Assembly (NCBI RefSeq): GCF_003115775.1
Contig: NZ_QEES01000002.1
Span: forward strand, 1,612,001-1,676,000
Origin: Cellulomonas sp. WB94
GTDB lineage: Bacteria; Actinomycetota; Actinomycetes; Actinomycetales; Cellulomonadaceae
Reading direction: 5' to 3'
DNA: 64,000 bases
The notes beneath the pieces were generated by a model. That model worked only from the letters and a program-made list of their open reading frames with translations, was not told the DNA's origin and did no database searches. Each line of letters starts with the position of its first letter. Position 1 is the first letter of the stretch. Made by a program: the position numbers and the translations under genes. Shown piece after piece: positions 1 through 64,000 of this stretch.

Positions 1-2330
1 CCGTCGTCGGTGACGAGGGCCGCGACGGCGACCGGGTCGAGCTCGGTGAGGACGTCGGTGACGTCCTGCAGCAGCCGGTCGCGCAGGTCAGGGGCCCGCA
101 GCGCCGTGGGGACGTCCGCGAGGTCGTCGCGCAGCCGGTCGAGCTGGAAGGTGAGCGAGCGAGGGTTCGACGGGTCGACGAGCAGCAGGTCGAGGACGCC
201 GGCGACGCTCGCCGGCCCTTGGTTGCGGCGCCGGTAGGTCAGGACGGACTCGTGCGTGATGAGGACCGACTCGATGACCAAGGCGTCGACCGCGGCGGGT
301 CGCACGTCCGTGAGGGTCGCGGCGAGGGACTCCACGAGGTGCTGGGCCCGTTCGAGGCGTCGGCCGGCATCGAGGAGCCGCCAGCCCGCGTCCCGGACCA
401 TGCTCTCGGCGCCGATGCCCGCAAGCGCGAGCAGGGCCTCGAGGAGCCGGTCGAGGACGGGCTGCAGCCCGGCGGTCTCGGCCGACACCTGCGCCGCGAG
501 CTGGTCGGGCGCCGGCGGGGCCTCGGTGCGCGCTCCGGTCAGCGCACGCTCCATGCTCGCGAGCGGCAGCCAGCTGTCCCCCGAGAGCTGGTCACGCACG
601 GCCGACGAGGCGTCGATGAGCGACCGGACGGACCGGGCGACCGACCGGGGGGCGGACCGGTCGAGCAGCAGCGAGCGCAGGTCGAGGGGAGCGGAGCGGG
701 TCGTCGCCCCGGGCCAGGTCGCCGGGGTCGCGACGTCGGCCGCTGCGAGGAGTGCACCCAGCGCGCGGCCGCCGACCGAGCGCGGCGAGTGGTGGTAGTC
801 GTTCCACCGGTCGACGAGCGCGCGCAGGTGGCGGACCGTGTCGCCGGCCCGTTCGGCGTACCGGCCCAGCCAGAACATGTTCTCCGCGGTGCGCGGCGAG
901 ATGCCCGACACGGCCCGCTGCGGTCCCGCGTCGCCCGGACCGTTGAGCCACGGGTCGGGGAGCGTGCCCGTCTCGGACGACAGCACCCAGACGTCCCTCG
1001 CGACCGCGCCGAGCGCCCCTGAGACGAGCTGCTGCGACGGGTCGGGGGCGACCCGCGCCAGACCGCCCGCCATGACCCGGTACGAGCCGTCGTGCGCGAC
1101 GGCGAAGGTCCGCAGCACGGCCGCCGCGGTGTCCGTCGCCCACGGCTCGCCGACCGGCTCCTGGCCGACCCAGCTGCTCGGGTCCGCGGCGATCCGCGCG
1201 GCCAGGGCGTCGCGCGCGGCACGGTCGAGCGTCCAGCCGCGCACGGTCGTGCTCCGGGAACCGCGCGCGGTCGGCTTGAGCACGAGCCGGTCGAGGTAAG
1301 CCAGGACGTGGGTGCGCGCGATGTCGTCGCCGCACCAGTACGTCGGTGGCGTCGGCAGCGCGAGGTCGCGACCGAGGACGACGCGCGCGAGCCGGGGCAG
1401 GTGGGCGAGCAGTGCCGGGTTCTCGAGGACCGAGCTCCCGAGCGGGTTGACGACGCTGACCGCACCGGCCCGCAGCGCGCGCACGAGCCCCGGCACCCCG
1501 AGCCGCGAGTCGGACCGCAGCTCGAGCGGGTCGCAGTAGTCGGCGTCGACGCGTCGCAGGATCACGTCGACCGGCTCGAGCGCGTCGAGCCCCTGCATCC
1601 ACACGCGACCCTCGCGCACCAGCAGGTCGCTGCCCTCGACCATGGGCAGGCCGAGCATCGCGGCGAGGTACGACTGGTCGAACGCGGTCTCGCTGTGCGG
1701 GCCGGACGTGAGCAGCACGACGCGCGGACTCGTGGCGCCCGCGGGGGCGGCGTCCTGCAGCGCGAGCTTGAGCGCGTGGAAGAACGGCCCGAGCCGCTGG
1801 ATGGACGCCTGGCGGTAGACGCCGGACCGGACGCGCGCGACGACACGCCGGTCCTCCATCGCGTACCCGGCGCCCGAGGGTGCCTGCGTGCGGTCGGCGA
1901 TCGCGACCCAGCCGCCCGACGCGTCCCGCGTGAGGTCGGTGGCCGTCAGGACGAGCTCGCGTTCCGTGGGCAGCCGCAGCCCGTCGACGGCCCGCAGGAA
2001 CCCGGGGTGCGCCAGGACGATCTCCGGGGGCAGCAGCGCGTCCGTGAGCAGCCGACGCGGGCCGTACAGGTCGACGAGGACCTCGTCGAGCACCTGGGCA
2101 CGCTCGACGAGAGCCGCGTCGAGCGTGGTCCACTCGAGCTCGTCGATGACCACCGGGACCGGGTCGAGGTGCCAGCCCGGGGCGCCCGGGGTCGCGTCGT
2201 CGGTGCCGTAGGTGACGCCGTGGTCGGCGAGCAGCACGTCCGTCTCGGCCCGGCTCCGGGTGAGCTCGGGGCCGGTGAGCGCGATCTCGTCGACCGTTCC
2301 GGGACGCGGCGAGGACAGCAGGTCCGTCAC
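1..2330 (-). CDS. Circularly permuted type 2 ATP-grasp / alpha-E domain fusion protein (3' end outside window)
   Basis: The frame opens at GTG 2330 behind a GGAGGAG ribosome site and runs off the left edge, giving about 776 codons. The first ~480 residues are the circularly permuted ATP-grasp domain (readable: DLYGPRRLLTDALLPPEI, then a GYAMEDRR stretch). The rest is an alpha-E domain starting at ENMFWLGRYAERAGDTVRHL. In many bacteria these are two adjacent genes next to a transglutaminase-like gene; here they are one polypeptide. The family is thought to make or modify a peptide, but its substrate is unknown. The gene lies 114 bp downstream of the 2445-4169 gene on the same strand. Confidence 0.85.
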   Translation of the reverse strand, partial: MTDLLSSPRPGTVDEIALTGPELTRSRAETDVLLADHGVTYGTDDATPGAPGWHLDPVPVVIDELEWTTLDAALVERAQVLDEVLVDLYGPRRLLTDALLPPEIVLAHPGFLRAVDGLRLPTERELVLTATDLTRDASGGWVAIADRTQAPSGAGYAMEDRRVVARVRSGVYRQASIQRLGPFFHALKLALQDAAPAGATSPRVVLLTSGPHSETAFDQSYLAAMLGLPMVEGSDLLVREGRVWMQGLDALEPVDVILRRVDADYCDPLELRSDSRLGVPGLVRALRAGAVSVVNPLGSSVLENPALLAHLPRLARVVLGRDLALPTPPTYWCGDDIARTHVLAYLDRLVLKPTARGSRSTTVRGWTLDRAARDALAARIAADPSSWVGQEPVGEPWATDTAAAVLRTFAVAHDGSYRVMAGGLARVAPDPSQQLVSGALGAVARDVWVLSSETGTLPDPWLNGPGDAGPQRAVSGISPRTAENMFWLGRYAERAGDTVRHLRALVDRWNDYHHSPRSVGGRALGALLAAADVATPATWPGATTRSAPLDLRSLLLDRSAPRSVARSVRSLIDASSAVRDQLSGDSWLPLASMERALTGARTEAPPAPDQLAAQVSAETAGLQPVLDRLLEALLALAGIGAESMVRDAGWRLLDAGRRLERAQHLVESLAATLTDVRPAAVDALVIESVLITHESVLTYRRRNQGPASVAGVLDLLLVDPSNPRSLTFQLDRLRDDLADVPTALRAPDLRDRLLQDVTDVLTELDPVAVAALVTDD

Positions 2331-2444
2331 GCGGCCCTCCTCCGGCGCCGTGGCCCGCGCCGGGTGGCGCGCTCCGAGACGCCTACCCCATCACGCCGGG
2401 GACCGGACCTGATGCACCGACCACGTGTCGGGCACCGCACGCGG

Positions 2445-4169
2445 CTACGGACGCAGCATCCCGACCGTCTCGAGCCCCGCCGGTCCGGCCACGACCGTGA
2501 GCGCGGGGGTCGGGGAGGCCTGCACCGCGGCGACCACGTCGTCGACCACCCACGGCCCGGCCTGGCCGTCCGCCCGGGTCCACAGGTCGACCCGGGCGCC
2601 CGTGCGGTGCTCGACCGCGCCGACGAGCGCAGGGTCGGGGGCGCCGACGAGCAGCACGTAGCGTGCGCCGAGCCGAGCCTCGGGTGCAGGGAGCCGCGAG
2701 CGGTCGTCGCGGTAGACGGCCCAGTGGTAGCCGGAGATCGCGCCCGTGGCCAGCAGGATCGCGACGGGGATGCGCATGTCGCGCACGACCTGCGCGTCGA
2801 AGCCGCCCTGCAGCGCGCCCTGGATCCCGAAGAACGCCGCGACCAGGACGGCGACGACGGCAGCGATCCCGCCGAGGCCGAAGAGCACGAAGAGGTAGAT
2901 CCGCCGGGTCGGCGAACCGAGCTCCTCCGGGCCGTCCGCGTGCGCGACCCGCTCGATGCGCCTCCAGAACACCCACCACAGCGGGCCGCCGACGAGGAGG
3001 AGGGTCACGCCGGACAGCAGCGAGTTGACCACCGAGGTGCCGAGCTCGACCTCGGCGACCGGGATCAGCGACTCGACGAGCGCGACGACCACGAGGGTCA
3101 CCCCGACCGCGGCGGCCAGCAGGGCGATCCCCGCCATCAGGTACTCGTAGACGCGGGTGACCTCGGTGCGTCCGAGGGCCGCGCCGGCGAGCACCTCCCG
3201 GTGGTACCACCAGCTGACGACACCGACGACGACGCAGGCGACCGCGGTCGGCGTGCCCTCGAAGTGCTGCACGGCCTGGGTGGACGACGGGTCGCCGAGG
3301 AGCCACACGAGCAGCTGGTACACCGCGATGCTGGCTCCCACCACGGCCAGGACCAGAGAGCCGCCGACGCCGACCGGGAGCACGTAGGCGAACCACAGCG
3401 CCGTCCGGTCGGCCGTGGACCAGGTCCGCAGCCAGTACACGATCCAGACCGGCACGCCGACGACGACCGTCGCTGCCGCCTGCGCGATGGGGTGCTGCGG
3501 TTCGACGAGGAGGTTGGTCGTGTCGGTCCCGACGAGGGCGACGACGGAGGAACCCAGCAGCGCGACGAGACCCGCCACGCTCGTGCCCAGGCCGATGAGC
3601 GACCCGATCACGAGCTGGGCCTGCCGGCGGACGGCGTCGAGCATCCGGTGCGACACGGTCCAGTGCACGAGCCAGACCGCGGCCCACACGACGAAACGAG
3701 CCGTCGCCGGCCAGTCGAACGTGTCGCCCGTCAGGACCGACGCGACGACGTCGTGCAGCGCGAACATCGCCACGACCAGGGCCGTCAGGGGTGCGACCGT
3801 GAGGTAGAAGCCCCAGCCGATGGAGTCCACCTCGTCCGGGTCCCGCGTCAGGTGTCGCCTCGACCACGCGGCGAGCAGCAGGAACATCGGGATGCCGAAC
3901 AACGAGAAGGTCAGCGCCCGGGCCAGGGCGCTGCGGTCGTCCCCGGCCAGCGCGGCCTCCTGGAACGGCAGTCCGAGGAGCTCCGAGAGGCCCACGGTGG
4001 CGACGATCAGCAGACCGAACAGCAGCAGGTACTGGAAGAACCGCCGGACGCTGCGGGCGTCGTTCCGCTGGCCGCCGGTCCGGTTGCCGAAATGACGCAC
4101 GGCCCACACGACCAGGACGATCGGGAGGGCGATCGAGAGCAGTGCGGACAGGATCCCGAAGATCATCAT
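2445..4169 (-). CDS. DUF5671-type multi-spanning membrane protein
   Basis: A 574-residue protein with about a dozen hydrophobic segments, starting MMIFGILSALLSIALPIVLV. Repeated units of four helices separated by short basic loops resemble DUF5671 proteins of actinobacteria. The last ~80 residues are soluble and look like a small alpha/beta domain. The ATG at 4169 is chosen because it lies two bases after the stop of the upstream gene (4172-4174) with GAAGGG as ribosome site. A frame running 13 codons further upstream overlaps the preceding gene. Co-transcription with 4172-4645 is likely. Function unknown. Confidence 0.75.
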   Translation of the reverse strand: MMIFGILSALLSIALPIVLVVWAVRHFGNRTGGQRNDARSVRRFFQYLLLFGLLIVATVGLSELLGLPFQEAALAGDDRSALARALTFSLFGIPMFLLLAAWSRRHLTRDPDEVDSIGWGFYLTVAPLTALVVAMFALHDVVASVLTGDTFDWPATARFVVWAAVWLVHWTVSHRMLDAVRRQAQLVIGSLIGLGTSVAGLVALLGSSVVALVGTDTTNLLVEPQHPIAQAAATVVVGVPVWIVYWLRTWSTADRTALWFAYVLPVGVGGSLVLAVVGASIAVYQLLVWLLGDPSSTQAVQHFEGTPTAVACVVVGVVSWWYHREVLAGAALGRTEVTRVYEYLMAGIALLAAAVGVTLVVVALVESLIPVAEVELGTSVVNSLLSGVTLLLVGGPLWWVFWRRIERVAHADGPEELGSPTRRIYLFVLFGLGGIAAVVAVLVAAFFGIQGALQGGFDAQVVRDMRIPVAILLATGAISGYHWAVYRDDRSRLPAPEARLGARYVLLVGAPDPALVGAVEHRTGARVDLWTRADGQAGPWVVDDVVAAVQASPTPALTVVAGPAGLETVGMLRP

Positions 4170-4171
4170 GA

Positions 4172-4645
4172 TCAGCCCTTCGTGGAACCGCAGGGGTACA
4201 GCAGCCACGGTGACCCGCTGATCTTCCAGACCCCACCGTCGCGCTCAGCGGTGATGCGCTCGGTGTGGGTGTACCCGGAGTCTCCGAAGGGACCGCTGTC
4301 GGCGCCCTCGGTGACGTCGACCGTCACGACTGCCGCGTCGCCGTCGACGACGGCGTCCTTGAGCACGATGCGCGCCGACCCGGAGACGGTGACGGACGAG
4401 ACGTCCGAGAGCGTGCAGCCGGAGCTCGACGAGAGCAGCTTCGTGGCGGCCGGGTAGTCGCCGGCGAGCACGGCCCTCAGGTACTCCTGAACGACTCCCT
4501 GCGGGGTGTTCGGGTCCAGCGTCGGAGCCGTGCGTCGTGCCGCCACCACCCCGGCGATCGCGGCGAGAACGACGACGACGCCCACAACTGCGGCGAGGAC
4601 ACGATTCGGTCCGCTGGCCATGACACCAGTGTGGTGGTTCGTCAT
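4172..4645 (-). CDS. Membrane-anchored protein with NTF2/DUF4878-like extracytoplasmic domain
   Basis: A 157-residue protein with one N-terminal membrane helix (VLAAVVGVVVVLAAIAGVVAA) and a soluble domain. The domain begins TPQGVVQEYLRAVLAGDY, the pattern of DUF4878/NTF2-like folds that hold a small ligand or partner outside the membrane. Two cysteines (SSGCTL and LYPCG) could form a disulfide. The ATG at 4645 gives a short N-tail; ATG 4621 is also possible. It sits two bases upstream of the DUF5671-like membrane gene, so the two may work together. No specific function can be read. Confidence 0.7.
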   Translation of the reverse strand: MTNHHTGVMASGPNRVLAAVVGVVVVLAAIAGVVAARRTAPTLDPNTPQGVVQEYLRAVLAGDYPAATKLLSSSSGCTLSDVSSVTVSGSARIVLKDAVVDGDAAVVTVDVTEGADSGPFGDSGYTHTERITAERDGGVWKISGSPWLLYPCGSTKG

Positions 4646-4727
4646 GCTTCGTGCGCGGTCTCGCGGTGCTGCGAGCGGGTGATCACGCAGGTCACCGGAC
4701 ATCCGACCGGTCGGCGCCGGCTCCCCG

Positions 4728-5744
4728 TCAGCGCCAGCCGAGCTCCGGCGCCACGTACCGCAGGACGCTGTCGACGAGCTGCGCGTTGAAGTCCACGCCG
4801 AGCTGGTTGGGGATCGTCAGCAGGAGCGTGTCGGCGGCAGCGATCGCCTCGTCCTCGGCCAGCGCCGCGACCAGCTCGTCGGGCTCCCCGGCATAGGTTC
4901 GGCCGAACCGTGCGGAGCCACCCTCGAGGTGCCCGACCTGGTCCTGGCTGTCGGTCGCGCCGCCGAAGTACGCACGGTCCAGGTCGCTGACGATCGGGAA
5001 GATGCTCCGGCTGACCGAGACCCGCGGCTCGCGCGGATGGCCGGCGGCTGTCCAGGCGTCCCGGAACCGCTGGATCTGCTCGGCCTGGAGCTGGTGGAAC
5101 GGGACCCCGGTGTCCTCGGTGAGGAGCGTCGAGCTCATCAGGTTCATGCCCTGCTGGGCCGTCCACTCGGCCGTGGCGCGCGACCCGGCGCCCCACCAGA
5201 TCCGGTCGGAGAGCCCGGGGGAGTGCGGCTCGATGCGCAGCAGCCCGGGCGGGTTGGGGAACATCGGCCGTCGGCTGGGCTGGGCGAACCCTTGACCCGT
5301 GATCGCGTCCAGGAACGCCCGGGTGTGCTCCCGGGCCATCGCGGCGTGGTCGCCGTCGGCGGGCACGTGGCCGAAGTACCGGAACCCGTCGACCACCTGC
5401 TCCGGTGACCCCCGGCTGATCCCCAGCTGGAGCCGCCCGCCCGCGATGAGGTCCGCCGCGCCGGCGTCCTCGGCCATGTACAGCGGGTTCTCGTAGCGCA
5501 TGTCGATGACGCCGGTGCCGATCTCGATCCGGCTGGTCCGGGCGCCGATCGCCGCGAGCAGCGGGAACGGCGAGCCGAGCTGCCGGGCGAAGTGGTGGAC
5601 GCGGAAGTACGCGCCGTCGCCCCCGAGCTCCTCGACGGCGACGGCCAGGTCGATGGACTGCAGGAGCGCGTCGGACGCCGAACGCACCTGCGACTGCGGC
5701 GACGGCGTCCAGTGGCCGAACGAGAGAAACCCGATCTTCTTCAT
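4728..5744 (-). CDS. LLM class flavin-dependent oxidoreductase (luciferase-like monooxygenase)
   Basis: A 338-residue protein of the bacterial-luciferase TIM-barrel superfamily, starting MKKIGFLSFGHW. Features include EELGGDGAYFRVHHFARQ near residue 45, the GTGVIDMRYENPLYMAEDA segment and GRLQLGISRGSPEQVVDGF. These proteins use FMNH2 or F420H2 from a separate reductase. The substrate cannot be told. The start at 5744 follows GGAG by about seven bases; a longer open frame upstream has no ribosome site. Transcribed away from the membrane-protein gene at 5918. Confidence 0.9.
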   Translation of the reverse strand: MKKIGFLSFGHWTPSPQSQVRSASDALLQSIDLAVAVEELGGDGAYFRVHHFARQLGSPFPLLAAIGARTSRIEIGTGVIDMRYENPLYMAEDAGAADLIAGGRLQLGISRGSPEQVVDGFRYFGHVPADGDHAAMAREHTRAFLDAITGQGFAQPSRRPMFPNPPGLLRIEPHSPGLSDRIWWGAGSRATAEWTAQQGMNLMSSTLLTEDTGVPFHQLQAEQIQRFRDAWTAAGHPREPRVSVSRSIFPIVSDLDRAYFGGATDSQDQVGHLEGGSARFGRTYAGEPDELVAALAEDEAIAAADTLLLTIPNQLGVDFNAQLVDSVLRYVAPELGWR

Positions 5745-5917
5745 CTGCTGCTCCTCGGTCGCCGGACGTCGTCCATCGAACCACGGGTGAGCCGCCCCCG
5801 AAGCCCCGCGCGGCGAGGCGGAGCAGCACCTGGCCGGGTCGCAGCGGTCGGCGGTCTGGGGAGGGGTATGGGACCTTTGCACCCTGTGCGGGCGTCAGAC
5901 GCCGACAGTCTGGGCGT

Positions 5918-6772
5918 ATGACGACCCCATCGACATCCTCCGAAGCCCTCGCACGCGTGACGACGCCCGGTGGCCCCCGACATGCGACGACGTGGTGGGT
6001 CACGTCCGCGGCGGCGGCTGCCGTCGCATGGGTCGCGAGCGTGATCGGGCTCGCCGACGTCGACGGGATCTACGGGCGGGAGACCGCGTCGTTCATCGAC
6101 CAGGCGATCGCCCAGGACGTCGTCAACGTGGCCATCGCCGCCCCCGCGACGCTTCTGCTCGCGTGGCTCGCCTGGCGGGGTTCGATGCGGGCAGGGCTCC
6201 TGTGGACCGGTGTGCTGACCTTCACCGCGTACAACTACGCGATCTACACGATGTCGATCCACGTCGGGCCGCTGTTCCTGGCGTGGGTGGCAGTGCTCGG
6301 GCTGACGTTCTGGTCGCTCGTCGGCGGGCTGCGGGCCCTGCGACCGACGGTCGTGGCCGCGGACCTGGCCCCAGCGCCGCGCCGCGTCGTCGGCTGGTAT
6401 CTCGTCGTCGTCGCCGCGGTGTTCACGCTGCTGTGGCTCTCGGACGTGGTGCCCGCGATGATCGAGGGCCGCATCCCGGCGGGTGCCCTGGACCTCGCCC
6501 TGCCGTCGAACCCCGTGCACGTGCTGGACCTGGCGATCTTCCTGCCCGCCGTGATCGCCATCGGGCGCCTGGTGCTGCTGCGCCGGCCGGCCGGCCTCAT
6601 GCTGGCGCCGGCCGCTGTCGTCTTCCTCGTGATGACCGGCCTGCCGATCCTCGTCACCCCGTTCGTCACCGCGGCGCGCGGCGGGGGGCCGCAGTGGGCG
6701 GTCATGGGTCCGGTCGGGGTGATCACGGCAGTCGGGGTCGGCGTCCTGGTCGCGCTGCTGCGCCGGCGGTAG
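5918..6772 (+). CDS. Multi-pass membrane protein, unknown function
   Basis: A 284-residue protein with seven or eight hydrophobic segments (for example WVTSAAAAAVAWVASVIGLA and LLAWLAWRGSMRAGLLWTGV). No motif of a known transporter or enzyme is seen. The stop at 6770-6772 overlaps the putative -10 element of the next gene, so the next gene probably has its own promoter. Divergent from the luciferase-like gene across a 173-bp gap. Confidence 0.75.
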   Translation: MTTPSTSSEALARVTTPGGPRHATTWWVTSAAAAAVAWVASVIGLADVDGIYGRETASFIDQAIAQDVVNVAIAAPATLLLAWLAWRGSMRAGLLWTGVLTFTAYNYAIYTMSIHVGPLFLAWVAVLGLTFWSLVGGLRALRPTVVAADLAPAPRRVVGWYLVVVAAVFTLLWLSDVVPAMIEGRIPAGALDLALPSNPVHVLDLAIFLPAVIAIGRLVLLRRPAGLMLAPAAVVFLVMTGLPILVTPFVTAARGGGPQWAVMGPVGVITAVGVGVLVALLRRR

Positions 6773-6775
6773 GTT
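6770..6775 (+). promoter_or_regulatory. Putative -10 element of a leaderless gene
   Basis: TAGGTT fits TAnnnT and ends seven bases before the ATG at 6783. No Shine-Dalgarno lies in between. The hexamer includes the stop codon of the upstream gene. Inference of a leaderless transcript rests on spacing and on the same arrangement at several other genes in this window. Confidence 0.5.
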
Positions 6776-6782
6776 CGCAGCC

Positions 6783-7163
6783 ATGAGTGCGACGGCAGCC
6801 GAACGCATTGCGCAGCGCTGGGACGGGCGTGCGGACCGGGACGCGCAGGAGTACCTGGTCCGAGCCGCGGGGTGGACCCGGCGCATCGTGTGGGTCGTCG
6901 TGGTCAACTTCGCCGCGGCCTTCGCGATCCTCCTGACCGGCAGGCTCGACAACGGTCGGATGATCGCGGCCATGGCCGTGCCCGTCGTCGCGACGAGCAT
7001 CGGGACGTTCCTGATCTTCCGTCGAACCCGCGAGTTCCGAGGCGCCGCGTCGATCGTCGCTCAGCGTCAGGGCCTGCCGAGCGACACCTATCTCGACTTC
7101 CGTGGCGTGGCCGCGTTCGATGTCAGCCTCGCCAGGGCGAGATCTCGCACGGCGGCTCGATGA
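6783..7163 (+). CDS. Small two-helix membrane protein, unknown function
   Basis: A 126-residue protein with a hydrophilic N-terminus, two membrane helices (IVWVVVVNFAAAFAILLTG and MIAAMAVPVVATSIGTFLIF) and a basic tail. It is immediately followed by the methyltransferase gene 12 bp downstream, so they may be co-transcribed. No family recognised. Confidence 0.65.
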   Translation: MSATAAERIAQRWDGRADRDAQEYLVRAAGWTRRIVWVVVVNFAAAFAILLTGRLDNGRMIAAMAVPVVATSIGTFLIFRRTREFRGAASIVAQRQGLPSDTYLDFRGVAAFDVSLARARSRTAAR

Positions 7164-7175
7164 CGGGGTGTCGTC

Positions 7176-7799
7176 GTGGGACGACGTGAACGGCTCATCG
7201 ACTACTGGGACGACGAGTCCTCGCGCTACGAGGCGATGACGGCCTCGGTCGAGCGTCGCTACCTCGCTGACAGCCGGCGCTGGGTGTGTCAGCGGGCCAC
7301 CGGGTCGACCCTCGAGCTGGCCGTGGGCACCGGCCTGAACTTCCCGTACTACCCCGACCACGTCAGCCTCACCGGGGTCGACTGGAGCCCGCAGATGGTG
7401 CAGGCCGCCGAGCGGCACACCGGCAGGTTGCTGCGACCGATCGCCCTGACGACGGCGGACGCCATGGCTCTGCCCTTCGCCGACGGACGGTTCGACACCG
7501 TCCTCTGCACGTTCGCGTTGTGCTGCATCCCCGACGACCGGGCGGCCCTCACGGAAGCGATCCGGGTGCTCAGACCCGGCGGCAGCCTGCTGCTCGCCGA
7601 CCACGTCGTGGCGTCCAACCTGGCGCTCCGTGCGCTGGAGCACCTGGTGGAGCTGGTGACGATCCCGCTGCAGGGTGAGCACTACACCCGACGTCCCCTC
7701 ACCATCGTCCGGGACCTGGGCCTGACGATCGTCGACACCGAGCGGCTGACGCACGGCGCGATCGAACGCGTCCACGCACGCAAGCCCGCTGCCGCGTGA
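7176..7799 (+). CDS. Class I SAM-dependent methyltransferase (UbiE/COQ5-like)
   Basis: A 207-residue Rossmann-fold methyltransferase. Motif I reads LELAVGTGLNFPYY; the acidic motif II is TGVDWSPQM; motif IV region is FDTVLCTFALCCIPD; motif V region is LRPGGSLLLADHV. The LELAVGTGLN form is typical of small actinobacterial UbiE-like methyltransferases related to phospholipid N-methyltransferases. Substrate unknown. GTG start at 7176, 12 bp after the preceding small membrane gene. Confidence 0.85.
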   Translation: MGRRERLIDYWDDESSRYEAMTASVERRYLADSRRWVCQRATGSTLELAVGTGLNFPYYPDHVSLTGVDWSPQMVQAAERHTGRLLRPIALTTADAMALPFADGRFDTVLCTFALCCIPDDRAALTEAIRVLRPGGSLLLADHVVASNLALRALEHLVELVTIPLQGEHYTRRPLTIVRDLGLTIVDTERLTHGAIERVHARKPAAA

Positions 7800-7829
7800 C
7801 CCGCGCACCCGTGCGGGGCGAGTGACGGA

Positions 7830-7863
7830 GCGCGGCGATGGCTGGTCTCCGGCATCGCCGCGC
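7830..7863. terminator. Hairpin between convergent genes
   Basis: An 11-bp perfect inverted repeat (GCGCGGCGATG, 7830-7840; complement at 7853-7863) with a 12-nt loop. It lies between the stop codons of the convergent methyltransferase and FBP-type genes. There is no T-run, as is common for high-GC terminators. It could serve both directions. Confidence 0.5.
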
Positions 7864-7871
7864 CGTCCCGC

Positions 7872-8372
7872 TCAGACCTCCTGGAGGACCGACCGGGCGA
7901 ACCACTGCGACCGCTCGCGCAGCCCCTCGATCCGGCGTTGCACCAGTCCGGCGGGGTCCAGGCCCGCCTCGACGATCGTCGGCGTCCGCCGCACGTTGCG
8001 TGAGCACTCGAAGCTCGTGCAGATCAGCGTGCCGATCGTGTCGCCGTTGCGTCCCGACGCCCCGGCACGGCGTGCCACGTACATCGACGCGTCGTTCGTC
8101 GCGTTCACGTCCTCGCACCACGCGCACATGGCCCGACGGCGCGCCGCCTGGACCTCAGGGGTGCGGAGCGTCAGGCCGACGAGCCTGTCGTCGACGGTCA
8201 GGACCACATAGGCGCGCAGCGGCGCCTTGCGGTCGATCCATCCGAGGTAGTCGAGGCGGTCCCAGCGGAGGTCGCTCAGGTCCAGCGGGAGGCTGAGCTG
8301 GGACGCCTCACCCTTCGAACAGTTCACGAAGGACGTGCGGATCTGCTTCTCGGTCAGGGGGTTCATGGTCAT
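7872..8372 (-). CDS. FBP-type treble-clef zinc-finger protein (elongation-factor-G-binding family)
   Basis: A 166-residue protein starting MTMNPLTEKQIRTSFVNCSK. The C-terminal half has the paired cysteines of the FBP C-terminal zinc finger: CAWCEDV near residue 80 and CTSFEC near residue 120. The family is linked to fusidic-acid resistance through binding of elongation factor G, though many actinobacterial members are untested. The N-terminal FVNCSKGEA stretch is the family signature. Start at ATG 8372 (GAGAG upstream) or ATG 8366. Confidence 0.8.
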   Translation of the reverse strand: MTMNPLTEKQIRTSFVNCSKGEASQLSLPLDLSDLRWDRLDYLGWIDRKAPLRAYVVLTVDDRLVGLTLRTPEVQAARRRAMCAWCEDVNATNDASMYVARRAGASGRNGDTIGTLICTSFECSRNVRRTPTIVEAGLDPAGLVQRRIEGLRERSQWFARSVLQEV

Positions 8373-8767
8373 CGGCTCTCGTGCGATCGGAACCGCCAGT
8401 CGCCGTCGCATCGGGGGCCTCGACCGAGGTCGACAGCGCGGATGCGAGCGAATGGTGGCGCGGGGACGGTCAGCGCCCGCCGAGGTATGCCGATCATCCG
8501 TCGGACCGTGGGGTCCGACGGGCGTGTCGCCGTGAGGCGTCAGGCGTTCTGGGCGGGCGTCCGGGCCACGCCTGGGCAGGCCTGGACGGCCGCCCCGCTT
8601 CCCTGCTGCATCGTTGTGAGCTCCGCGCTCGGGTGGCCATCGGCTCGTCCGACGGCTCAGTACGGTCCCCATGATGCGATCGGACGGCTCGGCAGGGCAA
8701 ACGGGATCGGCGCGGACGGTGCGGCCCCACGCACCGTCCGCGCCGGATCGTGAGCGTCTACCTGAGG
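8373..8767. other. Intergenic region with a strong inverted repeat
   Basis: About 400 bp without a convincing gene on either strand. It separates the divergent FBP-type and Clp-N genes. The only clear structure is the 15-bp inverted repeat at 8709-8744. Open frames here have no ribosome site and no family resemblance. Confidence 0.6.
8709..8744. repeat. 15-bp perfect inverted repeat (hairpin)
   Basis: GGCGCGGACGGTGCG at 8709-8723 is exactly complementary to 8730-8744, with a 6-nt loop. GATC flanks both arms. No gene reads into it on the + strand. It may be a transcription block, the core of a small RNA, or an insulator between divergent promoters. Confidence 0.7.
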
Positions 8768-8798
8768 TTGACGCCACTCCAGCGTCAACCTAAGGTTG
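8765..8798 (+). promoter_or_regulatory. Overlapping promoter and palindromic operator of the Clp-N regulator gene
   Basis: A -35 TTGACG (8768-8773) is followed after 17 bp by TAAGGT (8791-8796), and the ATG at 8803 lies six bases beyond. A perfect 10-bp inverted repeat, AGGTTGACGC with its complement (8765-8774 and 8782-8791), covers the spacer. CAACCT-A-AGGTTG (8786-8798) adds a second small dyad. The arrangement suggests a leaderless transcript repressed at its own promoter, perhaps by the encoded HTH protein. Confidence 0.6.
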
Positions 8799-8802
8799 TC
8801 GC

Positions 8803-9546
8803 ATGAGCGAACCAGTGAAGGCGACCGACCGCACCGTCCGGATGGCCAACCCCGTCCGCCTCGACGAGCTCATCGCCGGGATCAAGAAGGGCTACACCGA
8901 CCCCCTCGACCAGCTGAGCAACGCCGTGCTGCTCGCCGAGCACATCGACGAAGTCGCCGATCACCTCATCGGCCACTTCGTCGACCAGGCACGCCGGTCG
9001 GGTGCGTCGTGGACCGACATCGGCCGCAGCATGGGCGTCACCAAGCAGGCGGTCCAGAAGCGGTTCTCCGTCAACCGTCCCGCGGATCAGCCGGCCCTCG
9101 ACCCGAGCCAGGGCTTCGCGCGCTTCACGGACGACGCCCGCAGCGTCGTCGTGTCTGCGCAGAACGAGGCGCAGGCCGCCGGCAACGTCGAGATCGAGCC
9201 GGCGCACCTCCTGCTCGGCCTGCTCGCTCTGCCCGACGCCGTCGCAGCCCGGGCGCTCGTCGCCCAGGGCCTCGACCTGGAGCAGCTGCGCGCGGACACC
9301 GTCGCCACACTGCCGCCGCGGACCGACACCGTGCCCGAGCTGGTGCCGTTCGACGCGCACGCGCGCAAGGCGCTCGAGCTCACGTTCCGGGTCGCGCTGC
9401 GGATGGAGAGTGCCGCCATCGGCACCGAGCACATCCTCATCGCCCTGCTGGAGGTCGCCGACGGGACGGGTGCTCTGGCCGGCGTTGATCCGGCCGCCCT
9501 CGAGGCGACCATCGTGGACCTCGCTGCGGGGGGCGCCGCGGGCTAG
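8803..9546 (+). CDS. HTH / Clp N-terminal-repeat domain protein
   Basis: A 247-residue protein. Residues ~25-85 form a helix-turn-helix-like region (GASWTDIGRSMGVTKQAVQKRF). Residues ~95-240 contain two Clp-N repeats (EPAHLLLGLLAL and GTEHILIALLEV), the module that binds adaptors or substrates in ClpC/ClpB. There is no AAA+ ATPase domain. Such proteins are common in actinobacteria and may link proteolysis to gene control. There is no Shine-Dalgarno; the ATG lies six bases after a -10 sequence, so the mRNA is probably leaderless. Confidence 0.8.
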   Translation: MSEPVKATDRTVRMANPVRLDELIAGIKKGYTDPLDQLSNAVLLAEHIDEVADHLIGHFVDQARRSGASWTDIGRSMGVTKQAVQKRFSVNRPADQPALDPSQGFARFTDDARSVVVSAQNEAQAAGNVEIEPAHLLLGLLALPDAVAARALVAQGLDLEQLRADTVATLPPRTDTVPELVPFDAHARKALELTFRVALRMESAAIGTEHILIALLEVADGTGALAGVDPAALEATIVDLAAGGAAG

Positions 9547-9670
9547 GTTGGCGGTGGGCATCCTCGGCCGCCGACCTGAACCGGCATCTTCCGGGTCTAT
9601 CCTGCCCACGTGGGCGTGCGTCCTCGCCGCGCACCGACCAGTTGACAGCGCCGTCAAGGGGGCAGTCCGG

Positions 9671-11071
9671 GTGACCACCAGAGACCGCGCGCGGGCTGCC
9701 TGGCCCGCGGGAGCAGACCCCGACGAGCTCGCGTCGCGCCTGCGCGCCGCGCACGAGGACTTCATGGTGCGGGACCTCGTCGCCGATCCCCTCGGAGAGG
9801 TCGTCCAGGAGCGTCATGGGTCGGTTCGCCGGGAGGTCATGGACTCCTGGATGCGCAGCAGGTCCGGCGGCGTCGACCCGGAGCGGAGTCTTCCACCCAC
9901 CGACTTCAGCACGAGCGACCTGCGGGCGTACCGGAGAGAGCACGTGCTCGCTCCGCTCATGCCGATCGTGCGACGCCTCCTGATCGACGGCACGGTCTCC
10001 GACGGCATGATCGTGGCCCTCACGGACGACTCCGGCCACCTGCTGTGGGTCGAGGGCGACCACGTCGTCCGGCGCGAGGTCGAGCGCATCGGGTTCGTCG
10101 AGGGGGCTCGCTGGGCCGAGCAGGACACGGGCACCAACGCGCCCGGCATGGCGCTCGCGACCGGTCACGAGATGCAGATCTTCGCCGCGGAGCACTTCAC
10201 CAGGGCCGTCCACCCGTGGAGCTGCACGGCGGCGCCCGTGCACGACCCGAGAACGGGCCGGGTGCTCGGTGTGCTGGACATCACGGGTCGGGCGCCCGCG
10301 GCGTCGCCCCTGATGCTGTCGCTCGTCCGGGCCACGGTGGCCGCAATGGAGTCCGCGCTCACGGTCCGGGACCTGCGGGCGCACGTCACGCCACGCCGGT
10401 CGACGACGCCACGACCGCACCCCGGATGCCGGCTCGAGGTGCTGGGGACGTCGACGCCCGTGCTGACGAGTGCTGGCACGCAGCAGACGGTCACGCTGCG
10501 TCACGCCGAGCTGCTGCTGCTCCTGGGCGGGCACCCCTCAGGGCTGACGGGCGAGGAGATCGCCGCGCTGCTGTACGACGGCGCCGCGTCGTCCGTGACG
10601 GTGCGTGCCGAGATCTCGCGTCTGCGGCGCTGCGTCGGCACGATGCTGACCGAGTCGCGGCCCTACCGGCTCGCCGACCCGCTCCGCACCGACATCGACG
10701 ACGTGCGCGAGCACCTCGCGCGTGGCGACGTCCTCGCGGCGCTCCACGCCTACCCCGGGCCTGTCCTGCCGCGCTCGGAGGCGCCCGCCGTCGTCGCGCT
10801 CCGGGACGAGCTGGCGGGCGAGGTGCATGCCGCGGTGATCCGCACTCAGGACTCGCGCGTCCTCGAGGAGTGGACGCGGCGCGACGACGGCTCGGCCGAC
10901 TGGGCGGCGTGGGGACGGCTGCTCGCCCTGCTGCCGGCGGGGAGCCCCGCATCGATCCGCGCCCGCGCGCACGCGGAGGCGCTCGACCGCGAGCTGCGGG
11001 CACCGCAACCGATCGCCCACCGGGCCTCCCGCAGTGCGGGACTGCTGCGCGTCGGCGGCCGGCTCGCCTGA
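9671..11071 (+). CDS. GAF-domain transcriptional regulator of the aldehyde/alcohol dehydrogenase operon
   Basis: A 466-residue protein. Residues ~50-240 hold an AcoR-type sensory region with a GAF domain ([18 protein letters not shown], then [20 protein letters not shown]). There is no sigma-54 AAA+ domain. The C-terminal ~190 residues carry a winged-helix-like segment ([20 protein letters not shown]). This architecture is often found beside aldehyde and alcohol dehydrogenase genes in actinobacteria, as here. The GTG at 9671 is preceded by AAGGGGG; a longer frame upstream overlaps the previous gene. Likely activator of 11235-13855. Confidence 0.8.
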
Positions 11072-11113
11072 CGCCTGTCGTCGTCCGCCGCCGCCCGCCA
11101 CCGGCACCCGGCA

Positions 11114-11159
11114 GTGCAACGGTCGTGCAACGTACCTAGGCCTAACGTCCTGCACGTTG
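11114..11159 (+). promoter_or_regulatory. Repeated GTGCAACG sites upstream of the aldehyde dehydrogenase gene
   Basis: GTGCAACG occurs at 11114-11121 and again at 11125-11132, 11 bp apart, one helical turn. The complement ACGTTG lies at 11154-11159, making an inverted pair with CAACGT at 11128-11133. This is a plausible binding region for the GAF regulator encoded just upstream. Inferred from position and symmetry only. Confidence 0.45.
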
Positions 11160-11234
11160 AGGGTCGCAACGACGCGGCTCCTCTGGGTCGCCGACGATGT
11201 CGCGGCGACCCAGCCCTGTGCATGGAGGTCCGTC

Positions 11235-12758
<1,524 letters not shown>

Positions 12759-12835
12759 GCCCGCACGCGCCGACAGCTCGGGGTGCGGACGGCGCACCTG
12801 ACAACGTCAGAGTCACCAACAACCAGGAGAGCACG

Positions 12836-13855
12836 ATGCCGACCATGAAGGCAGCAGTTGTCAGGGAGTTCGGGAACGACCTCGCGATCGAGGACGTCGT
12901 CGTCCCCACGCCTGGCCCCGGGCAGGCGCTCGTCAAGCTCATCAGCACCGGGGTGTGCCACACGGACCTGCACGCCGTGCAGGGGGACTGGCCGGTGAAG
13001 CCTAGCCCTCCGTTCATCCCGGGGCACGAGGGTGTCGGCACGGTCGTCGCGCTCGGCGAGGGCGTGACGGACCTCGAGATCGGCCAGCTCGTCGGGAACG
13101 CGTGGCTCTGGTCCGCGTGCGGGACCTGCCAGTACTGCCGCACCGGCTGGGAGACGCTCTGCGAGCAGCAGCAGAACGGGGGGTACAGCGTCGACGGCTC
13201 GTTCGGCGAGTACATGCTCGTGGACTCGCGCTTCGCCGCGCGGATCCCGGCGGGTGCCGACCTCGAGGAGGTGTCGCCCGTGCTGTGCGCGGGCGTCACC
13301 GTCTACAAGGGGCTGAAGATGACCGAGGCCCGGCCCGGCGAGTGGGTCGTCATCTCGGGCATCGGCGGCCTCGGGCACATCGCCGTGCAGTACGCCAAGG
13401 CGATGGGCCTGCGCGTGGCCGCCGTCGACATCGCGGACGACAAGCTCGCGCTGGCCACGAAGCACGGCGCCGAGCTGGTCGTCAACGCCCTCGAGCACGA
13501 CCCGGCCGAGGTCATCCAGCGGGAGACCGGGGGCGCGCACGGCGTCCTCGTGACGGCCGTGCACCCGTCGGCGTTCGGGCAGGCGATCGGCATGGCTCGG
13601 CGCGGCGGCACGATCGTCTTCAACGGGCTCCCGCCGGGGGACTTCCCCGCGTCGATCTTCGAGATCGTCCTCAAGGGGCTCACCGTCCGAGGCTCGATCG
13701 TCGGCACCCGGCAGGACCTCGAGGAGGCCCTGGACTTCTACGCTCGCGGACTCATCCACCCGACGGTGTCCACCCGTCGGCTCGACGAGATCAACACGAT
13801 CTTCGACGAGATGAAGCACGGCAAGATCGACGGTCGGGTCGTCATCCGGTACTGA
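12836..13855 (+). CDS. adhP: Zinc-dependent alcohol dehydrogenase (AdhP type)
   Basis: A 339-residue medium-chain dehydrogenase. Catalytic zinc ligands are the Cys in STGVCHTDLHA, the His in IPGHEG and the Cys in VLCAGVTVYKGLK. The structural zinc loop CGTCQYCRTGWETLC is complete. The NAD-binding glycine motif is SGIGGLGHIAVQYAKA. The length and CHTDLHA motif match the ethanol/propanol-preferring AdhP group. An AACCAGGAG ribosome site precedes ATG 12836. A strong hairpin follows the stop. Confidence 0.92.
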   Translation: MPTMKAAVVREFGNDLAIEDVVVPTPGPGQALVKLISTGVCHTDLHAVQGDWPVKPSPPFIPGHEGVGTVVALGEGVTDLEIGQLVGNAWLWSACGTCQYCRTGWETLCEQQQNGGYSVDGSFGEYMLVDSRFAARIPAGADLEEVSPVLCAGVTVYKGLKMTEARPGEWVVISGIGGLGHIAVQYAKAMGLRVAAVDIADDKLALATKHGAELVVNALEHDPAEVIQRETGGAHGVLVTAVHPSAFGQAIGMARRGGTIVFNGLPPGDFPASIFEIVLKGLTVRGSIVGTRQDLEEALDFYARGLIHPTVSTRRLDEINTIFDEMKHGKIDGRVVIRY

Positions 13856-13872
13856 GCCCTGATCGTTCTGGA

Positions 13873-13911
13873 GGCGCGCCCGCGGACGATGTCGACGTCC
13901 GCGGGCGCGCC
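13873..13911 (+). terminator. Strong hairpin after the alcohol dehydrogenase gene
   Basis: GGCGCGCCCGCGGACG at 13873-13888 is perfectly complementary to 13896-13911, a 16-bp stem with a 7-nt loop, starting 18 bp after the adhP stop. It lacks a T-run. It probably ends the operon that begins at 11235. Confidence 0.65.
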
Positions 13912-14001
13912 GCCGTCGAGGCTCGACCCGTCGCGCCGGTGGCGATCTCGATCCGGCTCGTCAGGGTGCCGACCGGGCCGGCCGCACGCAGGTGCGAGAC
14001 G

Positions 14002-14226
14002 ATGGTGCACATGAGCGCGACCGCCACGGTGTGGCTGCCGTTTCTTGTCTTCGTCCTGGCCCTCGTCTTCTGGGGGTACTGCCTCCTCGACCTCACCCGG
14101 ACGGACGAGCGAGAGGTCCGCACGTTCACCAAGCCGGTGTGGACGGTGCTCCTGGTCTTCGGAAGCGTCGTCGGCGGGTTGCTGTGGCTCGCCGCAGGAC
14201 GGCCACCAGACCCGGGGTCGAGGTAG
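14002..14226 (+). CDS. PLDc_N-domain small membrane protein
   Basis: A 74-residue protein with two membrane helices (LPFLVFVLALVFWGYCLLDL and TVLLVFGSVVGGLLWLAAG). The WGYCLLDLTR motif between them and the final GR match the phospholipase-D-nuclease N-terminal domain (PLDc_N), which occurs alone in many short actinobacterial membrane proteins. Start at ATG 14002 behind CAGGTG; ATG 14011 is an alternative. Convergent with the YqeY gene. Confidence 0.7.
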   Translation: MVHMSATATVWLPFLVFVLALVFWGYCLLDLTRTDEREVRTFTKPVWTVLLVFGSVVGGLLWLAAGRPPDPGSR

Positions 14227-14267
14227 CGGGGGCTGACGTGACTCCGCACCCGCGTGGTACCGGCCGG

Positions 14268-14738
14268 TCAGGCCCGGGCAGCGCCGGTCAGGGCGCTGCG
14301 CACCCGGTCTGACAGCGCCTTGCCGTCGAGCCGGCCCACGCCGGTCGCGGCGGCGGTCGCGACCTTCATCACCGTGCCCATGTCCTTGAGGGTGGTGGCG
14401 CCGGTCGCGGCGATGGCGTCGGCGACGATCGCGTCCAGCTGCTCCGAGCTGACCGCCGGGGGCAGGTAGGACTCGATGAGGTCCGCCTCGGAGGTCTCGG
14501 TCGCGGCACGCTCGCCGGCGCCCGCGGTCGTGTAGATCTGTGCGCTCTCCCGACGCTTCTTCACCTCGGTGCTCAGGACGGCCTGGACCTGGTCCTCGGT
14601 GAGCTCACGGGCGACGGTCCCGGCCTTCTCCGCCGCGCGCACCGCGGCAATCATCTGGCGCAGGGTGTTCGTCTGGAACGGCGTACGGGCCTTCATCGAG
14701 GCGGTCAGGTCGGCGGTCAGACGCTCCAGTGTGGTCAT
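14268..14738 (-). CDS. GatB/YqeY domain protein
   Basis: A 156-residue YqeY-type protein, the stand-alone form of the tRNA-binding tail of the GatB amidotransferase subunit. Signature stretches are LRQMIAAVRAAEKAG, YLPPAVSSEQLDAIV and DMGTVMKVATAAATG, and residues 130-156 match GRLDGKALSDRVRSAL. Molecular role is not firmly known. ATG 14738 follows a GGAGG site. Confidence 0.9.
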   Translation of the reverse strand: MTTLERLTADLTASMKARTPFQTNTLRQMIAAVRAAEKAGTVARELTEDQVQAVLSTEVKKRRESAQIYTTAGAGERAATETSEADLIESYLPPAVSSEQLDAIVADAIAATGATTLKDMGTVMKVATAAATGVGRLDGKALSDRVRSALTGAARA

Positions 14739-14846
14739 GGCTCCATCGTCCTCCACCGACGGCCGCTCGCTCCCGTGGCAGGTGCTTGCCGGTCGGTTCG
14801 TTTGCCGGGAACCTGGGGACGACCGTTGTCGGCGGGAGGAGTCGGG

Positions 14847-15443
14847 ATGGGTACCACGTACATGCACGCAGTGGCCTCCTTGGACGGCTACATCGCCGAC
14901 GAGCACGACGACGTCGGGCCGCTCCACGACTGGTACTTCAACGGCGACCATCCTCTCGTCGGCGACGCCCAGGGTCACGGTCTGCCGTTCCGGGTCTCAG
15001 CGGCCTCGGCCGACTACGTGCGTGGCATGTGGTCGCGTCAGAAGGTGCTGGTCATCGGCCGACACCTCTTCGACCTGACCGACGGGTGGGACGGGCACCC
15101 GCCGGCGAGCGACCACGTCGTGGTCGTGTCGCACCGACCGCGGCCGACCGGCTGGCACCCGGAGTCGTCGTACCACTTCGCCACCTCGGTGGAGGAAGGG
15201 ATGGCGCGCGCACAGGAGCTCGCCGGCGAGGGGGAGATCGGGGTGGCCGCAGGTGAGGTCGGCGGTCAGGCGCTGTCGCTGGGCCTCATCGACCATGTGG
15301 CGATCGACCTCGTGCCGGTCGTCTTCGGCCAGGGGAAGCCGTACTTCGGGCGGCTCGCCCACGGCCGCCTGATGCTGGAGGACCCCGACGTCGTCATCCA
15401 GGGCGACCGGGTGCTCCATCTGCGTTACCCGGTGCGACGCTGA
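14847..15443 (+). CDS. Dihydrofolate reductase family protein (RibD C-terminal-like)
   Basis: A 198-residue RibD_C/DHFR-fold protein: YMHAVASLDGYIADEHDDVG at the N-terminus, the KVLVIGRHLFDLTDGW segment and the GVAAGEVGGQALSLGLIDH segment that binds NADPH in this fold. These short proteins are often annotated as dihydrofolate reductases, but most have unknown substrates. ATG 14847 follows GGGAGGAG. Convergent with the GH3 gene, with 10 bp between stops. Confidence 0.85.
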   Translation: MGTTYMHAVASLDGYIADEHDDVGPLHDWYFNGDHPLVGDAQGHGLPFRVSAASADYVRGMWSRQKVLVIGRHLFDLTDGWDGHPPASDHVVVVSHRPRPTGWHPESSYHFATSVEEGMARAQELAGEGEIGVAAGEVGGQALSLGLIDHVAIDLVPVVFGQGKPYFGRLAHGRLMLEDPDVVIQGDRVLHLRYPVRR

Positions 15444-15453
15444 CGCGCCGAGG

Positions 15454-16680
15454 TCAGCTCACACCCTTGGCCGCGAGCACCCGGCGGGCAGCCTGCTCGA
15501 CGACGGCGGCGAACGCCGGGTCGGCGCGGGCTTTGTCGAGCAGCGCCTGCACCATGGCCGGCAGCACGGTCGGGTCCTTCGACGCGAGCACGACGTCGCA
15601 GCCGGCCTCGACCGCCATGACGGCCCGTTCACCGGGGGTCCACGCCGCGACCTGAGCGGCCGCGGACAGGTCGTCGGTGATCACGACGCCCCTGAAGCCG
15701 AGCTCCCCGCGGAGCAGGCCGTCGACGATCTTCGACGAGAACGCCGCCGGCGTCCCCGGGTCCAGCCGTGCGTACTCCGCGGTGCCCACCATGACGAACT
15801 GCGCCCCCCGGGCGACCTCCTGGCGGAACACCGTGACCTGGTCCGACGACGCGTCGGTCACCTCGTCGACCACACCGGCGGTCGCGTCGGTGTTGCCGGT
15901 CACCCGGCCGAGCCCGGGGAAGTGCTTCGGCGCGACCGCCACACCGGCCGTCGCCAGACCGTCCGTGAACGCGTCGGCGTGGGCCAGGACGTCCGCGGCC
16001 GTGAAGCCGTAGGCCCGGTCCAACCGACCGATCGGCGCGTTGTCCGCTGCGCCCGATGACGTCGGCACGTCGACCACCGGGGCCAGGTCGAGAGTCACCC
16101 CGACGGCGGCCAGCTCAGCTCCCCAGCTGCTCGCCGCAGTCCGAAGCGCCACGGAGGTCATGCCACCCTGGTCGAGCGCCGACGGGATCGTGCTGAACCC
16201 GTCGCCCGACAAGGTCTGCACCAGGCCGCCCTCCTGGTCGGTCGCGACGATCATCGGGGCACCGTGCGTCGCACCCGTGGCCACCTGGTCCGTGAACCAG
16301 TGCACCAGGGCCTCGACCTTGGCGCGTCCGGCTGAGGTGCGCCCCTGCAGGAACACGTTGCCGACATGCGCCGAGGCGACGAGGTCGTGGCTGGGCTGCT
16401 GCGGTGCCGAGGTCTTGACGCCGACCATCACGATCTGGCCCACCTCCTCCTCGAGCGTCCAGCCGGCCAGCGGGTCAGCGGCCGGCGTGGCCGACGGCGT
16501 CACCGTCGAGGGAACGCTCGGGGAGGGCGCCGGACCGGTCGGCGAGCCGCTCGGGCCGCCTGAGCCGCCCGTGCTCGACGGCGCGGGGGTGCCCCTCGGC
16601 GACGGCCCGGTGCCCGTGGAGCACGCCGCGAGGGCGCCGGCCAGCACCAGCAGGACGAGGCCGAGCCGGCAAGAGCGCAC
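15454..16680 (-). CDS. Glycoside hydrolase family 3 lipoprotein
   Basis: A 408-residue secreted GH3 N-terminal-domain protein. Starting at GTG 16680 it has a short basic N-terminus and a lipobox, LAGALAAC, so it is probably lipid-anchored. A Ser/Pro/Thr-rich linker of ~50 residues precedes the barrel. Barrel motifs are MIVATDQEGGLVQT and the nucleophile segment GVVITDDLSAAA. The usual NagZ motif KHFPGHG with its DSH loop is replaced by KHFPGLG followed by GNTD, so the histidine acid/base dyad is missing. N-acetylglucosaminidase activity is therefore uncertain. ATG 16791 is an alternative start but would bury the signal peptide. Confidence 0.8.
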   Translation of the reverse strand: MRSCRLGLVLLVLAGALAACSTGTGPSPRGTPAPSSTGGSGGPSGSPTGPAPSPSVPSTVTPSATPAADPLAGWTLEEEVGQIVMVGVKTSAPQQPSHDLVASAHVGNVFLQGRTSAGRAKVEALVHWFTDQVATGATHGAPMIVATDQEGGLVQTLSGDGFSTIPSALDQGGMTSVALRTAASSWGAELAAVGVTLDLAPVVDVPTSSGAADNAPIGRLDRAYGFTAADVLAHADAFTDGLATAGVAVAPKHFPGLGRVTGNTDATAGVVDEVTDASSDQVTVFRQEVARGAQFVMVGTAEYARLDPGTPAAFSSKIVDGLLRGELGFRGVVITDDLSAAAQVAAWTPGERAVMAVEAGCDVVLASKDPTVLPAMVQALLDKARADPAFAAVVEQAARRVLAAKGVS

Positions 16681-16826
16681 CGTCGCATCATGCCCACGTC
16701 GGGCGCTGGAACGCGCTACGGATCGCCACTGATCACGCAGATGCCCGTCCCAGCCGATGAGGCGGCGTGGAATCTCCGCTGACGGCCTCACGTTATGTCA
16801 GCCAGACGACACGGGAGAGGGGCCAC

Positions 16827-17243
16827 ATGGCAGCGAAGGTTGAGTTCGAGGCGGATGACGGACAGGTGGTGCGCTACGTGCGCCACGTCAACGGCGGTGG
16901 GTTGGTCTCGCCCGGCGCACGCGTGCACGACGGAGCATCGGTCGCGCCGACGGCCTACGTCGAGACCGGCGCGCGGGTGGGTGACCGCTCGCGGATCGGC
17001 GAGGGCAGCTGGCTGGACCGTGGCGTGATCGTGGGGGAGGACGTCGTCGTCGACAGGAACGTCCACCTCGGGCCGCGCACGCGCGTGCATGACGGGGCCC
17101 GGATCGGTGCCGGGGCGCGGATCGGGTCTGACGTCGTCATCGGGCCTGGTGCTCGGTTGCCCGCCGACGCGATCGTCGCGGACGGAACCGTCGTGCGCCG
17201 TAGCGCCCGGTCTGGCCGGTCGGACTTCGGCATCGCGGCGTAG
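16827..17243 (+). CDS. Left-handed beta-helix (hexapeptide-repeat) protein
   Basis: A 138-residue protein in which residues ~30-125 are tandem hexapeptides with V or I every six residues (SPGARVHDGASVAPTAYVET, then GARIGAGARIGSDVVIGPGA). This predicts a short LbH prism as in acyltransferases. No catalytic histidine segment can be assigned. ATG 16827 lies behind GAGAGGGG. Divergent from the GH3 lipoprotein gene. Confidence 0.75.
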   Translation: MAAKVEFEADDGQVVRYVRHVNGGGLVSPGARVHDGASVAPTAYVETGARVGDRSRIGEGSWLDRGVIVGEDVVVDRNVHLGPRTRVHDGARIGAGARIGSDVVIGPGARLPADAIVADGTVVRRSARSGRSDFGIAA

Positions 17244-17268
17244 TGCGTCCCGGGGGGCCTGCAGGCAG

Positions 17269-17502
17269 CTAGTCGGTGACCGCGAGGCCGACCCGGCGAA
17301 CTGCCTCTTCGATGTCCGCGCGGTCGACTGGTTCGCTCGCCCGGACGGTGATCGTGCAGGTGATGATGTCCGCGGTGACGTGGGCCACGCCCTGGACCGC
17401 TCGGACCTCGTTCACGACGGCGGCCGCGCACGCACTGGAGCCCATGCCGAGGATCTGCAAGGTCGTCGCACCGATGAAGGTGCGCGGGGTGTTGTGCAGC
17501 AC
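17269..17502 (-). CDS. Heavy-metal-associated (HMA/CopZ-fold) domain protein with a degenerate metal site
   Basis: A 77-residue protein with the ferredoxin-like HMA fold pattern: ATTLQILGMGSSACAAAV, VRAVQGVAHVTADI and DIEEAVRRVGL. The usual metal motif is M-x-C-x-x-C; here it is MGSSAC, so the first cysteine is serine while the second remains. Copper chaperone function in the standard two-cysteine mode is unlikely. It lies downstream of the broken LuxR gene on the same strand. Confidence 0.75.
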   Translation of the reverse strand: MLHNTPRTFIGATTLQILGMGSSACAAAVVNEVRAVQGVAHVTADIITCTITVRASEPVDRADIEEAVRRVGLAVTD

Positions 17503-17596
17503 GGGACTGGCTCCTGCGGTGGGCGACTGGTGTCCCTGAAGCGTCTCGTCGCCCCACCCTGGTCGCCCCGGCGAGATGGCCGGGTTCAGGCGACGG

Positions 17597-20248
17597 CTAG
17601 GAGAGGACGACCTGGGCCAGCTCGCCTCGGGAGGAGACGCCCGTCTTGGCGAAGCAGTTGCGCAGATGGAACGCGACGGTGCGCGGCGAGATCCAGCACT
17701 GCGCGGCGACGTCCTTGTTCGACAGACCCTGGGCGACGAGCCGGGCTACCTGCAGCTCCATCGGCGTGAGGGCGAGCTGAGTGGAGACGTCCCGCTTGCG
17801 TGCCGTCTCGCCCGATGCCCGCAGCTCGTTCGCTGCCCGCGTGGCGGCCGGCCCGGCGTTCAGGTCGTCGAAGATCTCCAGTGCACGGCGCAGGTGCGCC
17901 CGGGCCTCGACGCGCTGCTGGGCACGTCGCAGGTGCTCACCGAAGGCGAGGTGCGTCCGGGCGAGGTCGTAGGGCCGACGCGCCGTCGAGTAGTGCACCA
18001 ACGAGGCCTCGAACAGGTGAGGCGCGTCCTCCGCGGTTGCCAGGAGGGCCCTGCCGTGGTGCACGGCGCCCAGTGCCCACGGCCACCGGGTCGCCTCGGC
18101 GAACGGCACCAAATCATCGATCTGTGCCCGGGCCCACTCCACCTCGCCTGCGCGCGCGGCTGCGCCGATGCGGTCGAGAGCTGCCAGGCGGGTGAGCGCG
18201 GGGAGCCGCATCCGGCTCAGGTGGTGATGGGCCCCTGCGAGCGACCCCGCGTGCGCGTCGCGGACGCCCGCGGACCATCGACGGAGGTCGGCGGTGGGCC
18301 CGGCGAGGATCCCGAGCGCGCGGTGCTCCACCACCTCGTCGAGGTCTGCCGCGTCGACGGCGGGGAGCTCGTGGCCCCGCACGGCAGCGAGCAGGGCCAG
18401 CCACGCCAGTGGTGTGGCCGACAGGGCGGGCTGTCCGGTGCTGGCAGCCAGGGAGCGGGCTTCGTGCGCGCAACGCTCAACCCGTGACCACTGACCTGTC
18501 ACGAAGAGCGGGAACGCGAGCCGCGGAAGCGCGTACAGCGCCGTCATGCCGGCGCCCTTCTCGCGGGCACCGCCGAGCATCGTCTCGAAGCACCGTTCCG
18601 CGGCCTCGTCGTCGCCCAGGTAGAGCGCCGCCTGACCGAAATGGGCCAGGACGTCGGGGTGTGCGTCGGTGACTCCGTCCGCCAGGCACTCCCGAAACAG
18701 GTCGAGGCCGTCGGACCACCGGCCCTCGGACGCGGCGGTCATGGCCTTCAGGAGCTGTCTCAGCGACCTCGTTCGCGCACTCTCGCCCGGGATCGGCTGC
18801 GTGCTCAGCGTCTCGGGAGCGAGCGCCACGCCACTGTCTCCGCCGTACGCCGCAAGGCCGCGCGCCGCGACGGCGAGGTCGACGGCCCTGTCCGGGTCGT
18901 GCCTCGCGACCGCGGCGGCAGCGTTGACGTAGATGCGATGGGCAGCCGAGCTCGAGCCGACGTTGACCTCGACGCGCCCACGGAGCCGGTCGATGTCTGC
19001 CCGGAGCACGGGGTCGTCGGTCTCGTTCCGCGCCGTTGCCGTCAGCGCCCGCGCGCGCGCAAGCTCTCCACCGTCCCAGGCGTTGCGCGCCGCCGCGAAG
19101 TACCGTTCGGCGCGGCGCGCGGCTCCTGCCGTCAGCTCGGCTGCTCGTTCGTAGGCACGCGATGCGGCGGCGTAGCCACCCCGGTTCTCGGCCCTGGTCC
19201 CCGCTGCATCCAGGGCGCTCGCCAGCGTCTCGTCGGGACCTTCCGCGGCGGCCGCTCGGTGCCACGCCTGACGATCGGGGTCCTGGCCGTCGAGCGCTGC
19301 GGCGAGTGCACGATGCGCGGCACGACGCTCGCGGGAGCTCGCCGCCTGGTAGAGCGCCGAGCGGACCAACGGGTGTCTCACGCGGAGCGTGTCGTCGTCC
19401 GTCGTGACCAGGCCCGACGCCTCGGCTGCCCCGGCCGTCGCCTCATCCAGTCCCAGGATCGCGGCGGCGCGCGCGATGGAGCGGAGCTGGCCGGAGTCGT
19501 CGGCTGCCACGAGCAGCAGGTAGGACTGGACCTGCTCCGGGAGTCGTCGGGCCCGATCGAGGAAGACCCGCTCCATGTCCGGCGTCATGGGCAGGTGGCT
19601 GCCCAGCGGCGAGTCGCCGGCCAGCTGGGCGGGGCTCAGGGTCGGTGCCAGCTCGACCAGGGCCAGCGCGTTGGCCGCTGTCTGCTCGAGCAGCTGGTGG
19701 GCGACGTCTGGATGGATGGGGCTCGTCGTGCGCTCGTCCAGCAACGCCCGCGCCGAGGCGGCATCGAGCGGACCCAGGGTCAGGGAGGGCACGCCGTCGT
19801 GACGGAACGGCGGCGTCGTCCCGTCGCGCGCGGAGAAGACGACCGCGACGCGATCCGCCTGCAGGCGCCGGGCGGCCACCAGAGAGCGTCGGCCGACGCC
19901 GCGTCCAGCCAGTGCGCATCGTCGACCACGACGAGAACCGGCTGCTCCTCGGCGGCGACGGTCAGGAGGGACAGCGTCGCGATCGCCACGACGAACGGGT
20001 CGACCCGCGCGTCGTCGTCCTGGCCGAATGCGGTTCCGAGAGTGCGAGCCTGTGGGCGGGGCAGCTCGTCGAGTCTCGGCAGGAGCGGACGCAGCAGGCG
20101 GTGCAGGGCGCCGAAGGCGAGCGGTGACTCGGACTCCAGCCCCTGGGTCCGCAGCACCGTCACGCCGGTGACACCCGCGAGCAGGTCGTCGAGCAGGGCC
20201 GTCTTGCCGACGCCAGGCCCTCCGCGCACGACGACCACCAGCGAGAAG
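17597..20248 (-). pseudogene. LuxR-family large ATP-binding regulator, 5'-truncated and frameshifted
   Basis: This was a ~900-residue STAND/LuxR regulator. The N-terminal part reads RGGPGVGKTALLDDLLAG (Walker A) and VLVVVDDAHWLDAASADAL (Walker B). At about 19879 the frame shifts by one base; the rest continues in another frame from VAARRLQADRVAVVFSARDG to a C-terminal LuxR helix-turn-helix (LSNKDVAAQCWISPRTVAFH). One extra G at CTCTGGTGGCC would restore a single frame. The ~25 residues normally before Walker A, and any start codon with ribosome site, are missing because the ROK gene begins there on the other strand. Confidence 0.8.
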
Positions 20249-21355
20249 GCACTCGCGCAGGCCGTGCTCATCCACGGGCCGATCGCGCGGGTCGAGCTCG
20301 CCGGCATGCTCGGCCTGTCGTCCTCCAGCCTCACCCGGCTCGTGAAGCCGTTCCTCGAGCGGGGCCTGCTCGTCGAGGTGGACGACCGGTCGACGAAGTC
20401 CGTCGGACGGCCCGTCCGACCGCTGGACGTGTCGCCGGGGCTCGCCCACGTCGCGGGGGTGAAGCTCACCGCTGACACCGTGTACGTGGCCGTGACGGAT
20501 GTGCGGGCCGGGCTGGTCGCGAGCGGGGAGCACACCTTGCGGAGCCACCGGCCCGAGGACGTCGCGAGCGCGGTGGCCGCCGCTGTGCGTGCCGCCCAGG
20601 TGGAACCTGTCACGGCGGTCGGCATCGCCCTGGGCGGCGCGGTCAGCAACGGGCGTGTCGAGTTCGCACCCTTCCTGGGCTGGACCGACGTGCCGTTCGC
20701 CCAGCTCGTCGAGGACCGGATGGGCGTTCCGGTGGTCCTCGAGAACGACCTCGTCGCCCTGGCCGAGGCGGAGCGGTGGTTCGGCCTCGGCCGGGACATC
20801 CCTGGCTTCGTCGTCATCACGATCGGGGCCGGCATCGGGTACGGCCTCGTTGTGCACGGAGAGGTCGTGCGGTCACGCGAGGCCGGTGTGGGCCTCGGCG
20901 GCCACATCCCGTTGAGCGCCACCGGACCCCTGTGCGCCGAGGGGCATCGCGGGTGCGCACAGGCGATGCTGACGGCCGGATCGATCGCGGCTCAGGTCTC
21001 GGCCGCTCTGCAGCGCCCTGTCGACTATGACGAGGTGCTTGACCTGGCGCGGGCAGCAGACCCTGCCGCGACGGCCGTGGTCCATGCCGCAGCAGACGCT
21101 CTGGGGCTGCTCGTCGCCCTCGCCACCAATCTGACGATGCAGCCCGCAGCGGTGCTCGCCGGTGAAGGCATCGCGCTGTTCGGCATCGCCGAGGACCGCG
21201 TCCGGTCCGCGATCGCGGCGCACCGCGACCCCCGCGCCGACGACGTCAACCTCTACGTCGACGAGTCGGGCTTCACAGCCTGGGCCAGGGGAGCGGCCGC
21301 CGTCGCCATCCAGGATGCCGTCGACCGGCTCCAGCTCGACCCGCCCGCCTCCTGA
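20241..21355 (+). pseudogene. ROK-family transcriptional regulator, 5' end missing
   Basis: The frame is open from the right of the LuxR Walker A and encodes a wHTH (ALAQAVLIHGPIARVELAGM) and a ROK sugar-kinase-like domain (ENDLVALAEAE, TIGAGIGYGLVVHGEVV, GLGGHIPL). The zinc motif is altered: PLCAEGHRGCAQ in place of the usual C-x-C-G-x-x-G-C-x-E. The first ~10-20 residues and the promoter are absent; upstream codons are antisense to the LuxR Walker A. GTG 20264 could still start a protein lacking part of the wHTH. Called a pseudogene because both divergent partners lose their 5' ends at one point, though a short functional form cannot be excluded. Confidence 0.6.
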
Positions 21356-21377
21356 GGAAGGCCCGCCCCGACGTGCG

Positions 21378-21383
21378 TAGTGT
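21378..21383 (+). promoter_or_regulatory. Putative -10 element (leaderless SOUL gene)
   Basis: TAGTGT fits TAnnnT and ends seven bases before GTG 21391. No ribosome site lies between. Confidence 0.4.
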
Positions 21384-21390
21384 CGGACGC

Positions 21391-21963
21391 GTGACGGAGC
21401 AACAGCCGTACGAGCTCGTCGAGCGGTACCCCGCGTTCGAGCTGCGGCGCTACCCTTCCCACGTCGTGGCCGAGGTCGCTGTCCGTGGGTCCTTCGAGAG
21501 CGCGGGCAACCAGGCGTTCCGCGTCCTGTTCGGCTACATCTCGGGGCAGAACGAGTCAGCGCGTTCCGTCGCCATGACCGCGCCGGTCGTCCAGGAGATG
21601 GCCGGGTCCGAGCGGGTCGCGATGACCGCGCCGGTCGTCCAGACCGAGACGGCCGAGGGCGAGTTCCTCATCGCCTTCGTGCTGCCCGCGACGCTGACGG
21701 CCGCGACGGCGCCCGTCCCCTCCAACCCGCAGGTGCGCGTCCGAGCGCTGCCTGAGCGCCTGGCAGCGGCCCTGCGCTTCTCGGGCCGATGGGCCGAGTC
21801 CGCCTACCGCCGGCACCTCGCCGACCTCGAGGCCGAGATCGCGCTGGCGGGACTGCTCCCCGTGGGTCCTCCGAGGTTCGCGAGGTTCGACCCGCCGTAC
21901 AAGCCGTGGTTCTTGCGGCGCAACGAGGTCGTGCAGGACGTGCGTTGGCCGGACGGCGCCTGA
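21391..21963 (+). CDS. SOUL family heme-binding protein
   Basis: A 190-residue SOUL-domain protein: YELVERYPAFELRRYPSHVV at the N-terminus, repeated VAMTAPVVQ segments, and a C-terminal PPYKPWFLRRNEV. Eukaryotic members bind heme or tetrapyrroles; the bacterial role is unclear. GTG 21391 is preferred because TAGTGT lies seven bases upstream; GTG 21373 in the same frame is possible. Convergent with map, 14 bp between stops. Confidence 0.85.
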   Translation: MTEQQPYELVERYPAFELRRYPSHVVAEVAVRGSFESAGNQAFRVLFGYISGQNESARSVAMTAPVVQEMAGSERVAMTAPVVQTETAEGEFLIAFVLPATLTAATAPVPSNPQVRVRALPERLAAALRFSGRWAESAYRRHLADLEAEIALAGLLPVGPPRFARFDPPYKPWFLRRNEVVQDVRWPDGA

Positions 21964-21977
21964 GCCCGCGAGTCACC

Positions 21978-22760
21978 TCACGAGTGCGCGCGCCTCGGCA
22001 GGGTGAGGATCTCGGCTCCGTCGTCGGTGATGGCGATCGTGTGCTCGCTGTGCGCTGTCCGGCAGCCTGTCGCGCTGCGGAGCGTCCACCCGTCGGCATC
22101 GGTGACGAGCTCGTCGGTGTCCGCCATGACCCACGGCTCCAGTGCGAGCAGCAACCCAGGGCGCAGCGTGTACCCGCGGCCGGGCCGACCGGTGTTGGAG
22201 ACGTGCGGGTCCTGGTGCATCGTCGATCCGATGCCGTGACCTCCGAACTCGACGTTGATCGGATACCCCGCCGCGCTGAGGACCGAGCCGATGGCATGGG
22301 AGATGTCGCCGATGCGGGCACCGGGCCCGGCAGCGGCTATCCCTGCGCTCAAGGCGCGTTCGGTTGCGCTGATCATCGCGACGCTCTCCGGGGGCCGTGA
22401 GCCGCCCACGACGAAGCTGATGGCCGAGTCGGCAGCGACTCCGCTCAGGGAGACGGCAAGGTCGAGCGTCAGCAGATCGCCGTCGGCAAGCCTGTAGTCG
22501 AAGGGCAGTCCGTGGAGCACGGCGTCGTTGACGGACGTGCAGATGTAGTGGCCGAACGGCCCGCGCCCGAAGGACGGCGCGTAGTCGACGTAGCAGGACT
22601 GCGCTCCGGCCTCGATGATCATGGCCTTCGCCCACCGGTCGATGTCCAGGAGGCTCGTGCCGACCCGGGTTCGACTCTTCAGCGTCTGCAGGATGTCAGC
22701 GACCAGCGCGCCTGTCTCTCGTGCTCGGGCCAGCTCGGTGGGGTTCAGGATCTCGATCAT
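21978..22760 (-). CDS. map: Methionine aminopeptidase, type I
   Basis: A 260-residue type I MetAP. The five metal ligands are visible: Asp in LLTLDLAVS, Asp in GVAADSAISF, His in GGHGIGS, Glu in LALEPWV and Glu in AHSEHTI. It removes N-terminal methionine from new proteins. It is away from the secY-adk-map-infA cluster where the main map gene usually lies, so it may be a second copy. ATG 22760 follows AGAAGGG. It shares a 65-bp divergent promoter region with an XRE regulator. Confidence 0.92.
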   Translation of the reverse strand: MIEILNPTELARARETGALVADILQTLKSRTRVGTSLLDIDRWAKAMIIEAGAQSCYVDYAPSFGRGPFGHYICTSVNDAVLHGLPFDYRLADGDLLTLDLAVSLSGVAADSAISFVVGGSRPPESVAMISATERALSAGIAAAGPGARIGDISHAIGSVLSAAGYPINVEFGGHGIGSTMHQDPHVSNTGRPGRGYTLRPGLLLALEPWVMADTDELVTDADGWTLRSATGCRTAHSEHTIAITDDGAEILTLPRRAHS

Positions 22761-22787
22761 GCGGCGCCCTTCTCATTCGACCAATAA

Positions 22788-22819
22788 CTATACCGGCCAT
22801 ACTATCCCGGTACTAGAAT
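22788..22819. promoter_or_regulatory. Shared divergent promoter with a dyad between map and an XRE gene
   Basis: TACCGG (22791-22796) and its complement CCGGTA (22807-22812) form an inverted repeat. On the + strand TAGAAT (22814-22819) is a good -10 six bases before ATG 22826. On the - strand TATAGT (22793-22788) is a possible -10 for map. A protein bound to the dyad would cover both promoters; the XRE protein itself is the obvious candidate. Confidence 0.5.
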
Positions 22820-22825
22820 GGGACG

Positions 22826-23128
22826 ATGGTCAGGCTGCCGCTCACTCCCGCCGAGGTGGAGCGCGGTCAGCGCCTCGGCGCCCTCCTGCGTCGCGCCAGG
22901 GGAGAGCGCTCGATGCTTGAGACCGCGCTCGACGCCTGCGTCTCGCCGGAGACCCTCCGGAAGATCGAGACGGGTCGCGTGCCCACTCCAGCCTTCCCGA
23001 CGATCGCCGCGATCGCCGCGGTCCTCGACCTCTCCCTCGATGCGGTGTGGGCCGAGATCAACCAGCCCGAACGCGGTGCCGAACCGGCCGGTTCGGGTCA
23101 CGACACGGGGGAGCGGTTGGCCTCGTAG
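22826..23128 (+). CDS. XRE-family helix-turn-helix regulator
   Basis: A 100-residue protein made of one XRE domain: LGALLRRARGERSMLETALD, SPETLRKIETGRVPTPAFPT, and a third helix pair ending LDLSLDAVWAEI. It is probably leaderless (TAGAAT six bases before the ATG). Being divergent from map with a shared dyad, it may regulate itself and map. Confidence 0.85.
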   Translation: MVRLPLTPAEVERGQRLGALLRRARGERSMLETALDACVSPETLRKIETGRVPTPAFPTIAAIAAVLDLSLDAVWAEINQPERGAEPAGSGHDTGERLAS

Positions 23129-23168
23129 GTCCCGATCCCGCAGCCGCGCTGGAGCGACCGACCGGGGC

Positions 23169-24983
23169 TCAGGAGCTCGTCGCCGGCCCGGGGTGTCGGG
23201 CGGTCAACGGCAGCGCGTCCTGCCGCAGCAGCCCGAGCAGCTCCTCGTGCGGACCGACCACGAACGCCTCGTCGTGCGCCTCGAGCGTGGTCCACCGTCG
23301 AGCGACACGGTGCACCTCCTGCTCACCACGGTGGCGCACCGACAGCACGCGGCTCCGCCCGGTCAACGCGTCGAGGCGCGCGCCGTCGAGACCGCCGCCA
23401 GGTGTGACCTGCACCCGTGCGTACAGCAACGGGACGTCGCCCGCGAAGAACGTCCCCAGCACCTCGAGCCCGAGAGCGGCGCCGACGAACCACGGAGCAG
23501 CGAGCTCGTCGGTGGACCGCACGTGCGTGAACCCGAACGCCTGCCGCACGGTCGACGCGAGGCGACGGTCGGCGAGCCGGATCGCGACCGGGACGTCGGT
23601 GCGCTCACCGAGCCAGTCACGCACCGCGAGGGCGACCTCGAGGTTCGTCAGGTCGTCGGAGGTGAGCACGGCCACGGCCTTGGCGCGGTCGAGGTTCACG
23701 AGCTGCAGCGTGCGGGCGAGCGTGGCGTCCCCGAGGACGACCTTGGCGCCCAGACCTCGCACCTGGGCCAGGTACCGGTTCGTCTCGTCGGTCTCCACGA
23801 CGACCACCGGCGTCCCCGTAGCGAGGACCGACTCGACCACGCGCGCCCCGACCGAGCCGAGCCCCACGACGATCACGTGCCCGCGCAGGTCGGTGACCTG
23901 CCCGTGGCCGAGCGCCTCCTGCAGTCGTTGTGAGACGAGCAGGTTGGTCAGCAGCGCGTAGACCAGGGTCACGAGAACCGCCCCGGCCACCATGAGCAGC
24001 ACCGCATAGGCGCGGAGCCAGCTCGGCTGCGCCCGGAAGCTGAAGTCGCCGTAGCCGATCGTGCCGATGGTCTCCGCGGTGAAGTAGAGGGCGTCGAGCG
24101 GCGTCATGCGCGTGCCGTCCGCCTCGCGGTAGCCGATCATCAGCACGGCGATCGAGAACAGCGCCAGCCCGAGAAGCGTCACGAGAGCACGGCGCAGCCG
24201 GAAGTCGGTGGCCTGGGCGACGGCCCGGCCCCACCGGCGCACGGCGCCCGACTCCTCGCGCTCGCCGTGAGCCTGGCCGGAGGGTCGAACGGTCGCGGAC
24301 TGGACCGCCGAGCGGGTCGACGGGGCCACCTCGTCCCAGACGGCCGCGGGTCCGAGCATGCTCACGGCGTCCCCCGCGTGCACCTCGAGATCACGTCCAG
24401 GGCAGACCACCGACTCCGCCGCGCCGTCGAGCCGCTGCACGCACAACGGGACGAGGACCTCACCGAACAGGTCCCGCAGCAGGCCGTCGCGTGGCGCCGC
24501 CACGGTGCGTACCTGTGCCACCTCGTCGGCGATCCGCAACCCGTGCCCCTGCTCGCCGAGACACGCCTCGACGATCGCGGGCGAGGCGATCGTCGCGACG
24601 TCGAGCACGAGGATGCCGACGTCGGCCCGTACCGCGCGCGCGACCGCCTGGTTGCGGATCTGGGCCACGACGGTCAGCTCGGGTCGGAGCCGACGGGCGA
24701 GCAGCGCGGTCTCCAGCGCTCCGAGGTCCGTCGAAGACAGGCAGACGACCGCACGAGCGTCGCGAAGGCCCGCGGCACCGAGCGCGGCGGCTGCTCCGTC
24801 GTGGTGCGGGACGACGGTCGCGCCCATGGCGGACGCGGCCTGGACCGCGCCGGGTCGGGCGCCGTCGTCCACCGCGACGACCTCCAGGCCGAGGGCGACG
24901 AGATGCTCGATGACGCGGAGGCCGAGGCCCTCGAGCCCATGCACGATCACGTGTCCCGGAGGCCTCGCCACGCGGTGGTTCAT
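23169..24983 (-). CDS. Potassium channel with two TrkA-N/RCK domains
   Basis: A 604-residue protein: an N-terminal Rossmann TrkA-N domain (HVIVHGLEGLGLRVIEHL), a two-helix pore with the K+ filter TIGTIGYGDF near residue 310, then a second TrkA-N (HVIVVGLGSVGARVVESV) and a TrkA-C-like tail. A domain both before and after the pore is less common than the single C-terminal RCK of MthK-type channels. It probably conducts K+ gated by nucleotide. Start at ATG 24983 (ATG 25001 possible); neither has a clear ribosome site. Convergent with the XRE gene. Confidence 0.88.
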   Translation of the reverse strand: MNHRVARPPGHVIVHGLEGLGLRVIEHLVALGLEVVAVDDGARPGAVQAASAMGATVVPHHDGAAAALGAAGLRDARAVVCLSSTDLGALETALLARRLRPELTVVAQIRNQAVARAVRADVGILVLDVATIASPAIVEACLGEQGHGLRIADEVAQVRTVAAPRDGLLRDLFGEVLVPLCVQRLDGAAESVVCPGRDLEVHAGDAVSMLGPAAVWDEVAPSTRSAVQSATVRPSGQAHGEREESGAVRRWGRAVAQATDFRLRRALVTLLGLALFSIAVLMIGYREADGTRMTPLDALYFTAETIGTIGYGDFSFRAQPSWLRAYAVLLMVAGAVLVTLVYALLTNLLVSQRLQEALGHGQVTDLRGHVIVVGLGSVGARVVESVLATGTPVVVVETDETNRYLAQVRGLGAKVVLGDATLARTLQLVNLDRAKAVAVLTSDDLTNLEVALAVRDWLGERTDVPVAIRLADRRLASTVRQAFGFTHVRSTDELAAPWFVGAALGLEVLGTFFAGDVPLLYARVQVTPGGGLDGARLDALTGRSRVLSVRHRGEQEVHRVARRWTTLEAHDEAFVVGPHEELLGLLRQDALPLTARHPGPATSS

Positions 24984-25195
24984 GTCCGCATGATCCCGCA
25001 TGTCGCCGGTGCAGGCGGCCGGCTCCGCGCACTGTTGGTGGCGGCATCCTGCGCCCCCGACAGCACGCGCTCCCTTGGGGGAGACCGTGAGCAGCGGTTC
25101 CACCGGCCGCGGATCTGTTCAGCGGGCCGTCGGCAGCTGAGGGTGTAGCGGTCTGCGGCGCGTTCGACCGCGACATGGCCTCGGCATGATTCCCG

Positions 25196-25225
25196 TTGCG
25201 CACCGCTCCGCGTGCGTACTAGCGT
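25196..25225 (+). promoter_or_regulatory. Putative promoter of the small ORF-patatin unit
   Basis: TTGCGC (25196-25201), an 18-bp spacer and TAGCGT (25220-25225) fit an actinobacterial promoter. It would give a 5' leader of about 30 nt before the small ORF at 25263. Confidence 0.35.
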
Positions 25226-25262
25226 CGCCGCGATCGTGATCCGTCGGCAGGAGGTGAGACCC

Positions 25263-25322
25263 ATGAACGCAGTGACCACAGTGGGCGCTCCCCAGCCGTC
25301 CACGATCGCGCGACTGAGGTAG
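25263..25322 (+). CDS. 19-residue peptide ORF upstream of the patatin gene
   Basis: ATG 25263 is preceded five bases upstream by AGGAGGTGA (25249-25257), an ideal Shine-Dalgarno and among the best in the window. The peptide reads MNAVTTVGAPQPSTIARLR and stops at TAG 25320-25322, 47 bp before the patatin start. I do not recognise it. It could be a translated leader that tunes patatin expression or a small protein of its own. It is not Cys-rich and has no run of one amino acid that would suggest attenuation. Confidence 0.5.
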   Translation: MNAVTTVGAPQPSTIARLR

Positions 25323-25369
25323 TCGCCGCCGGGAGCGCCACCCCACGCATCCGCGAAAGGCGCGTCCCC

Positions 25370-26389
25370 ATGAACACCACACCGTCGTCAGCTCCGCACC
25401 CCGCCCCGACGACGTCCGACATCGGCGCCGTGCCGCGGCACGGCGACCAGTCGAGGTCCGACCAGGATCAGCCGGAGGTCGACGCCACCCAGCGGCTGCG
25501 CGCCGAGGGCGATCGAGCGTTGGTCCTCGGTGGCGGCGGATCGACAGGCAACGCGTGGCTGATCGGGGTCGTCGCCGGCCTGTTCGACGCCGGGCTCGAC
25601 GTGACCACAGCCGACCTGACCATCGGGACGTCGGCCGGCTCGACGGCCGCGGCCCAGATCGCTGGCGCGACGCCGACCGAGCTGCTCGCGGCGACTCTCG
25701 CCCCTGCCCCCCAGCAACGGTCCCGTCCGGCCGGGTCCGACGGAGGTCGGGCTCCGGTCAGGGCCGTGGCGAACCATCTGGAGAGGCTCGGCGCGATCAT
25801 CGCCGCCGCCGAGGACGCGGCGGACCTGCGCCCCCGGCTGGGCGCGTCGGCACTCGACGTGGATGCGGCGTCGGACGGCTCATGGCAAGCGCAGTGGCGC
25901 GCCACGGTCGCCGCGCGGCTGCCCAGTCAGCGCTGGCCGCGACGAACAGTGCTCATCACGGCCGTCGATGCCCAGACCGGTGAACCGGTCGTGTTCGACC
26001 GGCACAGCGGGGTCGACCTGGCGGACGCCGTTGCCGCCAGCTGCGCCAGTGGCCTTCCCTACCGGATCGGGGACCACCGCTACATCGACGGCGGCTACCG
26101 ATCCAACGCCGAGAACGCCGATCTGGCAGCCGGATACGCACGGGTGCTCGTGCTGTCACCGTTCGGCGGCAGGTCACTGACTCCGGTGGACTGGGGCATG
26201 CATCTCGCAACACAGCTCGCCGAGCTGCGCGCACGCGGCAGCAGAGTCGAGACGATCTTCCCGGACAGCGCCTCCGAGCACATGTTCGGCGCCAACGCGA
26301 TGGATCTGTCGCAGCGTCCGCCTGCCGCTCGAGCCGGATACGAGCAAGGCAGAGCCCTCGCCGAACAGCTCGCCGACTTCTGGCGCTGA
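25370..26389 (+). CDS. Patatin-like phospholipase
   Basis: A 339-residue patatin-fold lipase. The oxyanion loop is LVLGGGGSTGNAWL, the nucleophile elbow is IGTSAGSTAA (G-T-S-A-G) and the catalytic Asp is in YIDGGYRSN (D-G-G). It should hydrolyse acyl esters through a Ser-Asp dyad. The first ~45 residues are hydrophilic and not conserved. No signal peptide, so cytoplasmic. ATG 25370 follows GAAAGG. Confidence 0.88.
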   Translation: MNTTPSSAPHPAPTTSDIGAVPRHGDQSRSDQDQPEVDATQRLRAEGDRALVLGGGGSTGNAWLIGVVAGLFDAGLDVTTADLTIGTSAGSTAAAQIAGATPTELLAATLAPAPQQRSRPAGSDGGRAPVRAVANHLERLGAIIAAAEDAADLRPRLGASALDVDAASDGSWQAQWRATVAARLPSQRWPRRTVLITAVDAQTGEPVVFDRHSGVDLADAVAASCASGLPYRIGDHRYIDGGYRSNAENADLAAGYARVLVLSPFGGRSLTPVDWGMHLATQLAELRARGSRVETIFPDSASEHMFGANAMDLSQRPPAARAGYEQGRALAEQLADFWR

Positions 26390-26421
26390 CGGCCCGAAGC
26401 CCGCAATGCGACGATGTTCGC

Positions 26422-26988
26422 GTGAGGAAGAACCGCGAGCCGCGCCGACCGGACGTCACGACGGTCGAGCTGGTGGGGGGTGTCGAGGCACTCGCGGTCG
26501 AGCTGCACAGCTATGACGACCGGTGGGCAGACATCTACCTCGATCACCAGCGGCGGATCCGGGATGCTCTCGCAGCATCGGATGTCGAGATGGAGCACAT
26601 CGGTTCCACGTCAGTTCCCGGGCTGGCAGCCAAGCCGATCATCGACATCGTGGTCACGGTCGACGACATCACCGCCGAAGAGGACTACCTCGATGCGCTC
26701 CTGGCCGCCGGATACGAGCTGCGGGTCCGCGAGCCGAGGCATCGCCTTGTGCGCACACCAGCGCGCGACGTTCATGTGCACCTTTTCGAACGAGACGATC
26801 CTGCCGTGGACGAATACCTTCTCCTTCGCGATCGCCTGCGTTCCGATGCGAGAGACCGTGCCCTCTACGAGGACACCAAGAGAGCCCTGCTCAGCAAGCG
26901 GTGGGACGACATGAACGACTATGCCGACGCCAAGACCGACGTCATCCTTGCGATCAAGGCACGAGCGAGAGCAGCTCGCGGACTGTGA
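26422..26988 (+). CDS. GrpB family protein (nucleotidyltransferase fold)
   Basis: A 188-residue GrpB/UPF0157 protein. The signature EHIGSTSVPGLAAKPIIDIV is complete, and RDVHVHLFE follows. The same domain is fused to CoaE in some bacteria. Function is unknown. GTG 26422 start, 32 bp after the patatin stop, so possibly the same transcript. Convergent with the broken dehydrogenase. Confidence 0.88.
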   Translation: MRKNREPRRPDVTTVELVGGVEALAVELHSYDDRWADIYLDHQRRIRDALAASDVEMEHIGSTSVPGLAAKPIIDIVVTVDDITAEEDYLDALLAAGYELRVREPRHRLVRTPARDVHVHLFERDDPAVDEYLLLRDRLRSDARDRALYEDTKRALLSKRWDDMNDYADAKTDVILAIKARARAARGL

Positions 26989-27189
26989 GGGGGGCTCCGA
27001 ACTCGTCCTGGCCGCGCGGGTGGTTCCCACTCAGCCTGGCAGCAGCTGCGGGGCTGGTCAGACCTCCAGGAGGACCTTGATGGCGCGACGCTCGTCCATA
27101 GCCGTGTAGCCCTTGGCCGCCCGGTCGAGCGGGAGCGCGAGGTCGAAGACCTTGCCAGGGTCGATCACCCGGTCCCAGATGAGTAAGGG

Positions 27190-27397
27190 GCACGGGCTTG
27201 GTCGTTCGGTCGGTGAGATGAGAATGGTGGGGTCGCCCGGCGACGTCGCATGACTCTGGTGCGGTTGAGCCCGCAGATGAGTACGACGCGGGGGCTCGGG
27301 GTGTGTCGCATTGTTGCCGTTGAGCACGCGGGTCTGTCTCCGACCGCAAGGGCCCCTCCGGGCGGCGCCTGTCGCCGAGCTCTCGGAGGTGGTCGTG
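27190..27397 (+). ncRNA. Candidate bridge RNA of the IS110 element
   Basis: IS110 elements are known to encode a bridge RNA in a non-coding end that pairs with target and donor. Here the left end has a stem of GAGCCC (27267-27272) with GGGCTC (27292-27297). Its loop holds CAGATGAGT (27274-27282), identical to the target as it was before insertion (27176-27183 plus the T at 28708). A target-matching sequence in such a loop is what a guide would look like. The right-target and donor guides could not be assigned by eye. Confidence 0.45.
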
Positions 27398-28630
27398 ATG
27401 GAAGTGCTGGTTGAGCGGGTCGCTGGTCTGGACATCGGCAAGAAGATCGTCGTGGTCTGTGTGCGCATGCCCGGGCCCGGGGGCAGGCGGGTCTCCGAGA
27501 CGCGCACGTTCCGCACGATGACCCGGTCGCTGGGGTTGATGGCCGACTGGCTGGTCGAGTGCGGGGTCGAGCTGGCGGCGATGGAGTCGACCTCGACGTA
27601 CTGGAAGCCGGTGCTGTACTGCCTCGAAGAGCGGATGACGACCTGGCTGCTGAACGCGGCGCACATCAAGGCCGTGCCGGGACGCAAGTCCGACGTGCGG
27701 GACGCGGAGTGGATCGCCCAGCTCCTCGAGCATGGCCTGGTCGCCCCGTCGTTCGTCCCCGAGGCCCCGGTGCGCCGGCTGCGGAACCTGACCCGCTACC
27801 GGTTGCAGCTGCAAAGCGACCGGACCCGTGATGCCGGCCGGCTGGAGAAGTTGTTGGAGGACGCCTCGATCAAGATCTCCGCGGTCGCGTCGAACATCAC
27901 CGGGACGTCCTCACGGGCGATGCTGTCCGCGTTGGTCGACGGGCAGCGCGATCCGGTGGTGATGGCCGACCTGGCGCGCACCAAGCTGCGCCGCAAGATC
28001 CCCGACCTGGTCGAGGCCCTGACCGGGCACTTCGATGACCACCACGCACTGATCGTCGGTCAGCTGCTGGCCCGGATCGCCGCGACCGAGCAAGCCCTCG
28101 CCGACCTGGATTTGCACCTGGAGGTCGCGATGGCTCCCTGGGCGCACGAGATCGACCTGCTGACCACCATCCCGGGGGTCGGGCGGTTGGTCGCCTGGAC
28201 GGTCATCGCCGAGACCGGTGGGGACATGTCTCGGTTCCCCAGCCCCGGACACCTGGCTTCCTGGGCGGGGGTCGCACCCGCGATGCACGAGTCCGCCGGG
28301 CGTCGCCAACCGGTCGGCACCCGGCACGGGAACAGGTTCTTGACCTCGATGCTCGTCGAGGCCGCGCAGTCTGCCTCCCACACGAAGGACACCTATCTCG
28401 CCAGCCAGTTCGCGCACCTGACCTCTCGGCGCGGGCACAACCGTGCCGCGGTCGCGGTCGCGCACTCCATCCTCGTCTCGGCTTACTGGATGCTGGTCCG
28501 TGACCAGACCTACGTCGACCTCGGACCGGGCTGGCTCACCGACCACGCGGCCGAACAAGCCCGCACCCGCCGCCTGGTCAACCAGCTCGAGGCCCTCGGC
28601 CACACCGTCGTCCTCGACCCCGTCGCCTGA
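27398..28630 (+). CDS. IS110-family transposase (DEDD)
   Basis: A 410-residue DEDD transposase. The N-terminal RuvC-like domain has GLDIGKKIVVVC, MESTSTYWKPV and GRKSDVRDAEWIAQLL; the C-terminal Transposase_20 domain begins TTIPGVGRLVAWTVIAETGG and includes SWAGVAP. The frame is intact, so the element may be active. ATG 27398 follows GGAGGT by about eight bases. Opposite in direction to the gene it interrupts. Confidence 0.93.
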   Translation: MEVLVERVAGLDIGKKIVVVCVRMPGPGGRRVSETRTFRTMTRSLGLMADWLVECGVELAAMESTSTYWKPVLYCLEERMTTWLLNAAHIKAVPGRKSDVRDAEWIAQLLEHGLVAPSFVPEAPVRRLRNLTRYRLQLQSDRTRDAGRLEKLLEDASIKISAVASNITGTSSRAMLSALVDGQRDPVVMADLARTKLRRKIPDLVEALTGHFDDHHALIVGQLLARIAATEQALADLDLHLEVAMAPWAHEIDLLTTIPGVGRLVAWTVIAETGGDMSRFPSPGHLASWAGVAPAMHESAGRRQPVGTRHGNRFLTSMLVEAAQSASHTKDTYLASQFAHLTSRRGHNRAAVAVAHSILVSAYWMLVRDQTYVDLGPGWLTDHAAEQARTRRLVNQLEALGHTVVLDPVA

Positions 28631-29752
28631 CAGCCCCTCCCCATCAACGACCATCCGGGCTCCGCCCGGAGCGGTCGCGCGCCCGCTTCCGGACATTCTC
28701 GGGTCAGTTGAATCAGCTCGGGCAGGAACCGGCGAACCGGGGCTGGACCGCCGTGCAGGTGCACGCCGGAGAAGAACAGGTCCATGCCGTTGAGCTCGAC
28801 CCCGTAGGCCACCCCGACGTATCCGACGTGACCTCCAGGTCGCGTGGACCGGATGGCCTGCTCCATGGATTCTTGGGTACCGACCGCCTCGATGACGCTG
28901 TGCGCGCCCAGGCCGCCAGTCAGTTCCTTGATCCTGGCCACGCCGGCGTCACCGCGCTCCTCGACGATGTCGGTCGCGCCGAACTCACGGGCCAGCGCCT
29001 GCCGATCGCTGTGGCGCGACATCGCGATGATCCGGTCGGCGCCGAGATGCTTGGCAGCGAGAATTCCGAGCAGGCCGACCGCGCCGTCACCGACGACCGC
29101 GACGGTCTTCGCCGGACCGACCTTGGCAGCCACGGCCGCGAACCAGCCCGTGCCCAGCACATCAGAAGCTGCGAGCAGCGACGGGATCAGCTCTGGGTCG
29201 GGCATTCCAGGCGTCGCGACCAAGGTGCCGTCGGCGAGGGGGATGCGCACGAGCTCGGCCTGCGTGCCCATCGAACCCATGCCGATGTTGTGCACGCGCC
29301 GGGACTGGTAGCCGGCCTGGCAGATCTCGCAGGTGTTGTCCGATGCGAAGAACGAGCCGACCACGAAGTCGCCGATCTTGACGTTCTTGACCGAGTCACC
29401 GATCTGCTCCACGACGCCGACGTACTCGTGCCCCATGGGCGTGGGTCCGTCGAGCTTCTCGATGCCGCGGTAGGGCCACAGGTCCGACCCGCAGATGCAG
29501 ACGGCAGCTGTCCGGATGATCGCGTCGGTCGGTTCGAGAATCTGCGGGTCCGCGCGCTGCTCGACCCGGACGTCACCGGGCGCGTGCATGACTACTCCGC
29601 GCATGAAGTACTCCATCGCTAGAAGGTGCTTGAGCTGGAACCGGCCACTGCGAGGTCCGGCCTCCCCTAGTGAAACGCGCGGTCGTGTGTGCGAGGGAGG
29701 CCGAACGTATGGGGGGGACGAGCTCAACCTCCCTTCCCCTGGTGGCGGGGCC

Positions 29753-29758
29753 TACCGT
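29753..29758 (+). promoter_or_regulatory. Putative -10 element (leaderless MmyB-type regulator)
   Basis: TACCGT fits TAnnnT and ends six bases before GTG 29765. No ribosome site is present. Confidence 0.45.
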
Positions 29759-29764
29759 TGGCGA

Positions 29765-30658
29765 GTGGACAACCGAGCCGACATCCGCGACTTCCTCGCC
29801 ACCCGCCGTGCCCGGCTCACCCCAGAGCAGGTGGGGCTATCTGCGGGCGGCGGGCGGCGCCGTGTCGCCGGCCTGCGCCGAGAAGAGGTCGCCGTGCTCG
29901 CGGGCGTGAGCGCCGAGTGGTACACGCGCCTGGAGAAGGGGCACATCGACGGCGTCTCCGATGACGTGCTGCACGCGGTCGCGCGGGCGTTGCGGCTCGA
30001 TGAGGAGGAGCGCGTCTACCTGCTCGACCTGGCGCGGGCCGCTCGGCCGAAGAGTCCCGCGAGGCGGCGCCGGGCGGTCGAGGTGCCGGCGAGCGTGCAG
30101 TGGTTGCTTGATTCCATGACGATGTCCGCCGCGTTCGTCAGCAATGGCCGCCTCGACATGGTGGCGGCCAACGCGCTCGGCCGCGCCCTGTACTCAGGGA
30201 TGCTGACCGGTCCGACCGCCGGGGCCACCGGGAACGCCAACCTCGCCAGGTACGCATTCCTCGACTCAGGGGCACGTGACTTCTACTCAGACTGGTCGGC
30301 AGCAGCCGACACGACTGTCGCGCTCCTGCGCGCCGAGGCTGGGCGGTACCCGCACGACCTGGCGCTGCGTGAGCTGGTCGGCGAGCTGTCCACGATCAGT
30401 CCCGAGTTCCGCACGCGGTGGGCCGAGCACAATGTGCGGTTGCACCACGGGGGTGTGAAGCGGTTCCAGCACGGCGCGGTCGGAGCCCTGGAACTCACCT
30501 ACCATCCGCTGGACCTCGCCACGTCGCTGGGGGCGGCTCACACCCTGACCGCGTACATCGCGGAGCCCGGGAGCACCTCCGAGGACAAGCTCAAACTCCT
30601 CGCCAGCTGGTCCGCGACGGCCGCTTCCGCGGGTGTCCCCAGCGATCTCACGACGTAG
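29765..30658 (+). CDS. XRE regulator with MmyB-type ligand-binding domain
   Basis: A 297-residue protein. The N-terminal XRE domain includes LRREEVAVLAGVSAEWYTRL and the signature EKGHIDGVSDDVL. The remainder is the PAS-like MmyB domain (VSNGRLDMVAANALGRALYS) which binds fatty acids in characterised members. Such regulators usually sit divergent from an oxidoreductase they repress; here that gene (27058-29604) is broken, so the regulator may have lost its main target. GTG 29765 is likely leaderless. Confidence 0.88.
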   Translation: MDNRADIRDFLATRRARLTPEQVGLSAGGGRRRVAGLRREEVAVLAGVSAEWYTRLEKGHIDGVSDDVLHAVARALRLDEEERVYLLDLARAARPKSPARRRRAVEVPASVQWLLDSMTMSAAFVSNGRLDMVAANALGRALYSGMLTGPTAGATGNANLARYAFLDSGARDFYSDWSAAADTTVALLRAEAGRYPHDLALRELVGELSTISPEFRTRWAEHNVRLHHGGVKRFQHGAVGALELTYHPLDLATSLGAAHTLTAYIAEPGSTSEDKLKLLASWSATAASAGVPSDLTT

Positions 30659-30716
30659 CCCCCGTCACTCGGACGAGACGGATCGCGCGACACGCGGTCG
30701 TGACACGAGGCACCCG

Positions 30717-30826
30717 CCCGGTGATCCAGTCCCGGAGTCAGGCCCCGAGCTGCTCCTGGCCGCGGTAGGAGTCGTGCCAGGTGCCGAGGGACATCCGGGA
30801 GGTCTCGTGGGCCAGGGCCGTGTCGG
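30717..30826 (-). pseudogene. Fragment of a second tyrosine integrase
   Basis: About 110 bp nearly identical to positions 45715-45823 inside the intact integrase, covering roughly residues 45-80 (SRMSLGTWH, then YRGQEQL). Both ends are lost. The right side is cut by the IS256 element; a few matching bases resume at 32237. It shows that a related element once sat to the left of the present one, in tandem. Confidence 0.8.
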
Positions 30827-32236
30827 TGGCGTCCCGTGAGGTGGTGTAGTTCTCGATCTTCTTCGTCGTGGTGACCACGACGGAGAAGGCCATCGTGCGA
30901 TGGTCGGTGAGACCGGACTAGGGAACTCACGGAAGGACATCGCACGATGGCTATGGACCAGTCTGCCCTGCTCGACCTGCTCGCCGCATTGAAGGACACC
31001 GACGTCAGCGACCGGATCCGGACCGCGACCGAGCACCTGTATCAAGAGCTGATCGACGCCGAGGCGACCGCGGTGATCGGCGCCGGCCCCTGGCAGCGCA
31101 CGCAGGCCCGCACGGCGTTGCGCAACGGGTCGCGGGACCGGGTGTTGACGACCACGGCCGGGGACCTGGACCTGCGGATCCCCAAGCTGCGCACCGGGTC
31201 GTTCTTCCCGTCCTTGCTCGAGCGGCGCCGCCGGGTCGACCAGGCACTGTTCGCGGTCGTGATGGAGGCCTACCTGCACGGGGTCAGCACCAGGAAGGTC
31301 GACGACCTGGTCAGGGCCCTGGGGGCCGACACCGGGATCTCCAAGAGTGAGGTCTCCCGGATCTGCGCGGGCCTGGACGAGGAGGTCTCGGCGTTCCGTG
31401 ACCGGTCCCTGGCCGACGCGGGGTTCCCCTACGTGTTCCTGGACGCGACGTACTGCAAGGCCAGGGTCGGGCGCCGGGTGGTGTCCCAGGCCGTGGTCAT
31501 CGCCACCGGGGTCCGCGCCGACGGGCACCGTGAGGTCCTCGGCTTCGACGTCGGAGACTCCGAGAACGGCGCCTTCTGGACCAGCTTCCTGCGCTCGCTC
31601 AAGGCCCGCGGGCTGGGCGGTGTGGCGCTGGTCATCTCCGACGCCCACGAGGGCCTGAAGACCGCGATCGCCTCGGTCCTGCTCGGCTCGTCCTGGCAAC
31701 GCTGCCGGGTCCACTTCACCCGCAACGTCCTCGACGCGGTGTCCAAGACGAACGCCGAGATGGTCGCCGCCGCGATCCGCACGATCTTCGCCCAACCCGA
31801 CGCCGCCCACGTCGCCGAGCAGTTCGAAGTCATCGCGACCATGCTGACCCGCTCCCACCCGAAGGTCGGGCACATGCTCACCGACGCCCGCGAGGACCTG
31901 CTCGCCTTCACCGCGTTCCCCGCCAGCCACTGGAAGAAGATCTGGTCGACCAACCCCCTGGAACGACTGAACAAGGAGGTCAAACGCCGCACCGACGTCG
32001 TGGGGGTCTTCCCCAACCCCGCCGCCCTGCTGCGCCTGGCCGGCGCCGTCCTGGTCGAGGCCCACGACGAATGGGCCGCCACCGACCGCCGCTACCTATC
32101 CGAGAACTCCATGGCCCAACTCGCCACCATGACCCTGACGACCCAGGAGGTGGACCACACCGAACTCCTCACGGCATGATCTGAGCACTGACCCGCACGG
32201 TGTCGAGAAACTCCACCACTCAGCGGGACGTCACCG
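30827..32236 (+). mobile_element. IS256-family insertion sequence
   Basis: About 1.41 kb. Imperfect terminal inverted repeats: GTGGTGTAGTTCTCGA near the left end and GTGGTGGAGTTTCTCGA at the right end (reverse complement), preceded by matching CGTCCCG blocks. The flanks share CCGTGTCGG (30818-30826 and 32237-32245), consistent with a target duplication. Because the left repeat could start at 30824, the left edge is uncertain by three bases. Confidence 0.8.
30947..32179 (+). CDS. IS256-family transposase
   Basis: A 410-residue mutator-type transposase: RNGSRDRVLTTTAGDLDLRI, GVSTRKVDDLVRALG, the first catalytic Asp in YVFLDATYCKARV, the second in VISDAHEGLKTAI, and the catalytic Glu in WSTNPLERLNKEVKRR. 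The frame is intact. GGAAGGA precedes ATG 30947. Confidence 0.95.
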   Translation: MAMDQSALLDLLAALKDTDVSDRIRTATEHLYQELIDAEATAVIGAGPWQRTQARTALRNGSRDRVLTTTAGDLDLRIPKLRTGSFFPSLLERRRRVDQALFAVVMEAYLHGVSTRKVDDLVRALGADTGISKSEVSRICAGLDEEVSAFRDRSLADAGFPYVFLDATYCKARVGRRVVSQAVVIATGVRADGHREVLGFDVGDSENGAFWTSFLRSLKARGLGGVALVISDAHEGLKTAIASVLLGSSWQRCRVHFTRNVLDAVSKTNAEMVAAAIRTIFAQPDAAHVAEQFEVIATMLTRSHPKVGHMLTDAREDLLAFTAFPASHWKKIWSTNPLERLNKEVKRRTDVVGVFPNPAALLRLAGAVLVEAHDEWAATDRRYLSENSMAQLATMTLTTQEVDHTELLTA

Positions 32237-32295
32237 CCGTGTCGGCCTCGGTCGTGGTGCGGCGCACCTTGCAGGTCCGTGACCTGCGGAGAATA

Positions 32296-32341
32296 TGGAG
32301 CGGGTGACGAGAATCGAACTCGCGCTATCAGCTTGGGAAGC
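32296..32341. repeat. Attachment-site copy: 46-bp repeat of the tRNA-Gly 3' half (distal end of the element)
   Basis: These 46 bp are identical to 46072-46117, which run from the encoded CCA end to the anticodon stem of tRNA-Gly(CCC). Identity stops within the anticodon stem. This is the expected remnant att site of a tRNA-targeting integrase and defines the far end of the integrative element. Confidence 0.88.
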
Positions 32342-32443
32342 CAACTCGAATGGGTTCTGGGCCCTGGTCAGATCGTAAAAGTGCAGGTCACACGCTTGCG
32401 GGGGTTCGTGGTGATGAACCACAATGTACCCTGCGGAACCCCC

Positions 32444-32469
32444 TTATGGCACGTTATGGCATGCCATAA
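32444..32469. repeat. Arm-type repeats near the left end of the element
   Basis: TTATGGCACG (32444-32453), TTATGGCATG (32454-32463) and an inverted copy ending at 32469. The same decamer occurs twice in tandem at 45984-46003 beside the integrase. Repeats at both ends, just inside the att sites, fit integrase arm sites or Xis sites. Confidence 0.6.
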
Positions 32470-32536
32470 GGCGCTGAATCCGCAGGTTCGAGATGCGATT
32501 GGCCTATCGCCCAAGCTCGGAGACCTGCTGGACTAG

Positions 32537-34228
32537 CCCGGATCTTTCATGGAGCTCGGTCGGTCTGGAGCGCGGCGTCGTTGTCGGCGTTCGGTGCTGA
32601 TTGTGGCATCGGGGTGCGACGAAGGGCCGCGTGTCGTCGCGGTGGGCGCCGGTTCCGGCCGGTCGTGCGGGTGCTGGTGGCGGTCAGAGACGAGGTCGAC
32701 GGCTCAGGGCGGGGCGGGTAGGGCGGTCAGTCGTTGGTGACCGGTGGTCAGGACCTCGGCCCAGGGGTGGGTGTCCTTGACGTGCAGGATCAGGGTGCGG
32801 GCGTGCCGGGCCAGCGTCGCGGGCACGTGCAGGAGCCGGGTTCGTAGGCGTTTGGGTTCCCAGCGGCGGGCCGCGGTGGTGGCGAACGCGAGCAGCTGGG
32901 TCCAGGCCGTCAGGTCCGAGGCCAGTGCCACGATCGCGCACCAGATCTGGTTGGCGCCGAAGTTCTTCAGCGGCAGGTTCCGCAGTCCTGTGTCTTTGGC
33001 GGCGCGGATCCGGTCCTCGCAGCGGGCGCGGCGGCGGTGCCGCAGCTCCAGGTCCTGCAGCTGCCCGGTCGTGGTGTTCGTGACGAACGCGGTCAGCCGG
33101 TAGCCGCCCGCGTCGTCCAGGCGCCCCTGGGACACCCCGGCTCCGGGGTGGGGTCGTTCGCGGCGCACGATCACGCGCATGTGGGCCGGCCATCCGCCCA
33201 GGTGGCCGCCGGCGGCGAGCAGGTCGGTGATGTCGGCGACGTCCGCGCCGTCGCGGGCCGCACCGTCGCCGTTGAGGGCCGCCGTCCAGGCCGCCGGGGG
33301 GATCTGGGCGTAGATGCCCTGCATGTGGGCCCACGGCAGGGTCCACCCGATCGAGTAGGAGACCCCGCGGCCGGCCAGCCAGGTGACGTAGTCCTTCGTC
33401 CCGCCACCGCCGTCGGTGCGGATCAGGACCTTGCGACCTGGGCGGGAGGGGTTGATCCCGGGGACAGCGGCCAGCGCGGCGCGGGTGACCTCGATGTGGT
33501 CCGCGGCGGTGTTCGAGCCCGCGTTGCCCGCCCGCAGGCTCATCGCCAGCAGCTCGCCGGTTCCCTCGGCGCCGTGGTCGGCGAACGCGCACAGCGGGTG
33601 GAACCCGAAGCCCCGCTTGAACGTCGGGGCGGCTTGATCCTTCTCCGAGTGGGCGGTGATCAGCGTGGCGTCCAGGTCGATCACCAACGGCGCGGCAGCG
33701 CTGATCTGGTGCGTCGGGGCGTGCTCGCCGGCCGCGGCCCAGACCGCGGCCCGGGCCTGCTTCCTGGCCCGGGCGATCTGGGCCAGGACCTTGTCCGCAT
33801 CGACCCCCAGCGCCGCCACCGCCCGGGAGACCGTCGCCTCGGAGGCCACCGACCCGAACAGCTCTGCCTCGCCGCGCAGCAGCGCGGCGTCGGCCAGGCA
33901 GTCCCCGCCCAGCACCAGCGCCACCGCGAGATCAGTCAGGACCTTCGCGGGGTCGTGCACCGCGAACGGTGAGCGCCACCGGTCCAACGCCTGCGACAGC
34001 GCGACGTCCAGACCCGCGGCCCGCACCGTCTGGGTCAGCAGCACCCCGCCGGCCGATCCGGCCGCGGCCACCGGCGCAGCATCGACTCGGACACGCGGGT
34101 AGAACCCGATAGCGTTCACCTGGAAGGTGCTCCTCGAACTGGTCTGATCTGTCCCTCGCAAGACACATCATCCCAGGTCAGGAGCACTTTCCTCGTCTAC
34201 GCCACGACCGCGCCGTGAAATCTCCAGG
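32537..34228 (-). mobile_element. IS1380-family insertion sequence (1,692 bp)
   Basis: Flanked by a 4-bp target duplication, CTAG (32533-32536 and 34229-34232). Terminal inverted repeats are CCCGGATCTTTCA (left) and CCTGGAGATTTCA (right, reverse complement). Removing the element and one CTAG rejoins the gene at 34229-34883 to a short C-terminus that stops at 32504-32506. Confidence 0.85.
32704..34119 (-). CDS. IS1380-family transposase
   Basis: A 471-residue DDE transposase. Acidic motifs are in PLVIDLDATLITAHSEK, KVLIRTDGGGGTKDY and the C-terminal RCEDRIRAAKDTGLRNLP (Y/E region). GTG 34119 is chosen (GGAG nine bases upstream); a TTG at 34161 in the same frame is less likely. The frame is intact. 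Confidence 0.93.
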   Translation of the reverse strand: MNAIGFYPRVRVDAAPVAAAGSAGGVLLTQTVRAAGLDVALSQALDRWRSPFAVHDPAKVLTDLAVALVLGGDCLADAALLRGEAELFGSVASEATVSRAVAALGVDADKVLAQIARARKQARAAVWAAAGEHAPTHQISAAAPLVIDLDATLITAHSEKDQAAPTFKRGFGFHPLCAFADHGAEGTGELLAMSLRAGNAGSNTAADHIEVTRAALAAVPGINPSRPGRKVLIRTDGGGGTKDYVTWLAGRGVSYSIGWTLPWAHMQGIYAQIPPAAWTAALNGDGAARDGADVADITDLLAAGGHLGGWPAHMRVIVRRERPHPGAGVSQGRLDDAGGYRLTAFVTNTTTGQLQDLELRHRRRARCEDRIRAAKDTGLRNLPLKNFGANQIWCAIVALASDLTAWTQLLAFATTAARRWEPKRLRTRLLHVPATLARHARTLILHVKDTHPWAEVLTTGHQRLTALPAPP

Positions 34229-34883
34229 CTAGCGTCTGCCCCAGGACGTAGAACTTGCGGGCATCACCCGACAGTCCGTCCGGCCTCGGCCCGCTCTCAC
34301 CCACAGGCCAGAGGCCCGCGCGATCGATCATGACGCCGAACGCATCGAGGTAGTCCGGCTCAGCCGGGTCGTCCCCCCGGTACGAGACGCTGATCGAACC
34401 GCTCTTCGGCAGGCCTGCCTCGGTGGTGCCGTCGGTGAAGTCGCCCTCCAGGCGCCACATGGTTCGGATCGAGCATTCGGGCGGGAGGGTACGAGGCGTC
34501 TCGAAGAGCCCACGGACTGCTTTGGTCACGTCATCGGCGGGATCTGGCCAGTTGTCGAACTCCAGCCTTACGCCACGCGCAGCCGACCTGCCGGTGTTCT
34601 TGACGCGGAGATCGTAGGTCCCCGGCCCGGCCAGGCCAGGGACGACCTCCACCCATACGTACGGACGGGTCTGGGCCATGCTGTCGAAGCGTGCCTGCTC
34701 GTTTGCAGCACGGGCTGCCTCCGCGGATGCCCGCCCCGCCTCGCTCGACATCCGCGATGCTTCGAGGGTCGCTTTCGCGGTTCGCCACGCGACGTAGGCG
34801 AACACGGCCACCGCCGCAGAGAACACCGCCATGGCGAGCGATGACCATGCCGCTACTTGCTCTGCCCAGTTCGGATCAGTCAT
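34197..34883 (-). CDS. Membrane protein with coiled coil and beta-rich domain; C-terminus altered by IS1380
   Basis: A 228-residue protein: one membrane helix (AWSSLAMAVFSAAVAVFAYV), an Ala/Glu/Arg-rich coiled coil (LEASRMSSEAGRASAEAARA), then a beta-rich domain (TYDLRVKNTGRSAARGVRLE). The last 10 residues (from AW through FHGAVVA) come from the IS1380 end. Before the insertion the frame would have ended LVQQVSELGR with a stop at 32504-32506. Because only the tail changed, it may still work. It follows the HNH-like gene by seven bases, so the two form an operon. No family name recognised. Confidence 0.65.
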   Translation of the reverse strand: MTDPNWAEQVAAWSSLAMAVFSAAVAVFAYVAWRTAKATLEASRMSSEAGRASAEAARAANEQARFDSMAQTRPYVWVEVVPGLAGPGTYDLRVKNTGRSAARGVRLEFDNWPDPADDVTKAVRGLFETPRTLPPECSIRTMWRLEGDFTDGTTEAGLPKSGSISVSYRGDDPAEPDYLDAFGVMIDRAGLWPVGESGPRPDGLSGDARKFYVLGQTLAWRFHGAVVA

Positions 34884-34890
34884 GGCCGGA

Positions 34891-35778
34891 TCATCCCAGA
34901 GCGTCTCCCCGGCTGGGCGCCGTCGGCGCGGCCTTCCTGGCGGGCGTCGCGTTGGAGTTCGGCATGTCTTGCAGTTGGGCCATCCACGGGCTGTTCATGA
35001 GGTCTGTCGGATCGAGGGTGTACTCCGGTGAGACGAGGCTGATGAACCCCATCTGCACGAGGTCGCCTTCAAATGTCGTGGAGCCATACGGCTCGGTGGT
35101 GTCGAAGCGGTAGGTCACCATGACCCAACCCCACATCGTGTGTCCCTCGATGGCCACCAGTTTGCCGTCGGGTGCCGCATACCCCGAAACGTCACCGATG
35201 AACGATCCGTACTCCATCGACTGATGCAGCCGGAGACGGAGCAGGTCGGACTGAACGAGCATGTCGAACCCGATGTGCGGCGGGGCGCCCGCGTCTGCGC
35301 TCGTGTCGTCGAGGTAGTTGATCAGCAACTCCGGGATCCCGAGCTCACAGTCGACGGCCATGCAGCAGACGTGCTTGACCCAATACTTGATGAGTTTGAC
35401 GCGCTCGCTGGGCCAATCCGCTCCGTAGATGTCCGAGAAGCGAAACCTGCGGTCCGCCCCAATCACCGACTCGTGGGCCGCCATGAACTCGACGAATCTG
35501 TCGTACGCACGATCGAATGGTTGGCTTCTAGCATTGTTGCACTTCTTGCATAATGAGGGCCGAAATTTGACGCTTGAGGCATTCGGCCCCTGAATTGGTC
35601 TCAGTTCCCCACCGTGCTGCGAATGTACAACAGTGTTGTCGCCACGCCACGGGCCGCGGCCGTTGTTCATTCGCAGTTCAGCTTGCTTGAACTTGTGCTC
35701 ACGCGAGTCCGCGGGCGCGCCGCACCACCAACATCTCCGTCCAGGCACCTCCGCCTCCGCCTCAGGCTCCTGTGTCAC
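34891..35778 (-). CDS. HNH-like zinc-fold protein, unknown function
   Basis: A 295-residue protein. The N-terminal ~90 residues hold two cysteine pairs and an EH motif: CWWCGAPADSREHKFKQAEL, then LCKKCNNARSQPFDRAYDRF. This C-x2-C / E-H / C-x2-C-N pattern resembles HNH nuclease folds, though the final HNH histidine is not clear. The remaining ~200 residues, with several aromatic strands (WGWVMVTYRFDTTEPYG), match nothing I know. GTG 35778 has a strong AAGGAGGA site. It pairs with the membrane gene downstream. A nuclease role in defence or element biology is inference. Confidence 0.55.
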   Translation of the reverse strand: MTQEPEAEAEVPGRRCWWCGAPADSREHKFKQAELRMNNGRGPWRGDNTVVHSQHGGELRPIQGPNASSVKFRPSLCKKCNNARSQPFDRAYDRFVEFMAAHESVIGADRRFRFSDIYGADWPSERVKLIKYWVKHVCCMAVDCELGIPELLINYLDDTSADAGAPPHIGFDMLVQSDLLRLRLHQSMEYGSFIGDVSGYAAPDGKLVAIEGHTMWGWVMVTYRFDTTEPYGSTTFEGDLVQMGFISLVSPEYTLDPTDLMNSPWMAQLQDMPNSNATPARKAAPTAPSRGDALG

Positions 35779-36101
35779 GTAGTCCTCCTTGCGCAGCGCA
35801 ATGGGGCCCGAGCCCTATCGGCGCGGTCACAAGGCTAGTTCGAGGCTGATGCGTAGCCTGGTCCGTCGGGTTCGGTCGACAGGCGCGCGTCCGTAGCAGG
35901 TCGCCACGGACGGCACGGAAGGTCTCACACCCACCTGAGTCGCGTCGCCCCGCGCCGGCCGTCACATGTCCTTGAGGTCGGCACTTCGAATACGGGCGGA
36001 GGGGGTGCTCCACTCCATGGCGCAGAGCTGGCCGTGAGCGAGGGGCTCGCGCACAAGGCGCTCGATGCCGACGGTGGCCTTTGGTGCGGCAGTCCGCTAC
36101 C
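35779..36101. other. Gap upstream of the HNH-like gene
   Basis: About 320 bp with no supportable gene. It must hold the promoter of the HNH-membrane operon and the end of the HEPN transcript. No clear hairpin was found. Confidence 0.5.
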
Positions 36102-36479
36102 TCAGGTCCCCGTCGCGTCCGCAGCCGCGTCGACCATGCGCGTTGCCCAGCCGACCGCCTTCGTGGCGTCGCTGCGGCTGATCGGGGCCGACTGGTACTG
36201 GGCGGTCGTCTTCAGTCCGAGCAGGCGACGAAAGGTGGACTCGAGAGCCTTGCCCGCAGGTCCCGCGGCGGCGAGCTCCGGAACCGCCGAGCGGTGATCA
36301 TCGGACTTGCCTGTGCGTCCGGCCAGACGCAGGCAGATCGCGTCCTTGGCATTGATGCCGGCCAGCACGGCTGACGACGCCGCGGCGGAGAACAGATCCA
36401 GGTCCACCTCCAGGCTGGCAGCGGTGAGGAACTCCTTGGCCTTGCGCAGGTGTCCCTGCGACTCTTCGAGGGCGCCCAC
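36102..36479 (-). CDS. HEPN-domain protein, likely toxin of a HEPN/MNT pair
   Basis: A 125-residue all-helical protein. The HEPN RNase motif R-x6-H is present as RTGKSDDH near residue 55, preceded by AGINAKDAICLRLAG. HEPN toxins cleave RNA and are silenced, often by AMPylation, by an MNT partner. The GTG start at 36479 lies one base after the MNT stop, so translation is coupled. Confidence 0.8.
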   Translation of the reverse strand: MGALEESQGHLRKAKEFLTAASLEVDLDLFSAAASSAVLAGINAKDAICLRLAGRTGKSDDHRSAVPELAAAGPAGKALESTFRRLLGLKTTAQYQSAPISRSDATKAVGWATRMVDAAADATGT

Positions 36480-36480
36480 G

Positions 36481-37110
36481 TCAGGCGACCGCGACCGGGC
36501 GCGGGACGGTTGCGAGCGATCCGACGATGGCGCGTCCGTCGCGGCGGATCTCCATGAGCAGGCGCTCGCCGGCGGCGGCCATCGTCGCGAGCTCGGCCTC
36601 CGACCGGTCGAGCACCTCGCACGGGTTGCCGGTCCAGCGCTCTACCTGCGAGGTCAGGTCGGTCAGGGCGTTGTGCCACGCGGGGTCGTCGTCATCGACG
36701 GCCGATGGCCGCACGACGAGCAGGTCGATGTCGCTTGCGGTGTCGCCATCACCGCGCGCAGCAGAGCCGTAGATGACGACGGCGACGGGTGGGCGGCTCC
36801 AAGCCTCGGCGTGCTCGGAGATCCGTGCCCACAGCTGCTGCCGCAGCGTCGCCAGGTATTCGACGGCCCCGGCCGCGAGATGCTCGCGGTTGAGCACGAA
36901 CAGCGACGCCGAGCCGGCCGAGGTGCGCTCGACGAGCCCGGCAACGGTCAGCTCGCGCAGGATTCGCGCGACGCGGGATTGAGAGACCCGCGGGTGCGAG
37001 AGCTCAGAGATACCTCGACCAGTCAGCGGCGTCGTCGTCCCCGCAAGGACCGCGAGCACGGGACCGTGGGCCGACGGCACAACGCAGCTCATCGGGTTGG
37101 AGACATCCAT
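36481..37110 (-). CDS. MNT-type nucleotidyltransferase with N-terminal winged helix, likely antitoxin
   Basis: A 209-residue protein. Residues ~20-80 form a winged helix (GRGISELSHPRVSQSRVARI). The nucleotidyltransferase motif is VIYGSAARGDGDTASDIDLL (G-S-x-x-R-G and D-x-D) near residue 105. MNT antitoxins AMPylate their HEPN partner; the winged helix suggests autoregulation. ATG 37110 follows GGAGGGG. Confidence 0.85.
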   Translation of the reverse strand: MDVSNPMSCVVPSAHGPVLAVLAGTTTPLTGRGISELSHPRVSQSRVARILRELTVAGLVERTSAGSASLFVLNREHLAAGAVEYLATLRQQLWARISEHAEAWSRPPVAVVIYGSAARGDGDTASDIDLLVVRPSAVDDDDPAWHNALTDLTSQVERWTGNPCEVLDRSEAELATMAAAGERLLMEIRRDGRAIVGSLATVPRPVAVA

Positions 37111-37164
37111 CGCCCCTCCAGTGACGCTTCGAGGACTCACGTGAAGCCTATAGTACTCACAGCG

Positions 37165-37383
37165 TCAGCGTCGTCCGAGCCGCGGCACGACACGCGCGGG
37201 CCGCAGCAGGTCGTCGAGGTCGGTCCGTCGGATGCGGACGACGCGGGCGCCGACCTTGACGGCACGCAGGTCCCCTTCCGCGATGAGCTTCCTGATGAAG
37301 CGCTCGGTGACGGCCAGTTCGTCGGCGGCCTGCGCGACCGTCAAGTACGGCGACTGGGTCGAGCGGATGGTGGTGGACGACAT
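37165..37383 (-). CDS. Xis-like MerR/excisionase-family DNA-binding protein
   Basis: A 72-residue excisionase-type protein: LTVAQAADELAVTERFIRKL and the wing VKVGARVVRIRRTDLDDLL. Small HTH_17 proteins like this act as excisionases in tRNA-integrating elements. It lies between the relaxase and the MNT gene. The TTATGGCACG repeats are candidate binding sites. Confidence 0.8.
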   Translation of the reverse strand: MSSTTIRSTQSPYLTVAQAADELAVTERFIRKLIAEGDLRAVKVGARVVRIRRTDLDDLLRPARVVPRLGRR

Positions 37384-37413
37384 GTCGCTCCTTCGTGCCG
37401 GTCGGGGGTGCGG

Positions 37414-40400
37414 TCAGATGCTGAGGACGGGCCCGTCGTGTGATGCGGGCGGGGTGTAGCTCGGTCGGCCGAGGCCGGCAGACAGCGTCGACCTCGGACG
37501 CGCCTGCTGGGGGAGTGCGGGCGGCACGGGTGGTGGTTGGTGGCGGTGGTAGGTGTGCCAGGTCTCGGTGGCGGTGGGCTCGGCGTGGCTGGTGGCGAGG
37601 ATCTGTTCGAGGATCGGGCGGGCGGTCGGAGGGTGCGGGTCGCCGGGGAGGCAGTCGATGTCGGGGTCGTCGAGGACGACGTAGGTGTGGTTGTGGTGGC
37701 GGCCGCGGGTCATGGCGACATAGAGGTCTTCGTGGGCCATGCCCGGTGCGGCGATGGTGTGGGTCTCGTCGGCGGTGATGCCCTGGGTGCGGGCGGTGGA
37801 GGTCGCGTAGCCGAGCTCGACGTGCGCAGCGACGTAGGCGGCCGACAGGCGGATGGTGCCGCGGGCGGCGGGGTGGCCGGTGTCGCCGAGGCGACCGCCG
37901 CGTCGGTCGATGTCACGTCGCGGATCGGCGGGTGGGCTCGCGGTGGCGGGTTGGGCGAGGAGGGCGCCGTCGGGCAGGACGCGGGTGATGTCCCACAGGG
38001 AGCCGTTGCGCAGGTGTCCGTCGGGGGTGCGCAGGCGGCGGTGGTTGTGACGGGCGACGATGCGGTCGCCGGGTGAGGCGGTGAGCCCGTCATGCAGCAT
38101 GACGGCGGACTCGGGGCGGACGGTTCCAGCCTCGATCGCCAGCGCGTGCGCGCGGGCGTTGAGGTCGCGCACGGTGCGGTTGTCGGCAGCTTGCAGGACC
38201 GCTACGCGCCCGGCCTTGCGGGCGGTGGTGGCCGCGTCCAGCGCGACGTCGAGCATGTCGATGCGGGTGCCGGAGGTGAAGGCGCCGTGGGCTTGGTAGG
38301 CGTCCAGGGCGGCGGGGTGGGCGCGGCGTAGCTCGAGGCTGGCGCGGGCTTCCCAGGGGTGGGTGAACCGGAACAGGCTCTTGAGCTCGGCCGTCGGGCC
38401 GCGGCGGACGAGCATCGCGAACGCCCCGCCGGCGTCGACCGATCCGCGTTGCAGGTGGTCGCCCACGAGCAGCACCTTCGCGCCGGCGTCGGCGGCCAGG
38501 GTGACCAGGTCGGCCAGGGTGCGGGTGTCGGCCAGGGACGCTTCGTCGACGACCACGAGCTGGTGGCGGGTCAACGTCCACCGGGACTGCTCGGTGCGCA
38601 GGGTCAGCTGCGCGGCGCGGGCCCGGTGGAGCTCGGCGGGGGTCGCCGCGGTGGCCTCGGCCGCGCGCCACTGGGCGTACTGCTGTGCGCGGGCCACGGC
38701 GCCGTCGCCGATGGTCTCGTGCAGCCACTTGGCGGTGGTCTCGCACGGGACGGCGAGGGACGCGGCCAGGGTGTGCGCGGCGGTAGCGGACGGCGCCAGG
38801 CCGACGACGGTTCCGACGCGCCGGCGCCAGATCGAGGTCAGTGCCGCCAGGGTCGTAGTCTTGCCCGACCCGGCGGGGCCGACCAGCGCGTCCAGAAGGC
38901 GCCCCGACGTGAGTACCGCCTGCGCGGCGGCGCGCTGGTCACCAGCGAGGGGCTCCAGCAGCGCATCGACCTGGTAACGGGGGTCGTGCAAGGCCAGGGG
39001 GGTCAGGCCGGCGGGGGTCGGGGTCACGGCGGCGTCGAGCAGGACCTTCTCCGCGGCGAGCAGCTCGGTGGAGGTGAACAGCTCTTCTCCGACGCGGCGG
39101 GTGTCGGGGTCGCGGGTGTCGTCCAGGTGCACGCACCCCGCGGCGGCCTGGGCGGTGACGGTGTTCAGTAGGGCGCGCCGCTCGGCCGGAGTCGCCATCC
39201 GCAGCGGCTTGGTGGCCCGGGCGGCGGCGGCGCCCAGGTTCCACGTCGTCCACACCGAGCGCCGGGTCGAGACGTCGTCGAGGACCTGGGCGACCAGGGC
39301 GTCGCGGACCTCGGGGCCGACGTCGTGGGCGTGCAGGGCCCGCCCGTACGTGCCCCCGAGCGCGCGAGCCGCCAGGTCGACCGGTTCGACCCCGGTCAGC
39401 GCGCGGGCCCGGTTCGCCCAGTCCGTCAACAGGTCGGCCAGCGCCCAGACCTGCTTGGGCGGCCTGGTCGCCCGAGCCAGGTGCTGACGGGCCCGGGTCG
39501 TCTCCACCCGGCTCGGCTCGCGCCCATGGTCGGCCTGGAACTGGGCGGCCCACTGCTGTTCGGCGCAGTGGATCTGTGAGGAACGGGCAGAGAAGTGGGT
39601 GAGCAGGTCGTCCCCGATGCCGTCGACCTCGAAGGCCGGATTGCGGCGCGGGCCCCGCCCGCGCATCGACCACGTCACGGGCAGGCGACGGGCGAGCTCG
39701 TCGGCCAGGTGCGTGTCGTACAGCTCGGAGACGGTCACGACCGCGGCGTGCACGGTGCGCCCGTCCAGGGACCGCCACAGCCCGTCGGCGCCCTGGACCT
39801 TGTTGGCGAGCACGACGTGCGTGTGGAGGTTCGGATCGCCAAGCCGGGTGTCCCAGTGGTCGAACGCCGCGGCGATCATGCCCGCGGTCCGTACCTGCCG
39901 ACATCCGCCCTGTCCGACCCGGGTACGCACGACAGCCTGTTCGACGAACGCCAGCGTCGCGTCCAGAGCTGCCCAGTGCGCCCGGTAGACGGTCGCGCGG
40001 GTCTCGTCATCGGACAGAGCCCACAGCACCGAGACGGACTTCGGCGCGGTGAAGGTCAGGTCGTACCCGACCACTGCGCGCCGCGGGGTCGTCCTCGAGG
40101 CGTCGCCCGTCGGCGCGTGGCTGGAGTCGCAGTGCGGGAACGGCCGACCCAGCGGCTGACCTGTCAGCGGGTCGTGGCCGTCGCGGAACACCGCGGCCAT
40201 CGCGTCCTCGGTCACCCGGTCCCCGGGAACCAGTCGCGACACCGCCCCGATGCCCAGGCCGGCGAGCCGGGCGCCGTGCCATCGGCCGGGTGGGTTGCCC
40301 GTCTGCTCGTAGTACGCGGTCAGCGACGCATCCGGTCCCAGGGCTCCGTCGCCGGCGGCGACCTGACGGGTCAGGTATGCGTAGCCGTCCCCGGCCGTCA

Positions 40401-40419
40401 GCTTGTGCATCGACAACAC
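37414..40419 (-). CDS. MobF-family relaxase-helicase
   Basis: A 1,001-residue TrwC/TraI-type protein. The relaxase domain starts HKLTAGDGYAYLTRQVA with the catalytic tyrosines near the N-terminus; YDLTFTAPKSVSVLWAL and DPNLHTHVVLANKVQG supply the metal-binding histidines near residue 198. The helicase half has LVGPAGSGKTTTLAAL near residue 515 and LVVVDEASLADTRTLA. It nicks one strand at oriT and unwinds DNA for transfer. GTG 40419 is chosen because AAGGGGGG lies seven bases upstream; ATG 40410 is possible. Confidence 0.92.
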   Translation of the reverse strand: MLSMHKLTAGDGYAYLTRQVAAGDGALGPDASLTAYYEQTGNPPGRWHGARLAGLGIGAVSRLVPGDRVTEDAMAAVFRDGHDPLTGQPLGRPFPHCDSSHAPTGDASRTTPRRAVVGYDLTFTAPKSVSVLWALSDDETRATVYRAHWAALDATLAFVEQAVVRTRVGQGGCRQVRTAGMIAAAFDHWDTRLGDPNLHTHVVLANKVQGADGLWRSLDGRTVHAAVVTVSELYDTHLADELARRLPVTWSMRGRGPRRNPAFEVDGIGDDLLTHFSARSSQIHCAEQQWAAQFQADHGREPSRVETTRARQHLARATRPPKQVWALADLLTDWANRARALTGVEPVDLAARALGGTYGRALHAHDVGPEVRDALVAQVLDDVSTRRSVWTTWNLGAAAARATKPLRMATPAERRALLNTVTAQAAAGCVHLDDTRDPDTRRVGEELFTSTELLAAEKVLLDAAVTPTPAGLTPLALHDPRYQVDALLEPLAGDQRAAAQAVLTSGRLLDALVGPAGSGKTTTLAALTSIWRRRVGTVVGLAPSATAAHTLAASLAVPCETTAKWLHETIGDGAVARAQQYAQWRAAEATAATPAELHRARAAQLTLRTEQSRWTLTRHQLVVVDEASLADTRTLADLVTLAADAGAKVLLVGDHLQRGSVDAGGAFAMLVRRGPTAELKSLFRFTHPWEARASLELRRAHPAALDAYQAHGAFTSGTRIDMLDVALDAATTARKAGRVAVLQAADNRTVRDLNARAHALAIEAGTVRPESAVMLHDGLTASPGDRIVARHNHRRLRTPDGHLRNGSLWDITRVLPDGALLAQPATASPPADPRRDIDRRGGRLGDTGHPAARGTIRLSAAYVAAHVELGYATSTARTQGITADETHTIAAPGMAHEDLYVAMTRGRHHNHTYVVLDDPDIDCLPGDPHPPTARPILEQILATSHAEPTATETWHTYHRHQPPPVPPALPQQARPRSTLSAGLGRPSYTPPASHDGPVLSI

Positions 40420-40907
40420 GCCAACACCCCCCTTCGACCGCCGCCGGCGCGGCCCGCGATACCTCCCGGTACCCACAAGGGGTGCTCGGGGCGGGCGCAA
40501 CACCGGGTTGCGGATGCGCGCGGACTCGACCTGACAAGGGCAGGTAGGCGGGCAGAGGCGCAACATGCGAGGGACCGCGACCGTCACCGCGCTGGACATC
40601 GCGATGACGGGCGCGAGCAGCACGACCACAGGGATGACGGCCAGCAGGACGCACGAACCCGTCATCGGTTCGACTGTCCGATCCAGGCGGCCGGCGCCGG
40701 ATGACACGGCGCCGGCGGCCGTCATCCGGCGATTGGCACGCTGGTGGGTGGGGTAGTCCGCGCGGATCGGGCCCACGACCTCGTCCCGTGTCTCGTGCGG
40801 AGGTGCGAGCAGCGCCTGAGGCCACGCTTGCGCGAATGTCCTTATTCTTGCGACACTGACCTGGCGCCGCGATGTGTGGCGCATGATTCGAGACATTGGG
40901 ACATCCC
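40420..40907. other. Intergenic region with inverted repeats, candidate oriT
   Basis: About 490 bp between the relaxase and the divergent Fic gene. Structures: CGCAAC (40496-40501) with GTTGCG (40507-40512), loop of five; CCGGATGAC (40697-40705) with GTCATCCGG (40721-40729), with a nested GC-rich dyad in between. The region just upstream of a MobF relaxase is the usual place for oriT. No nic consensus can be proven by eye. Confidence 0.4.
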
Positions 40908-42059
40908 GTGCTGTACGCCTTCCCGGACCTGGACCTCGAGGACTCAGTTGTCCTCGAGGAGATCGCGGCCATGAGAGTCGAGCTGGCCGAACACCTGCGT
41001 GTGCCGCGCCGGTGGACGGGTCGGTTGCGCCGCACTGCCTTGGCGCGGGCGATCCGCGGGTCGAACAGCATCGAGGGCTATCACGTCGAGCTCGACGACG
41101 CTGATGCCGCGCTCGACGACGAGGAGCCGCTCAGCGCTGACCAGCGCACCTTCGCCGAGATCCGTGGCTACCGGCAGGCGTTGGGCTACGTGCTGGCCAT
41201 GGCCACCGACGAGCACTTCCGGCTGGACGCGTCCGCGCTGCGCAGCATGCACTTCATGATGTTGTCCCACGACCTGTCGAAGAGCCCGGGCAGGTACCGC
41301 GAGCGTGACATCTACATCCATGACGAGCGCTCCGAGCAAGTCGTCTACACGGGCCCCGACCCTGCGATCGTCGCCGACCTGGTCGATGAGCTGATGTCCG
41401 ATCTTGCCGGCCACAGCCACGAAGAGCCCACCGTGCAGGCGGCCATGGCACACCTGAACCTCGTGATGATCCACCCGTTCCGGGATGGCAACGGACGCAT
41501 GGCCCGAGCCCTGCAGACCCTGGTGCTGGCGACGAAGGGCATCGCCGAGCCCGAGTTCGCCAGCATCGAGGAGTGGCTCGGTGCCAACACCGACGACTAC
41601 TACCGGGTCCTCGCGGCGACAGGGCACGGAGTGTGGGCGCCCGACGGCGACGCGCATCTGTGGGTCAAGTTCAACCTGCGAGCCCATCACCTGCAGGCGC
41701 AGACGACGCGGAGGCGCTGGCAGAGCGCGCAGACGTCGTACGTGCTGCTCGATGACATCGTGTCGATGCACGGCCTGCCTGAGCGGGTCGTCGATCCGCT
41801 CTACACCGCGCTGCTCGGGTTCCGACTGCGCCGGCCCACCTACGTCGAGCAGGCAGGCATCGACGCCCGCACGGCAAGCCGTGACTTCAAGGCGCTCAGC
41901 GACGCCGGCCTGCTCCGACCCGTCGGCGAGACGAAGGGGCGCTACTACGTGGGCGGTCCGGCACTCGAACCGATCAGAGCCCAGATCGGCCATCGCCCGC
42001 CGCTCGACGACCCCTACCCCTGGCTGCCGGCGAAGCTCGCCGAGGCAGCAGCCCAGTAG
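40908..42059 (+). CDS. Fic/DOC family protein with N-terminal inhibitory motif
   Basis: A 383-residue class II Fic protein. The active-site motif is complete: HPFRDGNGR near residue 190. The inhibitory helix SNSIEG lies near residue 50, so the enzyme is probably held inactive until released. The C-terminal ~90 residues form a winged helix (TYVEQAGIDARTASRDFKAL). Fic proteins usually AMPylate partner proteins. GTG 40908 matches typical family starts (VLYAFPDLD); TTG 40896 is possible. Confidence 0.85.
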   Translation: MLYAFPDLDLEDSVVLEEIAAMRVELAEHLRVPRRWTGRLRRTALARAIRGSNSIEGYHVELDDADAALDDEEPLSADQRTFAEIRGYRQALGYVLAMATDEHFRLDASALRSMHFMMLSHDLSKSPGRYRERDIYIHDERSEQVVYTGPDPAIVADLVDELMSDLAGHSHEEPTVQAAMAHLNLVMIHPFRDGNGRMARALQTLVLATKGIAEPEFASIEEWLGANTDDYYRVLAATGHGVWAPDGDAHLWVKFNLRAHHLQAQTTRRRWQSAQTSYVLLDDIVSMHGLPERVVDPLYTALLGFRLRRPTYVEQAGIDARTASRDFKALSDAGLLRPVGETKGRYYVGGPALEPIRAQIGHRPPLDDPYPWLPAKLAEAAAQ

Positions 42060-42353
42060 GACCCACCGGGCGTCGTGCGCGGTCGGTCATGTCGCTGACG
42101 GGTTGTCACCAGGGCGTCATCGGCCAGACTCTGTTTGCACCACGGTGCCGCTGACCGCCTCGCCGGGGCAGGGCGGACCCCAGCAGCGGCCCGTCATCGT
42201 TGGCCTGGTCATCCGCGTAAAGGGCGCTGGCGACGTCCGGACCTGTTGATGAGCGGCTGTCGGCTCAAATGAGATGCGTCGGCCGCCGGACTCGAGTTGC
42301 GACGGTGTTCCTCGGCTACTTCATGGCACCGCCGAGATGTCGGTGGGAACTCG
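42060..42353. other. Intergenic gap
   Basis: About 300 bp between the Fic gene and the zinc-ribbon gene. I see no gene or strong hairpin. The promoter of the downstream gene lies at its right end. Confidence 0.5.
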
Positions 42354-42359
42354 TACCCT
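42354..42359 (+). promoter_or_regulatory. Putative -10 element (leaderless zinc-ribbon gene)
   Basis: TACCCT ends seven bases before ATG 42367. GAGG in between is too close to the ATG to act as a ribosome site. Confidence 0.4.
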
Positions 42360-42366
42360 ACGAGGC

Positions 42367-43416
42367 ATGAGCAGAGGTGACTGGGCGCGACGGCTCCCGG
42401 AGGGCGTGCACCTGAAGAGTCGGGACCGGTCCGGCTTCCGGCTCGGCGTGGCGATGCCGGTCGGCGAGGACGGGCTGTGGCCAATGCGATGCCCAGAGCA
42501 TCCGGAGGATCACTTCTTCAAGGTCGAGGTGACGCAGAAGCCCGACAACGAAGAGGACTCTGATCCGGAGCCGGAGGACTCACCTCTCTACTGCCCGTAC
42601 TGCGGGCACGGCGCCAACCTGTGGGACTTCGCCCCAGAGCAGCACGCGAGGCTCATGGCAGCAGCCACTGCGGCCGCGGAGCAATACGTCGCGGACGCGC
42701 TTGGCGACATGCTCGACAAGGCATTCGGCGGGCGGCGCCAGTCCTCCTCTGGACCGTTCGGGATCAGCGTCGAGGTCAAACCGGGGGTTCTCCCCCCTCG
42801 CCGGAGCCTGCCGGAGCCGGGCGAAGTTGAGCAGACCCGACGGACCATGCAATGCCAGACGTGCGAAGAGGTCGTTGCTGTCTACGGACTTGCGATCTAC
42901 TGCCCGCGCTGCGGTCGGTTGGCCCCGGTGCAGCAATTCGGCGAACTCATCCGACTGCACCGTGACGGCCTCGCCGCCCTCGACGCGGTGCCGCAGGAGG
43001 TCAAGCGTGGCTTGATGGAAAGCGGCGTACTCGACGCGAACTACGAGAACACGATCAAGGACGGGTTCGGGGCTCTAGAGACCTTCCTGAAGGCCCGGTT
43101 CGAGGCCGAAGCCCCCCACGTCTCGCTGCGTGACAAGGGCAGCGTCTTCCAGCGCCTCGGCGACGCCGCTGACCTCTACCGCGAGCACTTGGGCGTCGAT
43201 CTGCCCGACTTGCTCGGGACGGACAGCTGGGAACACCTGAATCAGGCCGCCGCGATGCGGCACATCCTCGTGCACAACGCGGGGATCGTGGACGTCAGAT
43301 TCCTCAACCGCCTGCCCGCTTGGCCGCAGCAGGCGGGACAGCGGATTCAGATCAAGAAGGCAGACGCCGCCGCGTTCGTCGCCTTGCTCGAACGTGTGGT
43401 CGCTGCCTTCGGCTAG
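42367..43416 (+). CDS. Zinc-ribbon protein with C-terminal HEPN-like motif, unknown function
   Basis: A 349-residue protein. Zinc-binding cysteine pairs occur in PLYCPYCGHGANLWDF (near residue 75) and CQTCEEVVAVYG followed by YCPRCGRL (near residues 160-185). The C-terminal ~140 residues are helical and contain AAAMRHILVHNAGIVD, an R-x4-H-x-x-G pattern like HEPN ribonucleases. So it may be a nucleic-acid-binding HEPN RNase. It is a single gene in an element rich in toxin-like cargo. No named family is recognised; the HEPN call is by motif only. Confidence 0.55.
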   Translation: MSRGDWARRLPEGVHLKSRDRSGFRLGVAMPVGEDGLWPMRCPEHPEDHFFKVEVTQKPDNEEDSDPEPEDSPLYCPYCGHGANLWDFAPEQHARLMAAATAAAEQYVADALGDMLDKAFGGRRQSSSGPFGISVEVKPGVLPPRRSLPEPGEVEQTRRTMQCQTCEEVVAVYGLAIYCPRCGRLAPVQQFGELIRLHRDGLAALDAVPQEVKRGLMESGVLDANYENTIKDGFGALETFLKARFEAEAPHVSLRDKGSVFQRLGDAADLYREHLGVDLPDLLGTDSWEHLNQAAAMRHILVHNAGIVDVRFLNRLPAWPQQAGQRIQIKKADAAAFVALLERVVAAFG

Positions 43417-43568
43417 CTGACTGCGGGAGGTAGCGCCGGGCGGGCTAGAGAGCCGGCTCTCGTTTCGAGTGCTCCTCGACCCCGCGTGTCGAGGCGCCAT
43501 TGTTGTCCGATGCCAGTTGGCAGTCTGAACTGCCGTGACGTTCGCTCATGCCGCCGTCGGGGCGCTAC

Positions 43569-43850
43569 CTACTCACCCCACCATGACTCGGTGACGACCA
43601 CTTCGTGGGCAGGACCCAGGGCGCGGCGCACGCGGCTGAGAAGGAGTGCGCCTTGACGTAGCCAGGCGGGATCGCCTGAGCCCCCCACCGGGATGCGCTC
43701 CTCCGTGTAGGAGGTGTTCCAGTCCGCGAGGTCGCGTCGGAGGTCCTCCCCAAGTGGCAGCGCGCTGAGGTCAGCCGGTTTGCCCTCGCTGGTCCACAAG
43801 GGGCCAGCGCCGTAGTCCGGCCAGAACTCGAGCACCGCCATGGGCACCAT
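43569..43850 (-). CDS. Small acidic protein, unknown function
   Basis: A 93-residue protein (MVPMAVLEFWPDYGAGPLWT at its start, VVVTESWWGE at its end). The rhythm of aromatic and acidic residues resembles small actinobacterial proteins often found beside immunity-type genes. ATG 43850 follows GGGGGG; ATG 43841 also possible. It follows the DUF2199 locus on the same strand by 57 bp. Confidence 0.5.
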   Translation of the reverse strand: MVPMAVLEFWPDYGAGPLWTSEGKPADLSALPLGEDLRRDLADWNTSYTEERIPVGGSGDPAWLRQGALLLSRVRRALGPAHEVVVTESWWGE

Positions 43851-43907
43851 TGATCCCCCCAGGAACTGAGAGTGGCTCACCCGCGCGCTCATGCCGTAAT
43901 GAGATGG

Positions 43908-44396
43908 TCAGGTGGGTAGGGCCGCAAGGACGAGTTCGTGGTCCCATTCGCTTGCGAGAACCGACTGGAGCCCTGAGTCGGTGCTGGCCACGCAGAAGGG
44001 GGTGGCGTCGGGGTCGGTGACCGCCAGACTCACCGGCGCGCCGAGCACCTGCCACGTCGGGAGCGCGTTCGCCAGCCGCCCTCCGAATTTGAGATTGGCG
44101 TAGTCGGGCGCCCACCAGGAATCGAACGCCCGCTTCAGGTCGTCAGCATGAACGCCCACCATCACGCCGAAGGTGACGGTGTGGCCACCAGTGAGCTGGA
44201 CCGGAAGGAGCGCCCTCACGACGGCGCCGAGCTCGGGGACCACCATCATCACGGCCCAATCTGGGTCCTCGTGGGTCTTTCACGTCCCCTGTGCGCGGTC
44301 CTGCTCCGAAGCCCGGAGGACCGGATCTGGGAGACGGAACCGCACCTGCCGGTTATGAGCATCGGTCGGTCTCCCGCAGAGCTCACAGTTGGCCAT
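43908..44396 (-). pseudogene. DUF2199 protein gene with an in-frame TGA
   Basis: The two halves are in one frame. The first reads MANCELCGRPTDAHN through RAQGT; then TGA (44282-44280); then KTHEDPDWAVMMVVPELGAV to the end. Zinc-like CELCG, TVTFGVMVGVHADDL and LKFGGRLANALPTW match the DUF2199 family pattern. A single G-to-A change in TGG would explain the stop. A restart at ATG 44252 could make only the C-terminal part. ATG 44396 is behind GAGGA. Confidence 0.65.
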
Positions 44397-44591
44397 GCCG
44401 CGATCCTCGCACTCGAAGAAGAGCCGCGAGCCGAACTCACGCACATGCTGCGACCCGAGCGTCCATTCAAGCCGAGATCCGGTCCCGTGCTTGGGTGTGC
44501 GAAGGCTGATCGGCGGCCTGCCGCGCAGCTCGCGACCTTCACCCGGGCGAGGTGGAGGCCGCGCCTGCACCATCGGCCAGCGGGCCCAGGA

Positions 44592-45959
44592 TCACGCAAC
44601 CTCCGACGGCCGCCCCAGCGCCTCGTCCAGCCGGTCCGCGATCCGCCGCTGCGCACCGTCCGCCGCGTGCTGGTAGTGCAGCGCAGCCCTTGAGCTCGCG
44701 TGCCCGGCCCGTTCCATCAGCTCCGGCAGTGTCGCACCGGTGGACGCGACGAACGTCATCGCCGCATGCCGCTGGTCGTGCCACGTCAGGTCGTCGCGGC
44801 CGATCGCGTGACGGGCCCGCGCGAACATCATGCTGCGGGAACCACCGGACAGTGGCTTGCCGGTCCTTGTGCCGAAGACGAGGGAGTCCGGGCCGAGAGG
44901 AGTGAACCGAGCCATGTGCTCGGTCAGCGCCGCAACCGCCACGGCCGGCAGGGCCACCGTGCGTCGCCCTGCCCGCGTCTTGGTTGAGGAGAACGCCCTG
45001 CCGGAACCCGTTCCCGGCCGAGCCAGCGACTGCTCCACGCGCAGCGTCCGTGCCTCCAGGTCGACGTGCCGGCGCTGCAGTGCAAACAACTCACCGGCCC
45101 GCAGCCCGCTGCAGAAGGCGACGATGACGGCCGCCCGGTACCGCTCGGGCATGGCGTCGGCGAGCGCCCAGATCTCGGCCGGTGTGGCGGTCCGGCGTTC
45201 GGTCCGGTCCTTGGAGTCGCGCTGGCTCGCGCCTTTCACCAGGCAGGGGTTGGCCGGGATGAGGCCGTCGGCCACGGCCTGGGCCATGCCGGTGTGCAGC
45301 AAACGATAGGCCTGCGCCGCCTCGGTCCGACCAGCGTTGCGGTCCTGCGGCCCGTCAGAGGTGACCACGCCGCCGGTTTCGGCCAGCCAGGCCTCCCGCA
45401 CCGCGGCAGGCATCCGGCCCGTCGGCGCGATGGGTGCGCCGTTCGCCGCCGCCCATCGGCGGATCGCGGCATTGACGCGCAGGGGGTTGTTCCGTGCCCG
45501 GTCCCACCGCGCGGTCGCGCGTCGGGTCGCGTCGGCCAAGACTGCGGAGTCCCACTCGCGCACGGCGGCGGGTGTGACAGACGCGAGGGTCTGGGCGCCG
45601 ATGTGCACGACGCGGGTCGCGCCGTTCGGCCGCTCGAGCGACAGCGGCGCGTCGATCACCGTGGCGAGCAGGCGCAGGTACAGCGCGCGGGTGCTGTCGG
45701 CGAGGTCGGCCCTCCCGGTGATCCAGTCCCGGAACCAGGGCCCGAGCTGCTCCTGGCCGCGGTAGGGGTCGTGCCACGTGCCGAGGGACATCCGCGAGGT
45801 CTCGTGGGCCAGGGCCGTGTCGGCCTCGACCTTGGTGGGGAAGGTCCCCAGCGTGCGGAGCGCGCCGTCGGGGCCGGTGTAGCGGGCCTGCCAGCTGCCC
45901 GAGGACAGGTGGCGGATGGAGCCGCTGGGGCGTCGGTGCGCTGTGCGGGGTCGGGTCAT
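44592..45959 (-). CDS. int: Tyrosine-type recombinase/integrase
   Basis: A 455-residue phage-type integrase. The N-terminus has an arm-binding-like domain (GSIRHLSSGSWQARYTGPDG). Catalytic residues: Arg in SGLRAGELFAL near residue 288, Lys in SSTKTRAGRRTVALP, HDQRH, the second His in AGHASSRAA and Tyr in ALHYQHA near residue 429. It integrates and excises the element at tRNA-Gly, whose 3' end lies 113 bp upstream of its start codon. Confidence 0.95.
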   Translation of the reverse strand: MTRPRTAHRRPSGSIRHLSSGSWQARYTGPDGALRTLGTFPTKVEADTALAHETSRMSLGTWHDPYRGQEQLGPWFRDWITGRADLADSTRALYLRLLATVIDAPLSLERPNGATRVVHIGAQTLASVTPAAVREWDSAVLADATRRATARWDRARNNPLRVNAAIRRWAAANGAPIAPTGRMPAAVREAWLAETGGVVTSDGPQDRNAGRTEAAQAYRLLHTGMAQAVADGLIPANPCLVKGASQRDSKDRTERRTATPAEIWALADAMPERYRAAVIVAFCSGLRAGELFALQRRHVDLEARTLRVEQSLARPGTGSGRAFSSTKTRAGRRTVALPAVAVAALTEHMARFTPLGPDSLVFGTRTGKPLSGGSRSMMFARARHAIGRDDLTWHDQRHAAMTFVASTGATLPELMERAGHASSRAALHYQHAADGAQRRIADRLDEALGRPSEVA

Positions 45960-45983
45960 GGTCGGGACCTCCCTGGGCGGAAG

Positions 45984-46003
45984 TTATGGCACGTTATGGC
46001 ACG
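45984..46003. repeat. Tandem arm-type repeats beside the integrase
   Basis: Two perfect tandem copies of TTATGGCACG, 10 bp each, 25-44 bp upstream of the integrase start. The same unit is found near the opposite att site at 32444-32469. Probably integrase-arm or Xis binding sites that also overlap the int promoter. Confidence 0.6.
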
Positions 46004-46071
46004 AGCCGACCTGACGAGGGTCCCAGAGGGGTCTGACGCTGACTTCGCAAGTCTCTGACCTGCGGAAACAC

Positions 46072-46145
46072 TGGAGCGGGTGACGAGAATCGAACTCGCG
46101 CTATCAGCTTGGGAAGCTGAAGTTCTGCCACTGAACTACACCCGC
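46072..46145 (-). tRNA. tRNA-Gly(CCC), with encoded CCA
   Basis: A full cloverleaf: acceptor GCGGGTG pairs with CACCCGC; D stem GTTC/GAAC; anticodon stem TCAGC/GCTGA with loop TTCCCAA (anticodon CCC, reads GGG); T stem with loop TTCGATT. Discriminator T and CCA are encoded. Its 3' half (46072-46117) is the attachment site of the element to the left. A -10-like TATGCT (46199-46194) precedes it. Confidence 0.93.
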
Positions 46146-46258
46146 ATGCCCTGCACCTGCGCTGCCCTGCACTGACCGGGCGACGCGCGGACCAGCATAC
46201 CTGGCCGGGCCCGGCGCCTCCACACTGCCCACAACCCGTGCCGCGCCGAGCTCGAGAG

Positions 46259-47230
46259 CTACCCGAGCCCGTCCACCCCGATCGTGAACGTCGCCGACCG
46301 CGACTCACCCGGCTCGAGCACGAACACGCCCGTCCCCGCCACGCCGGCGTCGTGCAGCGCGAAGCCGCCGTTGACGTTCGTGACCGGCTCGACCGCGAAG
46401 TAGGACCGGCCGCGCGGCACGTAGACGACGACGTGCTCGAACGCGTCGCCGGCGTCGAGGCGCACGTCGACGCCCTGCTCGGGGTAGTGGATGCGGACGG
46501 GTTCGCCGGGACGCCGCGCGGTGAGCACGTCGTCGACGAACGCGGACCCGAGCGGGCGCGGCGAGCGGTAGTCGGCGCGGACCGGGACGTCGCCCGCGGG
46601 GCCGACGGCGATCGCACGGTCGAGGGCGTAGGCGCGCTCGGCGGGGACCTGGAGGACGGCGTCGGGCCGGCCGGGCAGGAGGCGCCGCTGGAAGTACGGG
46701 TGGTGGCCGAAGCCCGCCGGGAACGGCTCGGAGTCGATGTTCTCGAGGGTCGTGGTGACGGCGAGGAAGCGGTCGGTCAGCGCGTAGCTGATGCGCGAGC
46801 GGAAGCGCCACGGGAAGTTCACGCCGGTGAGGTCCGTGGTGTCGAGCTCCAGGTCGACGCCGGACTCCGTGAGTCCGACCACGCACCAGTCGTACTGGAG
46901 GACCGCGCCGTGGATCGCCGTCGCGTCGGCCGCGGTGCGGGCCAGCTGCCATGTGCGGCCGCGGAACGTGAGCAAGCCGTCGCGGATCCGGTTGGACCAC
47001 GGGACGAGGGGGAAGCTGGCGCACTTCTCGGGGCGGCCGTAGCCGCTGGGTCGCGTCGGGCGCAGCAGGTCGAGCCACCGGCCGTCGACGAGGATGCGGC
47101 CGAACGCGATCGAGGCGCCCGTCGCGGGTAGCACGCCGAGCTCCCAGCCGGCGGAGCGCAGGGTGACGACGCGCGGGTCGTCGATGACAGGGGGCCGGAC
47201 CGCGGGGGCGCGGGTCGCCGTGGCGGTCAT
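46259..47230 (-). CDS. Aldose 1-epimerase family protein
   Basis: A 323-residue galactose-mutarotase-fold protein: KCASFPLVPWSNRIRDGLLT, the His in AIHGAV, the second His in PAGFGHHPYFQR, and the Glu in YFAVEPVTNVNGGF. It likely interconverts sugar anomers, which helps phosphorylases whose products and substrates are anomer-specific. Its ATG overlaps the GH94 stop (ATGA at 47230-47227), so it is translationally coupled. Confidence 0.85.
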   Translation of the reverse strand: MTATATRAPAVRPPVIDDPRVVTLRSAGWELGVLPATGASIAFGRILVDGRWLDLLRPTRPSGYGRPEKCASFPLVPWSNRIRDGLLTFRGRTWQLARTAADATAIHGAVLQYDWCVVGLTESGVDLELDTTDLTGVNFPWRFRSRISYALTDRFLAVTTTLENIDSEPFPAGFGHHPYFQRRLLPGRPDAVLQVPAERAYALDRAIAVGPAGDVPVRADYRSPRPLGSAFVDDVLTARRPGEPVRIHYPEQGVDVRLDAGDAFEHVVVYVPRGRSYFAVEPVTNVNGGFALHDAGVAGTGVFVLEPGESRSATFTIGVDGLG

Positions 47231-49626
47231 CCGAGCACCACGTCGACGACCGAGCCGTCCAGGAGGAGCGCGTCGGGGGCGAGGTCGCCGTCGACGGACG
47301 TCCCGTCGACGGTCATCATCGCGACGCCGCGCGACACGTGGTTCGGGTTGGTCACCCGGATCGTGATGTCGCGTCCGCGGAACCGTCTCTGCACCTCGAA
47401 GCCGTCCCAGGTCGTGGGGATCGCCGGGTCGATCTTGATCCCCTCGGGCTTGGGCCGGATGCCGAGGATGTGCTGGGTGACCGCGACGTACGTCCAGCTC
47501 GCGGTGCCCGTGAGCCACGGGTTGCGGGACTGGCCGAACCGCGGGGAAGCGGGACCGTGCGTGAACTGGCTGTAGACGTACGGCTCGACCTGGTGGGTCT
47601 CGGCGTCGTCCTCGTAGCGGGCCGGCAGGTACGCGCGGTAGTACTCGTACGCGCGGTCGCCGTGCCCGAGCATCGCCTCGGCGACGATCGCCCAGGAGTT
47701 CGCGTGGCAGAAGATGCCGCCGTTCTCCTTGAGCCCCGGCGGGAAGACGAGCAGCGACAGCCCGATGCCCTCGACCGCGTGGGTGTGCGGCGGGTCGCAC
47801 AGCGCGATGCCGTGCTCGGACGCGAGGTGCTCGTGGACCGAGTCCATGGCGAGGCGTGCGCGGGTCGGCCCGGCCGCACCGGAGATGACCGCCCAGACGT
47901 TCGGCTCGAGGTAGATGCGGCCCTCGTCGGCGTCCGACGAGCCGAGCGGGGTGCCGACGGCGGAGATGCCGCGGATGTACCAGGCGCCGTCCCACGCGCC
48001 GTCGATCGCGTCGAGGACCCCCGAGAGCTGCCCGACGCACCAGGCTGCGATCTCGCCCTGGTCGACGCGCGCCGCGAGCTCGCTGACCTGGCGCAGACCG
48101 TTGGCGAGCAGGAACGTCGAGAACAACGACTCGCCCTCGATGCCGAACTGGATGCAGTCGTTCCAGTCCGCCGCGAGACCCTGCACGAGCCCGTGCTTGC
48201 CGCGGTGCTCGAGGGAGAACCGGAGCGCCTGGACGAGGTGGCCGAGCACCGTGTCGTGACCGGCGTCCGCGTAGGGGAGCACCGAGTCGAGGTAGTCGAG
48301 CTCACCGGACTCGTGGACGAGCGCCGCGACCGACAGCGGCAGCCAGAGGGCGTCGTCGCTGCGGTACTGCTCGAGGGTCGGCGTCGGCTCCTTGCCGGGC
48401 GCGTGCGTCAGGGGCTTGATGAGCGGCAGCGCGCCGCCCTCGGCGGTCTGACCGGTGATCAGCAGGTCGAGGCGCTCGCGGGCCGCCTCGGGGATCGCGT
48501 GAACCACCGAGAGGATGTCCTGCGCCGTGTCGCGGAACCCGAGACCGTCGCGGTCGCCCGCCTCGATGAGGGACACGCCGCGCGACCAGTTGAACGTCAT
48601 GTGCGTCTGGTAGGCGTGCCAGACGTTGACCATCGAGTCGAGCTGCGGGTCCGGCGTGCGGACCTGGAGGGGTGCGAGGCGGTCGGCCCACCCGGTGCGG
48701 ATCGCCTCGAGCTCGGCGGCGAGGCGCTCCGGACGCGCGTACTCGGCGACGGCCTCGCGGCCGGGACGCACGGTCTCGGTGCCGTCGGTCCACGGCGCGT
48801 CCGGCGAGCCGACCCCGAGCGTGAACACGACCTGGCGGGACTCGCCGGGCGCGAGCTCGATGCGCGCGTGCAGGGACGCGCACGCGTTGTCGCCGACGGT
48901 CTCGCTGCCTGAGCACTCGCCGCGCTCGACCGCGAGGGGGGCCGACTGGGTCCGGTACGGGCCGAGGAACACGTCCCGGTCCGTGTCGAACGACGCCACC
49001 TCGGCGCCCGTGAGCGTGAACCAGCACTCGCTGAACGCGTCACGGGTCGAGTTGCGGCGGTGGATGAACCCGTCATGGTAGGTCGCCTCGACGACGTACT
49101 GGCTGTACTGCAGGTTCTCGAGGTCCTGGCGGTAGCTCCACTCGTTGGCGAGCTCGGCGTAGGAGAACACCGACAGCGTGCGCGGGGTGGGGCCCGGGTT
49201 GGTGATGGTCAGGGCCCAGTGCTCGAACGCCTGGCCCTCCGGCACGAACATCGTCAGCTCGGAGTCGATGCCCGCGTACGACGCGTCGAACACCGAGTAG
49301 CCGAGGCCGTGCCGGACCTCCGCCCGATAGGCGTCGGGACCGTCGAGCGGCTTGCCGACCGGCTGCCACGTCGCCGACCAGTAGTCGCCGGTCTCGTCGT
49401 CGCGCAGGTAGACGAACCGGCCCGGCTCGTCCTGCGGGACGCCGTTGAAGCGCATCCGCAGGAGCCTGCCGGTGCCCCCCGACCGGAAGAAGCTGTACCC
49501 GCCGCCGTTCTGCGTGACGATCCCGCCGTACAGCCGCGACCCGAGGTAGTTGCTCCACGACCGGGGGGTGTCCGGGCGTGTGATCACGTACTCGCGCGCA
49601 GCGTCGTCGAAATGTCCGTACCGCAT
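47227..49626 (-). CDS. GH94 disaccharide phosphorylase, chitobiose-phosphorylase-like
   Basis: A 799-residue GH94 enzyme starting [20 protein letters not shown]. The general-acid Asp is in LAADWNDCIQF near residue 489. Segments such as FVYLRDDETGDYWSATWQPV and GFRDTAQDILSVVHAIPEAA look more like N,N'-diacetylchitobiose phosphorylase than the cellobiose enzyme beside it, but substrate is not proven. It would split a beta-linked disaccharide with phosphate to a sugar-1-phosphate. It lies 38 bp after cbp. Confidence 0.82.
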   Translation of the reverse strand: MRYGHFDDAAREYVITRPDTPRSWSNYLGSRLYGGIVTQNGGGYSFFRSGGTGRLLRMRFNGVPQDEPGRFVYLRDDETGDYWSATWQPVGKPLDGPDAYRAEVRHGLGYSVFDASYAGIDSELTMFVPEGQAFEHWALTITNPGPTPRTLSVFSYAELANEWSYRQDLENLQYSQYVVEATYHDGFIHRRNSTRDAFSECWFTLTGAEVASFDTDRDVFLGPYRTQSAPLAVERGECSGSETVGDNACASLHARIELAPGESRQVVFTLGVGSPDAPWTDGTETVRPGREAVAEYARPERLAAELEAIRTGWADRLAPLQVRTPDPQLDSMVNVWHAYQTHMTFNWSRGVSLIEAGDRDGLGFRDTAQDILSVVHAIPEAARERLDLLITGQTAEGGALPLIKPLTHAPGKEPTPTLEQYRSDDALWLPLSVAALVHESGELDYLDSVLPYADAGHDTVLGHLVQALRFSLEHRGKHGLVQGLAADWNDCIQFGIEGESLFSTFLLANGLRQVSELAARVDQGEIAAWCVGQLSGVLDAIDGAWDGAWYIRGISAVGTPLGSSDADEGRIYLEPNVWAVISGAAGPTRARLAMDSVHEHLASEHGIALCDPPHTHAVEGIGLSLLVFPPGLKENGGIFCHANSWAIVAEAMLGHGDRAYEYYRAYLPARYEDDAETHQVEPYVYSQFTHGPASPRFGQSRNPWLTGTASWTYVAVTQHILGIRPKPEGIKIDPAIPTTWDGFEVQRRFRGRDITIRVTNPNHVSRGVAMMTVDGTSVDGDLAPDALLLDGSVVDVVLG

Positions 49627-49664
49627 CCTGGCGTGCCCTCCTGCCGTGCCGCCCGACCCGAGGG

Positions 49665-52154
49665 TCAGACGGTGACCTCGACCGTGACCGTCGAGCCGGC
49701 AGGCGCGTACGGGACCGTGTTGCCCACGATCGGGGTGCCGTCGACGACGAGCGAGCCTCGAGCCCCGGGCGTGCCGGAGTTCGTGACGGTGATCTCGTAC
49801 GTGGCACCCCGCGCGGAGCGGGTCACGGTGAACTGCGGGACCTCGGGGCCGATCTGCGGGTCGATGATCAGGCCGTCGTACCCGGGGCGGACCCCGAGCA
49901 GGTACTGGCTGACCGCGACGAAGTTCCACGCGGCCGTGCCGGTGAGCCAGGAGTTCTTGGCCTCACCGTGCCGGACGGCCTGCTTGCCCGCGATCATCTG
50001 CGCGTACACGTACGGCTCGAGCTTGTGGACGTCGGAGATGTCCTCGCGGTACGCCGGCGTGATGCGCTTGTAGTAGTCGAACGCGCGCGCGCCGTTGCCG
50101 ACGACCGTCTCGCCGATGATGACCCAGGGGTTGTTGTGGCAGAAGATGCCACCGTTCTCCTTGTACCCGGGCGGGTACGTGGAGACCTCGCCGAGCTCGA
50201 TCTGGTAGCTCGTGTACGCGGGGTACTGGAGCACCATGCCGTGGTCGGTCGCGAGCAGCTCGTTGACCGAGGTCAGGGCGCGCTGGGCGACGGACGGGCC
50301 GCCGTCAGCCGGGGTCTCGGTGCCGATCCCGGCCATGACCGCGAAGCCCTGCGGCTCGATCCAGATCTTGCCCTCGGGCTTCTCGTCGGTCCCGATCTTG
50401 TTGCCGTAGAAGTCGTAGGCGCGCAGGAACCACTCGCCGTCCCAGCCGTGGCTGAGCACCGTGGCCCGCATGTCCTCGACGGCCTGACGGGCCTTGGCGG
50501 CGACGTCGTGCAGCCCGCGACGCTCGGCCAGCTCGGCGTACTCCGGCCCGGCGTAGACGAACTGCGCGGCGATGAACACCGACTCGGCGACGCCGCCGGC
50601 CTGGTTCTCGGTCGTCTGGAAGGACTCGCCCGGCTCGGTCGAGAAGCAGTTGAGGTTGAGGCAGTCGTTCCAGTCGGCGCGCCCGATGAGCGGCAGGCCG
50701 TGCGGACCGAGGTTGTCGACCGTGAAGTTGAACGAGCGGGTCAGGTGCTCGAACAGGGTGTCCGCGAGCGACTCGTCGTTGTCGAACGGGACGCTCTCGT
50801 CGAGGATCCCGAAGTCACCGGTCTCCTTGACGTAGGCGGCCACGCCGAGCACGAGCCACAGCGGGTCGTCGTTGAAGCCCGAGCCGATGTCGTTGTTCCC
50901 GCGCTTCGTGAGCGGCTGGTACTGGTGGTACGCCGACCCGTCGGGGAACTGCGTCGCGGCGATGTCGAGGATGCGCTCGCGGGCGCGCTCGGGGATGAGG
51001 TGGACGAACCCGAGGAGGTCCTGGTTGGAGTCGCGAAAGCCCATCCCGCGGCCGATCCCGGTCTCGAAGAACGACGCCGACCGGGACATGTTGAACGTGA
51101 CCATGCACTGGTACTGGTTCCAGATGTTGACCATCCGGTCCAGCTTGTCGTCGGTGCTCGTCACCGTGTAGGTCGAGAGCAGGTTGGTCCAGTACGTGCG
51201 GAGCGCCTCGAAGGCGGCGTCCGTCTGCTCGTTGGTCGCGAAGCGGCTGAGCAGCTCGTGGGCGCGGGTCTTGTTGACGACCTGCAGCGCCTCGATGCCG
51301 GCGGCCTCGTCGGCCGGGGCCCACTTCTCGTCCTGGGGGTTCTCGATGTAGCCGAGCACGTACGTGTAGCTCGTGGACTCGCCGGGCTCGAGGGTGATCT
51401 CGAGGGAGTGCGAGCCGATCGGGTACCAGCCCGACGCGACCGAGTTGGCCGAGACACCGGCGCGCGGCACGGCGGCCTCGCCGAGCCCGTTGTAGGCGCC
51501 GACGAACGTGTCGCGGTCCGTGTCGAAGCCCGCGGCGTGCGCGTTGACCCCGTACACGGCGTAGTGGTCGCGGCGCTCGCGGTACTCGGTCTTGTGGTAG
51601 ATCGCCGAGCCGTACGGCCCGTCGTTCTCGATCTCGACCTCGCCGATGGACAGGTTGCGCTGGTAGTTCGTCTGGTCGTCCTGGGCGTTCCACAGGCAGA
51701 ACTCGACGAACGAGAAGAGCGTGACCGTCTTCGTCGCGTCGGACGTGTTGGTGAGCGTGACCTTCTGGATCTCGGCCGTCTCGCCGATCGGCACGAAGAA
51801 CAGCGTGTCGACGGACAGGCCGCCGCGCTCTCCGGTGATGTGCGTGTACCCGAGGCCGTGGCGGCACTCGAAGTGGTCGAGGTCGGCCTTGATCGGCAGC
51901 CACGACGGGGTCCACACGTCGCCGCCGTCGTTCACGTAGAAGTACCGGCCGCCGGCGTCGGCCGGGATGTTGTTGTAGCGGTAGCGCGTGAGCCTGCGCA
52001 TCTTGGCGTCGCGGTAGAACGAGTACCCGCCGGCCTGGTGGGAGATGAGCGAGAAGAACTGCTCCGACCCGAGGTAGTTGATCCAGGGGTACGGGGTGTG
52101 CGGCGTCGTGATGACGTACTCGCGCGTCTCGTCGTCGAAATGGCCGTAACGCAT
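49665..52154 (-). CDS. cbp: Cellobiose phosphorylase (GH94)
   Basis: An 829-residue enzyme, the normal length for cellobiose phosphorylase (EC 2.4.1.20): cellobiose + phosphate gives alpha-glucose-1-phosphate + glucose. The general-acid Asp is in [15 protein letters not shown] near residue 491; [20 protein letters not shown] and [19 protein letters not shown] are hallmark stretches. The sequence agrees over long spans with my memory of the Cellulomonas enzyme. ATG 52154 follows GAGAGGCG. A GGGAGCGCTCCC palindrome lies ~100 bp upstream. Cytoplasmic; no signal peptide. First gene of a three-gene operon. Confidence 0.95.
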
Positions 52155-52252
52155 GGTTGCGCCTCTCAGGTGCTCAGAAGTTCCACGCATGGGTCCCGTC
52201 GGCATCTGCGTCTGCGCTGCAGCCATCCGTGACCGACGTGCAGTCGGTGCAA

Positions 52253-52264
52253 GGGAGCGCTCCC
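52253..52264 (-). promoter_or_regulatory. CebR/CelR-type operator upstream of cbp
   Basis: GGGAGCGCTCCC is a perfect 12-bp palindrome. It matches the core of the TGGGAGCGCTCCCA box bound by the LacI-family cellobiose regulator CebR/CelR in actinobacteria. On the - strand a TATGCT -10 (52287-52282) lies just upstream, placing the operator a little downstream of transcription start, a roadblock position. Cellobiose would be the expected inducer. Confidence 0.75.
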
Positions 52265-52394
52265 ATGCGATCCCTGGCTAGAGCATAGCCGCACACCTCT
52301 CCCGATGAAACGCTTCGACGACGGACCCCTCGACAGCCGACGCGATCCTCGTCCTGCCCTCACCAGCGGGCTGTGGTGGAGACGCAGTGCGTCG

Positions 52395-53312
52395 CTAGCG
52401 CCTCGTCCGACGACGCGCCCGGGCCCGGCGGACCGGCTGGGCCCGCTGCCTGCCGGTGCGACGCGCCTGGGTGGCAGTCGGCGGGTCGGGCGCGAGGGTC
52501 GGGCGGCGCTCGATGAACCGCGCGTGGGCCGGTGTGCCCGGCGTCGGCAGGTACCGGAGGACGACGAGCTGCTGGGCCAGGGCCCACAGGTTCGACACGA
52601 GCCAGTACGTGAGGACCCCCAGCGGGAGCCACAGCCCGGAGAGCACCAGCATCACCGGTGCGAGGTTCACCATGACGCGCGAGACCGTCGCCGTGGGGTC
52701 GCCGGGATCCTGCAGCGGCGTGTTCAACCGGTGCTGCCGGCGCTGCGTGGCGAGAGTCGCGAGCGCCGCGGCGACCACGACCACGACCGCGACGACGTGC
52801 CCGGAACCGGTGTGAGCCGTCAGGACCGTGTCCGCGAGGCGAGCCCCGAGCAGGGTGGCGCTGTTCGCCTGGTCGACCAGCGTCTGCTCGAGCTGTCCGA
52901 TCCCGTGGTCCTGCGACACCGAGCGCAGGACGCGGAAGAGCGCGTAGAAGATCGGCGCCTGGAGCAGCATCGGCAGGCAGCCGAGCAACCCGGCGCCGTG
53001 CTCCCGACGGAGGGCCGCCGACTCCTCCGCCATGCTGCGACGGCTCTCCGCGTCGGTCCGGCCCCGGTAGCGGGCCTGCAGCGCGCGCAGCTGCGGTGCC
53101 ATCGCGGCCGTGGCGCGCGCCGCCCGGACCTGACGCAGGGTCAGCGGGACGAGGACGAGGCGGATCGCGATCACGAGCAGCGCCACGGCGGCGAACCACG
53201 TGGCGCCCTGGGTCGGTGCCAGGCCGACGAGCCCCAGCAGCTGGACGGCGTGCAGCAGGACCCAGGTGATCGAGGTCTGGACGGGCTCCATCACGGCGTC
53301 GACGGCGTTCAT
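52395..53312 (-). CDS. YidC/Oxa1-family membrane insertase (paralogue)
   Basis: A 305-residue YidC/Oxa1 protein: VALLVIAIRLVLVPLTLRQV with the hydrophilic-groove arginine, LGCLPMLLQAPIFYALFRVL and VLTYWLVSNLWALAQQLVVL. The C-tail is very basic (RARARRRTRR), as in insertases that touch the ribosome. It is not in the rpmH-rnpA-yidC cluster, so it is likely a second copy. The frame is open further upstream; ATG 53312 is chosen by family length. Confidence 0.85.
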   Translation of the reverse strand: MNAVDAVMEPVQTSITWVLLHAVQLLGLVGLAPTQGATWFAAVALLVIAIRLVLVPLTLRQVRAARATAAMAPQLRALQARYRGRTDAESRRSMAEESAALRREHGAGLLGCLPMLLQAPIFYALFRVLRSVSQDHGIGQLEQTLVDQANSATLLGARLADTVLTAHTGSGHVVAVVVVVAAALATLATQRRQHRLNTPLQDPGDPTATVSRVMVNLAPVMLVLSGLWLPLGVLTYWLVSNLWALAQQLVVLRYLPTPGTPAHARFIERRPTLAPDPPTATQARRTGRQRAQPVRRARARRRTRR

Positions 53313-53521
53313 CGGCGCACCGGCCTCGACGTGGCGCGCGGGGTGAGCAGGGCCGGCGCGGTGGGTGAGGCGGGCAGTGTCGGTGAGGCGGTCATGGCAG
53401 GTCGGGTGAGCAGGGTCACGGAGGTCTCCCGGGCAGGCGTCGAGGCGTGCTTGACGGCCGACAGTCCCTGTCTGGGGGAGGCGTGGCGGGCTCTCCGGTG
53501 CTGCGACGACGATGCCGCGGC

Positions 53522-53842
53522 TCAGCGCAGGGACGGCCTCGCGCCGGGCGCTCGCGGTTGCGGCTTGCCGGGGATGTTCGGGTCGCCGACCCACGCGATG
53601 AGGGTGGACCGGTACCGCTCGGCGACGGGCCCGAGCGGGCCGACGGTCGCGAACGCGGGGCTGAAGCCGTGCCGGAGCAGCAGGCACACGGCAGCGGTGG
53701 CGACGATCGCCAGCACCGTCGGGAGCAGGAGACCGTCCGGGTGACCGCTCAGGCCGGTCGTCGCGCACCAGAGCAGACCGACCAGCGCCCAGGTCGTCAC
53801 GGCGGCGCGCAGCCAGCGCCGACCGAGACCCGGGAGTGCCAT
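53522..53842 (-). CDS. Small membrane protein upstream of the YidC paralogue (DUF6412-like)
   Basis: A 106-residue protein with two membrane helices (VTTWALVGLLWCATTGL and PTVLAIVATAAVCLLLRH) and a tail VGDPNIPGKPQPRAPGARPS. This tail and the neighbouring YidC gene fit small actinobacterial proteins I recall as DUF6412; the name is tentative. About 210 bp of repetitive GC-rich DNA separates it from the insertase gene. Confidence 0.6.
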   Translation of the reverse strand: MALPGLGRRWLRAAVTTWALVGLLWCATTGLSGHPDGLLLPTVLAIVATAAVCLLLRHGFSPAFATVGPLGPVAERYRSTLIAWVGDPNIPGKPQPRAPGARPSLR

Positions 53843-53909
53843 GACGCCACCCTAGCGAGCCGACCCCGGCACCGTCTTTGACTCTGCGTCGGCGCAGGCG
53901 CTAACGTCC

Positions 53910-53928
53910 CGTTGACACAGTGTCAACG
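53910..53928. promoter_or_regulatory. Palindromic operator of the TetR gene
   Basis: CGTTGACAC and GTGTCAACG are perfect 9-bp arms around one central A. TTGACA inside the left arm is a consensus -35. The dyad lies 15 bp before GTG 53944 and in the divergent gap with the small membrane gene, so TetR could repress itself and perhaps both directions. Confidence 0.65.
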
Positions 53929-53943
53929 GAGCGGGGGTGTGCG

Positions 53944-54600
53944 GTGACGGGTGACCTGAACGAGCCGTCCACCACGCGCGAGAGCAAGTCGCCCGACGAG
54001 CGGCGCGAGGAGATCGTCGTCGCGGCGCGGGCCCTGTTCTCCGAGCGAGGCATCGGCAAGACGTCGATCTCGGACGTCGCGACGCGGGTCGGCGTGACCC
54101 GCGGGCTGATCTACCACTACTTCGGCGACAAGGACGCGCTCGTCGACGTCGTCCTCGAGCGGTACATCGACGAGTTCGTGACCAGCATCCGGATGTGGGA
54201 CGCCGCTCGGGAGGTCGGCAACATCGAGCTGGCCCTCACGGACTGCATCGGGCTCTTCCGTCACCACCTGCAGGACGACGACCCGCTGCGCGGAGACCTG
54301 CACCGCATCGAGAACGCCGCGCTCTACTACCGGTTCGTCGACCGTGCCGTCACCGCGGTCGTCGACTGCATCCGGGCCACCACGGTCAAGGCGTACGCGC
54401 TGCGGCACCAGATGGAGATCGAGAACGTCTACGAGACGTTCTACGTCCTCGTCTACGGGCTCGTCGGACTCACCCGCTCACGGCCCGAGATCGAGGACCG
54501 AGTCCTCGTCGGGATCGTGCGGCAGACGCTCCACCTCGATGGCCGCCCGGCCACGAACCCCCGGCCGGACGGCGGCCCAGCGAAGGTCCAAGGAGACTGA
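53944..54600 (+). CDS. TetR/AcrR-family regulator
   Basis: A 218-residue TetR protein: EEIVVAARALFSERGIGKTS and VGVTRGLIYHYFGDKDALVD form the HTH; the helical ligand domain follows. GTG 53944 is preferred over GTG 53920, which lies inside the operator. The ribosome site of the next gene lies within its 3' end, so the two form an operon. Confidence 0.9.
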   Translation: MTGDLNEPSTTRESKSPDERREEIVVAARALFSERGIGKTSISDVATRVGVTRGLIYHYFGDKDALVDVVLERYIDEFVTSIRMWDAAREVGNIELALTDCIGLFRHHLQDDDPLRGDLHRIENAALYYRFVDRAVTAVVDCIRATTVKAYALRHQMEIENVYETFYVLVYGLVGLTRSRPEIEDRVLVGIVRQTLHLDGRPATNPRPDGGPAKVQGD

Positions 54601-54601
54601 C

Positions 54602-55564
54602 GTGTTCCTGTTCGACTCGATCCCCTGGTACTCGGCGCTCATGTGGTTCGCCGTCGTCGCGGCGCTGATGCTCGCCAACGAGATAGCCCGGGCCAGCAAG
54701 TGGGCGTCCCTCGCCATGTTCGTCGGCCTGCCGCTCGTCCTCACGATCTTCGTCTGGCCGACGACCGCCGGGCCCGACTCGAGCACCGGCACCTGGTTCC
54801 ACTGGGTCAAGGTCTACTCGGCCCTCGCCGGGTGCCTCGGGTTCATGGTCCTGCGGTTCAACCGCAAGGCCGCGGCGAACAAGTACGCGCTGATGTTCCC
54901 CGCCGCGATCCTCGCGCTGAACATCCTCGAGGCGGTCATCCGCGACTTCCAGGTCCACGGCATGCACGGCCTGATCGACGGCGTCGTGATGGTCGGCGGC
55001 TCGTGGAACATCATGAACGGCATCGCGGGGCTGCTGAACCTCCTGACGATCTGCGGCTGGGCCGGGATCTTCATCAGCAAGGGCCGCCAGAAGGACATGA
55101 TGTGGCCCGACATGGTCTGGTTCTGGATCATCGCCTACGACCTGTGGAACTTCGCCTACGTCTACAACTGCGTCGGTGACCACGCGTTCTACGCCGGCGC
55201 CGCGCTCCTCGTCTCGTGCACCATCCCTGCGTTCTTCATCAAGAAGGGCGCGTGGCTCCAGCACCGCGCACAGACCCTCGCGTTCTGGATGATGTTCACG
55301 ATGGCCGTCCCCGGGTTCGTGACCGACTCGAAGTTCGCCGTCGCGTCGTCGCACAACACCACGGCGCTGTTCCTGGTCAGCGCGATCTCCCTGGCCGCGA
55401 ACATCACCGTCGCGGTGTACCAGATCCGCACGATCGTCGTGAAGCACCGCAACCCGCTGAAGGACGAGCTGTACGTCGAGCTCGCCGACTACAAGAAGGT
55501 CGTCGCGGCCGACCGGCCCGACGCGGACGCAGCACCCGTCGCGGACGGCGTGCTCGTCAGCTGA
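54602..55564 (+). CDS. Multi-pass membrane protein (DUF5692-like)
   Basis: A 320-residue protein with about nine membrane helices (starting VFLFDSIPWYSALMWFAVVA). Conserved-looking polar stretches between helices include GGSWNIMNGIAGLLN and WPDMVWFWIIAYDLWNFAYV. I recall this family as DUF5692; function unknown. AAGGAG precedes GTG 54602, one base after the TetR stop. It is probably the target of that TetR. Confidence 0.75.
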   Translation: MFLFDSIPWYSALMWFAVVAALMLANEIARASKWASLAMFVGLPLVLTIFVWPTTAGPDSSTGTWFHWVKVYSALAGCLGFMVLRFNRKAAANKYALMFPAAILALNILEAVIRDFQVHGMHGLIDGVVMVGGSWNIMNGIAGLLNLLTICGWAGIFISKGRQKDMMWPDMVWFWIIAYDLWNFAYVYNCVGDHAFYAGAALLVSCTIPAFFIKKGAWLQHRAQTLAFWMMFTMAVPGFVTDSKFAVASSHNTTALFLVSAISLAANITVAVYQIRTIVVKHRNPLKDELYVELADYKKVVAADRPDADAAPVADGVLVS

Positions 55565-55580
55565 CCTGCCGCAGATCGAC

Positions 55581-55625
55581 GAGAGCAGCACGGGCCGACC
55601 GTTACCGTTGACCCGTGCTGCTCTC
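55581..55625. repeat. 14-bp inverted repeat spanning the dcd promoter and start
   Basis: GAGAGCAGCACGGG (55581-55594) is perfectly complementary to 55612-55625, which includes the dcd GTG and its next codons. The 17-nt loop contains the -10 TACCGT. In a read-through transcript it would hide the dcd start and could act as a terminator; a leaderless dcd mRNA would lack the left arm. Confidence 0.6.
55603..55608 (+). promoter_or_regulatory. Putative -10 element (leaderless dcd)
   Basis: TACCGT ends six bases before GTG 55615, with no ribosome site. Confidence 0.5.
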
Positions 55626-56190
55626 CGATCGCGACATCCGTTCCGAGCTCGACTCCGAGCGGGTGCGGCTCGACCCGTACGACCCCGCGATGATCCAGCC
55701 GTCGAGCATCGACGTGCGCCTCGATCGCTACTTCCGGCTGTTCGACAACCACAAGTACCCGGTCATCGACCCGTCGATCGACCAGCCCGACCTGACCCAC
55801 CTGGTCGACGTCGACAACGGCGACCCGTTCGTCCTGCACCCCGGTGAGTTCGTGCTCGGCTCCACGTACGAGGCCGTGACGCTCCCGGACGACATCGCGG
55901 CGCGGCTCGAGGGCAAGTCGTCGCTCGGCCGGCTCGGCCTCATGACGCACTCGACCGCGGGCTTCATCGACCCCGGCTTCTCGGGTCACGTCACGCTCGA
56001 GCTGTCGAACGTCGCGACGCTGCCGATCCTGCTCTGGCCAGGCATGAAGATCGGCCAGATGTGCTTCTTCCGTCTGTCCTCGGCCGCCGAGTTCCCTTAC
56101 GGTTCTGACAGGTACGGGTCCCGCTACCAGGGTCAGCGAGGGCCGACCGCATCGCGTTCCTGGCAGAACTTCCACCGCTCGGAGGTGTAG
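55615..56190 (+). CDS. dcd: dCTP deaminase (probably bifunctional deaminase/dUTPase)
   Basis: A 191-residue Dcd: [54 protein letters not shown] and a C-terminal [20 protein letters not shown]. It converts dCTP to dUTP; actinobacterial members of this type are often bifunctional and release dUMP. It supplies thymidylate precursors. GTG 55615, likely leaderless. Confidence 0.95.
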
Positions 56191-56197
56191 GCCGCTC

Positions 56198-57331
56198 GTG
56201 ACCCCGCCGCAGTCAGCGTTGCCCCCTCTGCCCGTCCACGACCCCGAGCTGCGGACGCGGCACCTGCTCGCGCTCCCCGACGGCATCGGCGCCGACGAGC
56301 TCGAGGTCCTGGCCGTGAGCCGGTTCCCGGCCGCCGCCTGGGAGACCCAGCCCGGCGTGCCGCAGCAGCGCACGGCAGGCGCGCGCGGCAACCGGAACCC
56401 CGGCACCTCGATCGGGGTGCTGCGCGTCTCCCGCATGTCGACCCTCACGGGTCCGTACTCCGCCACGTCCGCCGATGCCGTCAGCCTGGGGCTGCCTGCC
56501 ACGACCACGACCGTCTACGACGTGCGGTGCCCGCGCGACCGGGGCGAGCCGCCCTACCCCGGCGGTGACCGGGACGGGCTCAAGCGCGCCTTCCCCGACG
56601 CGATACCCGTCCGCGAGGAGGAGCGCGTGCTGCTCTGGCTCGTCGCGGTCGCGCGGCGGCTCGGCGGGGCGATCCGCACCGGGGAGCGGGGCGTCGTCCT
56701 GCGCCCGGACCTCGACGCGACGATCGACCTCACCGTGTTCACCGACCGGTGGCTCGAGCCCGACGAGCTGCTCGCCGCCGTCCAGCAGGTCGTGCCGCGC
56801 GCCCGCCTCGCGATGGAGGGAGTGCCCTGGCGCGGTCCCGCGACCGACGCCGGACGCCGGGCGGCCGCAGGCCTCGCCGAGCTCGGCCTCCCCGAGCGTG
56901 GCGGCTCGGGCCTGCGCAAGGCCCTCGAGCGGCACGGTGTCAGCGACGAGCGCAAGCGTCGCCACCTCGCGGCCGAGGCCGACGCGTTCGACGGCGCGGT
57001 GCTTGCCGAGCCGGTCGTCCTCGAGGGCTACGGCGCGCTCGTCGACCTGGGGGTCGACGGCATGATCGCGATCGAGGTCGGCGCCGAGGACACCCTGCCG
57101 CCGCTGCTGCGCGGGCTGGCGTGGGCTGCGGGCGGGGCTCTCGCGTACCGCGTGCGGTGGGAGCCCACCGACGTCGACGAGCTCGAGCTCGAACGCCCGT
57201 CGTTCGCGCACCGGGTCGCGCGCGGCCGGGCGATGCCGCACGTGCACTCGGTCGCCCGGGCGCTGCAGGCGGTCGTCGGCGGCGAGATCGCGGACGCGGC
57301 GGAGTTCCTCGTGAACCCGGGCGACCTGTAG
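56198..57331 (+). CDS. Conserved hypothetical protein downstream of dcd
   Basis: A 377-residue soluble protein with no recognised family. It has a Pro-rich start (TPPQSALPPLPVHDPELRTR) and an acidic/Ala-rich body, and lacks signal peptide, membrane helices and obvious catalytic motifs. It starts with GTG seven bases after the dcd stop, so the two are co-transcribed. Confidence 0.65.
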   Translation: MTPPQSALPPLPVHDPELRTRHLLALPDGIGADELEVLAVSRFPAAAWETQPGVPQQRTAGARGNRNPGTSIGVLRVSRMSTLTGPYSATSADAVSLGLPATTTTVYDVRCPRDRGEPPYPGGDRDGLKRAFPDAIPVREEERVLLWLVAVARRLGGAIRTGERGVVLRPDLDATIDLTVFTDRWLEPDELLAAVQQVVPRARLAMEGVPWRGPATDAGRRAAAGLAELGLPERGGSGLRKALERHGVSDERKRRHLAAEADAFDGAVLAEPVVLEGYGALVDLGVDGMIAIEVGAEDTLPPLLRGLAWAAGGALAYRVRWEPTDVDELELERPSFAHRVARGRAMPHVHSVARALQAVVGGEIADAAEFLVNPGDL

Positions 57332-57363
57332 CCGCTGCGCGCGGAACCGGCCTGGCGAGAATC

Positions 57364-57407
57364 CGGTTGTGCACAACCGAATTGCCTCGGATTCAATTGC
57401 GTGCAAT
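57364..57407. promoter_or_regulatory. Two palindromes upstream of ohrR
   Basis: CGGTTGTGCACAACCG (57364-57379) is a perfect 16-bp palindrome. ATTGCGTGCAAT (57396-57407) has 5-bp arms around GT, ten bases before ATG 57417. Either or both may be the OhrR operator; AT-rich dyads near the start fit known OhrR control of ohrR and ohr. Confidence 0.55.
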
Positions 57408-57416
57408 CGTTCTTGC

Positions 57417-57860
57417 ATGGAGCCGGAGCTGAGACTGGACGACGAGCTGTGCTTCGCGCTCTACAGCGCGTCGCGGGCCGCGACCAACGCCTACCGGGAA
57501 GCCCTCGCGCACCTGGGTCTCACCTACACGCAGTTCGTCACGATGCTCGCGCTGTGGGAGGACGACGGCGCCACCGTGTCGGCCCTCGGCACCCGGCTGC
57601 ACCTGGACAGCGGCACGCTGTCCCCGCTGCTGCGCCGCCTGGCCGACATGGGCCTGGTCGAGCGTCGTCGTGACACTGCGGACGAACGCCGGGTGACCGT
57701 CCACCTGACCCCCCGGGGCCACGAGATCCGCGCGGACGTCGCCCAGGTGCAGCACCGGCTCCATGCCTCGATCGACATGACACCCGACGAGGTGTCGACG
57801 CTGCGGTCGCTGGCCCGTCGCTTCTGCGACGTGGCCGACGCGCGCGACGCGAACGCCTGA
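57417..57860 (+). CDS. ohrR: OhrR-type MarR-family peroxide sensor
   Basis: A 147-residue MarR protein. LDDELCFALYSASRA holds the conserved N-terminal cysteine that OhrR uses to sense organic peroxides, and LGLTYTQFVTMLALWEDDG follows. The winged helix is TRLHLDSGTLSPLLRRLADM with DERRVTVHLTP as the wing. Placed directly upstream of ohr, which it should repress until oxidised. Confidence 0.92.
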   Translation: MEPELRLDDELCFALYSASRAATNAYREALAHLGLTYTQFVTMLALWEDDGATVSALGTRLHLDSGTLSPLLRRLADMGLVERRRDTADERRVTVHLTPRGHEIRADVAQVQHRLHASIDMTPDEVSTLRSLARRFCDVADARDANA

Positions 57861-57906
57861 CCGACGTCCCGCACGAGACGACGGCACCCCCCTCAAGGAG
57901 CACCTG

Positions 57907-58329
57907 TTGAACGTTCTCTACACCGCTGAGGCTCTCGCCACGGGCAACGGTCGCAACGGCCACACCCGCACGCCCGACGGGCGCGTCGACCTCGACCTCG
58001 CCGTCCCGCGCGAGATGGGTGGATCCGGCGACGGCGCCAACCCGGAACAGCTCTTCGCCGCCGGGTATGCCGCGTGCTTCCACTCGGCGCTCCAGTCGGT
58101 CGCGCGGATCGAGAAGGTCGACCTCGGCAGCTCGAGCGTCGGCGCGCAGGTCGGCATCGGCGCCCTCGACGCCGGGGGCTTCGGGCTGCAGGTCACGCTC
58201 GAGGTCGTCATCCCCGACCTCCCGCACGACCGGGCCGTCGAGCTGGCTGAGAAGGCACACATGGTGTGCCCGTACTCGAACGCCACGCGCGGCAACATCG
58301 AGGTCACCCTCACGGTCGTCGAGGACTGA
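57907..58329 (+). CDS. ohr: Organic hydroperoxide resistance protein Ohr
   Basis: A 140-residue Ohr/OsmC-fold thiol peroxidase. Catalytic cysteines are in GYAACFHSAL and HMVCPYSNATRGN; the catalytic-loop Arg is likely VPREMGG. It reduces organic hydroperoxides using lipoyl proteins. TTG 57907 follows AAGGAG by six bases. The stop shares one base with the next ATG. Confidence 0.95.
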   Translation: MNVLYTAEALATGNGRNGHTRTPDGRVDLDLAVPREMGGSGDGANPEQLFAAGYAACFHSALQSVARIEKVDLGSSSVGAQVGIGALDAGGFGLQVTLEVVIPDLPHDRAVELAEKAHMVCPYSNATRGNIEVTLTVVED

Positions 58330-59336
58330 TGCGCACGCCCGCACAGACCCGTCAGATCGTGCTCGCGTCCCGCCCGCAGGGGTGGCCGACGCCCGAGAAC
58401 TTCCGGCTCGAGACCGTCGACCTCCCCGCGCCCGCCGAGGGTCAGGTCGTCGTGGCGAACCACGTCATGTCCGTCGACCCGTACATGCGCGGGCGGATGA
58501 ACGACGTGAAGTCGTACGTCCCGCCGTTCCAGGTCGACCGGCCGCTCGACGGTTCCGCCGTCGGCGAGGTCGTCGCGTCGGCGAGCCCGGACGTCCACGT
58601 CGGCCAGATCGTGCTGCACGGGCTGGGCTGGCGCGAGCACGCCGTCGTCCCGGCGGCAGCCGTGACCGTCGTCGATGCCACCGCGGCGCCGGAGTCGGCC
58701 TACCTCGGCGTCCTCGGCATGACCGGCCTGACCGCGTACGCCGGCCTCATGGCCGCCGCGCGGTTCCGTCCCGGCGACACGGTCTTCGTGTCCGGGGCGG
58801 CCGGCGCCGTCGGCTCGCTCGTCGGGCAGATCGCGAAGCTGAGCGGCGCCGCGCGCGTCATCGGCAGCGCGGGCTCGCCCGCCAAGGTCGCCCGGCTGCG
58901 CGAGCTCGGGTTCGACGAGGCGTTCAACTACCACGACGGTCCCGTCCGCGACCTGCTGCGCGCTGCCGCCCCCGACGGCATCGACGTCTACTTCGACAAC
59001 GTCGGCGGCGATCACCTCGAGGCGGCCATCGACTCGCTCACCACTGGTGGACGCGTCTGTCTGTGCGGCGCGATCTCGCAGTACAACAGCACCGAGCCGC
59101 CCGCCGCGCCGCGCAACCTGGCCCTTGCGATCGGCAAGGAGCTGACTCTCCAGGGCTTCCTCGTCGGCGGTCACCGGAAGCTGATGCCGGAGTTCCACGC
59201 GAAGGTCGTCGGCTGGCTGGCCGACGGCTCCCTGCGCTGGGACGAGACCGTCCGCGAGGGCCTCGACGCCGCCCCCCAGGCCTTCATCGACCTCCTGGCC
59301 GGGGCCAACACCGGAAAGATGGTCGTCCGGCTCTGA
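58329..59336 (+). CDS. NADP-dependent oxidoreductase (zinc-free MDR, leukotriene-B4-dehydrogenase-like)
   Basis: A 335-residue medium-chain reductase: VDPYMRGRMND at the substrate site, FVSGAAGAVGSLVGQIAKLS as the NADP motif and YFDNVGGDHLEAAI. No zinc ligands. Members reduce the C=C bond of enones and alkenals, by-products of lipid peroxidation, which fits the peroxide operon. ATG 58329 overlaps the ohr stop. Confidence 0.9.
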   Translation: MRTPAQTRQIVLASRPQGWPTPENFRLETVDLPAPAEGQVVVANHVMSVDPYMRGRMNDVKSYVPPFQVDRPLDGSAVGEVVASASPDVHVGQIVLHGLGWREHAVVPAAAVTVVDATAAPESAYLGVLGMTGLTAYAGLMAAARFRPGDTVFVSGAAGAVGSLVGQIAKLSGAARVIGSAGSPAKVARLRELGFDEAFNYHDGPVRDLLRAAAPDGIDVYFDNVGGDHLEAAIDSLTTGGRVCLCGAISQYNSTEPPAAPRNLALAIGKELTLQGFLVGGHRKLMPEFHAKVVGWLADGSLRWDETVREGLDAAPQAFIDLLAGANTGKMVVRL

Positions 59337-59382
59337 GCCGGCGCGGCCAACACATCCCCCTACGAGAAACGAGCGCGCCCGC

Positions 59383-60456
59383 GTGATTCAGACACCCTTC
59401 ACCCCTGTCCGCCTCGGCAGCTGGGACCTTCCCCAGCGGTTCGTCATGGCCCCGCTGACCCGCAACCGCGCCGGCGCCGGCCAGGTGCCGACCCTGCTGA
59501 ACGCCGAGTACTACGCCCAGCGCGCCGGTGCCGGCCTGCTCATCACCGAGGGCACGCAGCCCAGTGCCGTCGGCCAGGGCTACCTCGACACCCCCGGCAT
59601 CCACACGGCCGACCAGGTCGAGGGGTGGCGGCTCGTCGCCGATGCCGTCCACGCCCGCGGCGGTCGGATCGTCGTGCAGCTCATGCACGTCGGGCGCGTC
59701 GCCCACCCCGACAACAAGGGCGGTCTCGAGAGCGTCGCCCCGAGCGCGATCGCAGCGCCCGGCACGGTCGTCACCGCGACCGGCGTCCACCCGATGGTGA
59801 CCCCGCGCGCCCTGGAGACCGACGAGCTGCCAGGGGTCGTCGCGGAGTTCGTCGACGCAGCCACGAAGGCCGTCGAGGCCGGGCTGGACGGCGTCGAGGT
59901 CCACGCGGCCAACGGCTACCTGCTGCACCAGTTCCTCGCGCCGTCGACCAACCAGCGCGTCGACGCGTACGGCGGCACGCCCGAGAACCGTGCGCGCCTC
60001 GTCATCGAGGTCGTGCGGGCGGTCGCCGACGCGATCGGTGCCGACCGGGTCGGGATACGGATCTCCCCGTCGCACAACATCCAGGGGGTCCTCGAGGAGG
60101 ACCCGGCCGAGACCCGCGCCGTCTACGAGAACCTGGTCGACGCCGTCGCCCCGCTCGGCCTGGCCTACCTGAGCATCCTGGCCGACCCGGCGTCGGACCT
60201 CGTGCGGGACCTGCGCGAGCGGTTCGGCGGCCCGATCGTCGTCAACGCCGGGTTCGGCTCCGTCACGACCCTCGAGGACGTGGCGGACATCCTCGACCGC
60301 GGCCTGGCCGACGTCGTGGCCGTCGGGCGCGAGTTCCTCGCGAACCCCGACCTCGACGTCCGGTGGCGTGCGGGCACCGACCTCAACGAGCCCAACCCGG
60401 CGACCTTCTACGGCGGCGGCGCGGTCGGGTACACCGACTACGCGGCTCTCGTCTGA
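59383..60456 (+). CDS. Old Yellow Enzyme family alkene reductase
   Basis: A 357-residue FMN enzyme: FVMAPLTRNRAGAGQVP, VQLMHVGRVAHPDNKGG, GLDGVEVHAANGYLLHQFL and GFGSVTTLEDVADIL. The H-A-A-N motif in VEVHAANGYL binds the substrate carbonyl. It reduces activated alkenes with NAD(P)H. With the MDR reductase upstream it probably clears reactive enals under OhrR control. GTG 59383, 46 bp downstream. Confidence 0.92.
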   Translation: MIQTPFTPVRLGSWDLPQRFVMAPLTRNRAGAGQVPTLLNAEYYAQRAGAGLLITEGTQPSAVGQGYLDTPGIHTADQVEGWRLVADAVHARGGRIVVQLMHVGRVAHPDNKGGLESVAPSAIAAPGTVVTATGVHPMVTPRALETDELPGVVAEFVDAATKAVEAGLDGVEVHAANGYLLHQFLAPSTNQRVDAYGGTPENRARLVIEVVRAVADAIGADRVGIRISPSHNIQGVLEEDPAETRAVYENLVDAVAPLGLAYLSILADPASDLVRDLRERFGGPIVVNAGFGSVTTLEDVADILDRGLADVVAVGREFLANPDLDVRWRAGTDLNEPNPATFYGGGAVGYTDYAALV

Positions 60457-60466
60457 GAGCTCTCGG

Positions 60467-61093
60467 TCAGCCCCCGAGGACCGCTGCGCGCGGGACCGGC
60501 GGGATCCAACGGAACGTGTCGAGGGCCTCGCGGGCCAGCTGGTGGGCCGCGAGGCCCTCGTCGTCGTGCGTGAGGACGCCGAAGCCGTAGACCCAGCCCT
60601 CGTGGGCGAGCTTCCACTCCTGCAGGACGGCCCCCGAGGTGAAGGTCATCGTGTAGCCGACGGCCGGGAGCCCGACCAGGCGGCACGCGGTCGGGGCGAG
60701 AGTGCAGCGGGCCGCGCCCATGGCCTGGATCGCGTCGATCGAGACCGCCGCGAGCTCCTGAGGGCTGCCCTTGACCGACACCGGGCCGAAGCAGACGGCC
60801 AGCAGGTGGCTGCGCGGCCCCAGGATCACCACGAACTCCGACCGGCTGCCGTCCTCGGTCACCACCGCGATGTAGGGCGACCGGCTCGGCGCCAGGAGCT
60901 CCCACCCGGGGCGCCCGTCCACGTCCGGCGGTGTCGTGAGCCGGTGGTCCAGCCGGCCGGTGAACTGCAGCGCGCGGCGGGTCCGCCGAGCCTGCCTCCG
61001 CGCTGCCCACGACGTCTGCCCCACCGTGACACTCTCGGCAGCACCGCGAGGGCCCTTGAGCCACCGGCGCGCGGAGCGAGCGTGGCGGGTCAC
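60467..61093 (-). CDS. Conserved hypothetical protein
   Basis: A 208-residue soluble protein, basic at the N-terminus (RHARSARRWLKGPRG) and beta-rich in the middle (FVVILGPRSHLLAVCFGPVS). No family recognised. Its GTG overlaps the stop of the hydrolase gene upstream (GTGA at 61093-61090), so expression is coupled. Confidence 0.6.
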   Translation of the reverse strand: MTRHARSARRWLKGPRGAAESVTVGQTSWAARRQARRTRRALQFTGRLDHRLTTPPDVDGRPGWELLAPSRSPYIAVVTEDGSRSEFVVILGPRSHLLAVCFGPVSVKGSPQELAAVSIDAIQAMGAARCTLAPTACRLVGLPAVGYTMTFTSGAVLQEWKLAHEGWVYGFGVLTHDDEGLAAHQLAREALDTFRWIPPVPRAAVLGG

Positions 61094-61905
61094 AGCGCGA
61101 GCGAGCGCTGCTGGTCAGTCGGCCGGGCGCGCCCGTCGTCGGGCCGGTACCAGAGCTCGGACCGTCGGAGGTGCCGCGCCAGCCAGTCGCCGTGCGCGGG
61201 CGGCACGACCCGGTCCCGACCGCCCTGGACGACGAGGACGGGCGCGGTGACCGCCGACAGCTCGAAGCCCCACGGGGCGGCGAACGCGACGTCGTCGTCG
61301 ATCAGCCCGTCGAGCCCGGCCTGGCCGGCGCGCACGGAGTCGGCGCCGAGCGACGCCCAGTCGCCCTCGAGCGCGGCGTAGTCGGCGGCGATGAAGCTGC
61401 CGGGGTCGAACTCGTCGGACTCCGCGTAGCGCGCCCGTGCGGCGCGGCCGGCAGCCGCGGCCCGCAGACCCCCGTCGGAGGCCATCCCGGCGAACCAGTC
61501 GAACCCCGTGGTGAACGGCGCGATGCCCGCGAGGCACACCACTCCGGTCACACGATCCGGGAGCAGCGCGGCACAGGCCAGCGCGTGCGGCCCGCCACCG
61601 GAGGCGCCCATCGTCGCGAACCGGGCGATGCCGAGCGCGTCCACGACCTGCGCGACGTCGCCCGCCGCGGATGCCACGTCCCGGCCGGGGAGCGGGCTCG
61701 ACCCGCCGTAGCTGGGCCGCCCGGAGGACACGAGCCGGATGCCCCGCGCCGCCGCGGCGCTGAGCAGCGGCGGGAGCAGGGCGCCCGTCTGGGGTGAGCC
61801 GTGGTGCCAGACGATCGTGAGCGCGTCGGGGGTGGCGTCGGTCGCGGAGTCGTGCGTCCGCAGCGTCCGGCCGTCACTCAGGTGCAGCTCTCGTTCGGTG
61901 ACCAC
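61090..61905 (-). CDS. Alpha/beta-fold hydrolase
   Basis: A 271-residue hydrolase: HHGSPQTG oxyanion region, nucleophile elbow MGASGGGPHA (G-x-S-x-G), the acid in VVQGGRDRVVPPAHGDWLAR with the catalytic His likely in that segment or just after. Substrate unknown. GTG 61905. Divergent from the polymerase gene. Confidence 0.85.
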   Translation of the reverse strand: MVTERELHLSDGRTLRTHDSATDATPDALTIVWHHGSPQTGALLPPLLSAAAARGIRLVSSGRPSYGGSSPLPGRDVASAAGDVAQVVDALGIARFATMGASGGGPHALACAALLPDRVTGVVCLAGIAPFTTGFDWFAGMASDGGLRAAAAGRAARARYAESDEFDPGSFIAADYAALEGDWASLGADSVRAGQAGLDGLIDDDVAFAAPWGFELSAVTAPVLVVQGGRDRVVPPAHGDWLARHLRRSELWYRPDDGRARPTDQQRSLAL

Positions 61906-61985
61906 ACCGCCGAGGCTAGAGGCGCGCTCGGGGCGGCGGAAGTGGGCGAGGCGTCGAGTGTCGGGGCCGGCCGCGACAATGGACC

Positions 61986-63650
61986 GTGTCCTTCGTCCTC
62001 GTCTCCGGCGACCCCGAGCGCACGGTTGCGCTGCAGGACGTCTCCGACGACGGGCGGCCGCTCGCCCGGGTTGAGGTCGCCGCGCGGGACCTCGCGGCGG
62101 AGGTCGTCGGGCGCGAGGCCGCCCGTCCCCGCTGGGTGTGGGACGACACCGCCCGCTGGTACCCGTCCCTGCTCGCCGCCGGGGTGCGGGTCGAGCGGTG
62201 CCAGGACCTGCGGCTGTGCCACGCGATCCTGCGCGGCAGCATCCGGTGCGCCGACTCGGCGCTCGCGCTCGCTCCGCCGGGGCCGTGGGACGGTCCGCGT
62301 CCGGGGCTCCCGCGACCCGTCGAGGTCAGCCTGTTCGACGACCCGCGCGTGGAGCCGGTCGCGGCCGACGACGGCCCCGACGCGCTCGCCGAGCTGCAGG
62401 CCCAGCTCGCGGCGGTCGACGGGTCGCTCGAGCCCGGCCGACTGCGTCTGCTGCTCGCGGCCGAGTCGACGGGCGCGCTGATCGCTGCGGAGATGCGCCA
62501 CGACGGGATGCCGTGGAGCGTCGAGGTCCACGACGAGCTCCTGACCCGGGCGCTCGGGGAGCGACCGCTCGGCGGCGGCCGTCCGAGCCGGCTCGAGGCG
62601 CTCGCCGACGAGGTCCGCGGCGCGCTCGGCCAGCCGGCGCTCAACCTCGACTCCCAGCCCGACCTGCTGCGCGCGCTGCGGTCCGCGGGGCTCGACGTCG
62701 CCACGACCCGGACCTGGGAGATCCGCGCGCTCGACCATCCGGTGACCGCGCCGCTGCTCGCGTACAAGAAGCTCGCGCGCCTGCTCAGCGCCAACGGGTG
62801 GGCGTGGATGGAGGCGTGGGTGCACGACGGCCGGTTCCGGCCCGACTACGTCCCCGGGGGCGTGGTCACCGGGCGGTGGGCGACGAGCGGCGGCGGTGCG
62901 CTGCAGCTGCCCGCGAGCATCCGCGGGGCCGTCCGGGCCGATCCCGGGTGGCGGCTGGTCGTCGCGGACGCCGCCCAGCTCGAGCCGCGCGTGCTCGCGG
63001 CGATGTCCGGCGACGGGGCGATGGCCGCCGCCGGGCGCCAGGCGGACCTCTATCAGGGCGTGGTCGACGCCGGCATCGTCGAGACCCGGCAGGAGGCCAA
63101 GTACGCGATGCTCGGCGCGATCTACGGCGCCACGACCGGTGCGAGCGCCGTGCTGATGCCACGCCTGACCCGCGCGTACCCCCGCGCTGTCGGCATGGTC
63201 GAAGCCGCGGCACGCGCGGGGGAGCGCGGCGACGTCGTCTCGACCTGGCTCGGGCGTTCCTCGCCCGTGCCCGACGAGGCGTGGCAGGCCGAGCTCCGGG
63301 CGGCGTCGGGCGAGGGTGCCGGAGCGGAGGACGTGCGCGCGGCGCGACGACGAGGGCGCGACTGGGGACGGTTCACCCGGAACTTCATCGTGCAGGGGAC
63401 GGCCGCCGAGTGGGCGCTGTGCTGGATGGCCGCGCTACGACGTCGGCTCCTGGCCGTCGACGGCCGGCCGCACCTCGTCTTCTTCCTGCACGACGAGGTC
63501 ATGGTGCACTCCCCGGCGAACGTGGCCGACGAGGTCGCGATGGCGATCCGGGATGCTGCGGCCGAGGCCGGGCGGCTGCTGTTCGGTGACTCTCCGGTCG
63601 ACTTCGCCCTCGACGTCTCGGTCGTGGACAGCTACGACCAGGCCAAGTGA
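61986..63650 (+). CDS. Family A DNA polymerase (Pol I-like, with 3'-5' exonuclease-type N-domain)
   Basis: A 554-residue protein, much shorter than PolA and without a 5' nuclease. Motif A is VVADAAQLEPRVLAAMSGD near residue 328, motif B is QEAKYAMLGAIYGATTG and motif C is FFLHDEVMVH near residue 501. The N-terminal ~170 residues replace the usual exonuclease and lack clear D-E-D residues. Actinobacteria often carry this gene beside polA; its role in repair is presumed. GTG 61986. Confidence 0.88.
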   Translation: MSFVLVSGDPERTVALQDVSDDGRPLARVEVAARDLAAEVVGREAARPRWVWDDTARWYPSLLAAGVRVERCQDLRLCHAILRGSIRCADSALALAPPGPWDGPRPGLPRPVEVSLFDDPRVEPVAADDGPDALAELQAQLAAVDGSLEPGRLRLLLAAESTGALIAAEMRHDGMPWSVEVHDELLTRALGERPLGGGRPSRLEALADEVRGALGQPALNLDSQPDLLRALRSAGLDVATTRTWEIRALDHPVTAPLLAYKKLARLLSANGWAWMEAWVHDGRFRPDYVPGGVVTGRWATSGGGALQLPASIRGAVRADPGWRLVVADAAQLEPRVLAAMSGDGAMAAAGRQADLYQGVVDAGIVETRQEAKYAMLGAIYGATTGASAVLMPRLTRAYPRAVGMVEAAARAGERGDVVSTWLGRSSPVPDEAWQAELRAASGEGAGAEDVRAARRRGRDWGRFTRNFIVQGTAAEWALCWMAALRRRLLAVDGRPHLVFFLHDEVMVHSPANVADEVAMAIRDAAAEAGRLLFGDSPVDFALDVSVVDSYDQAK

Positions 63651-63779
63651 CGGCTCGGGGCACCGGCGCCGCTCACCCGGCGCTCCGCGCCCGCGAAGAG
63701 GACAATCGGGACCAAGGCCGCACGTCCACCATCCGGCCGACGAGGTCCGGGTGCGTGAGGCCTCGAGGTCGTGGTTGCC

Positions 63780-64000
63780 ATGTGGTCCGACGCTCCGGTC
63801 ATGGTTCGAGCCGCCTTCGTCCTGATGATGATCTACGGGGCCTTCGCCATCGTGTGGGTCGTCGGTGAGCTGCTCACCGACCCGGGCGGGGCCGCAGGCA
63901 TCTCGATCAGCCTCTCCGTCGTCGTCGCGGTCGTCGTCCTGAGCATGGTCGCCGTGCGGCTACCCCGGCTGGCACCGACCCTGATGGGGGCGGCAGTCGC
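63780..64000 (+). CDS. Small membrane protein (3' end outside window)
   Basis: At least 73 codons with two hydrophobic helices (AAFVLMMIYGAFAIVWVVGE and SISLSVVVAVVVLSMVAV). ATG 63780 follows GAGG. No family can be assigned from this fragment. Confidence 0.5.
   Translation, partial: MWSDAPVMVRAAFVLMMIYGAFAIVWVVGELLTDPGGAAGISISLSVVVAVVVLSMVAVRLPRLAPTLMGAAV

Follow-up and report, generated by a model that had tools for sequence, protein, structure and literature searches.

How does an IS110-family element choose the site into which it inserts? The question is raised by a 64,000-nt stretch of the genome of Cellulomonas sp. WB94 (NCBI RefSeq assembly GCF_003115775.1, contig NZ_QEES01000002.1, positions 1,612,001 to 1,676,000 of the forward strand; henceforth the window), in which such an element splits an alcohol dehydrogenase (ADH) gene at CAGATGAG and carries the same bases again in its own non-coding left end. 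The initial annotation took this end for a bridge RNA with a readable target guide; a right-target guide, a donor loop and the order of the guides had no part in that proposal. The guide-RNA reading itself is upheld by our comparison with relatives, which leads us to suggest, with a probability of about 0.87, that the left end (approximately 27222-27384) encodes a bridge RNA that works in an IS621-like manner, but with the target guides in the order right-then-left in an RNA located upstream of the transposase gene. With readable guides, insertion sites would become predictable from sequence.

The element, its copies and its relatives

The transposase shows the DEDD domain and the C-terminal Transposase_20 domain expected of the IS110 family (PF01548, E-value 6.9e-23; PF02371, E-value 1.4e-21), and its D, E, D and D motifs could be aligned. 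At the C-terminal G--P----SG motif (PMC11187229) it reads GVAPAMHESAG, with the Ser kept and Ala next to it; SA is found in 26 of 30 clade rows and SG in four (L026, L034, L046, L030). The long non-coding region that IS110 elements carry upstream of the transposase gene measures 214 nt here, beginning at 27184 and reaching as far as the ATG at 27398, and on the right side 77 nt separate the stop codon from the end of the core. A second transposase, of the Mutator/IS256 type (PF00872, E-value 1.6e-135), is encoded at 30947-32179, approximately 2.2 kb to the right of the element.

Joining 27183 to 28708 gives a single open ADH frame of 381 aa, whose alignment to PDB 4cpd is gapless at the joint, so the element boundary and the crossover position given in the initial annotation are right. 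Two further copies are present in the same genome, and a transposase search of seven genomes of the genus found the element in this genome only. L005, identical to the window copy, has inserted close to the 3' end of a transposase frame of IS5 type (named from sequence), and joining across its empty site restores the host frame; L006 is 98% identical, has a broken transposase frame, and lies in or just upstream of an open frame. With a slash at each junction, the copies read CCCAGATGAG/TAAGG ... GGGTCAG/TTGAATC (window), TCCAGATGAG/TAAGG ... GGGTCAG/GGTGGCG (L005) and GCAAGACGAG/TAAGG ... GGGTCAG/TCCCGAC (L006). Because L005 has G and not T to the right of the core, the common core narrows to AG; the three sets of junctions therefore point to an AG core, a left target that is mostly kept and a right target that is variable. 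In a table of 42 insertions, described below, the core is AG in 40 rows and TG in L009 and L032.

Table 1. Features of the element and of its predicted bridge RNA (positions within the window)
Feature	Position	Strand	Remarks
IS110-family element	27184..28707	+	1524 bp, one AG core copy counted (right end); from three-copy comparison and empty-site frame
Left target CAGATGAG, including core AG	27176..27183	+	copy comparison, empty-site frame
Right junction: core AG, then right target TTGAATC	28706..28714	+	
Left donor = element right end CGGGTCAG	28700..28707	+	
DEDD/IS110 transposase, 410 aa (PF01548, PF02371)	27398..28630	+	
Zinc-type alcohol dehydrogenase, N-terminal part, interrupted	28708..29616	-	start codon assumed; C-terminal part left of 27184
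Left subterminal inverted repeat GAGAATG	27220..27226	+	begins at element base 37
Right subterminal inverted repeat CATTCTC	28694..28700	+	5 nt before core
Bridge RNA as set by covariance model R1	27222..27384	+	133.9 bits, E 3.7e-27; one of the model's 31 sequences; predicted ends
P1 closing helix, 5' arm	27232..27238	+	pairs with 27360-27366; double changes at all 7 pairs
P2 target-loop helix, 5' arm CGTC	27244..27247	+	pairs with 27285-27288
Putative right-target guide region CATGACT	27249..27255	+	CT = core counterpart; scan peak, permutation tests
Hairpin between target guides (TGGTGC...GCCCG)	27257..27273	+	consensus fold
Putative left-target guide CAGATGAG	27274..27281	+	own-versus-other guide tests, position identities
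P2 target-loop helix, 3' arm GACG	27285..27288	+	
P3 donor-loop helix, 5' arm	27291..27297	+	pairs with 27350-27356
Donor-loop 5' strand, expected right-donor guide site	27302..27311	+	position from consensus fold
Hairpin between donor-loop strands (TGTTGC...GCACG)	27312..27328	+	consensus fold
Putative left-donor guide CGGGTCTG	27329..27336	+	7/8 match to element right end CGGGTCAG
P3 donor-loop helix, 3' arm	27350..27356	+	
P1 closing helix, 3' arm	27360..27366	+	

Transposase searches of 221 genomes of the family, 396 of the order, 394 of the class and 396 of the phylum yielded relatives of 46-87% identity; a contig scan added one more (72% identity), 16 plasmid records were taken for the table, viral contigs held no relatives, and two more searches around the relatives brought nothing new. 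The resulting table, its sequences verified against the loci, comprises 42 insertions, 12 of which belong to the window's own clade (at least 59% identity). Duplicates (L001-L004, L014) were omitted, as were L010 (right end not found), L020 (right flank at the contig end), L022 (right flank formed by the next copy), L024 (left end without RNA) and L051-L058 (distant, used for comparison). Six rows have no left target (L012, L016, L018, L027, L028 and L031, truncated or not placed; in L018, L028 and L031 it was not placeable), and that of L044 is too short for scoring. To locate the right ends, the donor guide or homology was used.

A few of the insertions deserve a remark of their own. In L043 approximately 44 bases of the right end (ending CATTTTCGGATTAG) are present twice in tandem with one difference, and the row may therefore carry the wrong right flank. 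At the left junction of L039, 14 nt (TATTTACGCGTCAG) are identical to the right end of L040, a different IS110 element; L039 may thus have used the terminus of a relative as its insertion site. L022 and L027 (G665) are near-identical IS110 copies in tandem, approximately 1.7 kb apart.

Subterminal inverted repeats were compared in 26 elements. In 18 of them the repeat starts 32-39 bases into the element and recurs 4-5 nt before the right core, with a length of 7-8 bp in 11 elements, 6 bp in six and 5 bp in one; variants such as GAGAAT, GAAAAT, GTAAAT, GAAACT and similar are mirrored at the right end. The repeat is shorter or shifted in L046 and L023, measures 14 bp and lies 2 nt before the core in L029, and in five elements (L032, L009, L019, L008, L048) the longest repeat is elsewhere. 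Over the 26 elements own ends score 6.85 and swapped ends 5.64 (0 of 20000 permutations).

The probable left-target guide and the proposed RNA that holds it

The 9-mer CAGATGAGT has exactly two occurrences in the window: one at 27176-27184, made up of the target and the first base of the element, and one at 27274-27282 in the left end; 0.23 occurrences are expected by chance, and none of 100 shuffles contained two. Its presence in the non-coding left end is thus as first described, but the terminal hairpin loop to which it had been assigned is not: the consensus fold places it on the 3' strand of an internal loop. The 8-mer CAGATGAG taken alone is expected 1.76 times in the window, which is the point in favour of a chance match and the reason why the case depends on position and on homologues. 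A chance match is hardly credible given the homologues, as the own guide outperforms those of others both in 41 table rows and in 38 held-out insertions (0 of 20000 permutations in either set). A second AGATGAG (27216-27222) was considered as a guide and rejected: the sibling copy L006 reads GGATGAG there, and the motif overlaps GATGAGAATGG, which is near-constant in close relatives with differing guides.

Guide and left target agree at positions -3 to -7 in 34, 32, 33, 32 and 31 of the 35 scorable table rows, counts for which the left ends had been placed partly by means of the guide. Since guides had served to place many ends, a permutation test of own versus other guides was added on the left flanks. 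In this test the 8-nt guide matches its own left flank at 6.73 of 8 positions, as against 5.45 for the guides of others (n=41; 0 of 20000); with one element per cluster the values are 6.79 and 5.43 (n=29; 0 of 20000), and within the window's clade the difference is weaker (6.64 and 6.16, n=11; 368 of 20000). The held-out set of 38 insertions was found via model R1 (see below) and includes 20 distinct guides, several of them multi-copy, as well as the distant L056; here the scores are 6.53 and 5.49 of 8 (0 of 20000), or 6.60 and 5.46 with one insertion per guide (n=20; 0 of 20000), and own scores of 5, 6, 7 and 8 were obtained in 5, 12, 17 and 4 insertions, respectively.

Individual relatives illustrate how the loop follows the target: guide and target read AGAAGAG in L011, AGACGAG in L015 and CAGGTCAG in L033. 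The three copies in this genome, compared for the same loop at unrelated targets, share one loop and have left targets CAGATGAG, CAGATGAG and AAGACGAG. Mismatches between guide and target within the window's clade number two of eight in L017, both of the U-G type, and two in L006, one of them U-G; in L007 there are also two, both plain. Among the insertions not in the table, a G875 element present in three copies (L123-L125) combines target CGCTTAG with guide TCGCTTAG, and nine near-identical G634 copies (L091-L099) have AGCAAG in common and guide GAAGCAAG. A further group is characterized by the guide AGGTCAG, and the target likewise reads AGGTCAG in L117, L121, L126, L129 and L130; the group also contains L118, where guide and target are both AGGCCAG, L122, which combines guide AGGTCAG with target AGGCCAG, and L128, which fits its left target poorly (5 of 8). 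These comparisons support the initial view of a bridge RNA with a readable target guide, in that the candidate loop tracks the target among relatives.

By tblastn within the fetched stretches, five of the bridge-RNA left ends (L117, L118, L119, L121, L122) have no transposase and four (L120, L126, L127, L128) have only transposase pieces. All nine may be decayed copies, or may depend on a transposase supplied in trans.

The left end has no match in Rfam and its single-sequence fold is no better than that of shuffles (z 0.56), so evidence for a structured RNA must come from relatives. A promoter and terminator scan gave no result, with no sigma-70-like promoter. An alignment of 31 sequences (A1, which left out table rows L013, L025, L043, L044, L047, L049 and L050, and copies) yielded a consensus fold of 30 pairs, 20 of which show double changes. 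In an arm-swap test of 29 elements, scores fall from 10.66 to 7.44 for P1 and from 8.93 to 6.84 for P3 on exchange of arms (0 of 20000 each), and P2 shows no effect (16230 of 20000); support for P2 comes from double changes, one pair going from U-A to C-G in 9 of 31 sequences. Sequence comparison shows a single closing helix, P1, that encloses a target loop and a donor loop, both of them internal. The covariation model across homologues that the initial annotation had called for gives a covarying fold around both loops, and sequence comparison thereby predicts the structured RNA with target loop and donor loop that is expected of a bridge RNA.

The covariance model R1 matches nine clade loci outside A1 (L010, L013, L020, L025, L043, L044, L047, L049, L050; E 2e-22 to 3e-7) and the distant L056 (E 2e-9) and L052 (E 2e-5). 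For distant L055 the E-value is 0.086 (0.0077 in a smaller search), and the distant L051, L053, L054, L057 and L058 gave no match up to E 1. Across this genome R1 has three strong matches, one before each transposase copy, the next being at E 0.41 and 0.75; in the window there are three stray matches (E 0.28-0.84). In the class sample 15 of 148 genomes, this one included, contain a match at E<=1e-6, and in the family of G665 10 of 35 do at E<=1e-10.

The two hairpins within the loops are near-repeats of each other (TGGTGC..GAGCCCG at 27257-27273, TGTTGC..GAGCACG at 27312-27328), with many invariant or nearly invariant columns among the 31 sequences. Perhaps they form a protein-binding motif.

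An RNA would be superfluous if the shared CAGATGAGT were a repeat at the DNA level, either a protein site or a trace of the target, and the left end were a leader or regulator of the transposase. The ordinary single-sequence fold fits such a view; it is nevertheless very improbable given the compensatory changes in P1, P2 and P3, and given loops that track target and donor at separate places within a conserved scaffold.

The putative right-target guide, the donor loop and the adjoining bases

In this clade, complementarity to the right target is seen in the bases just 5' of the conserved TGGTGC, which precede the end of the left guide by approximately 25 nt: at the non-core positions +1 to +4 we counted 95 Watson-Crick pairs of 168, against 46.95+/-5.8 after permutation (0 of 20000). 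When each 80% cluster contributes a single element (n=29), the count is 67-76 against 33.5 (20 draws, 0 of 2000 in every one); elements from outside the window's clade give 69 of 120 against 37.3 (0 of 20000), and inside that clade the signal is weak (26 of 48 against 20.65; 484 of 20000; 12 insertions).

In the 42-row table the right-guide offsets had been chosen manually and with knowledge of the right flank; a scan was therefore run with an automatic anchor that takes no account of the right target. It covered 220 offsets, on either side, in 41 elements (L044 dropped for lack of an anchor, L025 retained with a misplaced one), and a single peak emerged, directly 5' of TGG (z 7.5); z reached 3.7 in the next region, at -32, and no more than 2.6 on the 3' side of the left guide. 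The peak is thus 5' of the left guide and not 3' of it, as the IS621-type order would have it, and corresponds to the IS1111-type order, in which the top-strand guide precedes the bottom-strand guide. A loop without any right guide, our first reading from three copies with differing right flanks, was rejected on account of this peak.

The fit of single elements is uneven. Long right matches occur in L037 (AGATCCT), L013 (AGGGGT) and L026 (AGGCGG); at +1 to +3 the window copy forms a single Watson-Crick pair plus two G-T pairs, and L005 has no match at +1 to +4. Other poor rows include L021, L043, L044, L025 and L050; the near-identical L021 and L026 (99.87%) fit at 1 of 4 and 4 of 4 positions, respectively. 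Of three right flanks outside the table one fits (L080, 3 of 4) and two, L130 and L131, do not, and in L056 the right-target complement CCATT is present, by eye, two bases away from the core CT.

One could suppose from such rows that the bridge RNA has a left-target guide only, the right half of the target being unread or read elsewhere, and that the complementarity on the 5' side reflects self-pairing of ACT and AGT within the loop or the relatedness of the elements. The weak signal in the window's clade, the lack of a match in L005, the single fit outside the table, and a consensus fold of 10 close relatives in which both guides pair with each other all speak for this. We consider it unlikely, as the tests were confined to non-core positions, which lie outside the ACT/AGT self-pairing, the excess persists outside the window's clade, the scan peak is isolated and long matches exist. 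In this clade the right-target guide thus seems to lie 5' of the left-target guide.

The second loop agrees with the donor end of the element at positions -3 to -7 in 42, 40, 41, 40 and 42 of 42 rows, and the donor guide scores 7.05 of 8 against its own right end and 5.85 against swapped ones (n=42; 0 of 20000). Guide and right end agree in the core in 32 of 42 rows; in 10 of the 12 rows of the window's clade the guide has TG where the right end has AG, the first core base disagreeing. Two properties of a bridge RNA are accordingly found together, a left-target guide that tracks the target and a left-donor guide that tracks the donor. A covariation search of the 42-row table gave no clear signal for a right-donor guide.

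The bases that follow the left guides also carry a signal. In the window, TA at 27282-27283, directly after the left-target guide, equals the first two bases of the element in handshake-like fashion; the same holds for the first and the second base in 33 and 31 of 36 elements (0 of 20000 each). In 24 of 42 rows the left-donor guide is followed by a base identical to the first one of the right target (0 of 20000).

Proposed working of the RNA and comparison with known systems

We propose that the transposase binds the bridge RNA and pairs it with the circular element and the target. By sequence comparison, the 3' strand of the target loop reads the left half of the target with the AG core and would pair with the bottom strand, and the 5' strand (CATGACT) seems to read the core together with the bases that begin the right half and would pair with the top strand; the 3' strand of the donor loop reads the right end of the element. 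The left and right guides of one loop would thereby pair with opposite strands around AG, where strand exchange would take place without target duplication. The two bases 3' of the left-target guide mostly equal the start of the element, and the single base 3' of the left-donor guide tends to equal the first right-target base; both look as if they were paired after strand exchange. From the swapped guide order and the position of these handshake-like bases we conjecture that the bottom strands may be exchanged first.

Several features of this candidate RNA recall the bridge RNA of IS621 (PMC11208160, PMC11208158): a left-end RNA with target and donor loops, a DEDD transposase, a left guide of approximately 7 nt plus core pairing to the bottom strand, a short right guide, and handshake or handshake-like bases. 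In IS621 the left-target guide (A50-U58) precedes the right-target guide (G77-G80), and the handshake guides come after the right guides (81-82, 166-167; Hiraizumi 2024, PMC11208158). Here, by contrast, the right guide would be 5', it is the left guides that are followed by handshake-like bases, AG serves as the core (in 40 of 42 rows) and the closing helix P1 joins both loops. Besides describing the IS621 guides, Durrant 2024 (PMC11208160) placed the RNAs of IS1111 elements in the right end; ISAar29 is among six predicted bridge RNAs in a figure legend of that paper.

With the IS1111-type seekRNAs (ISEc11, ISPa11, ISKpn4; Siddiquee 2024, PMC11187229), in which the top-strand match is 5' of the bottom-strand match, our candidate appears to share a 5' top-strand guide and subterminal inverted repeats, the IS1111 repeats measuring 7-17 bp, that of the window 7 bp and those of 11 of 26 elements 7-8 bp. 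It differs from them in its non-coding region, which is upstream of the transposase gene and not, as usual in IS1111, downstream, and in its transposase of 410 aa, compared with 330-350 aa in IS1111 (PMC11187229). ISEc21, the sole IS110 RNA whose testing that paper describes in the parts cited here, has the top-strand match 3' of the bottom-strand match; its seekRNA resembles ours in the upstream non-coding region and the absence of target duplication, but the guide order is opposite and the transposase has 358 aa. In transposase length and upstream non-coding region the window's element agrees with the IS110 subgroup proper, which includes IS110 itself and has transposases of 395-455 aa, and for which the same parts of PMC11187229 report no tested RNA. 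With the annotated element ISArsp3 (L048), a relative, the window's transposase shares 47% identity.

According to the parts of the published work considered here, guide order is tied to family, right-then-left in IS1111 and left-then-right in IS110 (ISEc21, IS621). What would be new here is a right-target guide 5' of the left-target guide in an upstream RNA; among the titles listed by a literature search, with most subscription papers and preprints outside its scope, none describes an upstream RNA and a long transposase combined with the IS1111-like order. If the clade of approximately 410-aa transposases does break the rule, guide order and RNA position would have evolved separately, the scheme of strand exchange may differ, and a separate scaffold, mostly GC-rich, actinobacterial and with AG or TG cores, becomes available for comparison with IS621. 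We lean towards regarding the left-end RNAs of this long-transposase IS110 clade as a third architecture, with an IS1111-like order in an IS110-like upstream RNA, a three-way junction on one helix, and handshake bases on the left guides; such a clade would link the two known arrangements of the family, possibly with the bottom strands going first.
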